The notes under the pieces were generated by a model. It made no database searches. It was given only the letters and a program-made list of their open reading frames with translations, and was not told the origin of the DNA. Position numbers and translations under genes: made by a program. Of a stretch of DNA of 64,000 bases, positions 1 through 64,000 are shown piece by piece. Location of the stretch: the NCBI GenBank assembly GCA_002839355.1, contig PGXW01000002.1, positions 62,001 to 126,000 on the forward strand, given 5' to 3'. Position 1 is the stretch's first letter, and the number at the start of each line of letters is the position of its first letter. This DNA is from Spirochaetae bacterium HGW-Spirochaetae-2. GTDB lineage: Bacteria; Spirochaetota; Spirochaetia; Sphaerochaetales; Sphaerochaetaceae.

Positions 1-609
1 CACAAGCGCACCACGCCAACCAAATTCTAGTATCAATGCCTGCAAAGGTCGGGGAGCATAGGAAAACCCGAAGGCAGTGGCAAGGCCCAACAAACCGACG
101 ACCAATCCACGACGAGGACCAAACCACCTGGCTATCATTCCACGGGAAACAAGTGTCAACACTCCTTGCCCGAAAAACCGGATTCCGAAAAACCCCACGA
201 CTGTGATGGCAGTCGCAACAATACCTGGTGGAATTCCAAAAATGGAGACAATCCCTTCCACAAGGGACGGAGAAAAAGCCAAAAGCAATAAGAACAGACT
301 TAGAAATAATGCAGCGAACATACCGGTCAATCTGGCTCCCCACTTGTCGAACAGAATGCCGGCAAAGGGAATGAGAAGGCTGCTCGCCAAAGTACCAATC
401 ATGTATGCAGTGGAAATTCCAACGCGCGAGATCTTGAGAGCGTCCATCAGATGGTCGGTAAATACTGACACTCCCATGGTTTGTCCAGGGATACTAGCCA
501 GAATACCAAGAGCTCCAACGATGAGGACGACCCACCCGTAGTAGAACGGCAACTGTGAAATGGAAAAATGAAAACGATCGCCTGCATTGAAGCGGCGTGG
601 ATGAAGCAT
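1..609 (-). CDS. MFS transporter, N-terminal 203 residues (runs off window)
   Basis: The minus strand is open from an ATG at 609 to the window edge, so the C-terminal half is missing. The start has a good ribosome site (AAGGAG, 6 bases before ATG). Translation gives MLHPRRFNAGDRF followed by hydrophobic segments starting at YYGWVVLIVGALGIL, as in oxalate/formate antiporter-like major facilitator proteins. The loop after the second segment reads AGILFDKWGAR, a D-x-W-G-x-R version of the MFS loop 2-3 signature. A further loop, RGMIARWFGPRRG, is typical of the same subgroup. The substrate cannot be told from this half. It is divergent from the polyferredoxin gene at 741. Confidence 0.85.
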   Translation of the reverse strand, partial: MLHPRRFNAGDRFHFSISQLPFYYGWVVLIVGALGILASIPGQTMGVSVFTDHLMDALKISRVGISTAYMIGTLASSLLIPFAGILFDKWGARLTGMFAALFLSLFLLLLAFSPSLVEGIVSIFGIPPGIVATAITVVGFFGIRFFGQGVLTLVSRGMIARWFGPRRGLVVGLLGLATAFGFSYAPRPLQALILEFGWRGALV

Positions 610-740
610 GGGAACTCCTTGAATTGTATATTATGGTTGCATTCTGTCAGGTATTGGATAAAAGTTCAACAAGCGCTCCTTTCGAAAATTAAGGAGTATC
701 CGATTACGTATATCGACGAATCACTCTCTGGAGGTGCCAA

Positions 741-1502
741 ATGATGCGAATCCCCTACCGGCTTGGAAACACCCTATCCTTCATCAGCTTCATCCTATTT
801 CCGGTGACGTTGAATTTCTTCTCACCCTATGTGAGTATCGATGGAGCCCTGCAAGGAGTGATAACGGGAAGCTTGGTGCTGTTCTTCCTGCTCTACTTGT
901 CCGGTATCTTTTTGGGTCGCGCATGGTGTTCGCATCTTTGTCCATGGTCGGCTCCTTCCGATTTCCTCATGTCGATCAACAATCGTTGTGTCGACCGCAA
1001 ACGCCTTCGAATCATACGGTATGCCATTTTCGGCATCTGGATCACGGCTTTGGTGCTAGCATTTGTTGCTGCTGGTGGAATCAGAAGCGTCGATCCACTC
1101 CATCTTACCGAAAAGGGAATTTCCACGGACCAACCGGTCAAATACATCACATACTATATGGTTGTCCTGCTGCTGTTCATCACCACTGTCCTGGTTGGGC
1201 GCAGAGGTGCCTGCCATGGTCTTTGTTGGATGTCACCTTTCCTGGTATTTGGCATGAAGACGGGTGAACTGTTGCACCTGCCCCGTCTTCGGGTCGTCTC
1301 GAAACCGGAAAGCTGTATCTCCTGCAATGCGTGTACCCGGTCATGTCCCATGAGCATCGATGTGCAATCCGAGCTTCGGAAAGGAACCATCGGTTCAAGT
1401 GACTGCATCCTGTGCAACCGTTGTGTCGACGTTTGCCCATCACAGGTACTGCATGTTCGCATGGGCAAGGGAAGATCAAAAGAGTACCAGGTACGTAATT
1501 GA
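741..1502 (+). CDS. Membrane-bound 4Fe-4S polyferredoxin (NapH/CcoG-like)
   Basis: The 253-residue protein probably passes electrons at the membrane. It has about four hydrophobic segments and two short Cys pairs in the membrane part (C63/C67 in AWCSHLCPW; C158/C162 in GACHGLCW), as in NapH-type proteins. Two classic ferredoxin motifs follow: Cys192/195/198/202 (CISCNACTRSCP) and Cys222/225/228/232 (CILCNRCVDVCP), predicting two 4Fe-4S clusters on a cytoplasmic tail. GGAGG lies seven bases before the ATG. It stands alone, convergent with acr3. The partner oxidoreductase is not visible, so the electron acceptor is unknown. The family assignment is firm, the role is inference. Confidence 0.85.
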   Translation: MMRIPYRLGNTLSFISFILFPVTLNFFSPYVSIDGALQGVITGSLVLFFLLYLSGIFLGRAWCSHLCPWSAPSDFLMSINNRCVDRKRLRIIRYAIFGIWITALVLAFVAAGGIRSVDPLHLTEKGISTDQPVKYITYYMVVLLLFITTVLVGRRGACHGLCWMSPFLVFGMKTGELLHLPRLRVVSKPESCISCNACTRSCPMSIDVQSELRKGTIGSSDCILCNRCVDVCPSQVLHVRMGKGRSKEYQVRN

Positions 1503-1613
1503 ATATTTGTATATAGAAACATCAATTAATACCAATACTAAGCAATATCAAACAGATAATTGGCATATAGTTTAAATTTTGTATTCAAAACCGATAATTG
1601 GTGCCAGGTACGT
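1487..1613. repeat. 10-bp direct repeat flanking a 107-bp AT-rich spacer
   Basis: CCAGGTACGT occurs at 1487-1496, at the end of the polyferredoxin gene, and again at 1604-1613, at the acr3 stop codon. The sequence between is AT-rich and contains two copies of GATAATTGG. It could be the footprint of a small insertion or chance. No terminal inverted repeats were found. Confidence 0.35.
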
Positions 1614-2662
1614 TACGAAAACCACCTCTTCGTGTTGTTGGCAATCTTTACCAACGTCAGCATGACGGGAACCTCGACCAGTACCCCGACCACCGTTGCG
1701 ATTGTTGCTCCCGAGCTGAGCCCGAACACCGAGATGGCGACGGCGACAGCAAGTTCGAAAAAGTTTGAAGCACCGATCATACCGGCTGGAGCTGCGACAT
1801 CATGGGGCAGCTTCCATGCCCTCGCCCACAGGTATGCCACGAAGAAGATGAAGAACGTCTGGATAATCAAAGGAATGGCGATCAACACGATATTCAGCGG
1901 ATTATCCACGATCGTCTGACCCTGGAACGAGAAGATGATGACAAGGGTGAGCAACAGCCCGGTGATGGTGACATTCCCGAACTTTGGAATGAATGTATTC
2001 TCAAAGTAATCCAACCCGCGGTTTTTCGTGATAATGACCCGGGAAAGCCATCCGGCACCGAGCGGAATCACCACGAACAGGATCACCGAAAGGAAGAGCG
2101 TCATCCAAGGAATAGCTATGCCGCTTATCCCCAACAACAGTCCTACGATCGGCACGAACGCCGCAAGGATGATCAGGTCGTTGGTCGCGACCTGTACCAA
2201 CGTATAGGCCGGATTGCCTTTGGTCAGATGGCTCCATACGAAGACCATGGCTGTACAGGGCGCAGCACCCAAAAGAACGGCACCCGCCAGGTATTGTCGC
2301 GCCAGGTCCCGTGGAATAATCGATCGGTAGACCACATAGAAGAAGAATATGGCGATACCGTACATGGTGAAGGGCTTGATCAGCCAGTTGGTGACCCAAG
2401 TGACAACCAATCCACGGGGATTTTGGCCGACCTTCCTGATACTATGGAAATCGACCTTGAGCATCATGGGATAGATCATCAACCAAATGAGTACTGCTAC
2501 CGGTATCGAGACGTTGGCATATTCGAATTGTGAGAGAAAGTTGGGAATCCCCGGAAGAAATACGCCGACCAACACACCAACGACCATGCACAGCAAGACC
2601 CACACGGTCAAATATTTCTCGAAGAAACCGATTCCAGAAGATGACTTCCCAGTACTTCCCAT
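1613..2662 (-). CDS. acr3: ACR3-family arsenite efflux permease
   Basis: The 349-residue, roughly ten-helix inner-membrane protein exports arsenite (As(III)) using the membrane gradient. The ACR3/bile-acid symporter fold is recognisable. The conserved arsenite-binding cysteine sits at C136 in LLGAAPCTAMVFVWSHL, and the conserved C-terminal glutamate in GASNFFELAVAVAIS. The start at 2662 has a strong ribosome site (GGGAGG five bases before ATG); a longer upstream reading (IVVWEVY) overlaps that site and is rejected. It lies 59 bp downstream of arsR on the same strand and is almost certainly derepressed by arsenite through it. Confidence 0.93.
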   Translation of the reverse strand: MGSTGKSSSGIGFFEKYLTVWVLLCMVVGVLVGVFLPGIPNFLSQFEYANVSIPVAVLIWLMIYPMMLKVDFHSIRKVGQNPRGLVVTWVTNWLIKPFTMYGIAIFFFYVVYRSIIPRDLARQYLAGAVLLGAAPCTAMVFVWSHLTKGNPAYTLVQVATNDLIILAAFVPIVGLLLGISGIAIPWMTLFLSVILFVVIPLGAGWLSRVIITKNRGLDYFENTFIPKFGNVTITGLLLTLVIIFSFQGQTIVDNPLNIVLIAIPLIIQTFFIFFVAYLWARAWKLPHDVAAPAGMIGASNFFELAVAVAISVFGLSSGATIATVVGVLVEVPVMLTLVKIANNTKRWFS

Positions 2663-2721
2663 ATATACCTCCCACACCACAATCAAGCGGTAAATTGTTT
2701 CATATGGTTTTCAAACAGATT

Positions 2722-3057
2722 TCAGCAACGTCTGTTTCCACATTTTCCTGAATCCTTCACCAGTATATCATCCCGATTGGTCGAGATAAGGTTCAGATAG
2801 TCCAAAAGGTCGGAAAGTTCCCTTGTATCCAGAGTATAGTATGTCCATTTTCCATCCCTTTCCGATGACACGAGACCACTTTCAGTGAGCATTTTCATAT
2901 GATAGCTGAGCGTCGGTTGGGTTATCTTGAACGAGTCCAATATATCGCATGCACATAATGGTTCCGCCGACAGCAGGTTGATGATGCCGAGCCGCGTCTC
3001 ATCCGAGAGCGCCTTGAGCTTGAGTAGTTGAGATCCTGGAGTTTCTTGTTTTACCAT
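2722..3057 (-). CDS. arsR: ArsR-family arsenite-responsive repressor
   Basis: The protein has 111 residues and a winged-helix fold. The metalloid-sensing motif ELCVCDL appears as PLCACDILDSF, and the recognition helix as ITQPTLSYHMKML. A second Cys pair lies in the C-terminal CGNRRC tail and may add thiolate ligands. An in-frame GTG lies directly before the ATG; ATG at 3057 is preferred because AGGAG is then six bases upstream. It is the promoter-proximal gene of arsR-acr3 and should repress its own operon. Confidence 0.92.
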   Translation of the reverse strand: MVKQETPGSQLLKLKALSDETRLGIINLLSAEPLCACDILDSFKITQPTLSYHMKMLTESGLVSSERDGKWTYYTLDTRELSDLLDYLNLISTNRDDILVKDSGKCGNRRC

Positions 3058-3080
3058 CACCTGCTCCTCTTATATATCGA

Positions 3081-3109
3081 ACAATATCAATCTAATAGAT
3101 AAAAATCAA
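3081..3109 (-). promoter_or_regulatory. Promoter of arsR-acr3 with ATTGAT repeats
   Basis: On the minus strand TTGATT (3109-3104), a 17-bp spacer and TATTGT (3086-3081) make a sigma-70-like promoter. ATTGAT occurs at the -35 and again inside the spacer, giving an imperfect dyad around TCTATTAGA that could be the ArsR operator. The match is by eye only. Confidence 0.5.
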
Positions 3110-3148
3110 TATGTTTATGTGTGAAGATGCGCCTGCATATGCCATTTA

Positions 3149-3163
3149 GTTGACGTCGTCAAC
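3149..3163. promoter_or_regulatory. 15-bp dyad, candidate MarR operator
   Basis: GTTGACG-T-CGTCAAC is a perfect 7-1-7 inverted repeat lying 71 bp before the marR start and in the divergent gap with arsR. MarR proteins usually bind such compact palindromes near their own promoter. That assignment is inference. Confidence 0.45.
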
Positions 3164-3233
3164 CAATAGTGTTAAAGTTGCGCATGATGCTCGCGCATAC
3201 TCTGCTTGGAAAAGGGAAAGGAGGCAGAACACC

Positions 3234-3698
3234 ATGAAGTCTGGAATGAATGATGTTGATCGCAAAGTGTTGAGTCGAAGCTTGTTGGACATCGCATGGA
3301 GTTTCGGTCCGAAAGGTCTGGACGGTTCGTGTTGCCAAGATCTTGGCATGGCCGAATTTCTTGCTTTGGACGGCATATCCCGTATCGCTGATTGCCCGGT
3401 ACAACAGGTCGGACATTCCCTCGGATTCACCAAGAGCGGAGCGACACGGATCGTGAGCCGCCTTGTCATGAAAGGATATGTCTCCAAGAGGTCTTCAGGA
3501 CATGATGCACGGGTATGTTGTCTTGAGGTGACCGAGCATGGGCGGGAAATGCTCTCACAAGCGTATGCACAATACGGGAACCTCTTGAACCGAGTGTTCT
3601 CTGGGTTGGATGAGACAGAGAAGGGAGAGTTACAAGAATCCTTGATCAGATTCAGCACCTTGCTCATGCGAGAAAACTATCAGGAGGAAAACCGGTGA
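3234..3698 (+). CDS. Cys-rich MarR-family regulator
   Basis: The 154-residue winged-helix protein has a recognition region reading LGFTKSGATRIVSRLVMKGY and a wing around SGHDARVCCLEVTEHG, both diagnostic of MarR. Unusually it carries five cysteines, arranged as two adjacent pairs (C33/C34 and C95/C96) plus C54, which suggests a thiol or metalloid sensor. The start at 3234 has AAAGGAGG seven bases upstream. The stop overlaps the GTG start of the following permease by four bases, so the two are translationally coupled. It probably controls that permease and the small Cys-rich peptide after it. The ligand is unknown. Confidence 0.85.
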   Translation: MKSGMNDVDRKVLSRSLLDIAWSFGPKGLDGSCCQDLGMAEFLALDGISRIADCPVQQVGHSLGFTKSGATRIVSRLVMKGYVSKRSSGHDARVCCLEVTEHGREMLSQAYAQYGNLLNRVFSGLDETEKGELQESLIRFSTLLMRENYQEENR

Positions 3699-4591
3699 AC
3701 ACCTTATGGGCTACCTTTCGCTATTTTGCCATCATCATGCTCGAGCTTACCGTTTTGTTCATCGCCATCAGTGCGCTCGTTGCACTGATGCTGACTTACA
3801 TCTCAAGGGAGCGTCTCTCTTCTTGGCTGACCCGCCGGGGGTTGGGTGGGAACATCCTCGGGGCACTTGTTGGTTCGCTCACCCCGTTCTGTGCGTGTTC
3901 CACTATTCCGATGACCTTGGGGATGCTGCAGGCGGGGGCACCCTTCGGTTCGGTGATGTCGTTCGTCATCGCTTCCCCGCTGCTCAATCCCATCATCATC
4001 GTGATGCTGGTCACTCTCATGGGTTGGAATGTGGCGGCGGTGTATTTCATCGTCACATTCGTTGGAGCGGTCCTCTTCGGATCTGCGTTGCAGCGGATGG
4101 GCTTCAATAGTCAAGTGAAGTCCGTGCGTATCAAGCCAAAGGCCTCATCTGAAGATGACCGTTACGTTACACCGACGTTCAAGGAAAAACTTGCAGAGTC
4201 TTTGCAATCGGCGTGGAGCGATTACCGAGTGGTCTTCCACTATCTGCTCATCGGAGTGGCACTCGGATCGGCGATCTACGGCTACATCCCCGAAGAATTC
4301 ATCGTCGGGATCGCAGGTGCGGACAAACTGCTGTCGGTACCGATCGCGGCGACGATCGGCGTGCCGCTATACATCCGTGCCGAGACAGCCATTCCCATAG
4401 GATTGGGCCTGATGTCGAAGGGGATGGGACTGGGAACGGTGGTTGCCCTCATCATCGGGGGATCAGGAATGGCGATTCCCGAGATGTCGATGCTGGCGGG
4501 AATCTTCAAGAGAAAGCTAGTCGGCGCGCTCGTGGCCGGCATCTGGCTCACCGCCGTAGTCGGCGGATATCTATTCAACATTCTGGCATAA
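3695..4591 (+). CDS. PF03773 (DUF318/ArsP-type) permease, short form
   Basis: The 298-residue polytopic protein belongs to the permease family that includes ArsP, which exports trivalent organoarsenicals. The N-terminal half carries the conserved Cys pair C66/C68 in LTPFCACSTIPMTLGML, followed by the family stretch FGSVMSFVIASPLLNPI. A second, similar half begins near residue 170. It starts with GTG at 3695, with AGGAGG seven bases upstream and a GTGA overlap with marR. The neighbours (Cys-rich MarR, Cys-rich peptide, arsenic genes) support a role in exporting a metalloid or thiol-reactive metal species. Methylated arsenic is plausible because arsM lies elsewhere in the window. Confidence 0.85.
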   Translation: MNTLWATFRYFAIIMLELTVLFIAISALVALMLTYISRERLSSWLTRRGLGGNILGALVGSLTPFCACSTIPMTLGMLQAGAPFGSVMSFVIASPLLNPIIIVMLVTLMGWNVAAVYFIVTFVGAVLFGSALQRMGFNSQVKSVRIKPKASSEDDRYVTPTFKEKLAESLQSAWSDYRVVFHYLLIGVALGSAIYGYIPEEFIVGIAGADKLLSVPIAATIGVPLYIRAETAIPIGLGLMSKGMGLGTVVALIIGGSGMAIPEMSMLAGIFKRKLVGALVAGIWLTAVVGGYLFNILA

Positions 4592-4605
4592 GAAGGAAAA
4601 AGAAT

Positions 4606-4776
4606 ATGGAAGAGAAGAAATCGAGACTCTTGAAATTGTTCGGTGCAAAGAAAACAGGCTGCTGCTCCGTTGAAATCGAGGAAATCCCGGAGGAAGAGAA
4701 GCAGGAGGACAGCTGTTGTCCTTGCTGCGGTCCCGTACCGAGTGAGGTAAAGGATTTGGAAAAAGCAAGCGAATAG
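4606..4776 (+). CDS. 56-aa Cys-rich peptide of the permease operon
   Basis: It starts 14 bp after the permease stop, with AAGAAGGAAAAAGAAT before the ATG. The product begins MEEKKSRLLKLFGAKK, then has C19-C20, an acidic middle (EIEEIPEEEKQED) and C37-C38-x-C40-C41, and ends with a charged tail. Six cysteines in 56 residues, arranged as vicinal pairs, point to soft-metal or metalloid binding, for example as a chaperone or buffer that feeds the permease. I do not recognise a named family. That it is real is supported by spacing, ribosome site and strongly patterned cysteines; the function is inference. Confidence 0.7.
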   Translation: MEEKKSRLLKLFGAKKTGCCSVEIEEIPEEEKQEDSCCPCCGPVPSEVKDLEKASE

Positions 4777-4894
4777 AGGCTATCTTGCCGATTGAAGTAA
4801 AAATGAAGAAAGCCCTGATTTCCACGTGTTGGGGGTATGGTAGATATTCGTTCCATCAACGGTAGAGGGGAGGCTCAACCGAATATTGTCGAGC

Positions 4895-5587
4895 TTAGAA
4901 GCCCAAGTACAGCAGGTAGAACCCCATAATCAACAACACGGCTCCCATCCCATATTTCAGTACTGTACTGAACTTGCCATACTTCCCGCTCGCGCTCAGG
5001 TGCTTCACGAATCCGACAGAGGTTCCAGCCACCACCACCAGGACGCTATGCCCCAGAGAATACATGAGCAGCAGGAATACTCCCCATGCGATATTTCCGC
5101 TACCAGCCACCAAAGTCAACAGGGCAACCAGCACAGGGGTGGCACAGGGAGACGAGAAGAGCCCTCCGAGCATGCCGGTGACCACCGCCCCCACATAGCC
5201 GCGGCGCTTGTTCGCGTTTGTCAGATAGGTTGAAGGGATGAAATTGTACACTTCCCAGGCCTGCAAGGCCATGAGCACCATGATGGTTCCCAGGACGATG
5301 AACCACCATGAGCCGGCACCTTGCATCAAGCGGCCAAGCAAGGAGGCTGCAGTGCCAAGGATTGTGAAGGTCACCGCCATACCCACTGCGAATGCAATGG
5401 ACAACCGGAAGGAACGTCCCGTTTCGCGTTGGCCTGTTCCACCTACGTAGCCGATGACCAGAGGAACGCTACTGAGTGCACAGGGGGTGACCGAGGTGAG
5501 CAATCCGGCGACCAAAGCTGCCAGAGGTGCGATCCAGAGGTTCTGTCCTATCATGTAGGATATGTCGTTAAGCAACGAATCAATCAT
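4895..5587 (-). CDS. ccdA: CcdA/DsbD-type transmembrane thiol electron carrier
   Basis: The 230-residue, six-helix membrane protein moves reducing equivalents from cytoplasmic thioredoxin across the inner membrane. The two redox cysteines are in place: C36 in TSVTPCALSSVP and C148 in GLFSSPCATPVLVAL. Its ATG overlaps the stop of the upstream thioredoxin gene by eight bases, so the pair is translationally coupled. It is the last gene of arsR2-arsC-trx-ccdA. The likely job is to keep the membrane-anchored thioredoxin reduced outside the membrane; a link to arsenate reduction is contextual. Confidence 0.88.
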   Translation of the reverse strand: MIDSLLNDISYMIGQNLWIAPLAALVAGLLTSVTPCALSSVPLVIGYVGGTGQRETGRSFRLSIAFAVGMAVTFTILGTAASLLGRLMQGAGSWWFIVLGTIMVLMALQAWEVYNFIPSTYLTNANKRRGYVGAVVTGMLGGLFSSPCATPVLVALLTLVAGSGNIAWGVFLLLMYSLGHSVLVVVAGTSVGFVKHLSASGKYGKFSTVLKYGMGAVLLIMGFYLLYLGF

Positions 5588-6137
5588 TGTGCAACCCCAT
5601 CTCTCCCAGTGCCTCCATGATCATCGCCTCGGTCATCCCACCTTCATGGGCAGTGAACAAGTGTTCCTCAGTATCCTTGTGGATATACATGAGCAGTTGG
5701 GAATCCGAGGGGTCGGACGGTACATAGGGCTTCCCCTCCATGTCGAAGAACATTTGCGTTGGGATGACCCGGATGGGAAAACCGTTGGCCAGCTCGGGAT
5801 ATTTCCATACATCGATGAACCTGATGATCGCTTTACCTTGGAGCCGTGCATTCAGGTCCTTGAGTATCGGGGCCATCTCCTTGCACGGAGCACAGGAATC
5901 GGCCCCGAAGTCCAGGAGAATGGGCAAGCCATAGCTTTTCAAGCGATCCAGATCCAGCGGTTCGGTGACATCCAGGGCGAAATCGGGATTCGTCGGAGCC
6001 TTCGCCACAGATCCTTGTCCATCAAGCTCCGCTATATTCTCGGCACCATGATTTTTCACCAACCACAGACCGATGATAACAATGACGATCACAAACGATA
6101 CCAGTATCCTGACGAGATTCTTCTTGGAGATGTGCAT
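5580..6137 (-). CDS. Membrane-anchored thioredoxin-fold protein
   Basis: The protein has 185 residues. An uncleaved signal anchor (residues about 9-27, LVRILVSFVIVIVIIGLWL) places the thioredoxin domain outside the inner membrane. The redox motif is C82-A-P-C85 in DFGADSCAPCKEM, and the cis-proline region reads IRVIPTQMFFD. AAAGGAAA lies upstream of the ATG. With the adjacent ccdA it forms a two-part extracytoplasmic thiol-reducing system. Its position behind arsC is common in anaerobe arsenic operons, but cytoplasmic ArsC would need a cytoplasmic reductant, so its substrate is unclear. Confidence 0.88.
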   Translation of the reverse strand: MHISKKNLVRILVSFVIVIVIIGLWLVKNHGAENIAELDGQGSVAKAPTNPDFALDVTEPLDLDRLKSYGLPILLDFGADSCAPCKEMAPILKDLNARLQGKAIIRFIDVWKYPELANGFPIRVIPTQMFFDMEGKPYVPSDPSDSQLLMYIHKDTEEHLFTAHEGGMTEAMIMEALGEMGLHND

Positions 6138-6175
6138 GAAGCTTTCCTTTTACAAAACGAATTCAACCAGTAACG

Positions 6176-6601
6176 TCAATTCGCGGAGAGCCATTCCTTC
6201 ACTTTCCGCTGGATGTCGTCACGGATTGGTCGTATTCCAGCAAGCTTTTCCTCGTCGGTCCCCTGTATCGCACTTGGATCGGGGAAACCCCAATGCATGC
6301 GCGTATGTTTCCCCGGGAACATGGGACACCGCTCGGCACTGCTTTCATCACAGACGGTGACCACGAAATCAAACACTTCCTTTCGGTCAATGTATTCCTT
6401 GGCTGGTTTGGCGTACTGCCCATCCATGGATATACCGATTTCTGCCATGGCCTGCACGACCAGGGGATTCAATTTTCCCGCTTCGATACCGCTGCTATGG
6501 ACATCGAAACGGTCTGGCGCATAGTGGCGTACAAAAGCCTCGCACATCTGACTACGGGCCGAATTGTGTATGCATACGAACATGATCCTTGTCTTTTCCA
6601 T
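6176..6601 (-). CDS. arsC: Thioredoxin-coupled arsenate reductase
   Basis: This is a 141-residue low-molecular-weight phosphatase-fold enzyme that reduces arsenate to arsenite. The P-loop CX5R motif is C10-IHNSA-R16-S, and the two resolving cysteines are C84 and C92 in VTVCDESSAERCPMFPG, the three-cysteine relay of the Staphylococcus pI258 type. The C-terminal DPSAIQGTDEEK is also typical. It starts on the base following the arsR2 stop and is cotranscribed with it. The arsenite produced would leave through Acr3. Confidence 0.95.
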   Translation of the reverse strand: MEKTRIMFVCIHNSARSQMCEAFVRHYAPDRFDVHSSGIEAGKLNPLVVQAMAEIGISMDGQYAKPAKEYIDRKEVFDFVVTVCDESSAERCPMFPGKHTRMHWGFPDPSAIQGTDEEKLAGIRPIRDDIQRKVKEWLSAN

Positions 6602-7003
6602 TCAGAGTTTCTCCTTCTTTTTGGGGGCACAACTACTTGCATCGCAACAAGCCGGTTTTGCTTCACCCGCATGGGGTCCATCAGCTGATTCTTGTCTTTC
6701 TACCAGTTTTTCGAGAAAGGCCATGTCCCGATTGGCACAGTGCAGCATCTCCAGGACACAGGACATCACCAATGTACAGTTCACTTGGGTTCCGTCCCGT
6801 TCCATCTCGATCACGCCCACGCTCTTGAGTTGCGACAGGTGCTTGGAGGCAGCCGATTTGTTCAGCCTCAGGCTGGCCGCCAGTTCACAGACGCACCACG
6901 GGCGTTCGTTGAGCGCTTCCACCATGGCCAGGCGCATGGGGTGTCCCAGTACTCGCAACAGTCGGGCGGTTTCTTCGAATTGCCGGTCGTCAACCTTGTT
7001 CAT
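6602..7003 (-). CDS. arsR: Second ArsR-family repressor with Cys-rich tail
   Basis: The 133-residue winged-helix repressor has a sensing motif C37-V-C39 in RPWCVCELAASL and a recognition helix NKSAASKHLSQLK. The C-terminus adds C119, C120 and C125 (KPACCDASSCAPKKK), an extra thiol cluster absent from the first ArsR. The ATG at 7003 has no clear ribosome site and lies close behind the predicted -10, so translation may be leaderless or nearly so. It heads arsR2-arsC-trx-ccdA and faces a divergent operon; one set of dyads between them could serve both. Confidence 0.9.
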   Translation of the reverse strand: MNKVDDRQFEETARLLRVLGHPMRLAMVEALNERPWCVCELAASLRLNKSAASKHLSQLKSVGVIEMERDGTQVNCTLVMSCVLEMLHCANRDMAFLEKLVERQESADGPHAGEAKPACCDASSCAPKKKEKL

Positions 7004-7009
7004 ATACAC

Positions 7010-7038
7010 AATGTTGCAAAAAGTGGAAACTTTGTCAA
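7010..7038 (-). promoter_or_regulatory. Promoter of arsR2-arsC-trx-ccdA
   Basis: The minus strand reads TTGACA (7038-7033), a 17-bp spacer, then AACATT (7015-7010). A TGGAAAC element on the plus strand (7024-7030) lies inside the spacer and matches half of the dyad at 7065-7082. The start codon is only 7 bp beyond the -10. Confidence 0.6.
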
Positions 7039-7047
7039 CCTTTTGTA

Positions 7048-7076
7048 TTGACAAGCCCCGAACAGTTTCCAATAAT
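7048..7076 (+). promoter_or_regulatory. Promoter of the mini-thioredoxin/DGC/permease operon
   Basis: TTGACA (7048-7053), a spacer of exactly 17 bp and AATAAT (7071-7076) form a near-consensus sigma-70 promoter. Its -10 lies inside the dyad at 7065-7082, so a bound repressor would block it. Confidence 0.75.
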
Positions 7077-7082
7077 GGAAAC
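7065..7082. promoter_or_regulatory. ArsR-type operator dyad
   Basis: GTTTCCA-ATAA-TGGAAAC is a perfect 7-4-7 inverted repeat over the plus-strand -10. A third TGGAAAC half-site lies at 7024-7030 within the divergent promoter. The shared half-site suggests that one repressor, most simply the adjacent ArsR2, controls both operons. Confidence 0.65.
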
Positions 7083-7097
7083 ATAAGGAGAAATACC

Positions 7098-7337
7098 ATG
7101 GTAATACAGATACTCGGGACAGGCTGTCCCAAATGTAAGACACTCGAAGCGAATGCACGTCAGGCAATCGAGGCCGGTGGCATCGATGCCACGATTGAGA
7201 AGATTACCGAGATCGACCAGATCATGGACATGGGTGTGATGATGACCCCGGCCTTGGCAATCGACGGAATTGTGAAAAGTGCCGGCAAAGTATTGAACAA
7301 GGACCAGATCCTTGCTTTTATAAAGGAAGGGGAATGA
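7098..7337 (+). CDS. Small thioredoxin-fold redox disulfide protein (CPKC)
   Basis: The 79-residue protein of the thioredoxin_3 / redox-active disulfide protein 2 family has the motif C10-P-K-C13 in ILGTGCPKCKTLEAN and a cis-Pro in VMMTPALAIDG. AAGGAG lies seven bases before the ATG. It is cytosolic. Such proteins often sit next to PF03773 permeases in arsenic loci and probably reduce or shuttle a thiol-bound substrate for the permease two genes downstream. The stop overlaps the next ATG (ATGA). Confidence 0.9.
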   Translation: MVIQILGTGCPKCKTLEANARQAIEAGGIDATIEKITEIDQIMDMGVMMTPALAIDGIVKSAGKVLNKDQILAFIKEGE

Positions 7338-7705
7338 TGGGTTGCGCATGTGCATGTGGCGACGATTGCAAGGTGAACCTCATCTATGCATGCTCGGGAG
7401 CCGCGAATACCGGCCTGCTCGCCGACCAAGTGGCCCGAACATTGGCTTCTGACGGCAAAGGTTCCATGACTTGTCTTGCCGCAGTGGGAGCCGACCTTTC
7501 GGGATTCCTCGCATCGGCCAGAAGCGCCGACAAGAATGTGGTTATCGACGGGTGCAAGGTCGCTTGCGGTGCAAGGATCTTCACGGAGAAGGGATTGCCC
7601 TTCGAACACTACATCACCACCGATTTCGGCGTGCTCAAGGGACAGACCCCCATAACCGGGGAAGTGATAGAGACTGTGGCGCTACAGATCGGCAGGATGA
7701 TATAG
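7334..7705 (+). CDS. DGC-domain putative zinc/metalloid-binding protein
   Basis: The 123-residue protein begins MMGCACACGDDCK, a cluster of four cysteines (C4, C6, C8, C12), with C20 soon after. Later come SMTCLAAVGA and the name-giving VIDGCKVACGARI. This is the layout of the DGC domain family (PF08859), which is thought to bind metal. The ATG overlaps the previous stop by four bases; the second in-frame ATG (7337) is an alternative. It sits between a redox protein and a PF03773 permease, suggesting a soluble metalloid-handling partner. Confidence 0.82.
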   Translation: MMGCACACGDDCKVNLIYACSGAANTGLLADQVARTLASDGKGSMTCLAAVGADLSGFLASARSADKNVVIDGCKVACGARIFTEKGLPFEHYITTDFGVLKGQTPITGEVIETVALQIGRMI

Positions 7706-7707
7706 CC

Positions 7708-8892
7708 ATGGCGAACAAAGAGCTCACGCCCAACAAGAAACTGCTGGTTATCGCAGGCATCTTCCTCACCGTATTCTTTATACCGTTCACCAATGCACGG
7801 GTAGCCGGCGCAATCCAGGAAGCCTTCCTGATGCTTGCGGACTATGCTCACGAGCATGTATTGCTTTGCGTGGTTCCCGCGTTGTTCATCGCCGGGGCTA
7901 TTGTGGTGTTCCTCAACCAACAGGCGGTCATGAAGTATCTCGGACCGAAGGCGAACAAGTTCGTCGCCTATTCGGTGGCTTCGGTATCGGGAGCGATCCT
8001 CGCCGTCTGTTCCTGCACGGTGTTGCCGCTGTTCAAAGGCATCTACAAGAAGGGAGCCGGACTTGGTCCCGCCGTATCGTTTCTGTACTCGGGCCCGGCG
8101 ATCAATATCCTGGCCATCGTGCTCTCCTACAAGGTGTTCGGGTGGAAGCTCGGCCTCACCCGCATGATCGTGTCGATCGTGTTCGCTTTTCTCATCGGCC
8201 TGATCATGCAGGCGCTCTTCCGCAAGGAGGATGAGAAGCGGCTTGCCGACGAACGCCTGTTCCAGAACTTGGGTGGTCCCGACGCCCGTTCGCTCGGGCA
8301 GATGGTACTGTTCATGCTCTCCATGATCGGCATCCTGGTGTTCCTCAACTGGGCTCCCTCCAGCGGGGCAAGTTCGGGTTGGGACTTTATCCACCGCTCG
8401 AAATACTGGATAACCGGAGCATTCGGCCTGTTGCTCGCCTACGCGTTGGTGCGGTGGTTCACCAAGGACGAACTGGTCGAATGGGGAGGAGCGACACGCG
8501 ATTTCGCGCTGCAAATCCTTCCCTTGCTATTCGGTGGTGTTCTGGTGGCCGGTTTCCTGCTGGGAAGACCCGGACATGAGGCGCTCATTCCCTCGGCATG
8601 GGTAGCCTCGCTGGTTGGAGGGAACTCGCTGTTCGCCAACTTCTTCGCTGCGATTAGCGGTGCATTCATGTATTTCGCTACCCTTACCGAGATTCCGATA
8701 GTCCAGGGGCTGCTGGGGGCGGGCATGGGACAAGGACCCGCACTCGCACTGCTGCTCGCGGGACCGAGCCTCTCGTTGCCGTCGATGCTGGTGATCGGTG
8801 GGGAGTTGGGATTCAAGAAGACCGCGGCGTATGTTGTGTTGGTGGTCGTCTTCTCCACAAGTGCGGGAGTAGTGTACGGGTTGGTGGCTTGA
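7708..8892 (+). CDS. PF03773 (DUF318/ArsP-type) permease, long form
   Basis: The 394-residue polytopic membrane protein has two permease halves joined by a charged loop (QALFRKEDEKRLADERLFQ). The key motif is C101-S-C103 in GAILAVCSCTVLPLFKG, followed by LGPAVSFLYSGPAINI; the second half repeats the pattern around NSLFANFFAAISGAFMYF. It starts three bases after the DGC gene, so the start is coupled. The first in-frame ORF extension upstream overlaps the DGC gene and is not used. Export of organoarsenical or other soft-metal species under ArsR2 control is the likely role. Confidence 0.85.
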   Translation: MANKELTPNKKLLVIAGIFLTVFFIPFTNARVAGAIQEAFLMLADYAHEHVLLCVVPALFIAGAIVVFLNQQAVMKYLGPKANKFVAYSVASVSGAILAVCSCTVLPLFKGIYKKGAGLGPAVSFLYSGPAINILAIVLSYKVFGWKLGLTRMIVSIVFAFLIGLIMQALFRKEDEKRLADERLFQNLGGPDARSLGQMVLFMLSMIGILVFLNWAPSSGASSGWDFIHRSKYWITGAFGLLLAYALVRWFTKDELVEWGGATRDFALQILPLLFGGVLVAGFLLGRPGHEALIPSAWVASLVGGNSLFANFFAAISGAFMYFATLTEIPIVQGLLGAGMGQGPALALLLAGPSLSLPSMLVIGGELGFKKTAAYVVLVVVFSTSAGVVYGLVA

Positions 8893-8902
8893 CCCGATCT
8901 CG

Positions 8903-9877
8903 TCAAGCGCCACTGGTGCTCACATACAGGTACACCAGATACGCGATATAACTGGCCACCAGCAATAATCCCTCGACACGGTTGATTCGGCCTTTGCCAT
9001 AGGGGAACCGGTATCCGATCACAAACAGTGAGACGGTCAGGATTCCCATGACGAACATGTCCCGCACAAAGACATCGCGGCCCACATCCATGGGATGGAT
9101 GGTTCCGGCCAGGCCGACAACGGCCAATGTGTTGAACAGGTTGGATCCCAGGACATTGCCAAGGGCGATATCGTGTTCTCCCTTGCGGGTCGCGGCGATT
9201 GCCGAGGCCAGTTCCGGCAGGGACGTGCCGATAGCGACAATCGTCAGACCGATAATCAAATCGCTCACACCCAAGGTGCGGGCGATATCGACCGCCCCCC
9301 ACACCAATAGGCGCGAACTGATGATCAGCACCGCCAAGCCGACCAGCATCCACCTGACAGCTTTCTTCAAGGGCATGTCCACCGAAGCGAGTTCCAGGTC
9401 CATCTCTTTGCCGAACGCATCGGGTCGTTTTTGCATCCCCTGCCACACACTCCACCCCATGAGCAGCACAAACAACACGAGCAACAGGATGGCTTCTGTT
9501 CGGGTAATATGGCCATCGGCTACAAACCAGGCTGAAATTCCTGTGATTGCGGTGAGGATCGGCAACTCGTTGCTCAACACCTTCGAATGGACCGTTATGG
9601 GACTGATAATCGAAGTAAGCCCCAAAATCAAGGCAATATTGGTGATGTTCGAGCCATAGGCATTGCCCAGGGCGATACCGGGATTTCCCTGCAACGAGGC
9701 TTGGGTCGATACGATCAACTCCGGCAACGAGGTTCCGAACCCGACAATCACCATGCCGATAAGCAATGGCGGCATACCGAAATGGCGTGCACTCGAGGAG
9801 GCTCCGTCCACAAAACGGTCGGCACTCCAGACCAACAGCAGGACACCGGTTACGAGGGAGAGGATGGGAAGTATCAT
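8903..9877 (-). CDS. Calcium/sodium antiporter, CaCA family (YrbG-like)
   Basis: The 324-residue protein has ten predicted membrane segments in two inverted repeats. Each repeat carries the ion-binding signature: GFGTSLPELIVSTQ near residues 47-60 and AIGTSLPELASAIA in the second half, both followed by a GN-x-x-GSN motif (ALGNAYGSNITN and ALGNVLGSNLFN). It exchanges Ca2+ (possibly K+ dependent) for Na+ across the inner membrane. It is convergent with the permease, 10 bp apart, and 34 bp downstream of the MscS gene on the same strand. Confidence 0.93.
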   Translation of the reverse strand: MILPILSLVTGVLLLVWSADRFVDGASSSARHFGMPPLLIGMVIVGFGTSLPELIVSTQASLQGNPGIALGNAYGSNITNIALILGLTSIISPITVHSKVLSNELPILTAITGISAWFVADGHITRTEAILLLVLFVLLMGWSVWQGMQKRPDAFGKEMDLELASVDMPLKKAVRWMLVGLAVLIISSRLLVWGAVDIARTLGVSDLIIGLTIVAIGTSLPELASAIAATRKGEHDIALGNVLGSNLFNTLAVVGLAGTIHPMDVGRDVFVRDMFVMGILTVSLFVIGYRFPYGKGRINRVEGLLLVASYIAYLVYLYVSTSGA

Positions 9878-9911
9878 AATTCACCTACTATAGGAAAAGT
9901 ACCGGGCTATG

Positions 9912-11012
9912 TCAAACCGGTGAAGGCTGCTCAGGCACTGTATAAATCTTTTGTGTCGGGTAGGCGAACTCGATCCCCTTCTCGTTGAACGTCTTGTATA
10001 TCTTTTGGTAAATCTCCTGCTGCACGTTCATGTACACTGTATAGTCGGGGGAGGGAACATAGTACACGGTTTCAAAAACGAGGGAGAAGTTGCCGAAAGC
10101 CTGAAAATGGGACCGGTCGAAGGTCACACCTTCGATCACCTCAACCGATTCGACGATCGATTTGATCATTGCCGGGATCTGCTCGACATGTTCCTGCGAA
10201 GTTTGGTAGGTGACATCGAGGGTAAAAACCACGCGCCTGCGTTTCATCTGCTTGTAGTTGTGGATCCTTGAGGAGGTGAGGTCCGAGTTGGATATGATCA
10301 GCAATTCGCCGCTGAGAACCCGGATCCTGCTGGACTTGATGCCGATCTTCTCCACGACACCCAACTTGTCGCCGAATACTATGAAATCACCCAAGGCAAA
10401 CGGCTTGTCCAAAAATATCACGAAGTAGCTGAACAGGTCGCCCAAAATACCTTGGGCTGCGATCGCAACGGCAATACCACCTACACCAAGACCGGCAATG
10501 GCTGTGGTGACATTGAACCCGAGATTTGCCAACAGGAACACGAACCCGATGATCCACAGTATGAATTTCAAGAGGGAGAGCAACGGTTTGAGGTTCTTCT
10601 CCTGCTCGTGGTTCGCATACTCCTTCTCAAAGTGGCGGGAAAAAGCCAGCTCGATGCCCTTGTTGATGGAACGGACGATGATGATGGTCATGAGGATGGC
10701 GAAACTCGCCCGGACTGTCGATTGGATGCGCTCGTCGAAAGCGACCATCTCGACACCAATCGACACGAGGCCGAGGAACAACAATGGAAGAGCGATGCGC
10801 TGGAAGAACCTGAGCACAGGAAGTGATCGGATAGACCCCTTGGCGTCCATCTCGGCACTCTTCTCCTCGAGGTTCTTGATCTGTTTCTTCAATATCGCAT
10901 TCGCGATCAACAATACGACAAGTCCAAGGCCCACCACAAGCAAGGCCTGCAAGTACAAGGCCCCGTTTTCGCCAAAAAAATCTCCGATGGTTGTAAGTAT
11001 TTCCATGTCCAT
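9912..11012 (-). CDS. mscS: MscS-family small-conductance mechanosensitive channel
   Basis: The 366-residue protein has four or more N-terminal helices, then the pore-lining TM3 with the Gly/Ala pattern VTTAIAGLGVGGIAVAIAAQ and the beta-domain start DLFSYFVIFLDKPFALGDFI. The C-terminal vestibule follows. This is longer than E. coli MscS (286 aa) because of extra N-terminal helices, as in YnaI/YbdG-type members. It would release solutes on hypo-osmotic shock. Another channel, mscL, lies at 63.1 kb. Confidence 0.92.
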   Translation of the reverse strand: MDMEILTTIGDFFGENGALYLQALLVVGLGLVVLLIANAILKKQIKNLEEKSAEMDAKGSIRSLPVLRFFQRIALPLLFLGLVSIGVEMVAFDERIQSTVRASFAILMTIIIVRSINKGIELAFSRHFEKEYANHEQEKNLKPLLSLLKFILWIIGFVFLLANLGFNVTTAIAGLGVGGIAVAIAAQGILGDLFSYFVIFLDKPFALGDFIVFGDKLGVVEKIGIKSSRIRVLSGELLIISNSDLTSSRIHNYKQMKRRRVVFTLDVTYQTSQEHVEQIPAMIKSIVESVEVIEGVTFDRSHFQAFGNFSLVFETVYYVPSPDYTVYMNVQQEIYQKIYKTFNEKGIEFAYPTQKIYTVPEQPSPV

Positions 11013-11046
11013 AGGATACTAAAAATATCCACCGATGACAAACGAA

Positions 11047-11073
11047 TTGCCCCGGGCAACGATGTATTATAGA
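11047..11073 (+). promoter_or_regulatory. Candidate arcA promoter/operator region
   Basis: TTGCCC-C-GGGCAA (11047-11059) is a perfect 13-bp dyad, followed by TATAGA at 11068-11073. The dyad could be an operator; the promoter spacing from TTGCCC (15 bp) is short, so the promoter call is weak. Confidence 0.35.
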
Positions 11074-11104
11074 ATTGGGGAATGCGATAAGGAGGGTGCA
11101 CGCG

Positions 11105-12334
11105 ATGGAGACTCGGACACATATCACTTCAGAGGTCGGCAAACTCAACGATGTGCTGTTGCACCGTCCTGGACGCGAGCTGGAATCATTGACACCACAG
11201 TATCTGGATTTCATGCTCTTCGAGGATATTCCCTATCTGGCGCAGATGCAGTACGAGCACGACCAGTTCGCCAGACTGCTGGAGGCGCAGGGGTGCCGGG
11301 TCCATTATGTCGAGGCTTTGCTCGAAGAGATATTGGGTAGTTCCTTGCTGAGGGATACCGCAGTCGCCCATATCGTCGAATCGTCGAAACTGTTCTCCCA
11401 ACCTCTCAAGCACGTTATAACAGAATATCTTCTGGAGTCGTCGCCGAAACAGTTGGCAGCCTATTGCGTGGGTGGGTTGTTGAAGTCCGAGGTGGATAGC
11501 AAGGTGCAGCACAAGACGCTCTCCTACTTCATACGGGATACGTACCCCTACTATATCTCTCCCCTTCCCAACCTCTATTTCACCCGGGATCCAGCGACGG
11601 TGGTGGGAAACGGAGTCTCGATCAATGTCATGAAGACCGAGGCCCGGCGCAGGGAAAACTGGCTGATTTCGTTGCTTGCGGACAACCACCCGCTGTTCGC
11701 CTCCAGTCGGACACACCGTGATTACAGTATGGGAAGCAGCATCGAAGGCGGGGATATCCTGGTCCTCAGCGATTCATGCGCGCTTGTCGGCAGCAGTGCC
11801 AGGACCGATGTGTGGGCGATCGAGGCCTTTGCCAGACGGATGATGGCGCCACTCGAGTGCGGTGGAGAGGGTTTGCGGGAAATTCTGGTTGTCCAGATTC
11901 CCTATACCCGGGCCTACATGCATCTGGATACGGTCTTCACCATGGTCGACCGGGACAAGTTCTGCATCTACGGCGGTATCAAATCATCGCTTCGCGTGTT
12001 CAGTATGGTCATGGGACATGGCGACTCGTTGGAGATATCGGAGGAGCGCGGATTGAAGCAGGCCTTGAAACGGGTGCTGGGGTTGCCTGCCCTGGAGTTG
12101 ATACAAAGCGGTGGAAAGGATCCGATCGCCTCTGCACGTGAACAATGGAACGACAGCACGAATACCCTCGCTGTCGCTCCGGGAACCGTGATCACCTACC
12201 GCAGGAATGTGGTTTCAAACGAGACGTTGGAGCGTCATGGAATCACCGTGCTGCCCATCAGCGGTTCCGAACTGGTCCGGGGACGCGGGGGTCCCCGATG
12301 TATGAGCATGCCGCTCAATCGTGACGACCTGTAG
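11105..12334 (+). CDS. arcA: Arginine deiminase
   Basis: The 409-residue enzyme hydrolyses L-arginine to citrulline and ammonia. Guanidino-modifying motifs are present: YFTRDPATVVGNG, SSIEGGDILVLS, the His region YMHLDTVFTMVD, and the catalytic Cys in RGGPRCMSMPLNRDDL at the C-terminus. The ATG at 11105 follows AAGGAGG by about nine bases; an earlier in-frame ATG at 11075 lacks such a site. No arcB, arcC or arcD is adjacent, so here it may supply ammonia or citrulline beside the nitrogen-assimilation block rather than a classical ADI operon. Its last 20 bp overlap the end of convergent gltD. Confidence 0.95.
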   Translation: METRTHITSEVGKLNDVLLHRPGRELESLTPQYLDFMLFEDIPYLAQMQYEHDQFARLLEAQGCRVHYVEALLEEILGSSLLRDTAVAHIVESSKLFSQPLKHVITEYLLESSPKQLAAYCVGGLLKSEVDSKVQHKTLSYFIRDTYPYYISPLPNLYFTRDPATVVGNGVSINVMKTEARRRENWLISLLADNHPLFASSRTHRDYSMGSSIEGGDILVLSDSCALVGSSARTDVWAIEAFARRMMAPLECGGEGLREILVVQIPYTRAYMHLDTVFTMVDRDKFCIYGGIKSSLRVFSMVMGHGDSLEISEERGLKQALKRVLGLPALELIQSGGKDPIASAREQWNDSTNTLAVAPGTVITYRRNVVSNETLERHGITVLPISGSELVRGRGGPRCMSMPLNRDDL

Positions 12335-13748
12335 CTTGGGATTCCGAGAGGAACGAGTCGACCGATCGGGCACATTCCCTGCCGTGGTTGATCGCGCGTA
12401 CCACCAACGAGGCACCCGTTACGGCATCGCCTGCGGCGAAAATCTTCTCCACAGAGGTCCGGTAGGTCGAATCTACGACAATATTTCCCAGTCGGTCCAA
12501 CTCCAGGGAGAAGTCTGTCGCCAACGGCGATTCGCGATAGGGTACGAAACCCATGCTCAAGAGCACCAGGTCGGCATCGAATACCGTCTCCGAACCACCT
12601 TTTTCGGTAAATTTACGACCTTCCCACGCCAATTCGACGCAGTGCAAGGCGGTGACCCTGCCATCCGTCCCCTCGAATCTTTTCGAAAGCAAGCTCCAAC
12701 GTCGCTCCACCCCCTCCAGATGTGAACTCGAGGTGCGCAGGATCATCGGCCACTGCGGCCAGGGATTCTGCGCGGTACGTTCCTCCGGAGGTTTGGGCAG
12801 CAACTCGATCTGGGTCACCGAGGCGCATCCGCGCCTGATCACCGAACCAACACAGTCGGCACCGGTGTCGCCACCACCGATCACCACCACATGCTTTCCC
12901 TTGGGTTCGATCAGTTGGTCGGAGGAAATATCGTCGCCCAGCACCAGACGGGTCTGTTGATGCAGGTACTCCATGGCGAAATGGATGCCCTCCAGGTCTC
13001 TTCCCGGGATGTCCAGGTCCCGTGCAAGCGGCGTGCCGGAGGCAATGACCACAGCATCGAATTTGCTCAGGATATAGCGGGCGGACAAGTCGGTACCTAT
13101 CTCCACCTGGGTTTCGAAAAATACCCCTTCCTGTTGCATCTGGTCGATCCTGCGGGAGAGGATTTCCTTCTCGAGCTTGAAATTCGGAATGCCGTACATC
13201 AGCATGCCGCCGACTCGATCCGATTTCTCGAAAACCACCACCTCATGCCCTTTACGGGCCAATTGCTGGGCGGCGGCAAGTCCGGTCGGTCCGGAACCTA
13301 TGACAGCAACCCGTTTTCCGCTCTTTATCGGAGCCGGCTCCGGTACGATCCACCCCTTCTCCCAACCCATCTCCGCTATCTGCAACTCGATGTGTTGGCA
13401 GGACGAGGCTTCGAAATTGACAGCCAACGTACAGGATGCCTCACACAAAGCCGGACAGATGCGTCCGGTGATTTCGGGAAAGTTGTTCGTCGAATGCAGG
13501 ATATCCAACGCCTCCCTCCATTGTCCCTGCGCAACGGCTTCGGTATAGTCGGGAACCCGGTTGCCCAGCGGGCAGCCATACATGTGGCAGAAAGGCACCC
13601 CGCAATCCATGCACCGCAGTGCCTGGCGTGCGATATCGGATGGGGAAAGCATCCCCTTGACCGGGTCGAAATCCTTGATCCGGGACTCCACTGGCCGGTA
13701 CGTCGGATCATCACGTTCTATGGTAAGGTAATTGTCCTGTTTAGCCAT
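12315..13748 (-). CDS. gltD: Glutamate synthase small subunit
   Basis: The 477-residue FAD/NADPH subunit feeds electrons to GltB. The N-terminal 4Fe-4S cysteine region reads CMDCGVPFCHMYGCPLGNR and further CEASCTL. The FAD Rossmann motif VAVIGSGPTGLAAAQQLA and the NADPH motif VVVIGGGDTGADCVGS follow, with the closing FAD motif KIFAAGDAVTGASLVVRAI. The start codon overlaps the end of gltB by eight bases, so the two subunits are coupled. Length matches the family. Confidence 0.96.
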   Translation of the reverse strand: MAKQDNYLTIERDDPTYRPVESRIKDFDPVKGMLSPSDIARQALRCMDCGVPFCHMYGCPLGNRVPDYTEAVAQGQWREALDILHSTNNFPEITGRICPALCEASCTLAVNFEASSCQHIELQIAEMGWEKGWIVPEPAPIKSGKRVAVIGSGPTGLAAAQQLARKGHEVVVFEKSDRVGGMLMYGIPNFKLEKEILSRRIDQMQQEGVFFETQVEIGTDLSARYILSKFDAVVIASGTPLARDLDIPGRDLEGIHFAMEYLHQQTRLVLGDDISSDQLIEPKGKHVVVIGGGDTGADCVGSVIRRGCASVTQIELLPKPPEERTAQNPWPQWPMILRTSSSHLEGVERRWSLLSKRFEGTDGRVTALHCVELAWEGRKFTEKGGSETVFDADLVLLSMGFVPYRESPLATDFSLELDRLGNIVVDSTYRTSVEKIFAAGDAVTGASLVVRAINHGRECARSVDSFLSESQATGRHD

Positions 13749-16700
13749 GGTACACCTCTTCAGTTACCGAAAGGGTCTCGTCGTCCCTGTTCTCGTTCAA
13801 CTTCATCCGTTCCAGTACTTTCCGGTATTCTATAGGAACGACCTTGACGAATTGAGGGTACTTCGCCTCCCAGTCCTCCAAGATGGTCTTGGCGATCCTG
13901 CTGCCGGTCAATTCGGCGTGCCGGGTGATATATCCTTTCAAAGTACACTGGTCATCGAGGTCCCACACCCCCTCCAACTCGACCATGTCGAGGTTGCAGC
14001 GGGTATCGAACAACTCCGAGGGATCGTAGACATAGGCGATCCCACCACTCATACCGGCGGCGAAGTTCTTTCCGGTGACACCCAATACGACAACAGTCCC
14101 GCCGGTCATGTACTCGCACCCATGGTCGCCGATTCCTTCGACAACCGCGGTGGCTCCACTATTGCGGACCGCGAACCGTTCTCCTGCCATACCACTGATG
14201 AAGACTTCCCCTGCGGTGGCTCCATACAACACCACATTGCCGCAGATGATATTGCGGTCGGCCCTGAAACGGGCCTGTTCGGGTGGAACAACGACGATGC
14301 GACCACCGCTCATACCCTTGCCGAGATAATCGTTGGATTCGCCTTCGAGGCGCATCGATATGCCGGGAGCAAGGAAGGCTCCGAGACTCTGTCCCGCCGA
14401 TCCGGTGAGATCGATGGCGATCGTCCCATCGGGCAATCCGGCCGGTCCAAACCGTTTCACCAACTCACCGCTGAGGGCGGCTCCGATCGTACGGTCGGTA
14501 TTCTTCACCGGCAACGAGATCCGCACTGGTTTCCGGTCGCTCCAGAAGTGCTCCAGCGATTCCTGTATCTTCGCATCGAAGGAAGAAGGTGTGACCACCG
14601 GCCGCACACCGCCGAAATGTCTGGCTACACCTTCGCCAAGATGGTCCGAGGCGAGCACCCTGTCCATATGCACGTTGTGGGCTTTCACCTTTTCGGTGTT
14701 CGGATTGAATTTCAGCAAATCCACACGCCCGACCATCTCCTCGACAGTCCTGAAGCCCAACATGGCCATGTATTCCCGCAGTTCCGTAGCTACGAACCTG
14801 AGGAACGTCACGATGAAGTCGGCCTTCCCATGGAACTTCTGCCGAAGCACGGGGTCCTGGGTCGCCACGCCGAAGGGACAGGTGTTCAAGTGACATTTGC
14901 GGACCATCATGCACCCGAGCGTAATCAACAGCGATGTCCCGAATCCGAACTCCTCCGCTCCGAGGAGCGCTGCAATCGCCAAGTCCCGGCCGGTCTTCAA
15001 GTGCCCATCGACCTGTACCACCACCTGGTCGCGTAGGTTGTTGATGATCAGAGCCTGCTGGGTTTCGGCCAGTCCGAGTTCCCAGGGCAAACCCGCATGG
15101 CGGATCGCCGTCAACGGCGACGCACCGGTCCCACCGTTCTGTCCCGAGATCAGCACACGGTCGGCTTTCGCCTTGGCCACTCCCGAGGCTATGGTACCGA
15201 CACCCGGTTCGGAGACCAGCTTGACCGATACCTCAGCCTTGGGATTCACCCGACGCAGATCATGGATAAGCTGCGCAAGGTCCTCGATCGAGTAGATATC
15301 GTGGTGGGGGGGCGGTGAAATCAGTGTCACCCCAGGAACGGTGTGGCGTATCTTGGCGATATATTCGGTGACCTTGTTACCCGGCAACTGGCCGCCCTCG
15401 CCCGGTTTGGCACCCTGGGCCATCTTGATCTGCAGTTCGTCGGCACTCATGATATATTCAGTCGTCACCCCGAAACGTCCCGAGGCGACCTGCTTGATGC
15501 GCGAACGCATCGAATCGCCATTGGACAACGGATATGAACGTTGGGGGTCCTCCCCGCCTTCGCCACTGTTGCTCTTCGCACCGATTCGGTTCATGGCGAT
15601 GGCTACCGTCTCATGCGCCTCCTTGCTGATCGATCCGATCGACATGGCCGCCGAAACGAACCGCCGTGTGATCTGCTCGACCGGTTCGACCTCTTCGATC
15701 GGGATGGATACTCCTCCATGGAAATCGAGCAACCCGCGCAATTCCCCGTTCTTGCGGTAGGAGGCATCCATGAGTGCGGTGAACTCCTTGAATATCGCAT
15801 AGTCCTGCGCACGGGTCGCCTGTTGAACCAGGCTGATCGACTCCGGAGACCAGTAATGGGGCTCGCTGCCACGCCGATACCGGTACGAGCCTCCCGGGCT
15901 CCTCAGTTTCGGCACCTGCGAGTCAGCCGGATAGGCTTGCCGGTAGCGCTGCCGGATGTCCCAGGCCAACTCCTTGAATCCGATTCCCCCGATGCGGGAA
16001 ACGGTGCCTCGGAAATAGGGTGCGATGATTTCATCGCCCAACCCCACGGCTTCGAATATCTGAGTGTTGAAGAAACTGTGCAATGTGGAGATTCCCATCC
16101 GACTGAAAGTCTTGAGCAATCCCTTCTTAACGGCATTGACGTAATTGTCAGCCGCGGCTTCCGGTGTAAGGTCTCCCAGCTTCCCCTCTTCGGCGAGCTG
16201 ACGCACGGTGGAGAAGGCGATATAGGGGGAGATCGCATCGCAACCGAAAGCCAGATGCAGGGCATAATGGAACACTTCCCGCACTTCTCCGGTTTCGACG
16301 ACTATGCCGATACCTCCCCGCATGTGTCGTTCAAGCATGTGCTGATGCAGTCCCGATACGGCAAGCAACGAGGGAATCGGGGCTTTTCCCGGTCCGGCAT
16401 GCCTGTCGGTGAGGATCATGAGCGAGGCCCCTTGTGCAACGGATGTATCCGCATCGCGCATGATCCGGTCCATCGCCTCGTGCAGGGACTCACCCGTTTC
16501 GTCGGGGGTGAAGGTGATATCGATATCGACCGCCAACAAGTCCTTGTGGGTATTGTTGCGGATGCGCACCATGTCGCGCGAGCTGAGTACCGGGTGGCTC
16601 AGTTTCAGACTCCGGTATTGCCGCTGGTCTATATTCAGGGGATTGCTTTCGTTTTCGATGAAGCTTTCCAACGACATCATCAGCTGCTCGCGCAACGGAT

Positions 16701-18324
16701 CGATCGGTGGGTTGGTGACTTGTGCGAACATCTGCTTGAAGTAGGAGAAGAGCAGCTCGCTTTGGTCCGACAGCACCGCCAATCCGGTATCGTTGCCCAT
16801 GGAACCGATAGCCTCCTGTCCCTGGCGTGCCATGGGGGTGATGATGGTCTTCAAATCTTCGTCGGTATAACCGAACAATATCTGCTTCTGCAACAGCTCC
16901 TGGGGATCGATGGACGGGACACCCGAGGGATTGAAGAGTCCACGCAACTCTATACGGCTGTCCTTGACCCATCGCCGGTAGGGGAATTGCCGCGAGAGTT
17001 TGGCCTTGATCACGTTGTCCGGGACAATGCAGTGCTGGTGGAGATCCACCAGGAACATTTTCCCCGGATGCAACCGCCCCTTGGTCATGATCTGTTCCAC
17101 CGGAAGGTCCAACACCCCAGTCTCCGATGCCAGGACGATCAAGCCGTCGCGGGTCACCGTGTAGCGGGCGGGACGCAAGCCGTTCCTGTCCAGGGTCGCG
17201 CCTATATACCGGCCGTCGGTGAAGACCACGGCAGCCGGACCATCCCATGGCTCCATGACTGGAGAATGGTACTCGTAGAAAGCCCGCTTGTCGGCACTCA
17301 TCTGAATTTCCGGTGAATAGGCTTCGGGGATCATCATCATCATGACATGGGGGATGCTTCTTCCCGCCATGGTGAACAGTTCCAACACATTGTCGAAGAT
17401 CGAGGAATCGCTTCCCGTCTCGTCGATGATCGGTGTGATGCTGTTCAGCTCCTCGCCGATTGCCGTGGAGGACATGAATCCTTCGCGGGCATACTGCCTG
17501 TTGATATTGCCCCGGATGGTGTTGATCTCACCATTGTGGGCAAGGTACCTGAATGGTTGGGCCAGCCGCCATTGGGGCAACGTGTTCGTACTGAATCGCG
17601 AGTGGACGATGCTGAAGGAACTAGTGAAGTCGGGATCGGCCAGATCGAGGAAGTAGTGCGAGACCTGCTCACCGGTCAGCATTCCCTTGTAGACAACCAC
17701 CGTATGGGAAAGGCTGCACACGTAGAACTGGCTCAGGTCCCCTTCGAGTTGCATCACCGCCTTCTCGATTTTCCTGCGCAGGATATACAATTTTCGCTGT
17801 AGCTCGTCGCCAACCAGCGTTTCATGATTCAGGAACAGTTGCTTGATGGCAGGTTCCGTATCTGCCGCAAAGGTGCCGAGTATGGAGCTATCGACCGGCA
17901 CATCGCGCCAGGCGAGCACCGAGAAGCCGGCGGATGCACACGTCCTCCCTATTTCGCTATGGCACAGTGCCGAGAGCGTTTTGTCGGAGGGAAGGAAAAA
18001 CATACCGACCACATAGGTGCCGGCCGCGGGGAGGGAAAAACCTGAAAGGTGTTTCTTGAAGAATGCATCGGGAATCCGGATCATGATCCCGGCACCATCA
18101 CCGGTCTTGGCATCGCCACCGACCGCTCCGCGGTGTTGCATGTTTTCGAGGACTTTAAGGCTATCGGATACGATGCTGTGCCTGGGTTTGCCATCAAGAT
18201 GCGCGATAAAACCTACTCCACAGGCATCATGTTCGAATTTCGAATCGTACAATCCATAGGTTCCGGTTCGCATCACCTGATTGCGTATTTCCGCAGTCCT
18301 TGTATCCAGATAGTCTTTTTGCAT
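13741..18324 (-). CDS. gltB: Glutamate synthase large subunit
   Basis: The 1527-residue enzyme makes two glutamates from glutamine and 2-oxoglutarate. A propeptide of about 34 residues ends before the N-terminal nucleophile Cys35 (FEHDACGVGFIAHLDG) of the class II amidotransferase domain. The FMN synthase domain carries GEGGEDPQRS and SVKLVSEPGVGTIASGVAK. The 3Fe-4S cysteines are in GCMMVRKCHLNTCPFGVA. The C-terminal GXGXG helix domain follows (GDHGCEYMTGGTVVVLG). The start at 18324 is the ATG closest to the conserved region; an ORF extension of 22 codons is AT-rich and not family-like. Confidence 0.95.
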   Translation of the reverse strand: MQKDYLDTRTAEIRNQVMRTGTYGLYDSKFEHDACGVGFIAHLDGKPRHSIVSDSLKVLENMQHRGAVGGDAKTGDGAGIMIRIPDAFFKKHLSGFSLPAAGTYVVGMFFLPSDKTLSALCHSEIGRTCASAGFSVLAWRDVPVDSSILGTFAADTEPAIKQLFLNHETLVGDELQRKLYILRRKIEKAVMQLEGDLSQFYVCSLSHTVVVYKGMLTGEQVSHYFLDLADPDFTSSFSIVHSRFSTNTLPQWRLAQPFRYLAHNGEINTIRGNINRQYAREGFMSSTAIGEELNSITPIIDETGSDSSIFDNVLELFTMAGRSIPHVMMMMIPEAYSPEIQMSADKRAFYEYHSPVMEPWDGPAAVVFTDGRYIGATLDRNGLRPARYTVTRDGLIVLASETGVLDLPVEQIMTKGRLHPGKMFLVDLHQHCIVPDNVIKAKLSRQFPYRRWVKDSRIELRGLFNPSGVPSIDPQELLQKQILFGYTDEDLKTIITPMARQGQEAIGSMGNDTGLAVLSDQSELLFSYFKQMFAQVTNPPIDPLREQLMMSLESFIENESNPLNIDQRQYRSLKLSHPVLSSRDMVRIRNNTHKDLLAVDIDITFTPDETGESLHEAMDRIMRDADTSVAQGASLMILTDRHAGPGKAPIPSLLAVSGLHQHMLERHMRGGIGIVVETGEVREVFHYALHLAFGCDAISPYIAFSTVRQLAEEGKLGDLTPEAAADNYVNAVKKGLLKTFSRMGISTLHSFFNTQIFEAVGLGDEIIAPYFRGTVSRIGGIGFKELAWDIRQRYRQAYPADSQVPKLRSPGGSYRYRRGSEPHYWSPESISLVQQATRAQDYAIFKEFTALMDASYRKNGELRGLLDFHGGVSIPIEEVEPVEQITRRFVSAAMSIGSISKEAHETVAIAMNRIGAKSNSGEGGEDPQRSYPLSNGDSMRSRIKQVASGRFGVTTEYIMSADELQIKMAQGAKPGEGGQLPGNKVTEYIAKIRHTVPGVTLISPPPHHDIYSIEDLAQLIHDLRRVNPKAEVSVKLVSEPGVGTIASGVAKAKADRVLISGQNGGTGASPLTAIRHAGLPWELGLAETQQALIINNLRDQVVVQVDGHLKTGRDLAIAALLGAEEFGFGTSLLITLGCMMVRKCHLNTCPFGVATQDPVLRQKFHGKADFIVTFLRFVATELREYMAMLGFRTVEEMVGRVDLLKFNPNTEKVKAHNVHMDRVLASDHLGEGVARHFGGVRPVVTPSSFDAKIQESLEHFWSDRKPVRISLPVKNTDRTIGAALSGELVKRFGPAGLPDGTIAIDLTGSAGQSLGAFLAPGISMRLEGESNDYLGKGMSGGRIVVVPPEQARFRADRNIICGNVVLYGATAGEVFISGMAGERFAVRNSGATAVVEGIGDHGCEYMTGGTVVVLGVTGKNFAAGMSGGIAYVYDPSELFDTRCNLDMVELEGVWDLDDQCTLKGYITRHAELTGSRIAKTILEDWEAKYPQFVKVVPIEYRKVLERMKLNENRDDETLSVTEEVYHG

Positions 18325-18641
18325 ATATTCCCCATCCATTTTACTGCATAATATATGTATATTTATACATATATAACCAACATACCCCAAAGTATCCGAA
18401 TTTCGCTACAATGACAAGTATCCAACAGTAATGTTTAACTTATTATATTTAAAATATTTATATAATTTGATTTATATTTACATCAATTTATAGTATTATA
18501 ATTTGAGCTTTCATGCATTTACTATGCTATTCCTGCGTTGTTGCCAAACAGAAATTTCGAATTTTCCCATGCTCCCGAGAGAAGACACGGCCGGGACCCC
18601 GTCAAGAGGTCCCGCACTCCAGTCGAACCGAAGGTGTATGC
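18325..18641. other. AT-rich glnN-gltB intergenic region
   Basis: This 317-bp gap holds no convincing gene. Close to gltB there is a long AT palindrome (listed separately) and possible AT-rich promoter elements. Near glnN, CGGGACC and GGTCCCG (18592-18614) form a 7-bp stem with a 9-base loop, but no T-run follows, so it is not a clear terminator. No sigma-54 type GG-N10-GC pair was found on the minus strand here. Confidence 0.5.
18351..18374. promoter_or_regulatory. 24-bp perfect palindrome upstream of gltB
   Basis: Arms ATATATGTATA and TATACATATAT flank a TT centre, 27 bp before the gltB start. It could be an operator, or a structure arising from AT-rich sequence. Its position over the probable promoter favours a regulatory role. 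Confidence 0.4.
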
Positions 18642-20765
18642 CTACAGCCGGAACAACATGTCCTCATACGACGGATATGGCCAGAAGGCCTTGTCCGTCA
18701 TGGCCTCGAGGGCATCCACATGCTCCCTGAGCAACTTCATAGCCGGAACCACGTCCTCACGATAACAACGGGCCTGCACCAAAGAGTCGCTACCGCATTC
18801 CGAAGCCTTCGCGGCAATAGCTTCCAACTGGCGTATCTCTTCCAGTGTATCGTCGAGCTTCTGTGAAATACGTGTTGCCGATTCGGCGAGCCGCACCGGT
18901 TTGAGGCCGAGCTTCTTCTGCATGTCGAGCGACGCAAGCAATTCCATGAGATAGCGGTTCACCGCGGGTACCACCATCCGTTCGGCCATTTCGACCATGA
19001 CTCCCGCCTCAATAGCGATCTGCTTGCTGTACGTCTCCAAATAGATTTCCTGCCGTGAGTGCAGCTCCGCCGGACTGAAAACCTTGTGTTTCCCAAAAAT
19101 CTCCACATGTGCCGGATCGTTGAGGTGGGACAATGCCTCCACGGTATTTCCCAGGTTCATCAATCCGCGTTTTTCCGCTTCACCCAACCAGGTGTCCGAA
19201 TATCCGTTGCCGTTGAACACCACGCGCTTGTGCTGTTGGTAGAATTCCCGGACAATGGCCTTCACCTCCTCCATGGTATCTGAAGCGGCTTCCAACCTGT
19301 CGGCGACTTCGGACAACACGTCTGCCACAGCCACGTTGAGCATGGTGTTGGGTCCAGCGAGTGACTGTGAGGATCCGACCATGCGGAATTCGAACTTGTT
19401 GCCCGTGAACGCGAACGGCGAAGTCCTGTTGCGGTCCGTGTCGTCCATGGGGAAGGAGGGAATGGTTGTCGCTCCGATCTCGACCAATCGTCCGTCACGC
19501 TTGACCAAGGGCCTGTTCTCAGTGATGCAATCGAGGATTTCAGTGAGCTTCTCGCCGAGGAACATGGAAATTACTGCAGGAGGGGCTTCGTTGGCTCCAA
19601 GCCTGTGGTCGTTTCCCGATGTCGCGGCCGACAGGCGCAGCAAGAGCGCGTGCTTGTCCACAGCCTTTATCACCGAGGTGAGGAACAACAGGAACTGGGC
19701 GTTCTCCTCGGGACTATCACCGGGAGTGAGCAGGTTCTGTCCGTCGTCGGTCGCAATCGACCAGTTGTTGTGTTTTCCACTGCCGTTCACTCCGGCGAAG
19801 GGTTTTTCATGCAACAACGCGACCATGCCGTGGTGCTGGGCGACATTCTGGATCACTTCCATGAGCAGCTGGTTCGTATCGACCGATATGTTGGCGGTAT
19901 TGTACACTGTCGCGATCTCGAACTGGTTCGGGGCGACCTCCTTGTGTTGCGTCTTGGCCGAGATTCCGAGTTTCCACAGTTCGCAGTTCAATTCCTTCAT
20001 GAATACGGCCACACGTTCCTTGATGGTTCCGAAGTAGTGGTCGTCCATCTCCTGTCCCTTGGCGCTCATGGTACCGAATACGGTCCGACCGCACAGCCTG
20101 AGGTCGGGCCGCTTGTCGTAAAAGGTCTCGTCTATCAGGAAATACTCCTGCTCCGGCCCAACATTCGTATAGACCTGGTTGCAGGTGGTGTTTCCAAAAG
20201 CCCTGAGAACGCGTAGAGCCTCCCTGTTGATGGCTGCCATCGAGCGTAGCAGGGGCACCTTCTTGTCGAGGGCGTCACCCGTGTACGAGACGAAGGCGGT
20301 GGGAATGGCGAGTGTCTTCACTCCCCTGAGGTCCTTGATCACAGCCGGTGAGCTGGTGTCCCAGGCAGTGTATCCCCGGGCTTCGAATGTTGCCCGAAGC
20401 CCTCCATTCGGGAAGGAGGATGCGTCGGGCTCGCCTTGGATCAATTCCTTGCCTGAAAATTCGAGCAGGATGGAACCGTCGGCACAGGGAGAGATGAATG
20501 CATCGTGCTTTTCAGCTGTCAAACCTGTCAACGGTTGGAACCAGTGGGTGAAGTGCGAGGCTCCCTTCGAGATCGCCCAATCCTTCATGGCGCCCGCCAC
20601 CACTTCGGCGGTCTGCAAGGTAAGGGGATGGTCTCCACGTTGTACGGCCTTGAGCTCCTTGTAGAGCTTGGCGGGCAAACGTTCGCGCATCACCGAATCG
20701 CTGAAGCAGTTCTCTCCGTACATGTCTGTAAGCAAGGTTTTTGTAAAATCGATAGAGTCGGACAT
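18642..20765 (-). CDS. glnN: Type III glutamine synthetase
   Basis: The 707-residue enzyme makes glutamine from glutamate, ammonia and ATP. Length and motifs fit GSIII: SHFTHWFQPLTGLTAEKHDAF near the N-terminus, VGPEQEYFLIDETFYD for metal and glutamate binding, FAGVNGSGKHNNWSI and RTSPFAFTGNKFEFRMVGSS, and the variable C-terminal helical region. The start MSDSID at 20765 has AGGAG ten bases upstream; 41 upstream codons in frame overlap the sigma-54 promoter and are rejected. A sigma-54 promoter and two enhancer-type sites lie upstream, so it should be induced under ammonium limitation by the NifA-like regulator. Confidence 0.95.
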   Translation of the reverse strand: MSDSIDFTKTLLTDMYGENCFSDSVMRERLPAKLYKELKAVQRGDHPLTLQTAEVVAGAMKDWAISKGASHFTHWFQPLTGLTAEKHDAFISPCADGSILLEFSGKELIQGEPDASSFPNGGLRATFEARGYTAWDTSSPAVIKDLRGVKTLAIPTAFVSYTGDALDKKVPLLRSMAAINREALRVLRAFGNTTCNQVYTNVGPEQEYFLIDETFYDKRPDLRLCGRTVFGTMSAKGQEMDDHYFGTIKERVAVFMKELNCELWKLGISAKTQHKEVAPNQFEIATVYNTANISVDTNQLLMEVIQNVAQHHGMVALLHEKPFAGVNGSGKHNNWSIATDDGQNLLTPGDSPEENAQFLLFLTSVIKAVDKHALLLRLSAATSGNDHRLGANEAPPAVISMFLGEKLTEILDCITENRPLVKRDGRLVEIGATTIPSFPMDDTDRNRTSPFAFTGNKFEFRMVGSSQSLAGPNTMLNVAVADVLSEVADRLEAASDTMEEVKAIVREFYQQHKRVVFNGNGYSDTWLGEAEKRGLMNLGNTVEALSHLNDPAHVEIFGKHKVFSPAELHSRQEIYLETYSKQIAIEAGVMVEMAERMVVPAVNRYLMELLASLDMQKKLGLKPVRLAESATRISQKLDDTLEEIRQLEAIAAKASECGSDSLVQARCYREDVVPAMKLLREHVDALEAMTDKAFWPYPSYEDMLFRL

Positions 20766-20802
20766 CTTTGACACTCTCCTGTGTAGGTATGATTTGATAC
20801 TA

Positions 20803-20817
20803 GCAATATGCATGCCA
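20803..20817 (-). promoter_or_regulatory. Sigma-54 promoter of glnN
   Basis: The minus strand reads TTGGCATGCATATTGCTA: GG and GC are separated by exactly 10 bp, in a close match to the -24/-12 consensus TGGCAC-N5-TTGCW. Transcription should begin about 26 bp before the glnN ATG. Two upstream sites lie about 65-125 bp behind it. Confidence 0.85.
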
Positions 20818-20881
20818 AGTTTTCTTTTTATTTCCATGCAATAAATTACAATTATTATAGCGAAATACAGCCCCAGACATT

Positions 20882-20897
20882 CCCACAATATTGTAGG
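20882..20897. promoter_or_regulatory. Enhancer-type site 1 for glnN
   Basis: CCCACA-ATAT-TGTAGG, one mismatch from the dyad CCTACA-N4-TGTAGG. Its centre is 31 bp from site 2, about three helical turns, as expected for cooperative binding by an enhancer-binding protein. Confidence 0.7.
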
Positions 20898-20912
20898 AAT
20901 GTTGAGGCAAAT

Positions 20913-20928
20913 ACCACATTAATGTAGG
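20913..20928. promoter_or_regulatory. Enhancer-type site 2 for glnN
   Basis: ACCACA-TTAA-TGTAGG, the second member of the pair. It lies immediately after the glnK stop codon. Confidence 0.65.
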
Positions 20929-20931
20929 AAA

Positions 20932-21273
20932 CTATCCGATTGCGACGGACCCCGTATCCCGATTCCGAATGCGGATGCATTCCTCGATGGGAAGGATGAA
21001 AATCTTTCCGTCACCGATGGTATTCGTTCCGGCCCCGACGAGTATCGCGTCCACTGTCGCTTCAGCGAACGAGTCGTTGACTGCGATTTCGATGCGGACC
21101 TTCTTGAGCAGGTTCACCTCGATATCGACCCCCCGGTACGACTCCTTGTACCCTTTCTGCTGGCCACAGCCCATTGCGTTCGTAACCGAAATCTTGAATA
21201 TCTCACGCCGATACAATTCCTGCTTGACGGCATTCAACTTCTCCGGCTGTATATATGCGATTATCAATTTCAT
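20932..21273 (-). CDS. glnK: P-II signal protein (GlnK type)
   Basis: The 113-residue trimeric nitrogen sensor binds ATP/ADP and 2-oxoglutarate and plugs AmtB. It aligns without gaps to E. coli GlnB across the T-loop: GQQKGYKESYRGVDIEVNLL. Tyr46 is kept, but the uridylylation residue Tyr51 is Ile51. The B-loop/C-terminal segment VGAGTNTIGDGKIFILPIEE is conserved. It lies 15 bp behind amtB, in the usual amtB-glnK arrangement. The missing Tyr51 means GlnD-style control at that position is impossible, leaving ligand binding or another modification. Confidence 0.93.
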   Translation of the reverse strand: MKLIIAYIQPEKLNAVKQELYRREIFKISVTNAMGCGQQKGYKESYRGVDIEVNLLKKVRIEIAVNDSFAEATVDAILVGAGTNTIGDGKIFILPIEECIRIRNRDTGSVAIG

Positions 21274-21288
21274 ATCTCTTCTCCTTAT

Positions 21289-22611
21289 CTACATGTTCGT
21301 GAAAATCTGGAAACCGCTATAGGATTCTGCGCTGTGTTCCGAAAGATCCAGTCCGGTCATCTCCTCGTGGGCACTCACCCGCAGTCCTGTTGTCTTCTTG
21401 ATTATGAAGAACAACACACCCGTCGTAACGACAACCCATGCACACACGGCCAACGCTCCCAGAGCCTGAATACTCAACTGCTGTATACCTCCACCGTAGA
21501 AGAGACCCCGTACACTGTCGGTGGCACCGAACAGACCTACTGCGAGCGTGCCCCAGACACCACAAACACCGTGTACACTTATGGCTCCCACCGGATCGTC
21601 GATGTGCAACGTCTTGTCGAGAAATTCAACCGAGAAGACCACGAGAAGGCCTGCGACGAGTCCGATGATTATCGCTCCAGTGGGTGTGACCACAGCTGTC
21701 GGTGCGGTTATACCCACCAAACCTGCCAAAGCTCCGTTGAGCGACATGCTCACATCGGGTTTTCCGAACTTGATCCAAGAGATGACCATGGCTGCGATCG
21801 CACCGGCGGAGGCACCTAAAGTCGTAGTGACCGCGACATTCGCCATGGTGAGGTCGGTACCGCTGAGTGTGGAGCCGGCATTGAAGCCGTACCAGCCGAA
21901 CCAAAGGATGAATACACCAAGACTTGCCAACGGAAGGTTGTGGCCGAGGATGGCTTTGGAAGCTACCTTCTTGCCGTTCGAAACATACTTTCCGATTCGT
22001 GGGCCGAGGGCAAGGGTTCCCATGAGGGCAGCCCAACCACCGACGGAGTGCACGACCGTCGAGCCGGCGAAATCATGGAATCCGAGGGTCGAGAGCCAGC
22101 CGCCACCCCATATCCAATGGCCCGAGATGGGATAGATCAGGCCGGAGATGATGACACTGTAGATCAGGTAGGCGGTGAACTTGGTCCGTTCCGCCATGGC
22201 TCCGCTGACGATCGTTGCCGCCGTCGCGGCGAACACGACCTGGAACATCCAGTCCCTGAACATGGTCGAATCGGCTCCGAGGATGAAGAACTGGGAGGAA
22301 CCGAACATGCCCTTCACCGAAGTACCGTACATGAGGGCCCAACCGATGGCCCAAAACACTAGGGATCCGGCACAAAAATCCATGAGGTTCTTCATGATGA
22401 TGTTGCCGGCATTCTTGGCACGGGTCAGCCCGATCTCGACCATTGCGAATCCAGCCTGCATGAAAAAGACCAGCGCGGCGGCAACGAGCAGCCATATCAT
22501 GTCGAGAGATTCCTGGTGCAGCGCGACTGCATCGGAAAGCTCATCCGCAAAAAGGGTCCCTGTCGTGCATAAAAGCATCACCAAGCCCATCAAGAAAATC
22601 CGGTACTTCAT
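21289..22611 (-). CDS. amtB: Ammonium transporter
   Basis: The 440-residue trimeric ammonium channel has a signal peptide (MKYRIFLMGLVMLLCTTGTLFA) ahead of eleven membrane helices, as in E. coli AmtB. The twin pore histidines are in STVVHSVGGWAALMG and ISVHGVCGVWGTLAVG. The Phe-gate region around FFMQAGFAMVEIGLTRAKN is conserved. A sigma-54 promoter lies 36-52 bp upstream, and two enhancer-type sites overlap the end of the regulator gene further up. GlnK follows directly. Confidence 0.95.
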   Translation of the reverse strand: MKYRIFLMGLVMLLCTTGTLFADELSDAVALHQESLDMIWLLVAAALVFFMQAGFAMVEIGLTRAKNAGNIIMKNLMDFCAGSLVFWAIGWALMYGTSVKGMFGSSQFFILGADSTMFRDWMFQVVFAATAATIVSGAMAERTKFTAYLIYSVIISGLIYPISGHWIWGGGWLSTLGFHDFAGSTVVHSVGGWAALMGTLALGPRIGKYVSNGKKVASKAILGHNLPLASLGVFILWFGWYGFNAGSTLSGTDLTMANVAVTTTLGASAGAIAAMVISWIKFGKPDVSMSLNGALAGLVGITAPTAVVTPTGAIIIGLVAGLLVVFSVEFLDKTLHIDDPVGAISVHGVCGVWGTLAVGLFGATDSVRGLFYGGGIQQLSIQALGALAVCAWVVVTTGVLFFIIKKTTGLRVSAHEEMTGLDLSEHSAESYSGFQIFTNM

Positions 22612-22646
22612 ATTCGGCTCCTACATGAGTGTTTGGCGATTGTTGC

Positions 22647-22663
22647 TTGCATACAGCGTGCCA
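22647..22663 (-). promoter_or_regulatory. Sigma-54 promoter of amtB-glnK
   Basis: The minus strand reads TTGGCACGCTGTATGCAA, with GG and GC exactly 10 bp apart and a perfect TTGGCACG -24 element. The predicted start of transcription is about 25 bp before the amtB ATG. Confidence 0.88.
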
Positions 22664-22810
22664 AGTTATCGAATACAACTGATGGACTATCAATGGGTGA
22701 TTTTATTATTGTTTGTGATACATGATTATAAATAGGTTCATATTTGGTGGCGAAAGATTGTGTACTGGAAATTCCACCGAGCCGAAAGGGGCGCCAGGCA
22801 ATTGTAAGAA

Positions 22811-22826
22811 CCTACAATAATGTAAC
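22811..22826. promoter_or_regulatory. Enhancer-type site 1 for amtB
   Basis: CCTACA-ATAA-TGTAAC, lying about 150 bp upstream of the sigma-54 promoter, within usual enhancer range. Its centre is 30 bp from the next site. Confidence 0.7.
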
Positions 22827-22840
22827 TATCAATCTAATAT

Positions 22841-22856
22841 ATTACAAAATTGTAGG
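22841..22856. promoter_or_regulatory. Enhancer-type site 2 for amtB, inside the regulator stop region
   Basis: ATTACA-AAAT-TGTAGG. It overlaps the last codons and stop of the regulator gene (K-P-T-I-L-stop), so the operator is partly coding sequence. Confidence 0.7.
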
Positions 22857-24392
22857 TTTTTTACTCTTGTACCGTTTGGGATCCAGGTTGTATTTTTCGA
22901 CGCGCAAGCCCATGATCCGTTCCGATATGCCCAGATTCTGGGCAGCCTTCGCCTGGTTGCCACGCGCATGCTTAAGGGCGTCGGCAACCAACTCCTTCTC
23001 GAGCGCGTCCACTGCCTGCTGCAAGGTTGAGCTGAACTGCGTATTGGAGGATTCGGCCGACTGCAGACTCGGTGGCAAGTGGTACCCGTGGATCACATCG
23101 TCACGGCTGAGGATCACCGACCGTTCGATACAGTTCTCCAATTCGCGCACGTTTCCCGGCCAATGGTACATCATAAGCAAATCGATGGCTGTACTGGTGA
23201 TACGTTTTATTGTGCAATGGTTTTTCCTGTTGTATTTCTCTATGAAGTGGTCACACAACAGCAGGATATCCGATTTGCGTTCACGCAACGGTGGGATATG
23301 CAAGGGAAACACGTTCAAGCGGTAATAGAGATCCTCCCGAAAGGTTCCCTTGAGTATCTCTTCCTCGAGGTTCCGGTTGGTGGCCGCAATGATCCGTACA
23401 TTGATCTTGATGGTCTTCGACCCACCTACCCGCTCGAACTCCTGTTCCTGCACTGCCCGCAGCAACTTCACTTGCATTTGTGGCGAGAGTTCGCCGATCT
23501 CATCGAGAAACAGCGTACCTTGGTCCGCAAGTTCGAACCTGCCTTTCCTGAGCACATGGGCTCCTGTGAAAGCGCCCTTCTCATGTCCGAACAACTCGCT
23601 CTCGATGATATTCTCGGGAAGGGCTGCACAGTTGACCTTCACAAAGGGCATCCGTGAGCGCATGCTGTTGTCATGTATCTCCTGGGCAACCAACTCCTTA
23701 CCAGTACCGCTCTCTCCGCGTATCATGACAGTGGCATCGCTCTTGCCCACTTGTACGATAAGATCGAACAGCTGCTGCATGACCTGTGATCGGCCTATGA
23801 TGCGCTCGGGAGTTTGGCGCTCCTCCAGCTCTTCCTTTAGGCGCTGGTTCTCCGCGACCAGGCGCTCCTTCTCCTCCCTCAATTCCTGTCGTATCTTGAC
23901 CGCCCGAGCAACCATAGATGCAATGACCGAAAGGAGTTGGAAATAGACGTCCAGGTCGGTATCGGGAATGTCGATGAACGAGACGTTCAGGGTCCCGAGC
24001 GTCTCGTTGTCACTTCTGATCGGTACACAAATGAATGATATCCGCTTGTTTTTCTTGATAAGTTCTGTCTCGGCTCCAGTCTTGTTGATATAACGCCGAT
24101 CCTTGGAGACATCGGGAATAATGACATGGACCCCCGATTGGACCACACTGCCGGTTATCCCCTCTCCCATACGGTAACGACCCCGCTTCTTCTGGGCTTC
24201 GGTCAACCCGTAGGCAGACTCGATCATGATCATCCGGGTATCACGGTTCATAAGCGTTATCGCGCCACGGACAATAGGGGTATGCTCGGTCAACGAGCTG
24301 AGGATAGGATGCAGAATCTCCTTCAGGTCCTTCGTCTCATCGAGAATCTTGCTGATTTCGTAGAGGACTTGGAGTTCATTGGCATGCTTCAT
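22842..24392 (-). CDS. NifA-like sigma-54 enhancer-binding regulator
   Basis: The protein has 516 residues. An N-terminal GAF domain (about 1-165) and a coiled linker ([21 protein letters not shown]) precede a sigma-54 AAA+ domain with Walker A GESGTGKE, the sigma-54 loop GAFTGA, Walker [12 protein letters not shown] and the arginine-finger region. The C-terminal Fis-type HTH reads [21 protein letters not shown], closest to NifA/AnfA. No nif genes are in the window. Its neighbours are amtB, glnK and glnN, two of which have sigma-54 promoters, so it most likely activates ammonium uptake and assimilation. A palindromic site touches its own start, suggesting self-control. Confidence 0.93.
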
Positions 24393-24400
24393 CCGTCAAT

Positions 24401-24416
24401 CCTACAAAAATGTAGG
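24401..24416. promoter_or_regulatory. Perfect CCTACA-N4-TGTAGG site at the regulator start
   Basis: TCCTACA-AAAA-TGTAGGA is a perfect dyad, the best copy of the five in the window. It lies 9-24 bp upstream of the regulator ATG (24392), a position that would interfere with expression, so autorepression is likely. Confidence 0.7.
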
Positions 24417-24449
24417 AAACATATCAAGTGCCGTATCCACGGTCCCCGA

Positions 24450-25682
24450 TCATGCCAATTGTGCTTCCAAAGCCCTCAGGAAGAGTCCGACATCGCTCAC
24501 GATCCCGATAGCCTGGGAACTGCCCCGATCCGCCAATTTCGTCACGACCGCGGGGTTGATGTCGACACAAATCGTCTTGACCCAGGCGGGGCTCATGTTG
24601 CCGGTCCCTATGGAATGCAGCATAGTCGAAAGCATGATGATCAGATCGGCCCCTTCGATTATGTGCGCATACTGACGTTGCGCCTCCAACATGTCGTTGA
24701 CCGTTTCGGGAAGCGGTCCGTCGTCCCTGATCGAGCCTGCGAGGCAGTAGGGGATTCCCGATTTGACTATCTCGTACATCAGACCTTCCCCAAGTACGCC
24801 CATATCGATCGCGGCTTGGATGGAACCGCAACCGTAGATCCGGTTGATGGAACGCATATGGTGGCTATGCCCGTGTTCGGAAACTCTTCCGGTAGTCAGG
24901 CTGACTCCGAGTGAAGTACCGAAAAACCGGTACTCCAAGTCATGGACTGCCACGGCATTGCCACCGAGGAATCCCTGTATATACCCGTTGCGGACAAGAC
25001 TTGCCAAGGCATCGACACCTCCGGTATGTACGACCACCGGGCCACACACCACCACAATCTTCCCACCCCGCTTGCGGATGCTCCGCATCAATACGGCAGT
25101 CTTCTTCACAGCCGTATCGACACTGCGCTCCGAAGAGACCTCACCAGTCATGAAACCGAAACCACCTGTGCGCAACTCCGATTCCGACCGCTCCACCTCG
25201 ACGGGAAACACCCTGACCGAATCGCTGGTGCAGACGACATGATCTCCTGTCTTGAGATCACGGATCTTCCGACAGACGAGCCGCCCTGTCTTTGGTTCTC
25301 GGACAATCGCCGCATCCATGCGCTGGTCATCCACCGGTACCCATTTTCCATCGACATAGACTTCTGTCCGCTGGTTCGTGCTGGAATAGAATGATTCGGG
25401 CGCATGGCTGTCCTTGTCCACCACTTCGAAGAGTGCCGAAGGTACGGCCTTCTCGAACACGCCGAACGGTGTGAGCTTGCGCGAAAGTACTTCCAGGAGT
25501 GCTTCATCGGCACCCCTCATCTCTATTTCCACCAGGGAAATCTCATCAGGTGTCTTGCCGACCTTGAACGAGGTAATACGGTAATCCCCTCCATCACCCA
25601 ATATGGTGTTGAGTATCTTGGAGAGGATTCCCGAGTCGATCAAATGGCCTTCGGCTTGTATCATGCGGGTTTTCATGGCCAT
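24450..25682 (-). CDS. TIGR00300 / LOR-SDH-like protein (archaeal-type ornithine cyclodeaminase family)
   Basis: The 410-residue protein contains the LOR/SDH N-terminal domain (about 1-100) and a Rossmann-like C-terminal part with VVVCGPVVVHTGGVDALASL, GFLGGNAVAVHDLE and MLSTMLHSIGTGNM. Members from methanogens and the C-terminal part of cyanobacterial AgrE convert ornithine to proline and ammonia with NAD. This would fit the neighbourhood (arginine deiminase, nitrogen regulator, PutP-type symporter). Activity here is inferred from family only. It lies 57 bp upstream of the NifA-like gene on the same strand. No strong ribosome site is seen before 25682. Confidence 0.75.
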   Translation of the reverse strand: MAMKTRMIQAEGHLIDSGILSKILNTILGDGGDYRITSFKVGKTPDEISLVEIEMRGADEALLEVLSRKLTPFGVFEKAVPSALFEVVDKDSHAPESFYSSTNQRTEVYVDGKWVPVDDQRMDAAIVREPKTGRLVCRKIRDLKTGDHVVCTSDSVRVFPVEVERSESELRTGGFGFMTGEVSSERSVDTAVKKTAVLMRSIRKRGGKIVVVCGPVVVHTGGVDALASLVRNGYIQGFLGGNAVAVHDLEYRFFGTSLGVSLTTGRVSEHGHSHHMRSINRIYGCGSIQAAIDMGVLGEGLMYEIVKSGIPYCLAGSIRDDGPLPETVNDMLEAQRQYAHIIEGADLIIMLSTMLHSIGTGNMSPAWVKTICVDINPAVVTKLADRGSSQAIGIVSDVGLFLRALEAQLA

Positions 25683-25723
25683 ATTCTACCCTATCCGTGG
25701 GGGCAATGCCACAAGGATTTCCG

Positions 25724-27727
25724 TCAGCGGCGGATCTTCAGTAGCCGGGCGTTCATCGCGACTATCACAGTCGAAAGGGACATGAGGATAGCTCCGACCT
25801 CGGGGGTCAATACGATTCCTACATTGAACAGTACCCCTGCCGCAAGCGGTATCGCCAGCACATTGTACCCGGTTGCCCACAGGAGGTTCTGGATCATCTT
25901 GCGGTAGGTGGCTTTGCCGAAGAGGATCACCGAGACAACATCCATAGGATTGGAATTCACCAGGACTATGTCGGCTGTCGATGCGGCGACATCGGTACCG
26001 GAACCTATCGCGATGCCGACCTGGGCCTGGGCAAGAGCCGGAGAATCGTTCACTCCATCACCGACCATGGCAACGAAGGCGCCCTTCCCCTGCAACTCCT
26101 CGATCTTCTGCTGCTTTTCGTCGGGAAGCACCTCGGCAAAGTAGCCGTCAAGACCCAGTTTGTGGGAAACAGACCGTGCGGTCGCCTCATTGTCCCCGGT
26201 GAGCATCCAACAGGTGATTCCCATGGATTGCAAGGTGGAGACCGCTTGGCGTGATTCCTCGCGGATCGTATCGGACAATACGACCGAGCCCGCCAATTGC
26301 CTATCGACCAGGACAAACACCCGGGTAAGTTCCTCCTCGTCTTCAGCAGAAGGAACTTCCATTCCCAGTTCCCTGAGGTATCCGGGACTCGTTATAAGTA
26401 CTTGCGACCCATCGATTATCCCAGAAAACCCTTTCCCTTTGATAGCTTGCGCTTCTTGGACCGCTACCAGTTGCAGGTTTTCCTTCTTGGCATATGCAAC
26501 GATGCTCTTGCCGATCGGATGCTCGGAGTGGTTTTCGAGCGAAGCTGCCAATTTCAGGATATCCTGTTCGCCATACACATCCATGTACGATTCGATATCG
26601 GTCACGGAAAACGATCCTTCGGTGAGCGTGCCGGTCTTGTCGAAAACTACCGTATCGATCTTCCGTGCCTGTTCGAATGCTGTCCTATTCCTGATAAGCA
26701 GCCCTTGTTGGGCCGACTTGGATGTCGATACGGCAACCACCAGGGGAATGGCGAGACCAAGGGCATGGGGGCATGTGATGATCATTACCGTTGCCATCCG
26801 GGTAATGGAGAACTGTACGCCGAATCCTGCCAACATCCACGCTCCGAACGTAATGAGCCCGACCGAGATGGCGATGAGTGTCAGGTATCGGGCGGCCTTG
26901 TCCGAAAGCTTCTGTGTCCGGGACTTTACCATTTGCGCTTGGCGGACCATGGAGATGATCTTGGACAGGTACGCATCCTCACCTATCCCATCGACACGGA
27001 GTGTGAGAGACCCATCGCCATTGATCGAGCCACCGATCAGCTTGTCCCCGACACCTCGCCTCACCGGTCTGGATTCTCCAGTGAGCATCGATTCGTCGAT
27101 ATGACTCTCCCCTTCCTCGATATTCCCGTCGGCGGGAATCTTTTCCCCTGGTTTCACCAGGAGCAGATCGCCATTGGCCAGTTGGTCCAACGAAACTTCG
27201 ACAATGGAGTCGCCCTCTTTCCTATGAGCCTCCGACGGCATGAGACGGGCAAGTTTCTCAAGTGCCGCAGAAGCTCCGACCACAGACGCCATTTCTATCC
27301 AATGGCCGGCGAGCATGATTGCGATCAGTGTCGCCAATTCCCAGTAGAAGGGCATACCCGGAAGTCCGAAGGTCACCGCCGTGCTGTACAGGTATGCGAT
27401 TCCAACGGCCATGCCGATGAGTGTCATCATACCGGGATTCTTTGATTTGAGTTCATCGACCATACCGGTCAAAAACGGCCACCCGCCATAGAAGAAGATC
27501 GCGGTCGCAATCAGGAAAACGACATACCCGTCGCCCGGGAAACCCCAGGTGAACCCAAGCAATTCCTGGACCAGAGGAGCCAAAGCGAGTACCGGTACCG
27601 ATAGCACCAGTGTCACATAGAACCGTTTCTTGAAATCGCGGATCATCATGCGGTGATGGTCGATATGGTCATGTGAATCGTGTGATTCATGCGATACATG
27701 TGAATTGTGATTATGCATGTCAGCCAT
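25724..27727 (-). CDS. copB: CopB-type copper/silver P1B-ATPase
   Basis: The 667-residue ATPase exports Cu or Ag ions. The N-terminus is a His-rich metal-binding tail (MADMHNHNSHVSHESHDSHD), with no CXXC domain. The membrane ion motif is CPH (ITCPHALGLAIPLVVA), the mark of the P1B-3/CopB group. Also present are TGES (SMLTGESRPV), the phosphorylation site DKTGTLTEG, the HP motif SEHPIG and the hinge MVGDGVNDSPAL. Translation starts at 27727 with AAAGGAGG upstream. It overlaps the preceding LDCC-peptide gene by eight bases, and CsoR is just upstream. Confidence 0.93.
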   Translation of the reverse strand: MADMHNHNSHVSHESHDSHDHIDHHRMMIRDFKKRFYVTLVLSVPVLALAPLVQELLGFTWGFPGDGYVVFLIATAIFFYGGWPFLTGMVDELKSKNPGMMTLIGMAVGIAYLYSTAVTFGLPGMPFYWELATLIAIMLAGHWIEMASVVGASAALEKLARLMPSEAHRKEGDSIVEVSLDQLANGDLLLVKPGEKIPADGNIEEGESHIDESMLTGESRPVRRGVGDKLIGGSINGDGSLTLRVDGIGEDAYLSKIISMVRQAQMVKSRTQKLSDKAARYLTLIAISVGLITFGAWMLAGFGVQFSITRMATVMIITCPHALGLAIPLVVAVSTSKSAQQGLLIRNRTAFEQARKIDTVVFDKTGTLTEGSFSVTDIESYMDVYGEQDILKLAASLENHSEHPIGKSIVAYAKKENLQLVAVQEAQAIKGKGFSGIIDGSQVLITSPGYLRELGMEVPSAEDEEELTRVFVLVDRQLAGSVVLSDTIREESRQAVSTLQSMGITCWMLTGDNEATARSVSHKLGLDGYFAEVLPDEKQQKIEELQGKGAFVAMVGDGVNDSPALAQAQVGIAIGSGTDVAASTADIVLVNSNPMDVVSVILFGKATYRKMIQNLLWATGYNVLAIPLAAGVLFNVGIVLTPEVGAILMSLSTVIVAMNARLLKIRR

Positions 27728-27893
27728 GGGGATCCTCCTTTCTGACGGTAGTATCTGGTTGGGACTCCGGCTGATCCTTTCTGTTGAGGCTGCAACAATC
27801 GAGTTTCTGGTCGCCGAAGTTGTGGGCATTCGCCTCACCCAACTTCTTGATATAGTTGTTCCAACGCTGTTTCAGACTCTCCAACATATGCAT
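27720..27893 (-). CDS. LDCC-motif putative metal-binding small protein
   Basis: The 57-residue product is MHMLESLKQRWNNYIKKL, then GEANAHNFGDQKLDCCSLNR and a polar tail. GGAGG lies seven bases before the ATG at 27893. The core FGDQKLDCCSLNRK with a vicinal Cys pair (C33/C34) matches a small-protein family annotated as LDCC-motif putative metal binding and often found beside copper exporters. Its TGA overlaps the copB start (ATGGCTGA), giving tight coupling. A copper-chaperone or sensor-adaptor role is inference. Confidence 0.78.
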   Translation of the reverse strand: MHMLESLKQRWNNYIKKLGEANAHNFGDQKLDCCSLNRKDQPESQPDTTVRKEDPHG

Positions 27894-27908
27894 GTCAATG
27901 CCTCCTGG

Positions 27909-28184
27909 TCATTTGCGGAATCGCGAGATCACTTCCATGACCTCTTCAATCTTAACCTGTTTTTCCTGCGGATCGTCCTGTTGCATCGCATGGGCGACAC
28001 AGGAATGGAGGTGATGCTCCATGACAATCTCCTCCACACTTTTCAACGCAGAGACCACTGCCGAGGTCTGGGTGAGAATGTCGATGCAGTACCGGTCCAT
28101 TTCCACCATCTTCCGTAGGCCCTTGACTTGTCCTTCAATCCGGGCAAGTCGCGAGTCCACTATCTTTCGAGTTTTGCTGTCCAT
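27909..28184 (-). CDS. csoR: CsoR-family copper-sensing repressor
   Basis: The 91-residue all-helical repressor has the Cu(I) triad C33, H58 and C62 (DRYCIDIL, EHHLHSCV) at the exact spacing of Mycobacterium CsoR (Cys36-His61-Cys65). The conserved N-terminal RLARIEGQVKGLRKMVE is present. The start at 28184 (MDSKTRK) lies directly behind the -10, so the message may be leaderless. It heads csoR-LDCC peptide-copB and faces catalase divergently, with a perfect operator between. Confidence 0.93.
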   Translation of the reverse strand: MDSKTRKIVDSRLARIEGQVKGLRKMVEMDRYCIDILTQTSAVVSALKSVEEIVMEHHLHSCVAHAMQQDDPQEKQVKIEEVMEVISRFRK

Positions 28185-28192
28185 ATTATAGA

Positions 28193-28213
28193 ATATACCC
28201 CACGGGGGTATAT
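28193..28213. promoter_or_regulatory. CsoR operator, perfect 21-bp dyad
   Basis: ATATACCCC-ACG-GGGGTATAT (9-3-9) matches the GC-flanked style of known CsoR sites. On the minus strand it sits between a -35-like TTGTCA (revcomp of 28213-28218 region) and the TATAAT at the csoR start, so apo-CsoR would block transcription. Confidence 0.8.
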
Positions 28214-28309
28214 TTGACAAGGGTGACTTCACCGGAAGTATCAAAAGACACGAAAGCTTGCGTTATCGGCAGAACCACGCGATACTGTGTAGTGAAGAAT
28301 CAAATTCAA

Positions 28310-28321
28310 TCCAATATTGGA
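28310..28321. promoter_or_regulatory. 12-bp palindrome before catalase
   Basis: TCCAAT-ATTGGA lies 26 bp before the catalase ATG, between a possible promoter (TTGCGT, 17 bp, GATACT) and the ribosome site. It could be an operator. It does not resemble a PerR or OxyR box. Confidence 0.35.
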
Positions 28322-28347
28322 ATTGTTTTATCCAACAGGAGGAGACC

Positions 28348-29871
28348 ATGGCTGAAAAAAAGAAAACCGATAGGGACGGACGGGATTCGACACCGAAGAA
28401 ACCGTTGAGTTCGATCAGTGGCCGACCGATTGCGAACAACGAGAATATCCAGACAGCGGGTCGCCGTGGAGGTGCCATGCTGCAAGACACCTGGTACCTG
28501 GAGAAGATGAGCCATTTCGATAGGGAAGTTATTCCCGAACGGCGTATGCACGCGAAAGGCTCGGGAGCTTTCGGAACTTTCACTGTCACCAAGGATATCA
28601 CCCGATGGACCAAGGCTTCGATATTTTCCGAGGTCGGCAAACAGACACCCATGTTCATCCGCTTTTCGACCGTCGCGGGAGAACGGGGTGCCGCCGATGC
28701 CGAACGGGATATCCGGGGATTCGCCATGAAATTCTACACTGACGAGGGGAATTGGGACCTGGTCGGAAACAACACGCCGGTATTCTTTTTCCGTGACCCT
28801 ATGTTGTTCCCCGACCTCAACCATGCGGTAAAGCGCGATCCGCGCACCAACATGCGTTCGGCACAGAACAACTGGGACTTCTGGTCGATGCTTCCCGAAG
28901 CGCTCCATCAGGTGACCATAACCATGGGTGATCGGGGCATTCCAAAAAGTTTCCGCCATATGAACGGGTACGGCTCCCATACCTATTCCTTCATCAATGC
29001 AGAGAACAAACGCGTGTGGGTGAAGTTCACCTGCAAGACGGAACAGGGAATCGAATTCCTCACCGATGCCGAAGCCGAAGAAGTGGTCGCGAAGGATCGT
29101 GAATCCAACCAAAGGGACTTGTACGAAACGATCGAGAGAGGTGAGTATCCTCGATGGCGAATGTACGTCCAGATCATGACCGAACAACAAGCCGACAAGC
29201 ATCCGGACAATCCGTTCGACCTGACGAAAGTCTGGCTCCATTCCGAGTATCCGTTGCACGAGGTGGGATACTTCGAACTGAATCGGAATCCGGACAATTA
29301 CTTCATGGATGTCGAACAGGCTGCGTTCAATCCCGCGAACAGCGTTCCCGGAATCGGCTACTCTCCCGATCGCATGCTGCAAGGGCGCCTGTTCGCCTAT
29401 GGCGATGCACAACGCTACCGTCTCGGGGTCAACCATTACCAGATTCCGGTCAACCAGAGCAAGGTCGAAACAAACCACTTCCATCGTGACGGTACGATGC
29501 GTGTCGACGGCAACTTCGGAGGGACTGTCCATTACAACCCCAATTCGTACGGCATGTGGAGGGACCAGAATTCGATGCAGGAACCCCCTCTCGACGGTAA
29601 AGGCCCGGCCGACCACTACGACTTCAGGGAAGATGACGACCACTACTTCGAGCAGGTCGGGAACCTCTTCAACCTCATGAAGAAGGACGAACAGCAACGG
29701 TTGTTTGAAAATACAGCCCGAAACATGCAAGGTACCACCTTGGTTGTCCAAAAACGCCATATCCGACACTGTTATCTGGCAGATCCGACATATGGTGCGG
29801 GTGTCGCCAAGGCGCTGGGAGTCGATATCAAGGAAGTGGATATGGCCGATACGTACGGGGCCAGGGGCTGA
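28348..29871 (+). CDS. katA: Heme catalase (monofunctional, small-subunit type)
   Basis: The 507-residue enzyme breaks down hydrogen peroxide. The distal His region is [15 protein letters not shown], the substrate-channel block is [20 protein letters not shown] with the essential Asn in [12 protein letters not shown], and the proximal heme Tyr is in [24 protein letters not shown] lies before the ATG at 28348; the longer ORF start at 28258 has no such site. It is divergent from csoR. Catalase marks at least aerotolerance. Confidence 0.97.
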
Positions 29872-30044
29872 ACCGCAGCGAACGACAGCCAGTAACTCAA
29901 TCGCGCAGGCACCCTATGGGAACTACAAGCACACCGGAGTGATTTGTGGTAGAGCATCAACTCATGATTTATTAAGAACTGCATAACAGTTTCCTTACAC
30001 CTCCATGCTGTACTGCAACCATTACAATTCCTTGGAGGAAAATC

Positions 30045-31556
30045 ATGAACATGAACAAGCAAAGAACTGTCCGCCTTTTGGCTCTCAGTTTCCTTCTCCT
30101 GATTTCCGTGTCACTTTTTGGGGCCGGAAACATGGAAAGCGCCAGGTATGATGGTCTCTCGGCCACACGTCCCGGACAACCGGCAAAGTACGTCTTCCTG
30201 TTTATCGGCGACGGCATGGCTACACCGCAGATCAATGCCGCCGAAGCTTTCGCCAATGCACGCGTTTCCGATGATGTTGCGGTACGGCATCTGCAATTCG
30301 CGAAATTTCCGGTTGTCGGATTGACAACGACATATGATGCCGGTTCCCTGATCACCGACAGCGCTTCGGCTGGAACTGCGATAGCAACCGGTAACAAGAC
30401 ACTCAGCGGCGTCATAAACATGGATACGAGCAAGAACAATTCCTTCAAGACCATAGCAGAATATGCCAAGGAAAAAGGGATGAAAGTCGGTGTCGTCTCC
30501 TCGGTTTCGTTGGACCATGCGACACCAGCCTGCTTCTATGCAAAGGTTCCATCGCGGGGCAACATGTATGACATAGGAATCCAACTTACCAAAAGTGGGT
30601 TCGACTATTTTGGTGGTGGTGGATTTGCCCAACCAAGGGGAAAAGGAAATGACCAGCCCGATATCGTTTCCCTCGCGAAGGCCTCCGGGTATACGTATGT
30701 GAATTCGGCGGAGGCTTTCAACAACCTCAAGGCAGGTTCGGGTAACGTACTGGCTGTCAACGAACGGTTGCAGGATTCGGGTGCCATGCCATACGACTTG
30801 GACCGGAAACCCAACGAACTTTCACTGGCCGATTACACGGCAAAGGGCATTGAACTGCTCTCGGATGATCCGGACGGCTTTTTCCTCATGGTCGAAAGTG
30901 GAAAGATCGACTGGGCTGGGCATGCGAACGATGCGGCAGCGGCAATCCATGACACCTTGATGTTTGATGAGGCTATCTCCAAAGCAGTGGAGTTTGCGAA
31001 TGAACATCCGCAAGAGACTCTTATCATTGTTACCGGAGACCACGAGACCGGTGGAATGACTATCGGATTCGCAGGAACGAAATATGCAACATTCTTCAAT
31101 GAAATCGGCAAGCAGAGCATGTCCTTCACCGCGTTCGACCAAGAGGTGCTTGGTCCCTACAAGGCTACGGTGAAGGCTTCGGGAAAACCTGCCTACTTGA
31201 GCGATTTGCTTCCCGCCATCAAACAAGCTTTTGGACTCGACTACAATTCATTGTCGGCTGTCCAAAAGGATCAGCTTGGTCTGGCTTTCTCGCGTTCCAT
31301 GGGCAATAAGACTATCTCTCCACGGGTTGAAGACCACTACCTGCTCTACGGCGGGTATGAACCGTTGACCGTAAAGATAACCCAGATCATCAATCAGCAG
31401 GCTGGAATCGGCTGGACATCCTATTCCCATACCGGAGTTCCCGTAGCGACATTTGCGCGTGGGGTTGGTCAGGAGCTTTTCGGCGGATACTACGACAATA
31501 CCGATATCTTCCACAAGATGATGATCGCAATGGACATGACCCCCGATACCAAATGA
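30045..31556 (+). CDS. phoA: Secreted alkaline phosphatase
   Basis: The 503-residue protein has a signal peptide (residues about 1-27, hydrophobic LLALSFLLLISVSLFGAG), so it works in the periplasm or outside. The PhoA-fold metal site appears as FLFIGDGMATPQ, the nucleophile Ser106 in ITDSASAGTAIATGN, a metal site in VESGKIDWAGHAND and VTGDHETGGMT, and a C-terminal SHTGVPVATFARG. GGAGG lies six bases before the ATG. It hydrolyses phosphate monoesters to release Pi. I looked for a Pho box upstream and found none convincing. Confidence 0.93.
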   Translation: MNMNKQRTVRLLALSFLLLISVSLFGAGNMESARYDGLSATRPGQPAKYVFLFIGDGMATPQINAAEAFANARVSDDVAVRHLQFAKFPVVGLTTTYDAGSLITDSASAGTAIATGNKTLSGVINMDTSKNNSFKTIAEYAKEKGMKVGVVSSVSLDHATPACFYAKVPSRGNMYDIGIQLTKSGFDYFGGGGFAQPRGKGNDQPDIVSLAKASGYTYVNSAEAFNNLKAGSGNVLAVNERLQDSGAMPYDLDRKPNELSLADYTAKGIELLSDDPDGFFLMVESGKIDWAGHANDAAAAIHDTLMFDEAISKAVEFANEHPQETLIIVTGDHETGGMTIGFAGTKYATFFNEIGKQSMSFTAFDQEVLGPYKATVKASGKPAYLSDLLPAIKQAFGLDYNSLSAVQKDQLGLAFSRSMGNKTISPRVEDHYLLYGGYEPLTVKITQIINQQAGIGWTSYSHTGVPVATFARGVGQELFGGYYDNTDIFHKMMIAMDMTPDTK

Positions 31557-31701
31557 TTGGTATCGTTACCTCGGGAAAGGATCCCCGTATTTCACCGTGG
31601 TCCGGCGGTTCCCACTCGGGAACGAACGGCAACCACAGAACACAGCATTCGGCATGGCGGAGGTCTTTGCACCTCTGCCATGTCTCGTCGAGGAGTTGCA
31701 T

Positions 31702-32904
31702 ATGTTTAATCTGTCAGGCCAGAAAAGCATCAAGGGACAAGATGTATGGCTGGTCATAGTCTCACTTTTCCTAGGAATCGGATTGCTGCTTGTCCCCTCG
31801 GGATATTCCGATGCAGGGGATTCACAAAACTCGATTCGTACCGTGGCAACAATCCTTGAAGTCGACAATTCTCTGGTAAAGATTATCGGACCGGTAGCCG
31901 AAGGGGCACAGCAACTGGTGATTGGGATCACCAGAGGACCGTTCGAGGGAGAAATCCTTGAGTCGACAAACATATTGATCGGCAAGAAGGAACTCGACAA
32001 GTTCTTCAAACCTGGGGACAGGGCGTTCGTTGTTCTCGATCTTATTCCTGACCAATCACAGATCGCATATGCGAATATCATAGACCACTATCGCACGGAC
32101 AAGACCATTTTCCTGGTCCTGGTCTTCTTCATCAGCCTTATCTTGGTATCGGGGTGGATAGGTTTGAAAGCGATCGTATCGTTTGTGTTCACCGGCATCA
32201 TCATTGTAAAAGTCCTTCTCCCTGCATTCCTGTGGGGAATGCATCCCATAGTGATTGCTTTCGGAGTGGTGACCATTTTGACTGCAGTGATCATCTTTCT
32301 TGTGGGAGGATTGTCCAGCAAGGGCTTCGTCGCATTCCTCGGATCCTTTGCGGGTGTACTGACCACCATGCTGCTGGCCCTCCTGTTTACCCATTGGTTT
32401 CAACTCAATGGCGCGACCAGTCCGTTTCTGGAATCGTTGACGTATTCGGGATTCGGACATCTTGACCTGGTGAATATGTTCATTGCTGGAATCTTTATCG
32501 CATCTTCCGGAGCTGTCATGGATTTGGCTATGGATATTGCTGCCGCCATGTATGAGATACGGGAAAAACATCCGTGCATATCGCGCGGAGAGTTGTTCCG
32601 TTCCGGACTCACTGTAGGAAGGCACGCGGTCGGCACCATGACCACGACACTGTTGCTTGCCTATTCGGGAGGATACATGGGAATGCTCCTGACCTTCATT
32701 GCCCGTGGCATTCCAATGGAAAATGTTCTGAACATGGTGTATGTCTCCTCGGAACTGGTCCATACCTTTGTCGGGAGTTTCGGATTGGTGTTGGTGGCCC
32801 CTTTCACCGCAATGGCGGGTAGCCTGGTAATGGTTCCTTTTGCACCACAGGAAGAAGAGATATCGACACCGGTGACCACGCAGACGGCCGATCTTATCCC
32901 TTGA
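31702..32904 (+). CDS. YibE/F-family membrane protein
   Basis: The 400-residue protein has one N-terminal membrane anchor, a soluble stretch of about 100 residues, then seven or more helices with the family pattern GLSSKGFVAFLGSFAGVLTTM and AGIFIASSGAVMDLAMDIAAAMYEI. It belongs to PF07907; no activity is established. GAGGAG lies seven bases before the ATG at 31702. It follows phoA by 145 bp. An inverted repeat GGCGGAGGT...ACCTCTGCC (about 31656-31681) precedes it. Confidence 0.85.
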   Translation: MFNLSGQKSIKGQDVWLVIVSLFLGIGLLLVPSGYSDAGDSQNSIRTVATILEVDNSLVKIIGPVAEGAQQLVIGITRGPFEGEILESTNILIGKKELDKFFKPGDRAFVVLDLIPDQSQIAYANIIDHYRTDKTIFLVLVFFISLILVSGWIGLKAIVSFVFTGIIIVKVLLPAFLWGMHPIVIAFGVVTILTAVIIFLVGGLSSKGFVAFLGSFAGVLTTMLLALLFTHWFQLNGATSPFLESLTYSGFGHLDLVNMFIAGIFIASSGAVMDLAMDIAAAMYEIREKHPCISRGELFRSGLTVGRHAVGTMTTTLLLAYSGGYMGMLLTFIARGIPMENVLNMVYVSSELVHTFVGSFGLVLVAPFTAMAGSLVMVPFAPQEEEISTPVTTQTADLIP

Positions 32905-32923
32905 ACAAAGAACGGCGCTGGTC

Positions 32924-32956
32924 GGGATTATCCAACCAACGCCGGGTATCAATGCT
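32924..32956. terminator. Hairpin between YibE/F gene and DUF3494 gene
   Basis: CGGCGCTGGT and ACCAACGCCG form a stem of nearly 10 bp between convergent genes. There is no T-run on either side, so it is only a possible bidirectional terminator. Confidence 0.4.
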
Positions 32957-32973
32957 ATCGATGCTATTCAGGT

Positions 32974-33747
32974 CTACGGCTGCGTGACAGTCGCCTGGTC
33001 GAGCGTTATCGCTGTCTGGGCAAACAATCTGCCGTTCATGGTCGCTCCGGTTTCTAGTGCGATCAAAGTCTTGCAGAGCACTATACCTTCAAAGTGAGAA
33101 GTTGCACCCATGGTGACAGATCCAGCTACTTGCCAGATAATGTTTTCAGGTAATGCCCCACCAGAGAGAATTACATTCTGAGCACTGGCTATGGTCAAAT
33201 TTCCCGAAATTTGGAAAATCCATACATCGGTGGAATTACCATTGATTGTTACAGCCGAACTGATCGAAACGTCAGTACCCCACTTGTACAGTCCAGGAGC
33301 AAGTGTCTGACCACCAATTTCTCCAGCTCCAAGATTCAATACATCGACACCCACCCTTCCCGCGGCAACATCGTATGCTGTTTCCATATTGGATATGGCA
33401 GTAATCAAGTTGCTTGGTGTAGGCGAGGTCATTTCGGCTGCATACAGCCTCCCAATCACCTGAGTTGAAGTCGCATATTCACCCTCGTTTGTCAAAGAAA
33501 AACCTGTTAAAGAAGTATTATCTGCGGGGCTTACACCTACGTCCCCAGTAATAGCCGAAGTCGGCTCAGTCGAAATACCCGCCTTGGCCAACAGTACATA
33601 ATCCCCTGCAGCCCCGAGTGCGACAGGGTCCGAACCGGTCCCTGTGTTTGCGTTTATCCCTGCATCGCAACTTATCAGTGCGATCGACAGTACCAGTATT
33701 GCAATAAGTGCAATACCATATCTTTTCACGTGTGTAATCTTGGTCAT
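32974..33747 (-). CDS. DUF3494 (ice-binding-like) lipoprotein
   Basis: The 257-residue protein has a lipoprotein signal (lipobox SIALISC27), so it is anchored to a membrane facing outward. Residues about 45-255 are a DUF3494 domain: AGDYVLLAKAGISTEPTSAI, ITGDVGVSPADNTSLTGF, LAPGLYKWGTDVSI, TDVWIFQISGNLTIA, NIIWQVAGSVTMGATSHFEG and the closing NGRLFAQTAITLDQATV. This beta-solenoid domain includes proven ice-binding proteins but is also common in mesophiles, where the role is probably adhesion or surface structure. GGGAGG lies upstream of the ATG. A ruined second copy lies about 300 bp upstream. Confidence 0.88.
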   Translation of the reverse strand: MTKITHVKRYGIALIAILVLSIALISCDAGINANTGTGSDPVALGAAGDYVLLAKAGISTEPTSAITGDVGVSPADNTSLTGFSLTNEGEYATSTQVIGRLYAAEMTSPTPSNLITAISNMETAYDVAAGRVGVDVLNLGAGEIGGQTLAPGLYKWGTDVSISSAVTINGNSTDVWIFQISGNLTIASAQNVILSGGALPENIIWQVAGSVTMGATSHFEGIVLCKTLIALETGATMNGRLFAQTAITLDQATVTQP

Positions 33748-34041
33748 TGAAATCCTCCCGATTCCTAGTTAATTTTTTTAGAAGCAATTGTGTATGCTCC
33801 CAGAATGCCGCGCCCTTGAAGTCTCCAACGGACTTCATGTGCCTCCTTTCTCAAACCAAGAGAATCAGGTGTTTATGCTGAGGTTGATTGTTTTGATTAG
33901 TAGATTTGGATTTAGGTGTTGCGAGGGGCACCTCGCAACACCACCACCCAAGGGAACGGATGCCGTCCCCGTTTGTATAACCCGAGAAACCAGAGAGAAG
34001 GCTCTGTTGGCGCTGCTGTTTCAGATTAATTCGTCTGTTTA
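33748..34041. other. Intergenic stretch with hairpins, upstream of the DUF3494 gene
   Basis: No convincing gene. It holds a 7-bp stem TGAAGTC...GACTTCA around 33820-33843 and the perfect 12-bp stem at 33915-33942. A 90-codon minus-strand frame starting at 33838 overlaps the DUF3494 gene; it has a Shine-Dalgarno only three bases from its ATG and is not believed. Confidence 0.45.
33915..33942. repeat. Perfect 12-bp stem with 4-base loop
   Basis: GGTGTTGCGAGG-GGCA-CCTCGCAACACC. It is GC-rich within an AT-rich surround, and no T-run follows on either strand, so it is not a standard terminator. REP-type element, end of a lost mobile element or regulatory RNA structure are all possible. Confidence 0.6.
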
Positions 34042-34161
34042 GATGCGACACATCCAAAATACTGGTGATGCTCGAATTACCGATATTTGGAAGGTTCATA
34101 CATTGGTCGAACGACCACCTGCGGAAATTCTCGTACTGTCGATCGCAGCACAAGCCCACTG
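34042..34161 (-). pseudogene. Remnant of a second DUF3494 domain
   Basis: Reading the minus strand gives QWACAAIDSTRISAGG, then RSTNV-stop-TFQIS, and after a one-base frameshift GNSSITSILDVSH. Aligned with the intact protein (KWGTDVSISSAVTINGN, STDVWIFQIS, GNLTIASAQNVIL) the match is clear: W is replaced by TGA (34096-34098) in VWIFQIS and one G is missing before GN. The rest of the domain is gone. It is a decayed fragment, possibly of a tandem or transferred copy. Confidence 0.65.
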
Positions 34162-34199
34162 GCATCCAGACCGAACATCTTTCCTATAGGAGCTTGCCT

Positions 34200-34447
34200 A
34201 GGGAAAGACTTCTTCTTAATTCTAAGAATACCCTACAAATCCTATGTTGTCAATCATTTTTTATCAATAATTATCAATTAATATTAATAATTATTATTGA
34301 AGAACATTTATTATAATAGATATCATAATAAAGGTTATATAATGTTATCTATCATTAATATCAAATACTTACCATTGAAATAGAATGGTTTTAATTAATA
34401 TTAATTTGTCTATTGATTATTTACAAGTTTTAGCCGATAATAATTAC
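34200..34447. other. Very AT-rich upstream region of the HTH gene
   Basis: About 250 bp are dominated by A/T with repeated ATTAATATT and ATAATTATTA runs, unlike the GC-richer neighbours. No gene is seen. It may hold the promoter of the 63-aa HTH gene and may mark transferred DNA. Confidence 0.45.
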
Positions 34448-34639
34448 ATGACAAACTTAACAAATCAGGTTTTAACATTGCAGGAATGCTCCGAATATTT
34501 GAAGATTGCCGAGTCAACCATTTATGTACTCGCACGCAAAGGCAAGATTCCTTGCCAGAAAGTCGGCAGGAATTGGCGATTCCGCAAGGAAGCCCTGGAC
34601 CGCTGGTTGGAGGGTGAACAAGTCCTTAGATCCAAGTGA
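34448..34639 (+). CDS. Excisionase-type (MerR-like) HTH protein
   Basis: The 63-residue protein MTNLTNQVLTLQECSEYL continues as KIAESTIYVLARKGKIPCQK and VGRNWRFRKEALDRWLEG, the excisionase-family DNA-binding domain (helix-turn-helix plus wing with V-G-x-x-W-R-F). Such proteins are recombination directionality factors or small regulators. No integrase or att site is visible nearby, so it looks orphaned. No Shine-Dalgarno is seen before 34448, and an earlier ATG at 34385 is possible. Confidence 0.75.
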   Translation: MTNLTNQVLTLQECSEYLKIAESTIYVLARKGKIPCQKVGRNWRFRKEALDRWLEGEQVLRSK

Positions 34640-34678
34640 TTGGAAGAATTGCCCTTCATACACCAACGGCTTCAGCCG

Positions 34679-35693
34679 TCACATGACAAACCTATCTTTC
34701 CCAGATTGTTTTGCTTTGAACAGGGATGTATCCGCAGTTGCCAACAGGGCCTCCCGAGTCGACCCGTGGTCGGGGAACAACGCCACTCCCTGGGATATTG
34801 TGCATGGCCCCACGGATTTTCCACCATACCGTATGACCAGCTTCTTCACCGTGGAGCGGAGCGACTCGGCCACATCGGCCAACGACTCGAGTGTAGCCTC
34901 GGGAAGAATTATTGCAAACTCGTCACCACCGAAGCGGCAGACGATATCGGCCATCTGCACCTGCTCGAACAGGAAGTTCGCTATCTTTCGCAACACCAGG
35001 TCCCCGGCGGCATGCCCAAAACGGTCGTTGTAGCTTTTGAAATTGTCGACATCGATGAGGATAAGTCCAACCGTATATTCCGTGCGGATTCCACGAAGCA
35101 GTTTGTTGTCGAGTGTCTCGTCGAAATAGCGGCGATTGAACAATCCGGTAAGATGGTCCCTGATCGAGCTCTCCTGCAACTGCTCCATTTGCCGTTTTTG
35201 CACATAGTTGGAAGTGATACCAAGAACCGACACAGCCATGATATATGCGAGGAGACTTGGCCAATTGATAGTGGTTGATGCTGAAACACTCAACAACAAC
35301 ACAACCAGTCCAATAAACTGCGTTCCTGCCAAGACCATGGTAACCGCCATTGGTAAGAGCAGGCTCGAGAGCATCACTGAAATCGTCACATACACCAGGG
35401 GAACGAAGTCGCTCATACCGATAGTCGGATCGAGCAGGAACGACCCCGAGCACCGAAACAGCGACCGTTGTCGCCGCGGAAAGGTGATGTCTACCGAGAC
35501 GATTCAACGCGAACGCAGCCACTACCAGGACAAGTAGACTTACTATCAGACCAAGATATCTGCCACGCGTGGGAGTTCTATCCGAACTGACCACCAGCAC
35601 AAGCACAAACGCCCCCACCAGTAGAAACAGGATGAAGAGTTGAATCCAAAAGAGAAGATGTTCCTGAAGGCTCCTCCGTCCAATTTTTTTCAT
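34679..35693 (-). pseudogene. Diguanylate cyclase (GGDEF), interrupted by a one-base frameshift
   Basis: From ATG 35693 the frame reads MKKIGRRSLQEHLLFW and membrane helices to VAVSVLGVV; the continuing helices and GGDEF domain (MSDFVPLVYVTISVML to the stop at 34679) are in another frame. Removing one base from the C4 run at 35444-35447 joins them as VSVLG-SFLLDPTIGMSDF, giving 337 residues with no stop. The domain has DHLTGLFNRRYFDE and the intact active site CRFGGDEFAI. The inhibitory RxxD is QMAD, so product inhibition is probably lost. It could be a true mutation, phase variation at the run, or a sequencing error. Separately, a shortened protein could start at 35416. Confidence 0.8.
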
Positions 35694-35862
35694 GGTTATA
35701 TTCCACGCGCCCCGTGCGGCAAGATCACAGATGCCAGTATAGCATGCACATAAGGATATCCGCACACTTTTCTCTCCCCCTCCCATTGCCCGAGAATTTC
35801 CGTTGTTTTTTCATATTGATAATTTTCTATATATGCAGTACATTCTGCACAAGGAGCTACCA

Positions 35863-36663
35863 ATGGAACATGACCAGGATGAGATTCGCCACTACATTCG
35901 GAAAAAGTATGCCGCTATCGCAACATCAGTGAAGACTGAAGGCGGAGGATGCTGCTCCGGCGGATGCGCTTGTGGACAATCCACACCGAGTATCGCAGAG
36001 ACCTCGGTGGTCTTGGGGTATGCCGATACCGACATGGCAACTATTCCCGAAGGGGCCAATATGGGACTTGGTTGCGGAAATCCCCTCACCTTTGCGTTGG
36101 CCAAACCGGGAGAGGTGGTGCTCGACCTGGGTAGTGGAGGTGGAATCGATTGCTTCATTGCGCGAAGGCAGGTTGGGGAAACCGGTTCGGTGATCGGCGT
36201 GGACATGTCTGCCGAAATGGTCGAATTGGCCAGGAAAAACCTGAAGAAAACTGGATACTCGAACATTGAATTCAGGTTGGGAGAAATCGAACACCTGCCG
36301 GTTGCAGACGGATCGGTCGATGTGGTTATCTCCAATTGTGTAGTAAACCTCTCCTTGGACAAACAACAGGTATTCAACGAGACATACCGCGTCCTGAAAG
36401 CGGGTGGCCGTCTGGCAATCTCGGATATCGTCGCGACAGCAGAACTTCCAGTCGAGATGCAGGAGGACTTGAGGATGCATGCCGGATGCGTCGCCGGAGC
36501 CGAGCACCACCTCGTCATACGGCACATGTTGGAAGAATCGGGATTTTCCGCTATCCGGTTGTATCCAAAGGATTCCAGCAAGGAGATTTTGAACAACTGG
36601 GTCCCCGATGGCAACCTTGAGGATTATGTCGCATCCTATATGATCGAGGCAACCAAGGCCTGA
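35863..36663 (+). CDS. arsM: Arsenite S-adenosylmethionine methyltransferase
   Basis: The 266-residue enzyme methylates As(III). Motif I reads VLDLGSGGGIDCFIA, followed by IGVDMSAEMVELAR. The three catalytic cysteines are C71 (GLGCGNPL), C159 (ISNCVVNLS) and C209 (MHAGCVAGA), as in bacterial ArsM. An N-terminal GGGCCSGGCACG adds five cysteines often seen in this group. AAGGAG lies seven bases before the ATG at 35863. It is far from the ars block, yet its products would be substrates for ArsP-type permeases found there. Confidence 0.94.
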   Translation: MEHDQDEIRHYIRKKYAAIATSVKTEGGGCCSGGCACGQSTPSIAETSVVLGYADTDMATIPEGANMGLGCGNPLTFALAKPGEVVLDLGSGGGIDCFIARRQVGETGSVIGVDMSAEMVELARKNLKKTGYSNIEFRLGEIEHLPVADGSVDVVISNCVVNLSLDKQQVFNETYRVLKAGGRLAISDIVATAELPVEMQEDLRMHAGCVAGAEHHLVIRHMLEESGFSAIRLYPKDSSKEILNNWVPDGNLEDYVASYMIEATKA

Positions 36664-36678
36664 CCGGCATCCGGGAAT

Positions 36679-38298
36679 CTACTTCCGTCGCTTTGACAAA
36701 CGTTTCACAGCCGAATCGGCCGCAAGCTTGCCGGTGAGTACGGAAATCGGCAATCCCGAGGGACTGAATACCCATTGGCCGGCCTGCAACACGTCGGGAA
36801 TCGGTGTGGATATCGATTTTCCAATCTTCCCCATCGAGTGCATAACCGGCATGGAGTCGTTGGTGAACGCCCAACCGGTAATGGCACCATCGGTATTGCT
36901 CGTTATCCGTTCGATTGTGAGCGGCGTCGAGGAGAACCGGTCGGTGATGGACTTGCCCAATTCGGGGAACAACGTCTCGGAAAGGATTGCGATCATTGCG
37001 TCTTCGCAATAGGTCTTGAACTCATCGTACCAATGGGCATCCGCAACGTAGCGTACAATATCGTAATCGAATAGCGTGCTTATGATCAGAGCGGTCTTTC
37101 CCTGTGGTGCCAAGCTGTCATCCCGCATCGCGGGAATTGAAATCTCATAGGTGGTATAGGTGAAGTATTGGTGCAACCAACGTTGTACCACCAGTTTGCC
37201 CTCCCCTTGCAGTTTCCCTGCCGGAGAAGAAATCAACTCCCGCAACTCTTCGGTGGCGATTTGCGACAACCCGGGTTTGGATGGAGTATAGAACAAGTGT
37301 GCACTCGAGATGGATGTGAAATAGTCCAACGGCAAATCGACGGATAGGTACAATGTGAAGATGGAATCACCACCCCGCTTCTCCAACAGCTCTGCCCGGC
37401 GCATGAGCAGAGTCTCGCGCAGGTGCTGGTCGGGAAGCTCATCGTAATCGATGCTCGCATACAAAGACTTGAGGTCGGCGGCCCATACAAGTTGCCGATA
37501 TTCGTACACGACTCCGTCCCGGTCGACGGCGGTGTGCCCGATCGGATCAAGTTGTGTTATGGTGGTATCGGTCTTCACCTGCCCGCCATGATTTTGAACG
37601 AACTTCGACAAGGCTTGGGGAATCGCCCTGGTTCCTCCCTTGGGATAATTGTAATCGAGATACAAGCTGAAGTAGCTCAGAGCGAAAAAAGTAGGGGTTT
37701 CCTTGAAGAAATGCTGTGCGATGATATCGATCAGGGATTGATTGCCGGTAAACCGCTGCAAGTACGTATTCACCGGTTCATGCAACCGGGAGATCTTTGG
37801 CATGGAGCCGAGGTACCGGAACAACCAAGGCAGTAGGGTCGATACCATATACGACAAGCTGTACGATTCCAGGAACAGAGGATTCTCTATGCCGTACAGG
37901 ATGTCCATGTATCCCATGATCTTCCGTATTTCCTGTACAATCCGTGCAATGTCGTCCTTGTTGTCGGGAAACAATCTACAGAGCAACCCTTCATAATCGA
38001 CGAGGCTTTGTGGTGTATCCACTGCGATCATGTCATCGGCCACTCCAAGGGACACCGCACTGCGCACAAATTCCAATTCGATGCCCAATTGTTTGAGCAT
38101 GGGAAAAATGATTCCCGAATTCTCAATGGAGCGGATGCCTTGGTCGAACACAAATCCATTGCGCTCGAATGAATTGACGTGGCCTCCCACCGAGGATTGC
38201 TGTTCGCACACCAGTACCGAATGCCCGGCTCTCGTACCGTACGCAGCGGCAGTCAATCCAGCCACCCCTCCCCCAACCACAAGAATATCGTAGAGCAT
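36679..38298 (-). CDS. FAD-dependent oxidoreductase, phytoene desaturase-like
   Basis: The 539-residue protein has the dinucleotide-binding motif DILVVGGGVAGLTAAAYGTRAG, with C-Q-Q-S-S-V-G-G-H following as in CrtI/CrtISO-type and amine-oxidase-like flavoproteins. The C-terminus ends in the second FAD motif (DVLQAGQWVFSPSGLPISVL). No carotenoid genes are adjacent, so a retinol/phytoene saturase-like role on some lipid is possible, but the substrate is unknown. The start at 38298 has a GAGGTG element upstream. It is convergent with arsM, 15 bp apart, and divergent from pckG. Confidence 0.8.
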   Translation of the reverse strand: MLYDILVVGGGVAGLTAAAYGTRAGHSVLVCEQQSSVGGHVNSFERNGFVFDQGIRSIENSGIIFPMLKQLGIELEFVRSAVSLGVADDMIAVDTPQSLVDYEGLLCRLFPDNKDDIARIVQEIRKIMGYMDILYGIENPLFLESYSLSYMVSTLLPWLFRYLGSMPKISRLHEPVNTYLQRFTGNQSLIDIIAQHFFKETPTFFALSYFSLYLDYNYPKGGTRAIPQALSKFVQNHGGQVKTDTTITQLDPIGHTAVDRDGVVYEYRQLVWAADLKSLYASIDYDELPDQHLRETLLMRRAELLEKRGGDSIFTLYLSVDLPLDYFTSISSAHLFYTPSKPGLSQIATEELRELISSPAGKLQGEGKLVVQRWLHQYFTYTTYEISIPAMRDDSLAPQGKTALIISTLFDYDIVRYVADAHWYDEFKTYCEDAMIAILSETLFPELGKSITDRFSSTPLTIERITSNTDGAITGWAFTNDSMPVMHSMGKIGKSISTPIPDVLQAGQWVFSPSGLPISVLTGKLAADSAVKRLSKRRK

Positions 38299-38482
38299 GG
38301 CCACACCTCTCCTTCTTGTCCCCAATTATCGGCATCCCAGTCGATCAATGTCCCATCCACGTTCCAATTCATGGGTGGAAGACCTTTCACGTATCAATTC
38401 TTTAAAAGAATACCATAGAAGCGCATGTCGTGCGATGAAAAATGTGTGGCATTCTACGATTTGCCGAGGAGGCCGCACCGGG

Positions 38483-38510
38483 TTGCAAAATTGTGTCAGA
38501 AGCGTACAAT
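38483..38510 (+). promoter_or_regulatory. Promoter of pckG
   Basis: TTGCAA (38483-38488), a 16-bp spacer and TACAAT (38505-38510) lie 32 bp before the pckG start. Confidence 0.55.
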
Positions 38511-38541
38511 GGAAGTATATTTTTTTATATAAGGAGAATTT

Positions 38542-40437
38542 ATGTCAACGTATGATCAATTGTTGAAGAGTCGGATGAGCAAGGCAAGTTTTGAGAAGCT
38601 TGTTGCCTTGGCCAATCCGAAGGTCATGGATTTCATCGGCTCGTTCACCGAGCACTGCGATCCCGACTCGGTGTATATCTGTACCGATAGCGAAGAGGAC
38701 ATCCAATATGTCAGGGACCAGGCTCTTGCCAAGAAGGAAGAGCATACCCTCGAACTGACCAACCAGACCATCCACTGGGATGGGTACGGGGACCAGGCGC
38801 GGGACAAGAAGAATACCAGGTTCCTGGTGTACAAGGAAAATCTGGCGAACATGTCCGGATTGAACTCGATTGAGTACGAGGAAGGGTATGCGGAAATCAT
38901 GGGCATTGCGAAGGGAATCATGACCGGCAAGGAAGCTGTCGTGCAATTCTTCTCCGAAGGTCCGACAGAAAGTCCGTTTACCATTCCCTGCATTCAATTT
39001 ACCGACAGCTGGTATGTTGCCCACTCGGAATTCATCCTCTACCGGTCGGCATACAGCCATTTCTTGAAGATGAAGGAGTCGGAGAAGGGGGATTTCTTCC
39101 GCTTCATCCATTCGGCAGGCAAACTTGACGAGAATGGATGTTCGGTAGACCTCGACAAACGCAGGATATACATGGATACACAAAACAATATCGTCTATTC
39201 CATGAACGACCAGTATGCGGGAAATTCGGTTGGGTTGAAGAAACACGCGATGCGTCTGGCGATCAACAAATCGGGAAAGGAAGGCTGGTTGTGCGAACAT
39301 ATGTTTGTAATGGCTGCGGTCGATGCCGACAAGGACCGGAAAACCTATTTTTGTGGAGCCTACCCTTCGGCCTGTGGCAAGACGTCGACGGCTATGATCC
39401 CGGGCGAGCAGATTGTCGGCGACGACATCGCCTACTTCAGGAATATCGGCGGTGAGTTCAGGGCCGTGAACGTCGAATTCGGTATGTTCGGCATCATCAA
39501 GGATGTGAACGAGAAGGACGATCCTGTCATCTTCAAGAATTTGATGAAGAATCAGGAAATCATCTTTTCGAATGTGCTGAGGGGACCGGACAATATGCCG
39601 TACTGGCTTGGTATGGGAGTGGATCCACCAGACAGTGGCCGAAACCATTTCGGCGATTGGAAGAAAGGTATCAAGGATTCCCAGGGAAAAGCTGTGGATG
39701 TGGCGCATGGAAACGCCCGCTATACCATGAGACTCGACTATCTGGACAATATCGACAGGGAAGGTTTCGAAGCGAAGCGGGGAGTCAAGGTGGAAGGAAT
39801 CCTCTATGGTGGCCGTGACAGCGATATCACCGTTCCCGTGGAGGAATCCCCCTCCTGGAAGGACGGTATCCTGTTGAAGGCAGCCACCCTCGAGTCCGAG
39901 ACTACCAGTGCGACACTCGGTGCGGAGGGTGTTCGCACACCCAGTCCCATGGCGAACATGGACTTCGTCTCCTATCCACTGGGTACCTACACCATGAACA
40001 ATATCAAGTTCGGTGAAGGGGTGAAAAAGACTCCGCGTATCTTCAGCAACAACTACTTCATGCGAGGACCCGACGGCAAGTTCATGACAAGCAAGCTTGC
40101 CAAGAAGGTCTGGCTGCACTGGGCAGAAGGTCGTATCCATGGAGAATACGAAACGTACGATACACCGACAGGGAAGATTCCCCTCTACGAGGATTTGCAG
40201 AAGTTGTTCAAGAAATACCTGAACGAAAGCTTTTCTGTTGAGGATTACCGGTATCTCTTTACGTTCCGCTGTACCAAATGGATAGACAAGCTCGAGCGGA
40301 CAAAAACGTACTACAGGAAAATGGATCCGAACACCCCACAGGAAATCTTCGACTATTGGGATGCAGCGATCGGCAAGATTCGGAAAGCCAAGGAAACCTT
40401 CGGCGACTTGATTCTTCCGGGAATGTACAAGGTATAG
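38542..40437 (+). CDS. pckG: Phosphoenolpyruvate carboxykinase (GTP)
   Basis: The 631-residue enzyme interconverts oxaloacetate and PEP with GTP/GDP; in fermenters it often runs toward oxaloacetate. The PCK-specific P-loop YFCGAYPSACGKTSTAM contains the reactive cysteine of the GTP family. RNGxGRxP-type substrate residues and GVDPPDSGRNHFGDW are present. AAGGAG lies upstream of the ATG. It is monocistronic, followed by a hairpin. Confidence 0.96.
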   Translation: MSTYDQLLKSRMSKASFEKLVALANPKVMDFIGSFTEHCDPDSVYICTDSEEDIQYVRDQALAKKEEHTLELTNQTIHWDGYGDQARDKKNTRFLVYKENLANMSGLNSIEYEEGYAEIMGIAKGIMTGKEAVVQFFSEGPTESPFTIPCIQFTDSWYVAHSEFILYRSAYSHFLKMKESEKGDFFRFIHSAGKLDENGCSVDLDKRRIYMDTQNNIVYSMNDQYAGNSVGLKKHAMRLAINKSGKEGWLCEHMFVMAAVDADKDRKTYFCGAYPSACGKTSTAMIPGEQIVGDDIAYFRNIGGEFRAVNVEFGMFGIIKDVNEKDDPVIFKNLMKNQEIIFSNVLRGPDNMPYWLGMGVDPPDSGRNHFGDWKKGIKDSQGKAVDVAHGNARYTMRLDYLDNIDREGFEAKRGVKVEGILYGGRDSDITVPVEESPSWKDGILLKAATLESETTSATLGAEGVRTPSPMANMDFVSYPLGTYTMNNIKFGEGVKKTPRIFSNNYFMRGPDGKFMTSKLAKKVWLHWAEGRIHGEYETYDTPTGKIPLYEDLQKLFKKYLNESFSVEDYRYLFTFRCTKWIDKLERTKTYYRKMDPNTPQEIFDYWDAAIGKIRKAKETFGDLILPGMYKV

Positions 40438-40461
40438 GAAAAAAACCTATCCGGTACGATT

Positions 40462-40491
40462 TGGCCACCACCCAAGAGTGGTGGTGGTCCT
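40462..40491. terminator. Hairpin between pckG and the Na/Pi cotransporter gene
   Basis: GGCCACCAC and GTGGTGGTCC form a stem around AAGAG between convergent genes. No T-run follows, so a bidirectional terminator is only possible. Confidence 0.4.
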
Positions 40492-40515
40492 TGCCGGTTA
40501 CACCCTACGCTACGG

Positions 40516-42180
40516 TCAACCAAGCTTTGCGAGACTTTCGGTGATATTGAGACAATGGTCACCGATTTGTTCGACATGCCTGACGATATCGATATAGAGC
40601 AATTCACCCCTTACGTTCGAACCGTTTTGCAGCCGTTTGGATGCCGATTGCTTGAGGATATTGCGCATCTTGTTGATCTTGTCTTCCAATTTCACCGCCA
40701 CAGCCATGTTCTCGCTGGACATGTGCTCGTTCAAGTGGCTTCTGATGAATCGGATGAATTGATTGACCAGATCGACATAGGGCAACAGTTTCTCAACCGC
40801 AGTCGCGTCCATCACCAATTCCTGTTTCTTCTTCCGTTCGGCAAGAATCACCAGGTTGTAGCAACTGTCTCCGATGCTCTCCAATTCATTGGTTATACGC
40901 ATCATGCTGTAGACATTGTTGGTACTCACATGGTTCATGTTGTCCATACTGCATTGGGAAAGGAACTTGGTGATCTCCTCCTGCATCTGGTCGGTGAGGT
41001 CCTCCATGTTCTTCTGGGTCTCGACCTCATTTGCCATGGAATTCTCCGGATGGCTGAATATATCCCAGAACCGGGTGAACATGTCGGCGATTATGTCTGC
41101 CATTTTCGAAAGCTCGCGTTTGACTGTCAGTAAATACAGTTCGGGGGTGTCCTGCAGTGTGGCCCTGATATACTTCAACTTGTACGGGCCAGGCACCGCA
41201 GCTTCATCGGGCACCAGTTTTGTCACCAACATCGCAATGAACTTCACGAAAAAGCTGCATATGAAGGTATTCGTGATATTGAACAGGGTATGGAAGGCTG
41301 CCAGATGACCAGGCAAGGCCTTGGCACCGTCGATGGCATAGATATCCCCCGGCACGATCGCATTGACAAGATTCAAGAACAGGTAGAAGACCGGAGTCAT
41401 CCATAGGACACCGAAGATATTGAACAAGGTGTGTGCCCGGCTTGCCCGCCTGGCGTTCACGCTCGTTCCGATCGAGGCCAGATAAGCGGTTACTGTCGTA
41501 CCGATGTTCTCGCCGAGAACAATCGCCGCAGCTGTCGGGTAATCGATCCACCCGGCATAGGCCATGGTCAAGGTAATTGCCATGGCGGCGGAAGAGGATT
41601 GGACAATGATGGTGAGCAAGGTCCCGATTATCACGAATAGGAAATAGGAAGCCAATCCATGGCCGGTGAATCTTGCCAAAGTCGCAAGCATCTCGGGATG
41701 TTGGCTGATATCGGGAACGGAATTCTTCAGGAAATCGAGTCCGAGGAACAGCAGTCCGAAACCAACGAGCGTTTCACCCAAGTTCTCCTTATTCAGTTTC
41801 TTAAATAGCATCAGGACAAAACCGATACCAATTGAGGGAAGTGCCGCCGCACTCATACTGATCTTGAACCCGAAGATCGCAACGATCCATCCTGTGACGG
41901 TGGTACCGATATTGGCACCCATGATCACGCCGATGGATTGGGTCAATTGGAGCAATCCCGCATTTACGAAGCTGACCACCATGACTGTGGTTGCCGAAGA
42001 AGACTGGACTATAGCGGTAATGGCAAATCCGGTGAATATTGCAGCAACACGGTTGCCGGTCATAAAATTCAAGATTGATTGCAGACGTTCCCCGGCGACT
42101 TTCTGGATACCGTCGCTCATCGTCCTCATGCCAAACAGGAAAAGCCCCAAACTACCAATAATCAATAATATTTGATACAC
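40516..42180 (-). CDS. Na+/phosphate cotransporter family protein (NptA/PhoU fusion)
   Basis: The 554-residue protein has two PF02690 repeats with the QSSSA signature (AIVQSSSATTVMVVSF and TIIVQSSSAAMAITLTM), each with a GANIGTT-like loop (GANIGTTVTGW, GENIGTTVTAY). A C-terminal PhoU-like helical domain follows from about residue 350 (ELYLLTVKRELSKMADI). It imports phosphate with sodium at the inner membrane; the PhoU part probably regulates it. No ribosome site stands out, since the ATG follows AGCTTGAATAGTGT. Confidence 0.92.
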   Translation of the reverse strand: MYQILLIIGSLGLFLFGMRTMSDGIQKVAGERLQSILNFMTGNRVAAIFTGFAITAIVQSSSATTVMVVSFVNAGLLQLTQSIGVIMGANIGTTVTGWIVAIFGFKISMSAAALPSIGIGFVLMLFKKLNKENLGETLVGFGLLFLGLDFLKNSVPDISQHPEMLATLARFTGHGLASYFLFVIIGTLLTIIVQSSSAAMAITLTMAYAGWIDYPTAAAIVLGENIGTTVTAYLASIGTSVNARRASRAHTLFNIFGVLWMTPVFYLFLNLVNAIVPGDIYAIDGAKALPGHLAAFHTLFNITNTFICSFFVKFIAMLVTKLVPDEAAVPGPYKLKYIRATLQDTPELYLLTVKRELSKMADIIADMFTRFWDIFSHPENSMANEVETQKNMEDLTDQMQEEITKFLSQCSMDNMNHVSTNNVYSMMRITNELESIGDSCYNLVILAERKKKQELVMDATAVEKLLPYVDLVNQFIRFIRSHLNEHMSSENMAVAVKLEDKINKMRNILKQSASKRLQNGSNVRGELLYIDIVRHVEQIGDHCLNITESLAKLG

Positions 42181-42305
42181 TATTCAAGCTCCTCTAGAAC
42201 CACTACAGAATGTATCAGACTCGCTTGTGAATGAAAAGAGGTAGCTATGCAATCTGGGGAATCCAGATGTTTGTTTTTTATAATTGCTTATATTGATTTA
42301 CTTTA

Positions 42306-43481
42306 TCATTTTACAAGAAAGGGTTTGGCCTTCTCCAGCAGATAGTTGGGCATCCGCAGGTTCTCCAACGATCCGATAGGGCTCGAGCGTCTGTGGGTGA
42401 TGATCCTGTTGGCCATGGCAGGACCGATCCCGGGAACCTTGAGCAACTCTTCCTTCGTTGCACGTGAGACGGATACCGGATAGCGTTCGGGGTGTCTGAG
42501 GGCCCATACCAGTTTGGGATCCGCTCCCAGTTCGAGATTCCCCGTAGTGTCGAATATCAGGTCGTCGTAGGAGAAACCATATTGTCTGTACAGGAAATCG
42601 GCCTGGTACAACCTGTGTTCCCTCATAAGGATTGTCGGATCCCCGACCGGTGCGGCCAACTCGGGTATCAGCAGGTTCTCGACCACCGGATTAGGCATCG
42701 ACTGCCTCCGTATCTCGCCGGGAATCGACGGATCCCCCAACCCCGCCTGGTAGGCACTGTAGTAGAGCCTGTCATACCCGAGGCGACGGTACATGCCCCA
42801 GGTATAATTGAGGATCTCCCTATCCGACTCGTCCGATGCCCCGACAATGAATTGGCTGGTCTTGGTGACCCTGGCATACGGGGAACCTTTGGCGGTCTGC
42901 TCGCTCAGGTATTTCAAGCCTCCGATAATATCCTGCTCGTACACCTTGGCCTCCGACAGTTTGGCAAAATGGGAAGCCCCGGGAGTCTCGATATTCAATG
43001 AAACCGCCGATGCCAACGAAAGGGCCTTGTCCATGGCCGCATGGGAAGCTCCCGGGATGATCTTCAAATGGATATATCCCCGGTAGCGGTATTGTTTGCG
43101 CAGGATTTCGGCGGTACCGAGCAGCCGGTCCATGGTAACGTCGGCGGAACCGATCACACCTGAACTGAGGAACAACCCTATCAAATGCCGTTTCGACTGG
43201 AATTCCATGAAGAACCTTGCCAGCTCGTCAGGTTGGACCGTTGTCCGTCGCGTATCGTTGTTTTCCCTAAGAGGACAGTACTTGCAGTCATTGGTGCAGG
43301 CATTGGACATGAGGGTCTTCAGCATGATACCGGACCCCCCGCTCGCGACAGTCACCGGATACAACCAGGAACCGTCACCCCCCCGCTTGCGGTGTTCCTC
43401 GGGTCTTTTGGTCGAGCAGGCGCAGGAGAGATCGTACTGGGCATCCCGAGCCAGGATGTCGAGCTTGTCTGTCGTTTCCAT
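42306..43481 (-). CDS. Radical SAM protein, putative DNA modification/repair (TIGR03916-like)
   Basis: The 391-residue protein has the radical SAM cluster C62-x3-C66-x2-C69 in NACTNDCKYCPLREN. A second Cys pair lies near the N-terminus (C20, C22 in DLSCACS). The C-terminal part carries a helix-hairpin-helix VPGIGPAMANRIITHRR of the ComEA type, implying DNA contact. This layout fits the family usually encoded beside a uracil-DNA-glycosylase-like partner; no partner is seen here. METTDK at 43481 is chosen as start from family-like sequence, since no good ribosome site supports any option. Confidence 0.82.
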   Translation of the reverse strand: METTDKLDILARDAQYDLSCACSTKRPEEHRKRGGDGSWLYPVTVASGGSGIMLKTLMSNACTNDCKYCPLRENNDTRRTTVQPDELARFFMEFQSKRHLIGLFLSSGVIGSADVTMDRLLGTAEILRKQYRYRGYIHLKIIPGASHAAMDKALSLASAVSLNIETPGASHFAKLSEAKVYEQDIIGGLKYLSEQTAKGSPYARVTKTSQFIVGASDESDREILNYTWGMYRRLGYDRLYYSAYQAGLGDPSIPGEIRRQSMPNPVVENLLIPELAAPVGDPTILMREHRLYQADFLYRQYGFSYDDLIFDTTGNLELGADPKLVWALRHPERYPVSVSRATKEELLKVPGIGPAMANRIITHRRSSPIGSLENLRMPNYLLEKAKPFLVK

Positions 43482-43514
43482 TGCACTATGGTAACATATG
43501 TATAGTAGTTTTGG

Positions 43515-43556
43515 CAACAAAAAATGGTCCCGGAGTTTGTGGGCTCCACGGACCAT
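43515..43556 (-). terminator. Rho-independent terminator of the fab operon
   Basis: On the minus strand ATGGTCC-GTGGAG pairs with CTCC-GGGACCAT around an 8-base loop, followed by TTTTTTG. It lies just beyond the fabV stop and is the clearest intrinsic terminator in the window. Confidence 0.88.
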
Positions 43557-43577
43557 CGCAGGTTGGACCTGGTGTTG

Positions 43578-44765
43578 TCAGACTTCCCGGGGATCCACGT
43601 CCACCGAATAATCGACAGATGCATAGCCGAAGCCATGGATATGGTCGTACTCCTCCTTGAAACCGTCCAGGTCCCCACCTACCATAGGCGAACCCTCTTT
43701 CTGCATAGCCCACCGGCGGTCTACCTCTGCCTGCACATCGGGCCGCATCTCCCAGTCGTCAAGACGAATCCTTCCCTCGACATCGACAGGAACCGACGAT
43801 CCCCGATACAACCGGTCGGTGAACAACCGATGGATCTGGCGGGTACATTCCTCGTGCAGGCCCATCTCCTTCATGACCTTGTACAATAGGGCGATGTAGA
43901 GGGGGACAACCGGAATGACCGCGCTTGCACGGGTCACCAAAGCCTTGTTCACCGAAACATAGGCCTCGCCATCGATGATCGACATGTTCCTTGTCAATTC
44001 ACCGGCAGTCCTCTCGAGATGTTCCTTGGCTTTTCCTATGGTACCCTCACGATACACCGGAAAGGTGATCTCGGGTCCGATGTACGAGTAGGCTACCGTC
44101 TTGAATCCCTTGGCCAGCAAACCTTGCCCGAACAGGAACTCGATCCACAGTTGCCAATCCTCTCCGCCCATGACCTTGACCGTCTCTTCCACTTGCGTGC
44201 CTTCGGCAGGTTCGATGACCGCAGTCTCGACAATTCCGGTGGGGACATCCACCGAGAGTGCCGTATAGGTCTTGCCGATCGGTTTGAGCACGGACTTGTA
44301 CTGTTGTCCGGTGACAGGATCGATGCGCATGGGGGAAGCCAGACTGTAGACGATCAGGTCGACCTGGCCCAGATGCTGCTTTACCAACGCGGCGGTCTGC
44401 TCCTTGATCCCGGTAGAGAAGGCATCGCCGAATATACTTTGGGCATACAGACCCATCTTCTTCGCTTCACGTTCAAAGGCGACAGTGTTGTACCAACCGG
44501 GAGTCGCGACCTTGTTCTCCGCAGGTTCCCGTTCGAACGAGACATTGATACTCGCCGCACCACCGACAACGGCCGCAACCATCCTGGAAGCAAGCCCATA
44601 TCCGGTGGAGCCACCGATCACGAGTACCCGCTTTGGGTACGAATCCTTGTTTGCGGGCAACGGTTGCGACTTCAAATAGTCGAGTTGCTCCTGCACATAG
44701 GCCGCACATCCTGTCGGGTGGGCTGTAAGCGAAACATTGCGCATTATCTTCTGTTTGATGATCAT
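43578..44765 (-). CDS. fabV: Enoyl-ACP/CoA reductase, FabV type
   Basis: The 395-residue NADH-dependent reductase carries out the last step of fatty-acid elongation. The nucleotide-binding region is VLVIGGSTGYGLASRMVAAV, and the FabV signature Y-x8-K lies in YIGPEITFPVYREGTIGKAK. Size fits (about 400 aa). MIIKQKIM at 44765 is the start, with AAGGAAA upstream; 82 further upstream codons overlap fabZ and are rejected. It is the last gene of the fab operon, with a terminator after it. It is the only enoyl reductase seen here; FabV is naturally triclosan-tolerant. Confidence 0.95.
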   Translation of the reverse strand: MIIKQKIMRNVSLTAHPTGCAAYVQEQLDYLKSQPLPANKDSYPKRVLVIGGSTGYGLASRMVAAVVGGAASINVSFEREPAENKVATPGWYNTVAFEREAKKMGLYAQSIFGDAFSTGIKEQTAALVKQHLGQVDLIVYSLASPMRIDPVTGQQYKSVLKPIGKTYTALSVDVPTGIVETAVIEPAEGTQVEETVKVMGGEDWQLWIEFLFGQGLLAKGFKTVAYSYIGPEITFPVYREGTIGKAKEHLERTAGELTRNMSIIDGEAYVSVNKALVTRASAVIPVVPLYIALLYKVMKEMGLHEECTRQIHRLFTDRLYRGSSVPVDVEGRIRLDDWEMRPDVQAEVDRRWAMQKEGSPMVGGDLDGFKEEYDHIHGFGYASVDYSVDVDPREV

Positions 44766-44775
44766 TGGTATTTCC

Positions 44776-45216
44776 TTATGCTTCAGGTTTCGAACCGACA
44801 ACGCACATCCATGTCGCCTCGGCCGCGACAACGCCATTGACGAGAATCTTACCACTCTGCCGTACGACATGGTTGGACACACGGATATTCTGTACTTCGA
44901 TAATGGCCAAATCGCCCGGACGCACCTGGTTGCGGAATTTCGCCTTCTCGACGGTTCCCAACACGAAGAACGCACCCTGCTCCAACACCCCGGCTTGGAG
45001 CAGACCGGCACCTCCGCATTGGGCCATGGTCTCGATCAGGATAACTCCCGGCACCACGGGATAATCGGGAAAGTGGCCTTTGAAAAACGGTTCATCCGGT
45101 CCAAACAGGCGTTTCCCCACGATACTCTCAGATGAGACCTCCACCAATTCATCCAGATACAGGAATGGGAATCTGTGGGTCAACAACTCTTCCACCGGCT
45201 GATACTTCTCGCTCAT
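44776..45216 (-). CDS. fabZ: 3-hydroxyacyl-ACP dehydratase
   Basis: The 146-residue hotdog-fold enzyme dehydrates 3-hydroxyacyl-ACP. The motifs LLTHRFPFLYLD and catalytic-His GHFPDYPVVPGVILIET are present. The start at 45216 (MSEKYQ) has AAGGAG six bases upstream; an in-frame GTG at 45231 overlaps fabF but lacks that spacing. The gene lies 10 bp before fabV. Confidence 0.95.
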   Translation of the reverse strand: MSEKYQPVEELLTHRFPFLYLDELVEVSSESIVGKRLFGPDEPFFKGHFPDYPVVPGVILIETMAQCGGAGLLQAGVLEQGAFFVLGTVEKAKFRNQVRPGDLAIIEVQNIRVSNHVVRQSGKILVNGVVAAEATWMCVVGSKPEA

Positions 45217-45227
45217 CACTTGCTCCT

Positions 45228-46487
45228 TCACTCGACATATCCCTTGAATACCAAGGCGCCATTATGGCCACCGAATCCCAACGATTCACTGAGCGCATAC
45301 CGTATGGTTCCCGATTGTCCCTTGTTCGGCACATAATCGAGGTCGCACTCGGGATCGGGATCGGTCATGTTCAGTGTACACGGGAAATAGGAGTCGCGGA
45401 TAGCAAGTAATGAAACGATAGCCTCGACCGCTCCCGCGGCCGCCACCAGGTGGGAAGTCATCGATTTGGTCGATGAAACCTTCAACTTGTAGGCATGCTC
45501 GCCGAATGCGCGTTTGATAGCCCTGGTCTCCATGACATCGTTCGCCTCGGTACTCGTTCCATGTGCGTTGATATAATCGACTTCATCCGGTCTGATCCCG
45601 GCTTCCCGCATGGCAGCCGACATGGCCCTCGCAGCTCCATCCCCACCCGGATCTGGGGCAGTTAGATGGAAAGCGTCGCACGTCATGCCATATCCTACGA
45701 TCTCACCGAGAATCTCCGCCCCCCGGGCTTTGGCATGTTCCAACTCCTCCAAAACCAGGACCCCGGCACCTTCCCCCAACACGAACCCGTCGCGCTTGGC
45801 GTCGAATGGACGGCAAGCGAGCTCGGGAGTGTCGTTGTAGGCGGTAGAGAGGGCTTGTATCCGACAGAAACCGGCTACAGCCAACCGTGTGATCGCCCCT
45901 TCGGTACCACCGGTGATCGCCAGATCCACTACGCCGAACTTGACAGCCCGGAAGGCTTCTCCGATCGCATCTGTTCCGGAAGCGCATGCTGTCACAGTGG
46001 TGTGGCAAGGCCCCTTGATCCCATACTTCATGGCGATATTGCCGGCAGCCTCGTTCGCAATCAGTTTCGGTATGGTAAGCGGAGCAACCGCACGCGGTCC
46101 GCGTTCGAACAGTTTCTCGAGGTTCTCCTCGACAATCTCGAAGCCACCGATACCGTTGCCCAGGAATACTCCGGATTGCTGTGGATCATACCCGCCTTCA
46201 CCGGCGACTCCCAGTTTTGCCTGTTGCATCGCCTGGGCGGCGGCATACACGGCATATTGGGTGAAATCGGCCATCGAGCGGACCTCTTTCCTATCCAACA
46301 AATCGGAAGGATCGAAATTCTTGATCTCACCGGCTATCTTCGCCGGATACTCGGTGACATCGAACTTGGTCAACGGACCGATCCCACTTTTTCCTTCCTT
46401 GATATTGTTCCAAAATTCATCGACCCGCTTTCCCAAGGGATTCACTGTCCCCATGCCGACAACAACTACTCGTCTTCCCTGCATCAT
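45228..46487 (-). CDS. fabF: 3-oxoacyl-ACP synthase II
   Basis: The condensing enzyme has about 419 residues. The catalytic Cys is in TVTACASGTDAIGEA, the first His in YINAHGTSTEANDVMET and the second in STKSMTSHLVAAAGAVEA. The N-terminus RRVVVVGMGTVNPLG is typical. Several ATGs lie close together; 46487 is six bases after AGGAG and is preferred. It begins 11 bp behind fabG. Confidence 0.95.
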   Translation of the reverse strand: MMQGRRVVVVGMGTVNPLGKRVDEFWNNIKEGKSGIGPLTKFDVTEYPAKIAGEIKNFDPSDLLDRKEVRSMADFTQYAVYAAAQAMQQAKLGVAGEGGYDPQQSGVFLGNGIGGFEIVEENLEKLFERGPRAVAPLTIPKLIANEAAGNIAMKYGIKGPCHTTVTACASGTDAIGEAFRAVKFGVVDLAITGGTEGAITRLAVAGFCRIQALSTAYNDTPELACRPFDAKRDGFVLGEGAGVLVLEELEHAKARGAEILGEIVGYGMTCDAFHLTAPDPGGDGAARAMSAAMREAGIRPDEVDYINAHGTSTEANDVMETRAIKRAFGEHAYKLKVSSTKSMTSHLVAAAGAVEAIVSLLAIRDSYFPCTLNMTDPDPECDLDYVPNKGQSGTIRYALSESLGFGGHNGALVFKGYVE

Positions 46488-46497
46488 GTCCATCTCC

Positions 46498-47250
46498 TCA
46501 CATTGCCATTCCGCCATCGATGGCTAGAACTTGTCCCGTAATATAGGATGCGGCATCCGAAGTGAAGAATGCCACAGCATCGGCCACTTCCCTTGCCGTT
46601 CCGATCCGTCCCAAAGGAATCTGAGTCTTCAAACCATCCTTGACGGCATCGGGCAACACATCGGTCATATCGGTCTCGATGAAACCCGGAGCGACCACAT
46701 TCACCCGAACCGAACGGCCGGACAATTCGCGGGCAAGGCTCTTGGAAAAACCGATCAACCCGGCTTTCGACGCAGCATAGTTGGTCTGTCCGCCATTGCC
46801 CATGATACCGACGACAGACGAGATATTGACGATCGAACCCGAACGCTGGGAGGCCATGATCCTGCTGAGCTTCCGACAAGTCAGGAAAGCTCCGGTCAGA
46901 TTTACCCGAAGGACTTCTTCCCAGGCTTCGTCCTTCATGCGCATGATCAGTCCGTCGCGGGTAATTCCGGCATTGTTCACCAGGATATCCACCCGTTTGG
47001 TTTGCGCCAGCACCGTATCGAGCGCTTGCTCCACCGATTCGGCATTTCCCATATCGCAACCGACCCAGTGGGCCATTCCCAATGGTACTCCGGCTGTCTC
47101 GCACAATGCATCGGCAGGTGTCCCCTCCGATCTGGACAAGTACCAGACTTCCGTGCCGCTACGCAACAACGACAATACTATCTCGCGTCCGATACCCCGG
47201 GAGCCTCCCGTTACAATCGCCGTCCTATGCAATGCAGGTGCATCAACCAT
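46498..47250 (-). CDS. fabG: 3-oxoacyl-ACP reductase
   Basis: The 250-residue short-chain dehydrogenase has NADP motif VTGGSRGIGREI, NNAG at ILVNNAGIT, and the catalytic Ser, Tyr and Lys in NISSVVGIMGNGGQTNYAASK. It ends DGGMAM. GGAGG lies nine bases before the ATG at 47250, which overlaps the end of fabD by eight bases. It reduces 3-oxoacyl-ACP in each elongation round. Confidence 0.95.
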   Translation of the reverse strand: MVDAPALHRTAIVTGGSRGIGREIVLSLLRSGTEVWYLSRSEGTPADALCETAGVPLGMAHWVGCDMGNAESVEQALDTVLAQTKRVDILVNNAGITRDGLIMRMKDEAWEEVLRVNLTGAFLTCRKLSRIMASQRSGSIVNISSVVGIMGNGGQTNYAASKAGLIGFSKSLARELSGRSVRVNVVAPGFIETDMTDVLPDAVKDGLKTQIPLGRIGTAREVADAVAFFTSDAASYITGQVLAIDGGMAM

Positions 47251-48196
47251 CTTGTCGTTCCTCCAAGAGTTTTTCAATTTCTTCATATGTCCCGACGCTC
47301 TTGCATACGACATCAAGTCCGCTCGAGCGCCACAAACCTGTCAGTACCGTTCCCGGTCCCGGTTCCACGGCCCGGGTGAGGCCTTGCCCTTCGGCAATGG
47401 ACTGCATGATCCTGGTCCAACGGACTGGAGCTGAGAGCTGGCGGGAACAGAGGCCCCGCACGTCATCCCCATGCAAGACCAAATCGCCGGTCACATTCGC
47501 ATACAGCGGTGACTGTGGGTCGGAAAAGGAGATCGTGGAGAGGAAATTGGCGAACTGTGCCTCTGCCTCGGCCATGAAGGGGGTGTGGAACGGACCCGAT
47601 ACCCGCAGGGGTATGATTCGTCGGGCTCCAGCGGCCTTCAGCGCGTCGGTATGGGCGGCGATTTCTTCGGCTGTTCCGGATACGACAACTTGTTTCGGTC
47701 CGTTGTCGTTGGCACAGAACAAATTCCTCGCACCGACAGATTCCAAGAGATGCGAAACTTCATCGAAGCCGATTCCGACCACTGCCGCCATTCCCAATTC
47801 CCCATACCTGCCCACCGCTGCTTGTGTGGCTTTCGCCATCAGTCTACCACGTTCGGCGACAATAAGGAAAAGTTCTTCATCGGAAATGACTCGGGCCGCC
47901 GCGTATGCCGACAGCTCGCCCAGACTGAAACCGGCATGGCATCCGAGTTGGACCCCATGTTCCTGCAACACCAGTGTGGCACTCCGATTGGCTATCGTCA
48001 CTGCCAGCTGGGTATTCTCCGTCTGTTGCAACAGCTGTTCATCGCCATTGGAAAGCAAGGCATACAGATCCTTGCCACAGATATCGGAGGCGAGTTCGAA
48101 TAGGTTCCGCACCTGGGCGGACTTATCGTAGAGATCCATGGCCATACCGGGCTTTTGGGCACCCTGACCGGGATAACATGCTGCATAGGTTACCAT
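47243..48196 (-). CDS. fabD: Malonyl-CoA:ACP transacylase
   Basis: The 317-residue enzyme loads malonyl groups onto ACP. The oxyanion region CYPGQGAQKPGMA is present. The nucleophile Ser is in GFSLGELSAYAAA (classical GHSLGE has His; here Phe), and the catalytic His in VSGPFHTPFMAEA. The start at 48196 overlaps the fabH end by seven bases and has AGGAAA upstream. The Ser-neighbour His to Phe change is seen in some homologues. Confidence 0.93.
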   Translation of the reverse strand: MVTYAACYPGQGAQKPGMAMDLYDKSAQVRNLFELASDICGKDLYALLSNGDEQLLQQTENTQLAVTIANRSATLVLQEHGVQLGCHAGFSLGELSAYAAARVISDEELFLIVAERGRLMAKATQAAVGRYGELGMAAVVGIGFDEVSHLLESVGARNLFCANDNGPKQVVVSGTAEEIAAHTDALKAAGARRIIPLRVSGPFHTPFMAEAEAQFANFLSTISFSDPQSPLYANVTGDLVLHGDDVRGLCSRQLSAPVRWTRIMQSIAEGQGLTRAVEPGPGTVLTGLWRSSGLDVVCKSVGTYEEIEKLLEERQDG

Positions 48197-49182
48197 CGTA
48201 TGAGATTTCCTCCATAGGTCAACCCTGCGCCGAACCCGATAGTCATGACAACCTGACCGCTTTTCAGCAATCCCTGCTCCTCCATTTCCCTGAGGGCTAT
48301 GGGGATCGAGGCCGCCGATGTGTTGGCATAGTCTTCGATATTCATAAAAAACTTGGATTGGTCGATCTTCAATCGCTTGGCAGCTGCCGAGATGATACGG
48401 CTGTTGGCCTGGTGGGGAACGATCCAATCGACATCTTCTATCGTCATCTGGTTGCGACTGAGCAATTCATCGACAACCTCTCCCAACACCCGGACAGCAA
48501 AGTTGTACACTGCCCGTCCATCCATCTGCAGTTTCTGTCCTTGTGGGGGAAGGGCTGGATCCAGGGGCGCATGTGTGCCTCCACGGGGAATGCAGAGGAA
48601 CGAAGCCCCGCTGCCCTCGGCGTGCAACACACTGTCTATGATATCCCCGTCGCGCGCCTCTCCGGCCTCGACCAGGACACACCCCGCCCCATCACCAAAG
48701 AGCACACAGGTGTTGCGGTCGTTCCAATCGGTCACAGCCGAGAGCTTCTCGGCCCCTATCACCACAACCGAACGGACCGTCCCCATGGCAACCAGGCCGT
48801 GGGCAATTTCCAATGCATATATGAAACCGGTACAACCGGCCGCCACATCGAATGCGGGAATCGTCTTCAATCCCAATTTGTCCTGGATGATACAGGCCGT
48901 GGCCGGAAATCCCAGGAAGTCCTGGGTCGCGGTAGCCAGTATGATCGCGCCGATCTCCTCTGCCTGCAAGCCATGGCGCTTCAACAGGTCCTTTACCGCT
49001 CCAACCGCCAGATCGCTGGTGGCTACCCCTTCATCCGCCAAGTGGCGAGCTCCGATACCGGTATGTGAACGGATCCACTCGTCGCTGGTATCGACGGTTT
49101 TCGCCAAATCATCGTTGGTGACCCTTCTTGGTGGTACATATGCTCCCACAGCACGAATACAGACATGTGCCGGTCTATTCAT
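48190..49182 (-). CDS. fabH: 3-oxoacyl-ACP synthase III
   Basis: The 330-residue enzyme starts fatty-acid synthesis from acyl-CoA and malonyl-ACP. The catalytic triad is complete: C117 in VAAGCTGFIYAL, His in IVPHQANSRI and Asn in MNIEDYANTSAASIP. GGAGGA precedes the ATG. It is the first gene of the minus-strand fab operon, with its promoter in the divergent gap toward accB. No acpP gene follows, so acyl carrier protein is encoded elsewhere. Confidence 0.96.
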   Translation of the reverse strand: MNRPAHVCIRAVGAYVPPRRVTNDDLAKTVDTSDEWIRSHTGIGARHLADEGVATSDLAVGAVKDLLKRHGLQAEEIGAIILATATQDFLGFPATACIIQDKLGLKTIPAFDVAAGCTGFIYALEIAHGLVAMGTVRSVVVIGAEKLSAVTDWNDRNTCVLFGDGAGCVLVEAGEARDGDIIDSVLHAEGSGASFLCIPRGGTHAPLDPALPPQGQKLQMDGRAVYNFAVRVLGEVVDELLSRNQMTIEDVDWIVPHQANSRIISAAAKRLKIDQSKFFMNIEDYANTSAASIPIALREMEEQGLLKSGQVVMTIGFGAGLTYGGNLIRW

Positions 49183-49234
49183 AGGGCACTTCCTCCAAAA
49201 TCGTTCGTTGACGTAAACGCCTCCCTCTATTTAT

Positions 49235-49257
49235 TACATTTTTTCTCTTTTTGTCAA
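49235..49257 (-). promoter_or_regulatory. Promoter of the fab operon
   Basis: The minus strand has TTGACA (49257-49252) and, after about 15-17 bp, an AT-rich -10 (TAATAAAT). Its -35 is part of the palindrome at 49252-49265. Confidence 0.65.
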
Positions 49258-49265
49258 TATTGACA
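49252..49265. promoter_or_regulatory. Shared palindrome of fab and acc -35 boxes
   Basis: TGTCAAT-ATTGACA is a perfect 14-bp dyad formed by two TTGACA -35 boxes back to back, two bases apart. Two polymerases could hardly bind at once, so fab and acc transcription may compete or share one regulator. Confidence 0.7.
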
Positions 49266-49288
49266 CTTTCCGCCAGTATCGCTACTAT
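49260..49288 (+). promoter_or_regulatory. Promoter of accBCDA
   Basis: TTGACA (49260-49265), a spacer of exactly 17 bp and TACTAT (49283-49288), 62 bp before the accB start. Confidence 0.75.
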
Positions 49289-49350
49289 CAAGCGAGAAGG
49301 TGAGTTCGATGCCCACCAGCATCCCAGGCCCTACACCTCAGGAGGACCCG

Positions 49351-49794
49351 ATGGAACAGAAAGAGTTGCAACAATTCATAACAATCTTTGAGAACAGCTC
49401 GCTTAGCGAGATAGAAATCACTTGCGAACAGTATTCCCTGCACATGAAGAAACCTCAGGCGCACACCGTTGTCCCCGAAGGATACCAACCGATATCCCAC
49501 CATGCTGGCCCACAACATATCCATGCACAACCTGCCGTCAAAGTGGATAGCGGGACCAAAACCATCACCAGTCCGATCGTCGGAACCTTTTACCGAACCC
49601 CATCCCCAGACTCTCCCCCATATGTGGAAGTCGGCGATACCGTCCATAAGGGTGATGTCGTGTGCACATTGGAAGCGATGAAACTCATGAACCAGCTTGA
49701 AGCCGAATACGATTGTGAAATAGTTGCGGTACTGGCCGACCAGGGAGCTTTGGTGGAATTCGGCCAACCGCTGTTCGAGGTGAAACCGTTATGA
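49351..49794 (+). CDS. accB: Biotin carboxyl carrier protein of acetyl-CoA carboxylase
   Basis: The 147-residue protein has a helical N-terminus (MEQKELQQFITIFENSSLSE), a His/Pro-rich linker and a C-terminal biotinyl domain (about 75-147) with the biotin lysine in CTLEAMKLMNQLEA (canonical EAMKMMN). CAGGAGG lies before the ATG at 49351; a start at 49300 overlaps poorly and lacks a site. Its TGA overlaps the accC ATG (ATGA). It carries carboxybiotin from AccC to AccAD. Confidence 0.95.
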   Translation: MEQKELQQFITIFENSSLSEIEITCEQYSLHMKKPQAHTVVPEGYQPISHHAGPQHIHAQPAVKVDSGTKTITSPIVGTFYRTPSPDSPPYVEVGDTVHKGDVVCTLEAMKLMNQLEAEYDCEIVAVLADQGALVEFGQPLFEVKPL

Positions 49795-51119
49795 TCCGTT
49801 CGTTGCTGATAGCGAACCGGGGAGAAATCGCCGTCCGTATCATCAGGACTTGCAAGGACATGGGAATCAGGACCGTTGCGGTCTATTCGCAAGCTGATGC
49901 AGATTCGTTGCATACCCGGATGGCCGACCAGGCGATCTGCATCGGACCCGCGGCTTCCAGTGAAAGTTATCTCAATATCCGAAATATCATAACCGCAGCC
50001 TGCGTGTCCCGTTGCGATGCGATCCATCCGGGTGTCGGATTCCTTTCGGAGAACCCGAAGTTCGCCGAGGAAGTCGAGCGTGCCGGATTGGTGTTTGTCG
50101 GTCCCACGGCCAGGACGATACGGATGCTCGGAGACAAGGTACGGTCGCGACATTCCGCTACCGAAGCCGGAGTCCCGGTGACCCCCGGGAGTATGGAAGC
50201 CATAACCGATGCCGCAAGTGCGGCGGAACTGGCACAGCAGATCGGATACCCCGTGATCCTCAAGGCAGCGGCCGGTGGTGGTGGACGGGGTATGCGCATC
50301 GTCAAACATGCGAAGGAATTGCCCAACGCCATAACTGTCGCATCCCGCGAAGCCCTCGCCTTCTTTTCCGACGGTACGATCCATATGGAAAAATACTTGT
50401 TGAATCCAAGGCATGTGGAGATCCAGCTGCTGTCCGATGGTAAAGGCAGGGTCGTCCATTTGGGAGAGCGTGATTGTTCGGTCCAGAAGAACCACCAGAA
50501 ACTCATCGAGGAGAGCCCGTCGCCCATCATCAACGAACAGATGCGCCAGCAGATGGGCGCCGACTCGGTGCGATTGTTCGAACATATCGGATACCGTGGA
50601 GCAGGAACAATCGAATTTCTGGTAGAGGACGGCGCATACTGGTTCATGGAAGTGAATGCGCGCGTACAGGTGGAACATCCGGTCTCGGAGTTGGTGAGCG
50701 GCACCGATATCATCCGGCAACAGCTGTTGATCGCTGGAGGCAAGGGACTCGATGTGCCCGATGAGCCGCTGCAACTTCGTGGACATGCCCTCGAGTGCCG
50801 TGTGAACGCATCGACAACGGGAACGGTCGTGAAGTTCAATCCACCGTTGGGCCCGGGGGTCCGGGTGGACACCCACTTGTTCCAAGGCGCCAAGATCAGC
50901 CCCTATTACGATTCGATGATCGCGAAGGTCATTGTACATACACCGCACAGGCAGTTGAGTATCGACACGATGGTTCGTGCACTCAAGGAATTCGTCATCG
51001 AAGGAGTAGATACGAATATCGATTCCCAGATTGCGATCCTGCTTTCAAAACCCTTCAGGTCGGGAGTGTTCGGTACGGACCTGTATACCCGTCTGTTCCC
51101 CGATCCCAAAAAGAGGTAA
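49791..51119 (+). CDS. accC: Biotin carboxylase subunit
   Basis: This 442-residue ATP-grasp enzyme carboxylates biotin on AccB. The N-terminus LLIANRGEIAVRIIRTCKDMG, the glycine loop AAAGGGGRGMRIV, ERDCSVQKNHQK with HPGVGFLSENPKFAE, and the catalytic MEVNARVQVEHPVSE are all in place. It is coupled to accB by a 4-base overlap and followed after 6 bp by accD. Confidence 0.96.
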   Translation: MIRSLLIANRGEIAVRIIRTCKDMGIRTVAVYSQADADSLHTRMADQAICIGPAASSESYLNIRNIITAACVSRCDAIHPGVGFLSENPKFAEEVERAGLVFVGPTARTIRMLGDKVRSRHSATEAGVPVTPGSMEAITDAASAAELAQQIGYPVILKAAAGGGGRGMRIVKHAKELPNAITVASREALAFFSDGTIHMEKYLLNPRHVEIQLLSDGKGRVVHLGERDCSVQKNHQKLIEESPSPIINEQMRQQMGADSVRLFEHIGYRGAGTIEFLVEDGAYWFMEVNARVQVEHPVSELVSGTDIIRQQLLIAGGKGLDVPDEPLQLRGHALECRVNASTTGTVVKFNPPLGPGVRVDTHLFQGAKISPYYDSMIAKVIVHTPHRQLSIDTMVRALKEFVIEGVDTNIDSQIAILLSKPFRSGVFGTDLYTRLFPDPKKR

Positions 51120-51125
51120 CCACAC

Positions 51126-51917
51126 ATGCATAAAGCGGAAAATTGTCCAGCCTGCCATCGTCAGGTCTCTGACGATGTCTTGAAGAAATATCAAATGGTA
51201 TGCCCCGAATGCGGCTTCCACCATCGCCTGGATGCGGCCCAAAGGATTGAACAGATTGCCGATGCGGGATCGTTCAAGGAATTCTCAGCCGAATTGTGTT
51301 CGAAAAACCCCATCGAATTGGATGGATATGCCGAAAAACTGCGCCAGAACCAGAAACAGTCGTCGATGAACGAGGCTGTGGTTACCGGAACCTGTACGAT
51401 CGAGGGGCTGGGGGCGGTCCTGGCCGTCATGTCCTTCGATTTCATGGGTGGCAGCATGGGTTCGGTCGTCGGGGAAAAGATTACCCAGGCGATGTTCCAG
51501 GGAGCCCTATCCGATTCACCAGTCATCATCTTCACTGCCAGCGGAGGAGCTCGCATGCAGGAGGGTATCTTCTCGCTCATGCAGATGGCCAAGACCGCCA
51601 GTGCCGCCGCATTGTTGGAACAGACCGGTGTCCCGTTGTTCATCGTGCTCACCCACCCGACAACCGGCGGGGTGACCGCATCGTTCGCGATGCTCGGTGA
51701 TGTGATCATCGCCGAACCCGGCGCATTGATCGGTTTCGCCGGACCACGGGTCATCGAAGGAACCATCGGACAGAAACTACCCGAGGGGTTCCAGAAATCG
51801 GAGTTCCAATTGAAGAAGGGCTTCGTCGATGCGATCGTACCGCGGGACAAGCTCCGTACCCAACTCTCGTTTCTGATGCGTACCCACGTAGGAGTCAAGC
51901 ATGAACAAGACGCATGA
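51126..51917 (+). CDS. accD: Acetyl-CoA carboxylase carboxyltransferase beta subunit
   Basis: The 263-residue protein has a zinc ribbon (C7, C10, C26, C29 in NCPACHRQ and VCPECGFHH), followed by the crotonase-fold carboxyltransferase core FDFMGGSMGSVVGEK and ASGGARMQEGIFSLMQM. It is slightly shorter than the usual 280-300 residues. Its end overlaps the accA start by 17 bases. Confidence 0.95.
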   Translation: MHKAENCPACHRQVSDDVLKKYQMVCPECGFHHRLDAAQRIEQIADAGSFKEFSAELCSKNPIELDGYAEKLRQNQKQSSMNEAVVTGTCTIEGLGAVLAVMSFDFMGGSMGSVVGEKITQAMFQGALSDSPVIIFTASGGARMQEGIFSLMQMAKTASAAALLEQTGVPLFIVLTHPTTGGVTASFAMLGDVIIAEPGALIGFAGPRVIEGTIGQKLPEGFQKSEFQLKKGFVDAIVPRDKLRTQLSFLMRTHVGVKHEQDA

Positions 51918-52836
51918 AGAATTGTTGAAGACCTCGGTCACACGACTGGAAGAGATAGCGATAAGCGATCCCCGTACGAAGGAACGGTCCTCATGGGACT
52001 GCGTGTTGCTATCCAGGCAACAGGGTCGTCCCGGCGCGGCTACCTATATCGATCTGATCTGCGATGAATTCATGGAATTGCACGGAGACAGGACCTATGG
52101 CGACGATCCTGCCATGATCGGTGGAATCGGTACGATAGGTGGCCGTGCAATCACTTTCATCGGCAATCGCAAGGGTATGAACCTGCGCGAGAATATCGAA
52201 CGCAACTATGGCATGAGCAATCCCGAAGGCTACAGGAAGGCACTCAGACTCGCCAAGCAGGCCGAGAAGTTCGGCAGGCCGGTCGTCTGCTTCATCGACA
52301 CACCCGGGGCATTTCCCGGACTCGGTGCCGAGGAGCGGGGAATCGGCGAGGCCATTGCCCGGAACCTCAAGGAGTTCTCCACGCTCAAGGTTCCTGTGTT
52401 GAGTTTCATCATCGGAGAAGGTGGAAGCGGTGGTGCCCTGGGAATCGGTGTCGGCGACAAGCTCTACATGTTGGAGAATGCCGTCTACTCGGTGATTACC
52501 CCGGAAGGCTTCGCCTCGATCCTGTTGCGCGACCCGTCCAGGGCCCAGGAAGCGGCCGAGGCCATGAAAATGACCGCCCGGGATCTCAAGCGCTTCAATA
52601 TCATCCACGATATTATTCCCGAGGTCCCCGAAGGCGCCCACAAGGATCCGCTGTTCACCGCAAACGCGATCAAAGAGACGATCTTGAAGGACCTGGACGT
52701 CTTGTGCGCGAAACCAGCTGCCAATCTGGTTCGTTACCGGATCCGGAAGATCAGGGGAATCGGAGAATTCGAAGGTTCGGAAGCCTGGTGGACCACCCTG
52801 ATGGAAGTATTCAAACTTACCGTGGACTTGCGCTGA
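51901..52836 (+). CDS. accA: Acetyl-CoA carboxylase carboxyltransferase alpha subunit
   Basis: The 311-residue subunit completes malonyl-CoA synthesis. Core motifs: FMELHGDRTYGDDPAMIGG, RNYGMSNPEGYRKALRL, FIDTPGAFPGLGAEERG and GEGGSGGALGIGVGD. AGGAG lies six bases before the ATG inside the accD end. It is the last gene of accBCDA, converging on a hypothetical gene 9 bp away. Confidence 0.96.
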   Translation: MNKTHEELLKTSVTRLEEIAISDPRTKERSSWDCVLLSRQQGRPGAATYIDLICDEFMELHGDRTYGDDPAMIGGIGTIGGRAITFIGNRKGMNLRENIERNYGMSNPEGYRKALRLAKQAEKFGRPVVCFIDTPGAFPGLGAEERGIGEAIARNLKEFSTLKVPVLSFIIGEGGSGGALGIGVGDKLYMLENAVYSVITPEGFASILLRDPSRAQEAAEAMKMTARDLKRFNIIHDIIPEVPEGAHKDPLFTANAIKETILKDLDVLCAKPAANLVRYRIRKIRGIGEFEGSEAWWTTLMEVFKLTVDLR

Positions 52837-52845
52837 CAGGGAACA

Positions 52846-53982
52846 TCATCTGGTCCGGTTGTGTTTCTTCAAGGCGTTGGGCGTGTGTCCGCGTAGTGCC
52901 CATTTCCGACAGTTCTCACTCATTTGGACGTACAACTCGGTAAACCGGGTGATCTCGTCCATACCGGTGAACAGCAGTCCGTACTCGTTGAGCAAATCGA
53001 AGACATCCTGCATGCCGTCGCCAGCGATACAGGTATCGGAAATCTCATCCATGAGATCCTCGATCTGTTCGTCGTTGGGCAAGCGGTAGCCGGAAAGGAA
53101 TTCCATCATGGCGCTGACTGCGGGGGACTGGTCGTCGTACGGTGTCTGGAAATATTGGACCAGTTCCTCGCGTGACGGTGAATAGTAGGAGACTTGCTTG
53201 ACATTCTCAAGAAACTGCTCCACTTCCTCCAACGTCCGGAAGAACGAGGAGATTACCAGTTCGTCTTCAAACCACCAATAGTACTGCACCTTTCCCAGCT
53301 CACCCAATTCATCCTGGGCCATGGCAGGGGTGAGGTTCTCGGATTCGAACCTGTTCCAGACTATAGCGAATTGGTCGATATCCAGAACTCCGTACAAATT
53401 CGAAAGCGATACCGCGTATGCGTCGAGGCGCTGGTGCAACTCGACCGATTTCCACAATTCTGCATTCTTGAGCATCTGCAAAGCCGGCAACAGCTCGCGG
53501 GGAACAACAGCAGTATAGGAAGCTCCGGTCTTGTACAGATACAGGAAACCGAAATTGTGCGCATGCGAAATATCGCGGAACTGCAACAAGTCCTTATCCA
53601 CTTCAATCGAGGTATTGTCCTTGAACTGTGCGAGGAACTCCAGGTTGACCACCGGAAGATAGGGCAACATTTTCGGGAACCGGTCGACGATACGTCCCGA
53701 CAGGGAATCCACGAACTGCCTTTTCCGGGCGGACATGGGAAGATCGACCTCATGGTCCGAGGCAAGGTCCAACAGATGTTCTTTCGTATATGAGTCGAGG
53801 CATGCCGCAAGACTATGCGAGGGCGTACCCGACAATGCCGCACTGTGCAGCAGTTCTCGGTTCAAAGAGGGTTCGGTATCCATGATGCTCCGAAGAAGGG
53901 CATCGGTGAATACCGGCAAGGGATGCATTTCACGCGTCGGCGGTTTGTATCCGGTTTCAATCATACCCCTAATGTAACACAT
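52846..53982 (-). CDS. Uncharacterised soluble protein coupled to DUF4954
   Basis: I do not recognise a named family for this protein of about 378 residues. A Rho-N/SAP-like stretch is visible (SYTKEHLLDLASDHEVDLPMS), and the C-terminus (TELYVQMSENCRKWALRGHT) resembles the tails of several Firmicutes proteins with SEC-C-like ends, but without SEC-C cysteines. It has no signal peptide or membrane segment. The ATG at 53982 shares a base with the TGA of the DUF4954 gene (TGATG), implying coupling; ATG 53964 is another candidate start. Neither has a good ribosome site. Confidence 0.7.
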   Translation of the reverse strand: MCYIRGMIETGYKPPTREMHPLPVFTDALLRSIMDTEPSLNRELLHSAALSGTPSHSLAACLDSYTKEHLLDLASDHEVDLPMSARKRQFVDSLSGRIVDRFPKMLPYLPVVNLEFLAQFKDNTSIEVDKDLLQFRDISHAHNFGFLYLYKTGASYTAVVPRELLPALQMLKNAELWKSVELHQRLDAYAVSLSNLYGVLDIDQFAIVWNRFESENLTPAMAQDELGELGKVQYYWWFEDELVISSFFRTLEEVEQFLENVKQVSYYSPSREELVQYFQTPYDDQSPAVSAMMEFLSGYRLPNDEQIEDLMDEISDTCIAGDGMQDVFDLLNEYGLLFTGMDEITRFTELYVQMSENCRKWALRGHTPNALKKHNRTR

Positions 53983-56207
53983 CAGGACCAAGGAGAAAAG
54001 CGGCGGGCAAGCTCCTTCAACTTCTCCATATCGCTGCGGCTCTGTTTGACAAACGAGTTGTCCTCAGGCTTGCCCAGGACCGCATCCATCTCCTCTTCGT
54101 TCCGATAGACCATTTTCCTGAACGGATCCTCGAAATCCTTCTTTCTCGAGCGGTACACCTCCAAGGCGTTCTGGTCACAAAGTATAAGGAAACGGTCGAT
54201 CAGATATTCCCAATGCACGACATCCAATTGCGCTGTCCGCAACAACTTCTGCAACGTCTGGAGCGCAACGGTTGCCTTGACCCGCGGATATTCTTCCCAC
54301 CATGAGGCATACTGGTCGTGGATAGCCTGCCAGGAGTCGACCTGGCCTTCCTCGATGAGTTGGATCAACCGTTTGATCTGCGGTTCGGAAACCAGCTGCC
54401 CACCCATGTTCCTGAACGGTCCGATCACCGATTCGAAATGTAAAGGACCCGTTGCCAACCACACCTTGGCATCTTCCTGGAAATCGGGAAACTTCTGTCC
54501 CTTCCCGTCCAGATAGGCCAAGAGGCTCCGGACCGATCCGAAAATCAACATTTCCCGGTATGCCCGATACCCTTCGGCAACCTTTAGCACGACCGAGGGC
54601 GTGGTCGACCGGTCGATGCCTGAAGCGACGACTTCAAGCGTACCGACCTGCTCGGGGTGGGTCTCGAGCAACATCCGTCCCTGTTCACGCAAGGCCTCCT
54701 CATTGGCTCCGAGACCCGGGGCGACCAGGGAAGCCCCAACCGCCGCACGACCAACCCAAAGGCTCAAAAGATCCATGGCAGAGAGGATTTCCTCCATGGT
54801 ATCGGGAGCCATATAGTCGGCTTCGATATGCTGGGTCACGAATGTCCGCTTGTCGCGGTTCTTGAATTTCCACCCGTTGCGCTCCAATGCGTAGCGGTTG
54901 TACATCCACCAGTAGGCAGGCATGATCGTAATCTGTCCGGTGTTCTCGTGGTACCCGACCATGGAGAATGGTACGGGTATGTTCAGCTCGTTCGGATAGT
55001 CGCCCTTGGTGATCAAGGTGAACGAGGCGAACTTGCTGTTGAACTTGATCGAACTGGAAAGCGCTGGCCAGAAACCGCGGCGGGCCTGCATTTCCCCATC
55101 GTTTCCCCGTGTATTGTGGTTCGACCCGATATTCGCTCCGGCCGCCATGTTCGACTGTCCCTGGACCAATGAAGCGATCAGGAACGAGTTGTTGTGGTGC
55201 TGCTCATGGAATGGGAATACCAACGTGTTCAACACTTCGCAGCAACTTATGGTGGAATTGTCACCCAAGACCGAGTTGAGCAACCGCGCACCGTATTTCA
55301 AATTGCTGTTGTTGCCCATGATGAACCGCACAGCCTTGACGCCATAGAACACGTGGCAGCCGTACCCGATGATGCCATTGACCAGCTCGACTCCCTCACC
55401 TATCTGCGTTGAACAGTCCTCGTGCGAACGGATCGTAAGGTTCTTCAGCTTGTTCGCACCTTTCACATAGACGCAGGCCCCGAAGTGCACGTCCTTGATC
55501 ACCCGGCAAGACTTGATGACCGACCCGGAGCCGACTTCACCATACCACCCGCGGTGCAGATCGATTTCCTGTTCGGTCAGCTTGACCAACCGATCAAGCA
55601 TCTTGCCGTGTTCCCTATAGGTACCCCACAACCAGGCGTCGGCACAAATCATGGACTCGAACGGCAATACCGAACGTGATTCGGCCTCGTTCATGATATT
55701 CAGCCAAATACGTACCGACTCGTCCTCACCCTGCTTGAGCACCCCATTGCCGAACTTGGCATGGTTGGTGGTGTCCATTTCATCGATCTCGCTCAGAATG
55801 CACTGTTCGCCGACAATATAATGGGAGAGGTAGCTGCAGCGGTGGATGCAGCTGTGCCTGCCGATATCACAGGAGATTATGTGGCTGTCGCGGATACCTT
55901 CGGGCAAGGAGAAATCATGGTAGCTTACCGTATAGGGTTCCAACGAACCGATCCTGACCAGTCCGTAGAAGGCGCTGCTGCGGATAAGGGAGATGTCGAT
56001 CGGATCCTCGACCAGAACATCGTTCCAATTGGGACAGGTATTCCCCTGGCTTTCCAATTGTTTCCGCTCGGCTTCGGACAGCGGCCGCCAGGTGGCGTTC
56101 CAAGCGACGGTCTGCTTGTTGCGGAAGGCATATTCATCCTGACCCCGTTGCAGGTATTCGTCGGTGACGAATCCATACCCGTATTCTACTATCGGCTTTC
56201 TTTTCAT
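53982..56207 (-). CDS. DUF4954 family protein (left-handed beta-helix, transferase-like)
   Basis: The 741-residue protein begins MKRKPIVEYGYGFVTDEYLQ and contains hexapeptide-type repeats (residues about 115-330: IGRHSCIHRCSYLSHYIVGE, LKNLTIRSHEDCSTQIGEGV, IIGYGCHVFYGVKAVRFIMG), as in acyl/nucleotidyl transferases. A region of charged helices follows. The family is known chiefly from spirochaetes and Bacteroidetes and has no proven function. The motif NIGSNHNTRGNDGEMQARRG and PVPFSMVGYHENTGQI are strongly conserved-looking. A sugar or phospho-sugar acyltransferase role is a guess. It precedes a coupled hypothetical gene. Confidence 0.85.
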   Translation of the reverse strand: MKRKPIVEYGYGFVTDEYLQRGQDEYAFRNKQTVAWNATWRPLSEAERKQLESQGNTCPNWNDVLVEDPIDISLIRSSAFYGLVRIGSLEPYTVSYHDFSLPEGIRDSHIISCDIGRHSCIHRCSYLSHYIVGEQCILSEIDEMDTTNHAKFGNGVLKQGEDESVRIWLNIMNEAESRSVLPFESMICADAWLWGTYREHGKMLDRLVKLTEQEIDLHRGWYGEVGSGSVIKSCRVIKDVHFGACVYVKGANKLKNLTIRSHEDCSTQIGEGVELVNGIIGYGCHVFYGVKAVRFIMGNNSNLKYGARLLNSVLGDNSTISCCEVLNTLVFPFHEQHHNNSFLIASLVQGQSNMAAGANIGSNHNTRGNDGEMQARRGFWPALSSSIKFNSKFASFTLITKGDYPNELNIPVPFSMVGYHENTGQITIMPAYWWMYNRYALERNGWKFKNRDKRTFVTQHIEADYMAPDTMEEILSAMDLLSLWVGRAAVGASLVAPGLGANEEALREQGRMLLETHPEQVGTLEVVASGIDRSTTPSVVLKVAEGYRAYREMLIFGSVRSLLAYLDGKGQKFPDFQEDAKVWLATGPLHFESVIGPFRNMGGQLVSEPQIKRLIQLIEEGQVDSWQAIHDQYASWWEEYPRVKATVALQTLQKLLRTAQLDVVHWEYLIDRFLILCDQNALEVYRSRKKDFEDPFRKMVYRNEEEMDAVLGKPEDNSFVKQSRSDMEKLKELARRFSPWS

Positions 56208-56262
56208 GATTGCAAATCATACACCGGCATAGCCGGACAGGCAATAAAACATTGGCAACCGG

Positions 56263-56595
56263 TTATAAAAAAGCGCCTTGGACCAAAACCATATACACCA
56301 CGGTTCCAATTCCAATACTCAACAGGGTATTGCGTCGCCATATATGGATGAGCGCGGTGGCGGCGACCCCGATGATCTCGTTCACCCACAGTCCCGGAGC
56401 CTCGAACGAGATGTGCTTGAGGCTGTAGACGACCAGTGCGGCCATGACCGCCGGAGGAAGCACCTCACCCAAAAAGAGGATGGCCGCAGGCACCTTGCGC
56501 CTCTTGTTGCCAAAGAGGATGAACGGTGTGGCCCGGGTTGCCAGGGTACAGAGCGCAGTTACAGCTACGACCAACAGGGAAGAAACGATATTCAT
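56263..56595 (-). CDS. azlD: AzlD-type branched-chain amino acid export subunit
   Basis: The 110-residue, four-helix protein has the family core RATPFILFGNKRRKVPAAILFLGEVLPPAVMAALVVYSL in outline. GGAGG lies seven bases before the ATG at 56595, inside the end of azlC. With AzlC it forms a BrnFE-like exporter for branched-chain or related amino acids. Confidence 0.9.
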   Translation of the reverse strand: MNIVSSLLVVAVTALCTLATRATPFILFGNKRRKVPAAILFLGEVLPPAVMAALVVYSLKHISFEAPGLWVNEIIGVAATALIHIWRRNTLLSIGIGTVVYMVLVQGAFL

Positions 56596-57287
56596 CGCCG
56601 TACCTCCACAAGATTCCTTGCTGCAAGGAGCATGGCTACCGTAGCCACCAACGCTGGCAACAGGAACCGGTCCGACCCCAGGAGCACCAGCGATACGATT
56701 GCGCAAGCCATGCCGATGATCGCCTGCAAGCGGGTCTTTGCGGCAATCCACTGCTCGACAAATATTACGGTGAACAGTGCTGTCATGGCGAAGTCGATAC
56801 CAGTGATATCCAGCGTGATATGGGATCCCAATACGGCTCCGACCACAGAACCGGTCACCCAGTAGCTTTGGTCCAACAGGGCCATCCACCAGGAGAGCCT
56901 GTCACGGTCCTCCACCGTGCCGACATCCCCTACCGCACAGAGTAGCGCATAGGTCTCGTCGGTCAAGGAAAAGACCATATACAGCCCGCGCTTGCCCATA
57001 GCCTTGAACCGCTCGATGAATGAGAGACCATAAAAGAGGTGCCGCGAGTTGACCAACAGTGTCGTTACGGCAACGGTGGTCAGCGAGGCATTCTGTGAAA
57101 GCAACCCGACCAACACGAACTGCATCGAACCGGCGAACACGAACAGGCTGATCCCAAGTGCCCATACCCAGTGGTATCCGGCTTTCTGCAACAACAGCCC
57201 GAAGGCAATACCAAGCACCAGGTACCCCATCATGACGGGGATCGTACGGAGGAACGCCTGTTTGACGATGCGTGTATCGGCGGACAT
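56592..57287 (-). CDS. azlC: AzlC-type branched-chain amino acid export subunit
   Basis: The 231-residue permease has PVMMGYLVLGIAFGLLLQKA, SLFVFAGSMQFVLVGLL and NSRHLFYGLSFIERF, all typical of AzlC. The start at 57287 follows CAAGGAG. It overlaps azlD by four bases and is divergent from an HTH regulator, with a 17-bp dyad between. Confidence 0.93.
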   Translation of the reverse strand: MSADTRIVKQAFLRTIPVMMGYLVLGIAFGLLLQKAGYHWVWALGISLFVFAGSMQFVLVGLLSQNASLTTVAVTTLLVNSRHLFYGLSFIERFKAMGKRGLYMVFSLTDETYALLCAVGDVGTVEDRDRLSWWMALLDQSYWVTGSVVGAVLGSHITLDITGIDFAMTALFTVIFVEQWIAAKTRLQAIIGMACAIVSLVLLGSDRFLLPALVATVAMLLAARNLVEVRR

Positions 57288-57381
57288 CGGAACTCCTTGC
57301 ACCATTCTGCGGTTGTCCAGTTGTACCACCTGCCCCATGGACTGTCAACAGAACTCCCTCTTGAATTACACCAAATAGTAT

Positions 57382-57398
57382 GTTACAAATTATGTAAC
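57382..57398. promoter_or_regulatory. 17-bp dyad between azlCD and the HTH regulator gene
   Basis: GTTACA-AATTA-TGTAAC (6-5-6, perfect) lies 22 bp before the regulator start. It is the likely operator for that regulator, possibly acting on azlCD too. Confidence 0.6.
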
Positions 57399-57420
57399 GT
57401 TAGAAACAGGGGGAATTGCC

Positions 57421-57993
57421 ATGGAATCCACCACGAAGCCGATCGTACGACTGGAAAGTGAAACACAACTGCGCATCTATATGCTGCCGTTGCGGCAGAA
57501 GATCCTACGCACCCTGCACACCTTGGGGACACCCGCCACGGCCAAGCGTATCGCCGATATGCTTTCGCTCTCCCCCTCCTCCGCCCGTCACCACCTGTTG
57601 CGCCTGCGTGAGATAGGACTGGTCGAGCATGACCATTTTGAACTGGTGAACGGGATCCGGGCGGAATACCTGCGTCCTGCCGATGTCACTGTTTCCATTG
57701 GAACCAATAGGGTCGATGCGTTGTCCGAGGACCGCGAGGCCTTGACCGCAGCCATGCTCGCTGGAGTCGGCCAACGCTTCCAAAAAGCCCTCGCGGGCCA
57801 GCGGGAGCGGGAAATCGCCGATCCTTCCCTCTTCTGTGGAGATTTCCTTGGGGGTATCGCGCACCTGAGCCAAGAGGATGCGCAGAAATTCTACCGGATG
57901 GTACGGGATTTCCTGGATATGCACACCATACCGCATGGCGATTCCGATACCGCCTGGGAATTCGCTTTGATCATGTATGAGGCAAACACGTGA
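57421..57993 (+). CDS. Winged-HTH (ArsR-like) regulator
   Basis: In this 190-residue protein, residues about 20-95 form a winged HTH: LRQKILRTLHTLGTPATAKR, then IADMLSLSPSSARHHLLRLR and EIGLVEHDHFELVNGI. The C-terminal half is helical with no metal-binding Cys cluster. AGGGGGAA lies before the ATG. It is divergent from azlCD and coupled to the MFS gene, so it may regulate both. The ligand is unknown. Confidence 0.85.
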   Translation: MESTTKPIVRLESETQLRIYMLPLRQKILRTLHTLGTPATAKRIADMLSLSPSSARHHLLRLREIGLVEHDHFELVNGIRAEYLRPADVTVSIGTNRVDALSEDREALTAAMLAGVGQRFQKALAGQREREIADPSLFCGDFLGGIAHLSQEDAQKFYRMVRDFLDMHTIPHGDSDTAWEFALIMYEANT

Positions 57994-59228
57994 TGCGTAC
58001 CACGAAACTGTACCAACTCGGCATGCTGTTCATGCTCTCTTCCTTTTCCCTTGGAACAACCCTTCCTGTCATGAACCTCCTGTTGCTCGACAAGGGCTTG
58101 AACCTCAGCACACTCGCATTGGCCATGGGGGCCTACAGTCTTGTTGTCGTGATAACCGAAATCCCAAGCGGTTTGGCCAGCGACTACTTCGGGAGGAAGG
58201 CCTGCTTCCTGTTCTCGAAGTTCGCTTCCGCCGTCGGTTCCCTGCTGCTGGTATTCGGCAACTCATTGGTGGCACTTGCACTTGCCGTCCTGTTCTTGGG
58301 GTTGGCACGGGCGTTCATCTCCGGGTCCTTCGAAGCGTTGGCAATCGACTGGCACAACGATACCTATGGCGTTCAGGGCTTGCACCGGATAACCATGCTC
58401 ATATCGGTGTGGGACACGATCGGTTTGTCCGCCGGGGCCTTGGCTTCCGGATTCATAACCACCTGGGTCCGACGAGGTTTTCCCTTGAGTAGTGGCTACG
58501 ACGGCAACTTCCTGGTCAGCGCCGTACTGAACCTTGCGGTGCTGCTTCTCGCACTCGTGTTGATACATGAGAAGCGGATCGTCTCCTCCGAAGGAGATAG
58601 GGAAATCGGCTTACGCCCGGTCTTCCGGCTGATAGTCGGCAACAAGTTGTTGGCACTTTTGTTGCTTGCCGCGGGAGCGACCGGGTTCCTCCTCTCTTCA
58701 ATCGAGAAATATTGGCAGCCAAGGTTGGTCGAGATCGGAAACGGTTCCGAATCGACCGCGATATTCCTTGGCGTGTTGGCCTTCATCGGGTTCATGAGCG
58801 CACTGGTCGGAGCCTATGCCTCAACCAAGGTTATGGACCGGTTTCCGAAATCGGTCCTGGGCGTGTATGTGGTCTTGCGTCTTGTCATGGTGGTGTCGAT
58901 CCTGGCCCTATCGAGCGTATGGCATCAGGGCCCCTATACCGCTGCCTTCGGAGCCTTCTACCTGTTTTTGGGAATGGTGGAAGTCTCCGGACAGGTCATG
59001 ACCAACAGCCTCACACCTTCGCATATACGCTCTTCCGTCCTGTCGGTCTCTTCGTTCTCCATGCAGGTCGGAGGCCTGGTGGCATCGGCATTCGCGGCGG
59101 TATGGCTACACGCGACGACGCAGGGCATTGCCTCGGTATGGAAAGCCAGTGCCGTAGTCGTGCTGGTGGTACTGTTGCCGCTTGTCGTGTTCTACAGACG
59201 ATGGAAGGACCAGGTTGTACCCAAGTGA
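57993..59228 (+). CDS. MFS transporter, 12 helices
   Basis: The transporter of 411 residues has loop 2-3 SGLASDYFGRKACFLFSKF, the major facilitator signature. Start: an ATG overlapping the regulator TGA by one base (TGATG) with GAGG upstream; an in-frame GTG three bases earlier is equally possible. The close coupling suggests it exports or imports the regulator's ligand. No substrate can be named. Confidence 0.87.
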   Translation: MRTTKLYQLGMLFMLSSFSLGTTLPVMNLLLLDKGLNLSTLALAMGAYSLVVVITEIPSGLASDYFGRKACFLFSKFASAVGSLLLVFGNSLVALALAVLFLGLARAFISGSFEALAIDWHNDTYGVQGLHRITMLISVWDTIGLSAGALASGFITTWVRRGFPLSSGYDGNFLVSAVLNLAVLLLALVLIHEKRIVSSEGDREIGLRPVFRLIVGNKLLALLLLAAGATGFLLSSIEKYWQPRLVEIGNGSESTAIFLGVLAFIGFMSALVGAYASTKVMDRFPKSVLGVYVVLRLVMVVSILALSSVWHQGPYTAAFGAFYLFLGMVEVSGQVMTNSLTPSHIRSSVLSVSSFSMQVGGLVASAFAAVWLHATTQGIASVWKASAVVVLVVLLPLVVFYRRWKDQVVPK

Positions 59229-59289
59229 ATCGGGCTGACGCGGATATGGCCGGTGAAAGGTTCCATCGGTCACCTCGTGTTGCCTGCAC

Positions 59290-60282
59290 TCAGATTTTCA
59301 GGTGCATTGCCTCGCGCATGCTGTCGACCTGTGCATCGCCGATGGCACTCGCCTTTCGGGTCCCGGAAACAATGATTTCCCTCACTTCGTCCATATGCGC
59401 CTCGTAGTAGGCACGCTTTTCCCGCATGGGGTCGAGCAGGGTATTGAGGCTTCCCGCGAGTATCTTCTTGCAGGCCACACACCCTATGGTTGCCGTCCTG
59501 CACATCTCCCATATGTTGTCGCATTGGTCGGGAGTGAATATCCTATGGTACTTGCCGACATTGCATATCTCGGGGGTTCCCGGAATATCCTTCGTCACAC
59601 GGGCAGGGTCGGTGACCGCCATGCGGACCTTTTGTTCGACTTCCTTGGAGGTGTCGGAGAGATAGATCGCATTGCCGGTACTCTTGCCCATCTTGGCGTT
59701 GCCATCCAATCCGGCCAATCGTGATACCTGGCTCAGCTTAGCCTGCGGTTCGATGATATGGGTGCCGTACATGTCGTTGAACTTGCGCACGATCTTGCGT
59801 GTCAGTTCGATATGGGGAAGCTGGTCTTCCCCGACAGGGACCAGGTGTGCGTTGCAGAAGGTGATATCTGCGGTCTGGCTCACCGGATACCCTAGGAATC
59901 CGTACGACATCTCGTTGTAGCCGTACTGCGCCGCCTCTGTCTTGATGGTCGGATTGTGCCGCAATGCATTCACGCTGACCAGCATGGAGTAGAATACCGT
60001 CATCTCGGCTATGGCCTTGACGGCGCTTTGCTGCACGATCGTCACCTTCGCAGGATCGAGTCCGACCGAAAGGTTGTCGATGGTCACATCGAAAATGCTG
60101 CTGTAGAGCAGTTCGGGTTGCTCGAAGTGCGTGGTGAGGGCCTGGATATCGGCCAAAAGGATAAATGTATCGTATTCATCCTGCAATTCCACCCGGCTCT
60201 TGAGACTTCCCACATAGTGGCCCAGATGCAATCTGCCTGTAGTCCTGTCACCGGTCAATATTCGTTTCTTCTGCACTTCCAT
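59290..60282 (-). CDS. trpS: Tryptophanyl-tRNA synthetase
   Basis: The 330-residue class I synthetase has the HIGH motif as GRLHLGHYVGSL and the KMSKS motif as KMGKSTGNAI. Tryptophan-site residues lie in GYNEMSYGFLGYPVSQTADI, and VPVGEDQLPHIELTRKIVRK is present. The start at 60282 (MEVQKKRIL) follows a G-rich element; a much longer ORF upstream overlaps the next gene and is rejected. Confidence 0.96.
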   Translation of the reverse strand: MEVQKKRILTGDRTTGRLHLGHYVGSLKSRVELQDEYDTFILLADIQALTTHFEQPELLYSSIFDVTIDNLSVGLDPAKVTIVQQSAVKAIAEMTVFYSMLVSVNALRHNPTIKTEAAQYGYNEMSYGFLGYPVSQTADITFCNAHLVPVGEDQLPHIELTRKIVRKFNDMYGTHIIEPQAKLSQVSRLAGLDGNAKMGKSTGNAIYLSDTSKEVEQKVRMAVTDPARVTKDIPGTPEICNVGKYHRIFTPDQCDNIWEMCRTATIGCVACKKILAGSLNTLLDPMREKRAYYEAHMDEVREIIVSGTRKASAIGDAQVDSMREAMHLKI

Positions 60283-60350
60283 GTCTGCCCCCCAGCTGCT
60301 CTGCTTCAATCGAGTATACAACAAATTGTCCGGGAGAAGAAAGTGGGGCG

Positions 60351-61409
60351 TCAACCGAACAGCGACAAGAGTCGGGCAGCGATCGGAAGCATGACCATGA
60401 CGGCGAACACACGGCAGCTGTGCAGAAATACGATGCGGGGCGTGTCGAGTCCCATCTCCTCGGAAACCAGTCCCATCTCGGCGATCCCACCGGGAATCGA
60501 AGCGAAGAGCGCTGTGGCGAAATCGATACGGAACACAAGATGCAATACCCATGCCGTCAGGAAGGCCATGACGAACAGCTCCGTGAGCAGGATAGACATG
60601 GGAACCAGCAGTGTCGGAAGCGATACGATGGAGTCGAGCGAGACTTTCGCTCCGATATAGGTCCCGGCGAACAGTTGGATTGCAAACCTCAGCCATCCCG
60701 GATACCACGCGCGGGCTGTTGCCATATTGAAAACGGCGACTGCCACCATGGCTCCAATGAGTGCTCCGGCGGGAATGCCGATCAGATCGAACAGGACCCC
60801 ACCTCCAATTGCCAACACCACCGTTGTTGCGAAATTCGTGTATATCGGACGGCGCGGTACCACCGTTTCCTTTCCCTCAACCGAAATGATCGGCACGGCA
60901 TGACGGATCGGTGCCTGCTTGGAAAACAGGCGCTTCACCAGTGGTGGGAAGAAGGAGATCACGAATACGAACCGGAACATTTGCAGCAGGGAGACACTCT
61001 CCATATCGGCACCGAAATCGGCTGCCACCAGGGCAAGGTCGGACACACCCCCGGGAGCGCAGGCGAAGAACGAGGTCACAAGACTCAACGACGAAGAATG
61101 TGCCATCCATGCGGCGAACAGCACATTCAAAAGCATCAACATGACCACAAACACCAATGCCGGTAGCCCCACACGCTTGAACATGGCGATATCGGAACGC
61201 GTGAACCTCGAACCGATGACGATACCCGAAACAATCTGGATTACAATACGAAGGTCACCGGGATACAATTCCCCGAATCCCGTGGTGATATTGCACAGGA
61301 CTACCGCAAGCATCGATCCTATCAAGGCTCCCGCCGGAACTCTCAGCCGTCGTGCGACAAAAGCTCCGACGAATCCCACGATGTGCAACACCAACATTCC
61401 AAAAAGCAT
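60351..61409 (-). CDS. AbrB-family transporter (PF05145)
   Basis: The 352-residue protein of about ten helices has two related halves, each with the motif VPAGALIGSMLAVVLCNI / IPAGALIGAMVAVAVFN and ACAPGGVSDLALVAADF / ASIPGGIAEMGLVSEEM. The family is annotated as putative ammonia monooxygenase or AbrB; no transport substrate is settled. GAGGGG lies before the ATG. It lies 68 bp before trpS and is divergent from the putP-like gene. Confidence 0.85.
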   Translation of the reverse strand: MLFGMLVLHIVGFVGAFVARRLRVPAGALIGSMLAVVLCNITTGFGELYPGDLRIVIQIVSGIVIGSRFTRSDIAMFKRVGLPALVFVVMLMLLNVLFAAWMAHSSSLSLVTSFFACAPGGVSDLALVAADFGADMESVSLLQMFRFVFVISFFPPLVKRLFSKQAPIRHAVPIISVEGKETVVPRRPIYTNFATTVVLAIGGGVLFDLIGIPAGALIGAMVAVAVFNMATARAWYPGWLRFAIQLFAGTYIGAKVSLDSIVSLPTLLVPMSILLTELFVMAFLTAWVLHLVFRIDFATALFASIPGGIAEMGLVSEEMGLDTPRIVFLHSCRVFAVMVMLPIAARLLSLFG

Positions 61410-61504
61410 GCATACCCCTCGACCAGTGTTTCAGCTCTTGCTGTGAAAAAGGTTCACAATACTGGCATTTTCCACTACTATCGGTCCATACGCAAGGAGG
61501 AATT

Positions 61505-63073
61505 ATGAATCTTACTATCCTGACAGCCAATCAGAAGACCGTTGCATTCATCGGCATGGTCCTCTATATGGCACTGGTAGTCACTGTCGGCTTGATCTAC
61601 AGCAAGCGCAACAAGAGCACCGAGGACTTCTTCCTTGGTGGCAGGTCGCTCGGCCCTTGGGTAACAGCGATGAGCGCCGAAGCCTCGGATATGAGCAGCT
61701 GGCTGCTTATGGGACTGCCTGGACTCGCCTATCTCACCGGTTTCGCCAGTGCGGGGTGGACTGCAATCGGATTGGCTGTCGGCACTTGGTTCAACTGGCG
61801 GTTCGTAGCCTATCGCCTGCGCACCTATAGCCATGTCGCTGGCAATGCGATCACGTTGCCCGACTTCTTCTCCAACCGGTTCCATGATTCCAGACGAATC
61901 ATCATGACCATCTCGGCCGTTATCATATTCTTTTTCTTCATCATCTACACCTCGAGCGGCTTCGCTGCCTTGGGAAAACTCTTCAACAGCCTGTTCGGAT
62001 TCGACTACACCTTGATGATGGTAATCGGAACGATCGTGGTGGTAATCTATACGATCGTCGGAGGATTCCTTGCCGAGAGCACCACCGACTTCATGCAGGG
62101 AACCTTGATGTTCTTCTCATTGATCGTCATCCTTGTCGCCGGAGTGCTGGAGGCCGGTGGCTTGGGTGCGGTTGGTGCATCCATCGAATCCTTGGACGGC
62201 TTCGGCAGCCTGTTCACCAGCCACAACCGGGCAACAGGAGCCGGATCGGCCGTATCGTTTCTGGAAATCGCCTCGTCCATGGCTTGGGGTCTGGGATACT
62301 TCGGCATGCCGCACGTCCTGTTGCGCTTCATGGCCATACGGGATGCCGGGGAACTCACCCGCTCACGTCGCATCGCCATGGTCTGGGTCCTCGTTTCCCT
62401 TGCCGCCGCAGTATGTATCGGTGTGGTCGGTGTCGCGGCGGTACCGTCATTGTTGGATGGAGCGGCGGCTGGAGAACTTTCTTCACGCAGCGAGACCATC
62501 TTTATCGTCATGACCCAATTGCTCGCAAACTATTCGGGAATCCTCGTGGTGCTTGTGGGTGTTATCCTCAGCGGAATACTCGCGGCCACCATGAGCACGA
62601 GCGACTCGCAACTGCTGGTAACCGCATCCGCGGTGTCCCAGAACTTTTTCAAAGGGGTTCTGAAGAAGGATGCCACCGACAAACAGATCCTCTGGGTCTC
62701 GCGCATCACAATCATCCTGGTCGCCATAATCGGGGCGATCCTCGCAGCCGACCCCAACTCCTCCATTTTCGGAATTGTCAGTTATGCATGGGCAGGATTC
62801 GGGGCCGCTTTCGGTCCATTGATGCTCTTCAGCCTCTTTTGGAAACGGACAACCCTTGTCGGAGCGATCGCAGGTATGGCCGGCGGGTTCGCGGCAGTGG
62901 TGGTCTGGAAGAATCTCATTGCTCCCTTGGGTGGTGCCTGGGGTATCTACGAACTGCTGCCCGCATTCCTGTTCAGTGCCTTGTGCATCGTTGTGGCCAG
63001 TCTGTTGTCTCCCAGGCCTTCCCAGCAGATTTTGGAGGAATTCGAACACATTGCCGCTGGGAAAGCAGAGTAA
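61505..63073 (+). CDS. putP: Sodium/proline symporter (SSS family)
   Basis: This 522-residue, 13-helix transporter has the PutP hallmarks: TEDFFLGGRSLGPWVTAMSA, SDMSSWLLMGLPGLAYLTG, GRSL and GGFLAESTTDFMQGT. The Na+ site SGILAATMSTSDSQLLVTAS is intact. AAGGAGG lies before the ATG at 61505. It imports proline with sodium, useful as osmolyte or nitrogen source. MscL follows 72 bp later. Confidence 0.92.
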   Translation: MNLTILTANQKTVAFIGMVLYMALVVTVGLIYSKRNKSTEDFFLGGRSLGPWVTAMSAEASDMSSWLLMGLPGLAYLTGFASAGWTAIGLAVGTWFNWRFVAYRLRTYSHVAGNAITLPDFFSNRFHDSRRIIMTISAVIIFFFFIIYTSSGFAALGKLFNSLFGFDYTLMMVIGTIVVVIYTIVGGFLAESTTDFMQGTLMFFSLIVILVAGVLEAGGLGAVGASIESLDGFGSLFTSHNRATGAGSAVSFLEIASSMAWGLGYFGMPHVLLRFMAIRDAGELTRSRRIAMVWVLVSLAAAVCIGVVGVAAVPSLLDGAAAGELSSRSETIFIVMTQLLANYSGILVVLVGVILSGILAATMSTSDSQLLVTASAVSQNFFKGVLKKDATDKQILWVSRITIILVAIIGAILAADPNSSIFGIVSYAWAGFGAAFGPLMLFSLFWKRTTLVGAIAGMAGGFAAVVVWKNLIAPLGGAWGIYELLPAFLFSALCIVVASLLSPRPSQQILEEFEHIAAGKAE

Positions 63074-63145
63074 CCGGATAGTAATCGCTATGCTTTATAT
63101 ATGAAGGTGTGGTAGAATCGAAGACTAGAGGCAAGGAGGATCGGT

Positions 63146-63601
63146 ATGGCAGAAAAGAAAAAATTTGTCGAAGAGTTCAAGAAGTTCATTGCCCGTGGCA
63201 ATGTCATGGATCTTGCCGTCGGTCTTATCATCGGCACCGCGTTCACCGCGATTGTGAAATCGTTGGTCAACGATATTGTCATGCCGATTATCGGTATGGT
63301 TCTCGGTGGTGTCAACTTCACCAACTTGCGCATCGTCATTCGAGAGACTGTGGGAGACCGTCCCGAGTTGGCCCTCACCTATGGTAATTTCATCCAGGCG
63401 ATAATCGACTTCCTGTTGATCGCCCTCGTCGTGTTCATAATGGTCCGCAGCATCAATAGCTTCCGCGAGAAGCGGGAGCGGGTCGAGAAGGAAAAGGCAG
63501 CTGCGATTGCCGCGGCCGCACCCCCGGAAGTCCCGGTGGTCCCGGCTGACATCGTGCTGCTCACCGAAATCCGTGATCTGTTGAAAAAGAAGAAGGACTG
63601 A
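63146..63601 (+). CDS. mscL: Large-conductance mechanosensitive channel
   Basis: The 151-residue protein starts with the amphipathic MAEKKKFVEEFKKFIARGNVM, then TM1 DLAVGLIIGTAFTAIVKSLV, and a second helix FIQAIIDFLLIALVVFIMV. A charged C-terminal bundle with an Ala-rich stretch (AAAIAAAAPP) ends LLKKKKD. AAGGAGG lies before the ATG. It opens on strong osmotic downshock, complementing the putP-linked uptake. Confidence 0.95.
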   Translation: MAEKKKFVEEFKKFIARGNVMDLAVGLIIGTAFTAIVKSLVNDIVMPIIGMVLGGVNFTNLRIVIRETVGDRPELALTYGNFIQAIIDFLLIALVVFIMVRSINSFREKRERVEKEKAAAIAAAAPPEVPVVPADIVLLTEIRDLLKKKKD

Positions 63602-63604
63602 CAC

Positions 63605-64000
63605 GTGGGTTCAAGACCATATGGCACCAATGTGCTGGTTACCGGGGCGAGTTCGGGAATCGGACTCGCCTGTCTCTTGTTGTTCGCTCAGAAAGGATAC
63701 CATGTATGGGGTGTCTCCCGTTCGGGAACCTCCAAGGAGATGGTACCTGACACCGTGCACCTGTCCAGTATGGATGTGACCGACGATACCGTGGTAGCTT
63801 CGGGAATCGAGCGTATCTGGTCCGAAGCCGTCGAGTTGACGGGCGATGGAATCGGTACAGTCGTGCATTGTGCTGGATTTGGAATCGGCGGAGCATGCGA
63901 GGATACCACTGCAACAGAAGCCCTGGCCCAATTCGACACGAATTATTTCGGTATTGTCCGGGTAAACAATGCACTGCTGCCCCTCATGCGTTCGCGTGGT
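63605..64000 (+). CDS. Short-chain dehydrogenase, partial (runs off window)
   Basis: The first 132 residues are present. A GTG at 63605 with AAGGA seven bases upstream, four bases after mscL, is the start. VGSRPYGTNVLVTGASSGIG gives the NAD(P)-binding TGxxxGxG motif, SSMDVTDD the acidic loop, and VVHCAGFGIGG the NNAG-equivalent. The catalytic Tyr-x3-Lys lies beyond the edge. The substrate is unknown. Confidence 0.85.
   Translation, partial: MGSRPYGTNVLVTGASSGIGLACLLLFAQKGYHVWGVSRSGTSKEMVPDTVHLSSMDVTDDTVVASGIERIWSEAVELTGDGIGTVVHCAGFGIGGACEDTTATEALAQFDTNYFGIVRVNNALLPLMRSRG

Follow-up and report, generated by a model that had tools for sequence, protein, structure and literature searches.

The locus described here raises the question of whether a gene for a 56-residue cysteine-rich peptide, found behind the genes of a MarR-family regulator and an ArsP-type permease, belongs with them to a single efflux unit and, if so, which substrate such a unit might handle. 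The window, i.e., the whole stretch of 64,000 nucleotides that was analysed, comes from a genome of 3.62 Mb; among public genomes, Sphaerochaeta halotolerans, with an 88% identical permease, is its closest relative at this locus. The three genes form a rightward operon between two leftward gene pairs, namely an ArsR-Acr3 pair (1613-3060; Acr3 assigned by TIGR00832) and a CcdA/thioredoxin pair (4895-6137). The regulator gene (3234..3698, forward strand; 154 aa) begins with ATG at 3234 and its stop codon at 3696-3698 overlaps the GTG start of the permease gene (3695..4591, forward strand; 298 aa) in the sequence GTGA, and the peptide gene (4606..4776, forward strand), which starts with ATG, follows 14 nucleotides past the permease. 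An earlier note on this DNA had pointed to two vicinal Cys pairs in the regulator, a CxC in the permease and six cysteines in vicinal pairs in the peptide, and all of these could be located, as C33-C34 and C95-C96 along with a single C54, as C66-A-C68, and as CC...CCPCC, respectively. A gene for a NapH-like membrane ferredoxin protein (741-1502) lies upstream of acr3.

The permease matches PF03773 with 188.9 bits against a gathering cut-off of 32.3, and its C66-A67-C68 is invariant in 45 of 45 homologues, C66 being preceded by TPF (TPFCAC). Of the two ArsP clusters described by Yang et al. (2015, PMC4435449), cluster 1 has LAV before C(S/T)C together with HVxxCLVPAFFIAG, and cluster 2 has tPF. 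Judged by its PF03773 match, the TPF ahead of its CxC and a recurrent ars neighbourhood, the short permease appears to be ArsP cluster-2-like; unlike cluster 2 as described in PMC4435449, however, it carries CAC (45/45) instead of C(S/T)C, and the unit has a MarR with four cysteines (Cys4 MarR) rather than ArsR and a dedicated Cys-pair peptide. Relatives of the short permease on plasmids carry CSC. The longer permease of the window (7708-8889; LAVCSC, HVLLCVVPALFIAG) belongs to cluster 1, and the window thus has one permease of each cluster; the longer one is part of a second, different ArsP unit (7098-8889) comprising an ArsE-type thioredoxin and a DGC-domain protein that starts with CACACGDDC. 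A search of solved structures initiated with the model of the short permease (pLDDT 75) did not find any fold relative.

Is the peptide a genuine companion of this permease? A permease scan of 84,980 species genomes yielded 78 loci, of which 77 were considered for the peptide tally and 74 had enough sequence to be assessed, many of them from metagenome bins and with related sequences that are not independent. The peptide is encoded in 56 of these 74 short-permease loci, across many phyla: in 50 it lies directly downstream of the permease, including two fusion proteins (L067, L080); in four it is found elsewhere in the cluster, as thioredoxin fusions (L085, L119, L126) or just upstream of the permease (L087); and in two it was found by eye, being cut by masked bases (L082) or split by a transposase gene that interrupts it after position 4792 (L064, other part L148). 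No peptide is seen beside any of 26 distant PF03773 permeases of the same phylum (28-39% identical, with at least 1.3 kb of downstream sequence). In a permease tree, built by a quick method and with several long branches, the peptide-bearing members group in one part, with losses here and there, and the distant members that lack the peptide lie outside it. The search beside PF03773 genes that the earlier note had proposed as a check thus shows that homologous loci keep both the peptide beside the permease and its Cys pairs, and the unit could not be dismissed for want of conservation. Part of the loci later counted had also gone into the peptide profile; the motif was first seen in a plain listing of open reading frames and confirmed in independent genome samples. 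When 26 genomes were searched whole, the peptide was present in 24, nearly always as a single copy at the permease. Among 11 new peptide loci from 113 genomes of one class, eight adjoin the permease, two lie within about 1.2 kb of it and one lacks a permease in the short piece seen; one further locus, from the order of Bacteroides, also adjoins the permease. Genome-wide matches are therefore essentially confined to permease loci. A search of the nearest genomes of the family gave no significant match outside the peptide's own genome, which is consistent with horizontal spread.

The peptide is typically 45-70 residues long: a basic/hydrophobic start is followed by a CC pair, then by acidic residues (xExEE) and in most cases by a further cluster of cysteines. 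Across 37 aligned peptides the first pair never varies at its second Cys, while the first Cys of that pair and two Glu reach at least 90% conservation. The CCxCC of the window peptide was considered as a defining motif and rejected, as its nearest relative (L056) has SSPCC and CCxCC is private to the window; similarly, an amphipathic N-terminal membrane anchor was rejected because the helical moment is no better than that of shuffled sequences, and we therefore describe the N-terminus only as basic/hydrophobic. Comparison with S. halotolerans (dN 0.21, dS 1.11, the latter near saturation) shows the peptide to be under purifying selection. None of the 37 peptides has a Pfam match or a meaningful NCBIfam match, and a match of one of them to the YM-216391 RiPP is taken as chance; the peptide thus represents a conserved family that neither Pfam nor NCBIfam models. 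The 18 of 74 loci without a recognisable peptide, three of which have a Cys4 MarR (L060, L068, L071), suggest that it is helpful rather than essential. In three Lentisphaerota-like loci where the peptide is missing (L106, L117, L118), the adjacent thioredoxin is extended by a Cys-rich tail that closes with a hydrophobic segment. At another locus (L169, 480-749), permease and peptide are separated by a 90-residue open reading frame containing ENACCGS; it has no Pfam match and resembles ArsD or thioredoxin by eye.

The same arrangement is found on plasmids, where permeases at 40-46% identity each precede a peptide of this kind, for example MGIKDALKKIKPQEQSCCSVEIEE...CC on Staphylococcus aureus pSALNT16. 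Others follow the permease on plasmids of S. saprophyticus, S. pettenkoferi, Mammaliicoccus lentus and Enterococcus hirae, and on Arthrobacter pA2H1; the peptide of Cupriavidus pRK1-4 has three CC-x-IE units. A tblastn search with one peptide against plasmids gave no match, though plasmid peptide genes exist, because the peptide is too short and divergent for the method. As regulator, the plasmid units encode an ArsR protein or, in the case of Cupriavidus, a PadR that has a vicinal pair itself, and in three plasmids arsDA directly adjoin the permease-peptide pair. Across these loci, permease and peptide form the stable core, whose regulator varies, the MarR being one of several. A paper on the Arthrobacter plasmid lists two passenger genes, only ArsR and a "permease of unknown specificity", and does not count the peptide (PMC6305408).

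What the peptide does is best approached through its fusions. At L067 its partner is an ArsD domain covering only PF06953 positions 23-104; since the domain starts at position 23, the peptide stands in for the N-terminal region of ArsD, where the metal-binding cysteines of ArsD lie. It is also fused to an ArsE/MTH895-type thioredoxin (L080, L126) and, by similarity to the small thioredoxin of the window, to an ArsE-type thioredoxin (L085, L119). The strongest evidence that the peptide may handle an arsenic-like substrate comes from these fusions. Like the ArsD metallochaperone, it is small, has a vicinal Cys pair and lies beside an arsenical exporter, and the two occur once in a natural fusion; unlike ArsD, it shows no sequence or domain similarity, as PF06953 is absent from all 37 peptides and found only in the L067 fusion, and its partner would be the permease rather than ArsA. 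It is possible, though in our view doubtful, that the peptide is instead a structural or regulatory subunit of the permease, namely a detached central loop, or a simple metal buffer, and not a substrate-delivering carrier. An ArsP-type permease on the E. coli plasmid pMR0516mcr (L136, 5000-6100) has several CC pairs within its central loop and no peptide in the stretch read, and this insert seems to be the peptide in cis, as a subunit would predict; the repeated CC-x-EE units of the Cupriavidus and Marinifilum peptides would suit a buffer. Its fusion partners, an ArsD metallochaperone domain and ArsE thioredoxins, suggest transfer chemistry, however.

As for the substrate, Acr3 or ArsC is encoded in 33 of 78 homologous loci and an arsenite methyltransferase gene (arsM) lies directly downstream of the permease in two (L075, L079). 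The characterised ArsP of C. jejuni exports trivalent organoarsenicals and not arsenite (PMC6205960). By analogy and on account of this neighbourhood, trivalent arsenicals are favoured as the probable substrate, the organic ones slightly ahead. Copper, zinc and cadmium are retained as rivals because mutants of SO_0444, another PF03773 member, are Cu/Zn sensitive (PMC3219624), and a role in handling Cu, Zn, Cd or Hg as soft metal ions, which has been suggested for relatives of SO_0444 or SaoE, would also accord with the weak similarity of the permease to the NCBIfam equivalog models of SaoE (105.5 bits) and SO_0444 (92 bits). SO_0444 and SaoE resemble the window permease as PF03773 permeases implicated in metal(loid) export; nevertheless, the window permease falls far below both cut-offs (325 and 300, respectively), and ars genes lie near many homologues, with arsDA beside the unit on plasmids and arsM directly downstream in the two loci above, which makes a soft-metal unit unlikely. 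The earlier note had also placed the unit apart from the ArsR systems beside it; this holds here for its probable regulation by a MarR with an operator of its own, but not for the neighbourhood as a whole, given the ars genes at the homologous loci and the presence of ArsR with the same permease-peptide pair in Bacteroidota, staphylococci and Arthrobacter.

The regulator matches PF12802 (35.1 bits) and PF01047 (26.7 bits), both over cut-off, and its AlphaFold2 model (pLDDT 87) has a MarR fold, with Foldseek matches to MarR structures. C33, C34, C95 and C96 are invariant in all 32 MarRs compared (31 homologues from the loci and the window protein), while C54 is retained in 19; in the model, C33/C34 lie in the α1-α2 loop and C95/C96 in the wing strand. 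A search for the Cys4 MarR in 147 genomes gave seven matches, all with both Cys pairs: six adjoin the permease and the seventh shares its locus with a permease end and the peptide, so that the permease is found in 7/7 and the peptide in 6/7 of these loci. At one locus (L063, 4640-5800) a transposase gene interrupts the MarR gene. Among MarR proteins, AdcR and ZitR are zinc sensors and OhrR and MexR are redox sensors. The window protein shares with them the MarR fold with ligand-sensing residues, and AdcR has a Cys in the α1-α2 loop, but it differs in having two invariant vicinal Cys pairs, one of them in the wing strand, and an apparent operator of its own, GTTGAC-N3-GTCAAC. A literature search did not find any arsenite-sensing MarR with vicinal cysteines.

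The perfect dyad noted earlier upstream of the operon is present at 3149..3163 (GTTGACG-T-CGTCAAC, 7+1+7), where it is the sole match with at most one mismatch in its own 3.62-Mb genome, and it recurs as a conserved element in homologous loci. Of 30 MarR genes, 18 have TTGAC-N3-GTCAA upstream, where dinucleotide shuffles give 0.01, and 22 do so if one C/T or G/A change is allowed, where shuffles give 0.09; when spacers of 0 to 8 were tried, almost only the 3-nt spacer recurred. In 790 kb of loci the element occurs 26 times, 18 just upstream of MarR, eight just upstream of the permease and none elsewhere. The eight permease-side copies (L057, L059, L060, L062, L068, L075, L076, L129) sit 27-35 bases before the permease start, inside the operon, and most of these loci also carry a MarR-side copy. 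A promoter scan placed TTGACG-N17-TAAAGT with a TG before the -10 at 3150..3178 (forward strand), overlapping the dyad, though the scan alone is not above chance; across 22 loci, a TATAAT-like hexamer 17 nt past the left arm is the best among all offsets tested. The conserved dyad is thus likely the operator of the MarR, a palindrome at its own promoter, and a repressor bound there would cover the -35 box, as the left arm contains the hexamer TTGACG. Redox-sensing MarR proteins are well known and the peptide-thioredoxin fusions could suit a redox relay, but an OhrR/MexR-like disulphide switch for thiol stress is the least probable reading, given two invariant vicinal pairs in a MarR found mostly in anaerobes, the coupling to an ArsP permease, the ArsD fusion of the peptide and the swap of the regulator for ArsR at other loci.

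With a probability of about 0.6, we hypothesize that the locus is a MarR-repressed, thiol-sensing efflux unit for trivalent arsenicals or antimonials, in which the peptide serves as carrier or auxiliary subunit. The sensor, exporter and carrier unit envisaged in the earlier note agrees with this in its gene coupling, in having a probable operator of its own and in the conservation of the peptide and its Cys pairs beside the permease elsewhere. The ligand, its binding, the direction of transport and the hand-over we infer as follows. The MarR autorepressor, bound to the dyad over the -35 box, would keep the three-gene operon off. Its release would come when its two Cys pairs bind a thiophilic species, most probably a trivalent arsenical (As(III) in methyl or inorganic form) or perhaps Sb(III). 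The peptide would capture the same species with its paired cysteines and present it, whether as a carrier or as a detached arm that binds metal in the cytosol, to the permease, which would export it through the CxC site. Against this explanation stand the near-invariance of only one Cys pair of the peptide, the link of SO_0444, a PF03773 member with mutant data, to Cu/Zn (PMC3219624), and the loci without a recognisable peptide, three with a Cys4 MarR among them.

Arsenical export by ArsP permeases is regarded as the affair of a single protein. At roughly even odds, two unrecognised components come to light here at once, viz., a family of carrier peptides dedicated to ArsP cluster-2 permeases, which has spread through many phyla and onto mobile plasmids, and a kind of MarR sensor for metalloids that combines two vicinal Cys pairs with the conserved operator GTTGAC-N3-GTCAAC. 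Given so sharply defined an operator, such a sensor could become a biosensor part, and the peptide would serve annotators as a marker of the short-permease clade. Since permease and peptide recur together across many bacterial phyla and also on plasmids of Staphylococcus, the peptide looks like a helper protein, so far undescribed, for the export of toxic arsenic-like compounds; a partner of this kind, conserved yet unmodelled and found even in staphylococci, would alter the view of how the substrate reaches the exporter.
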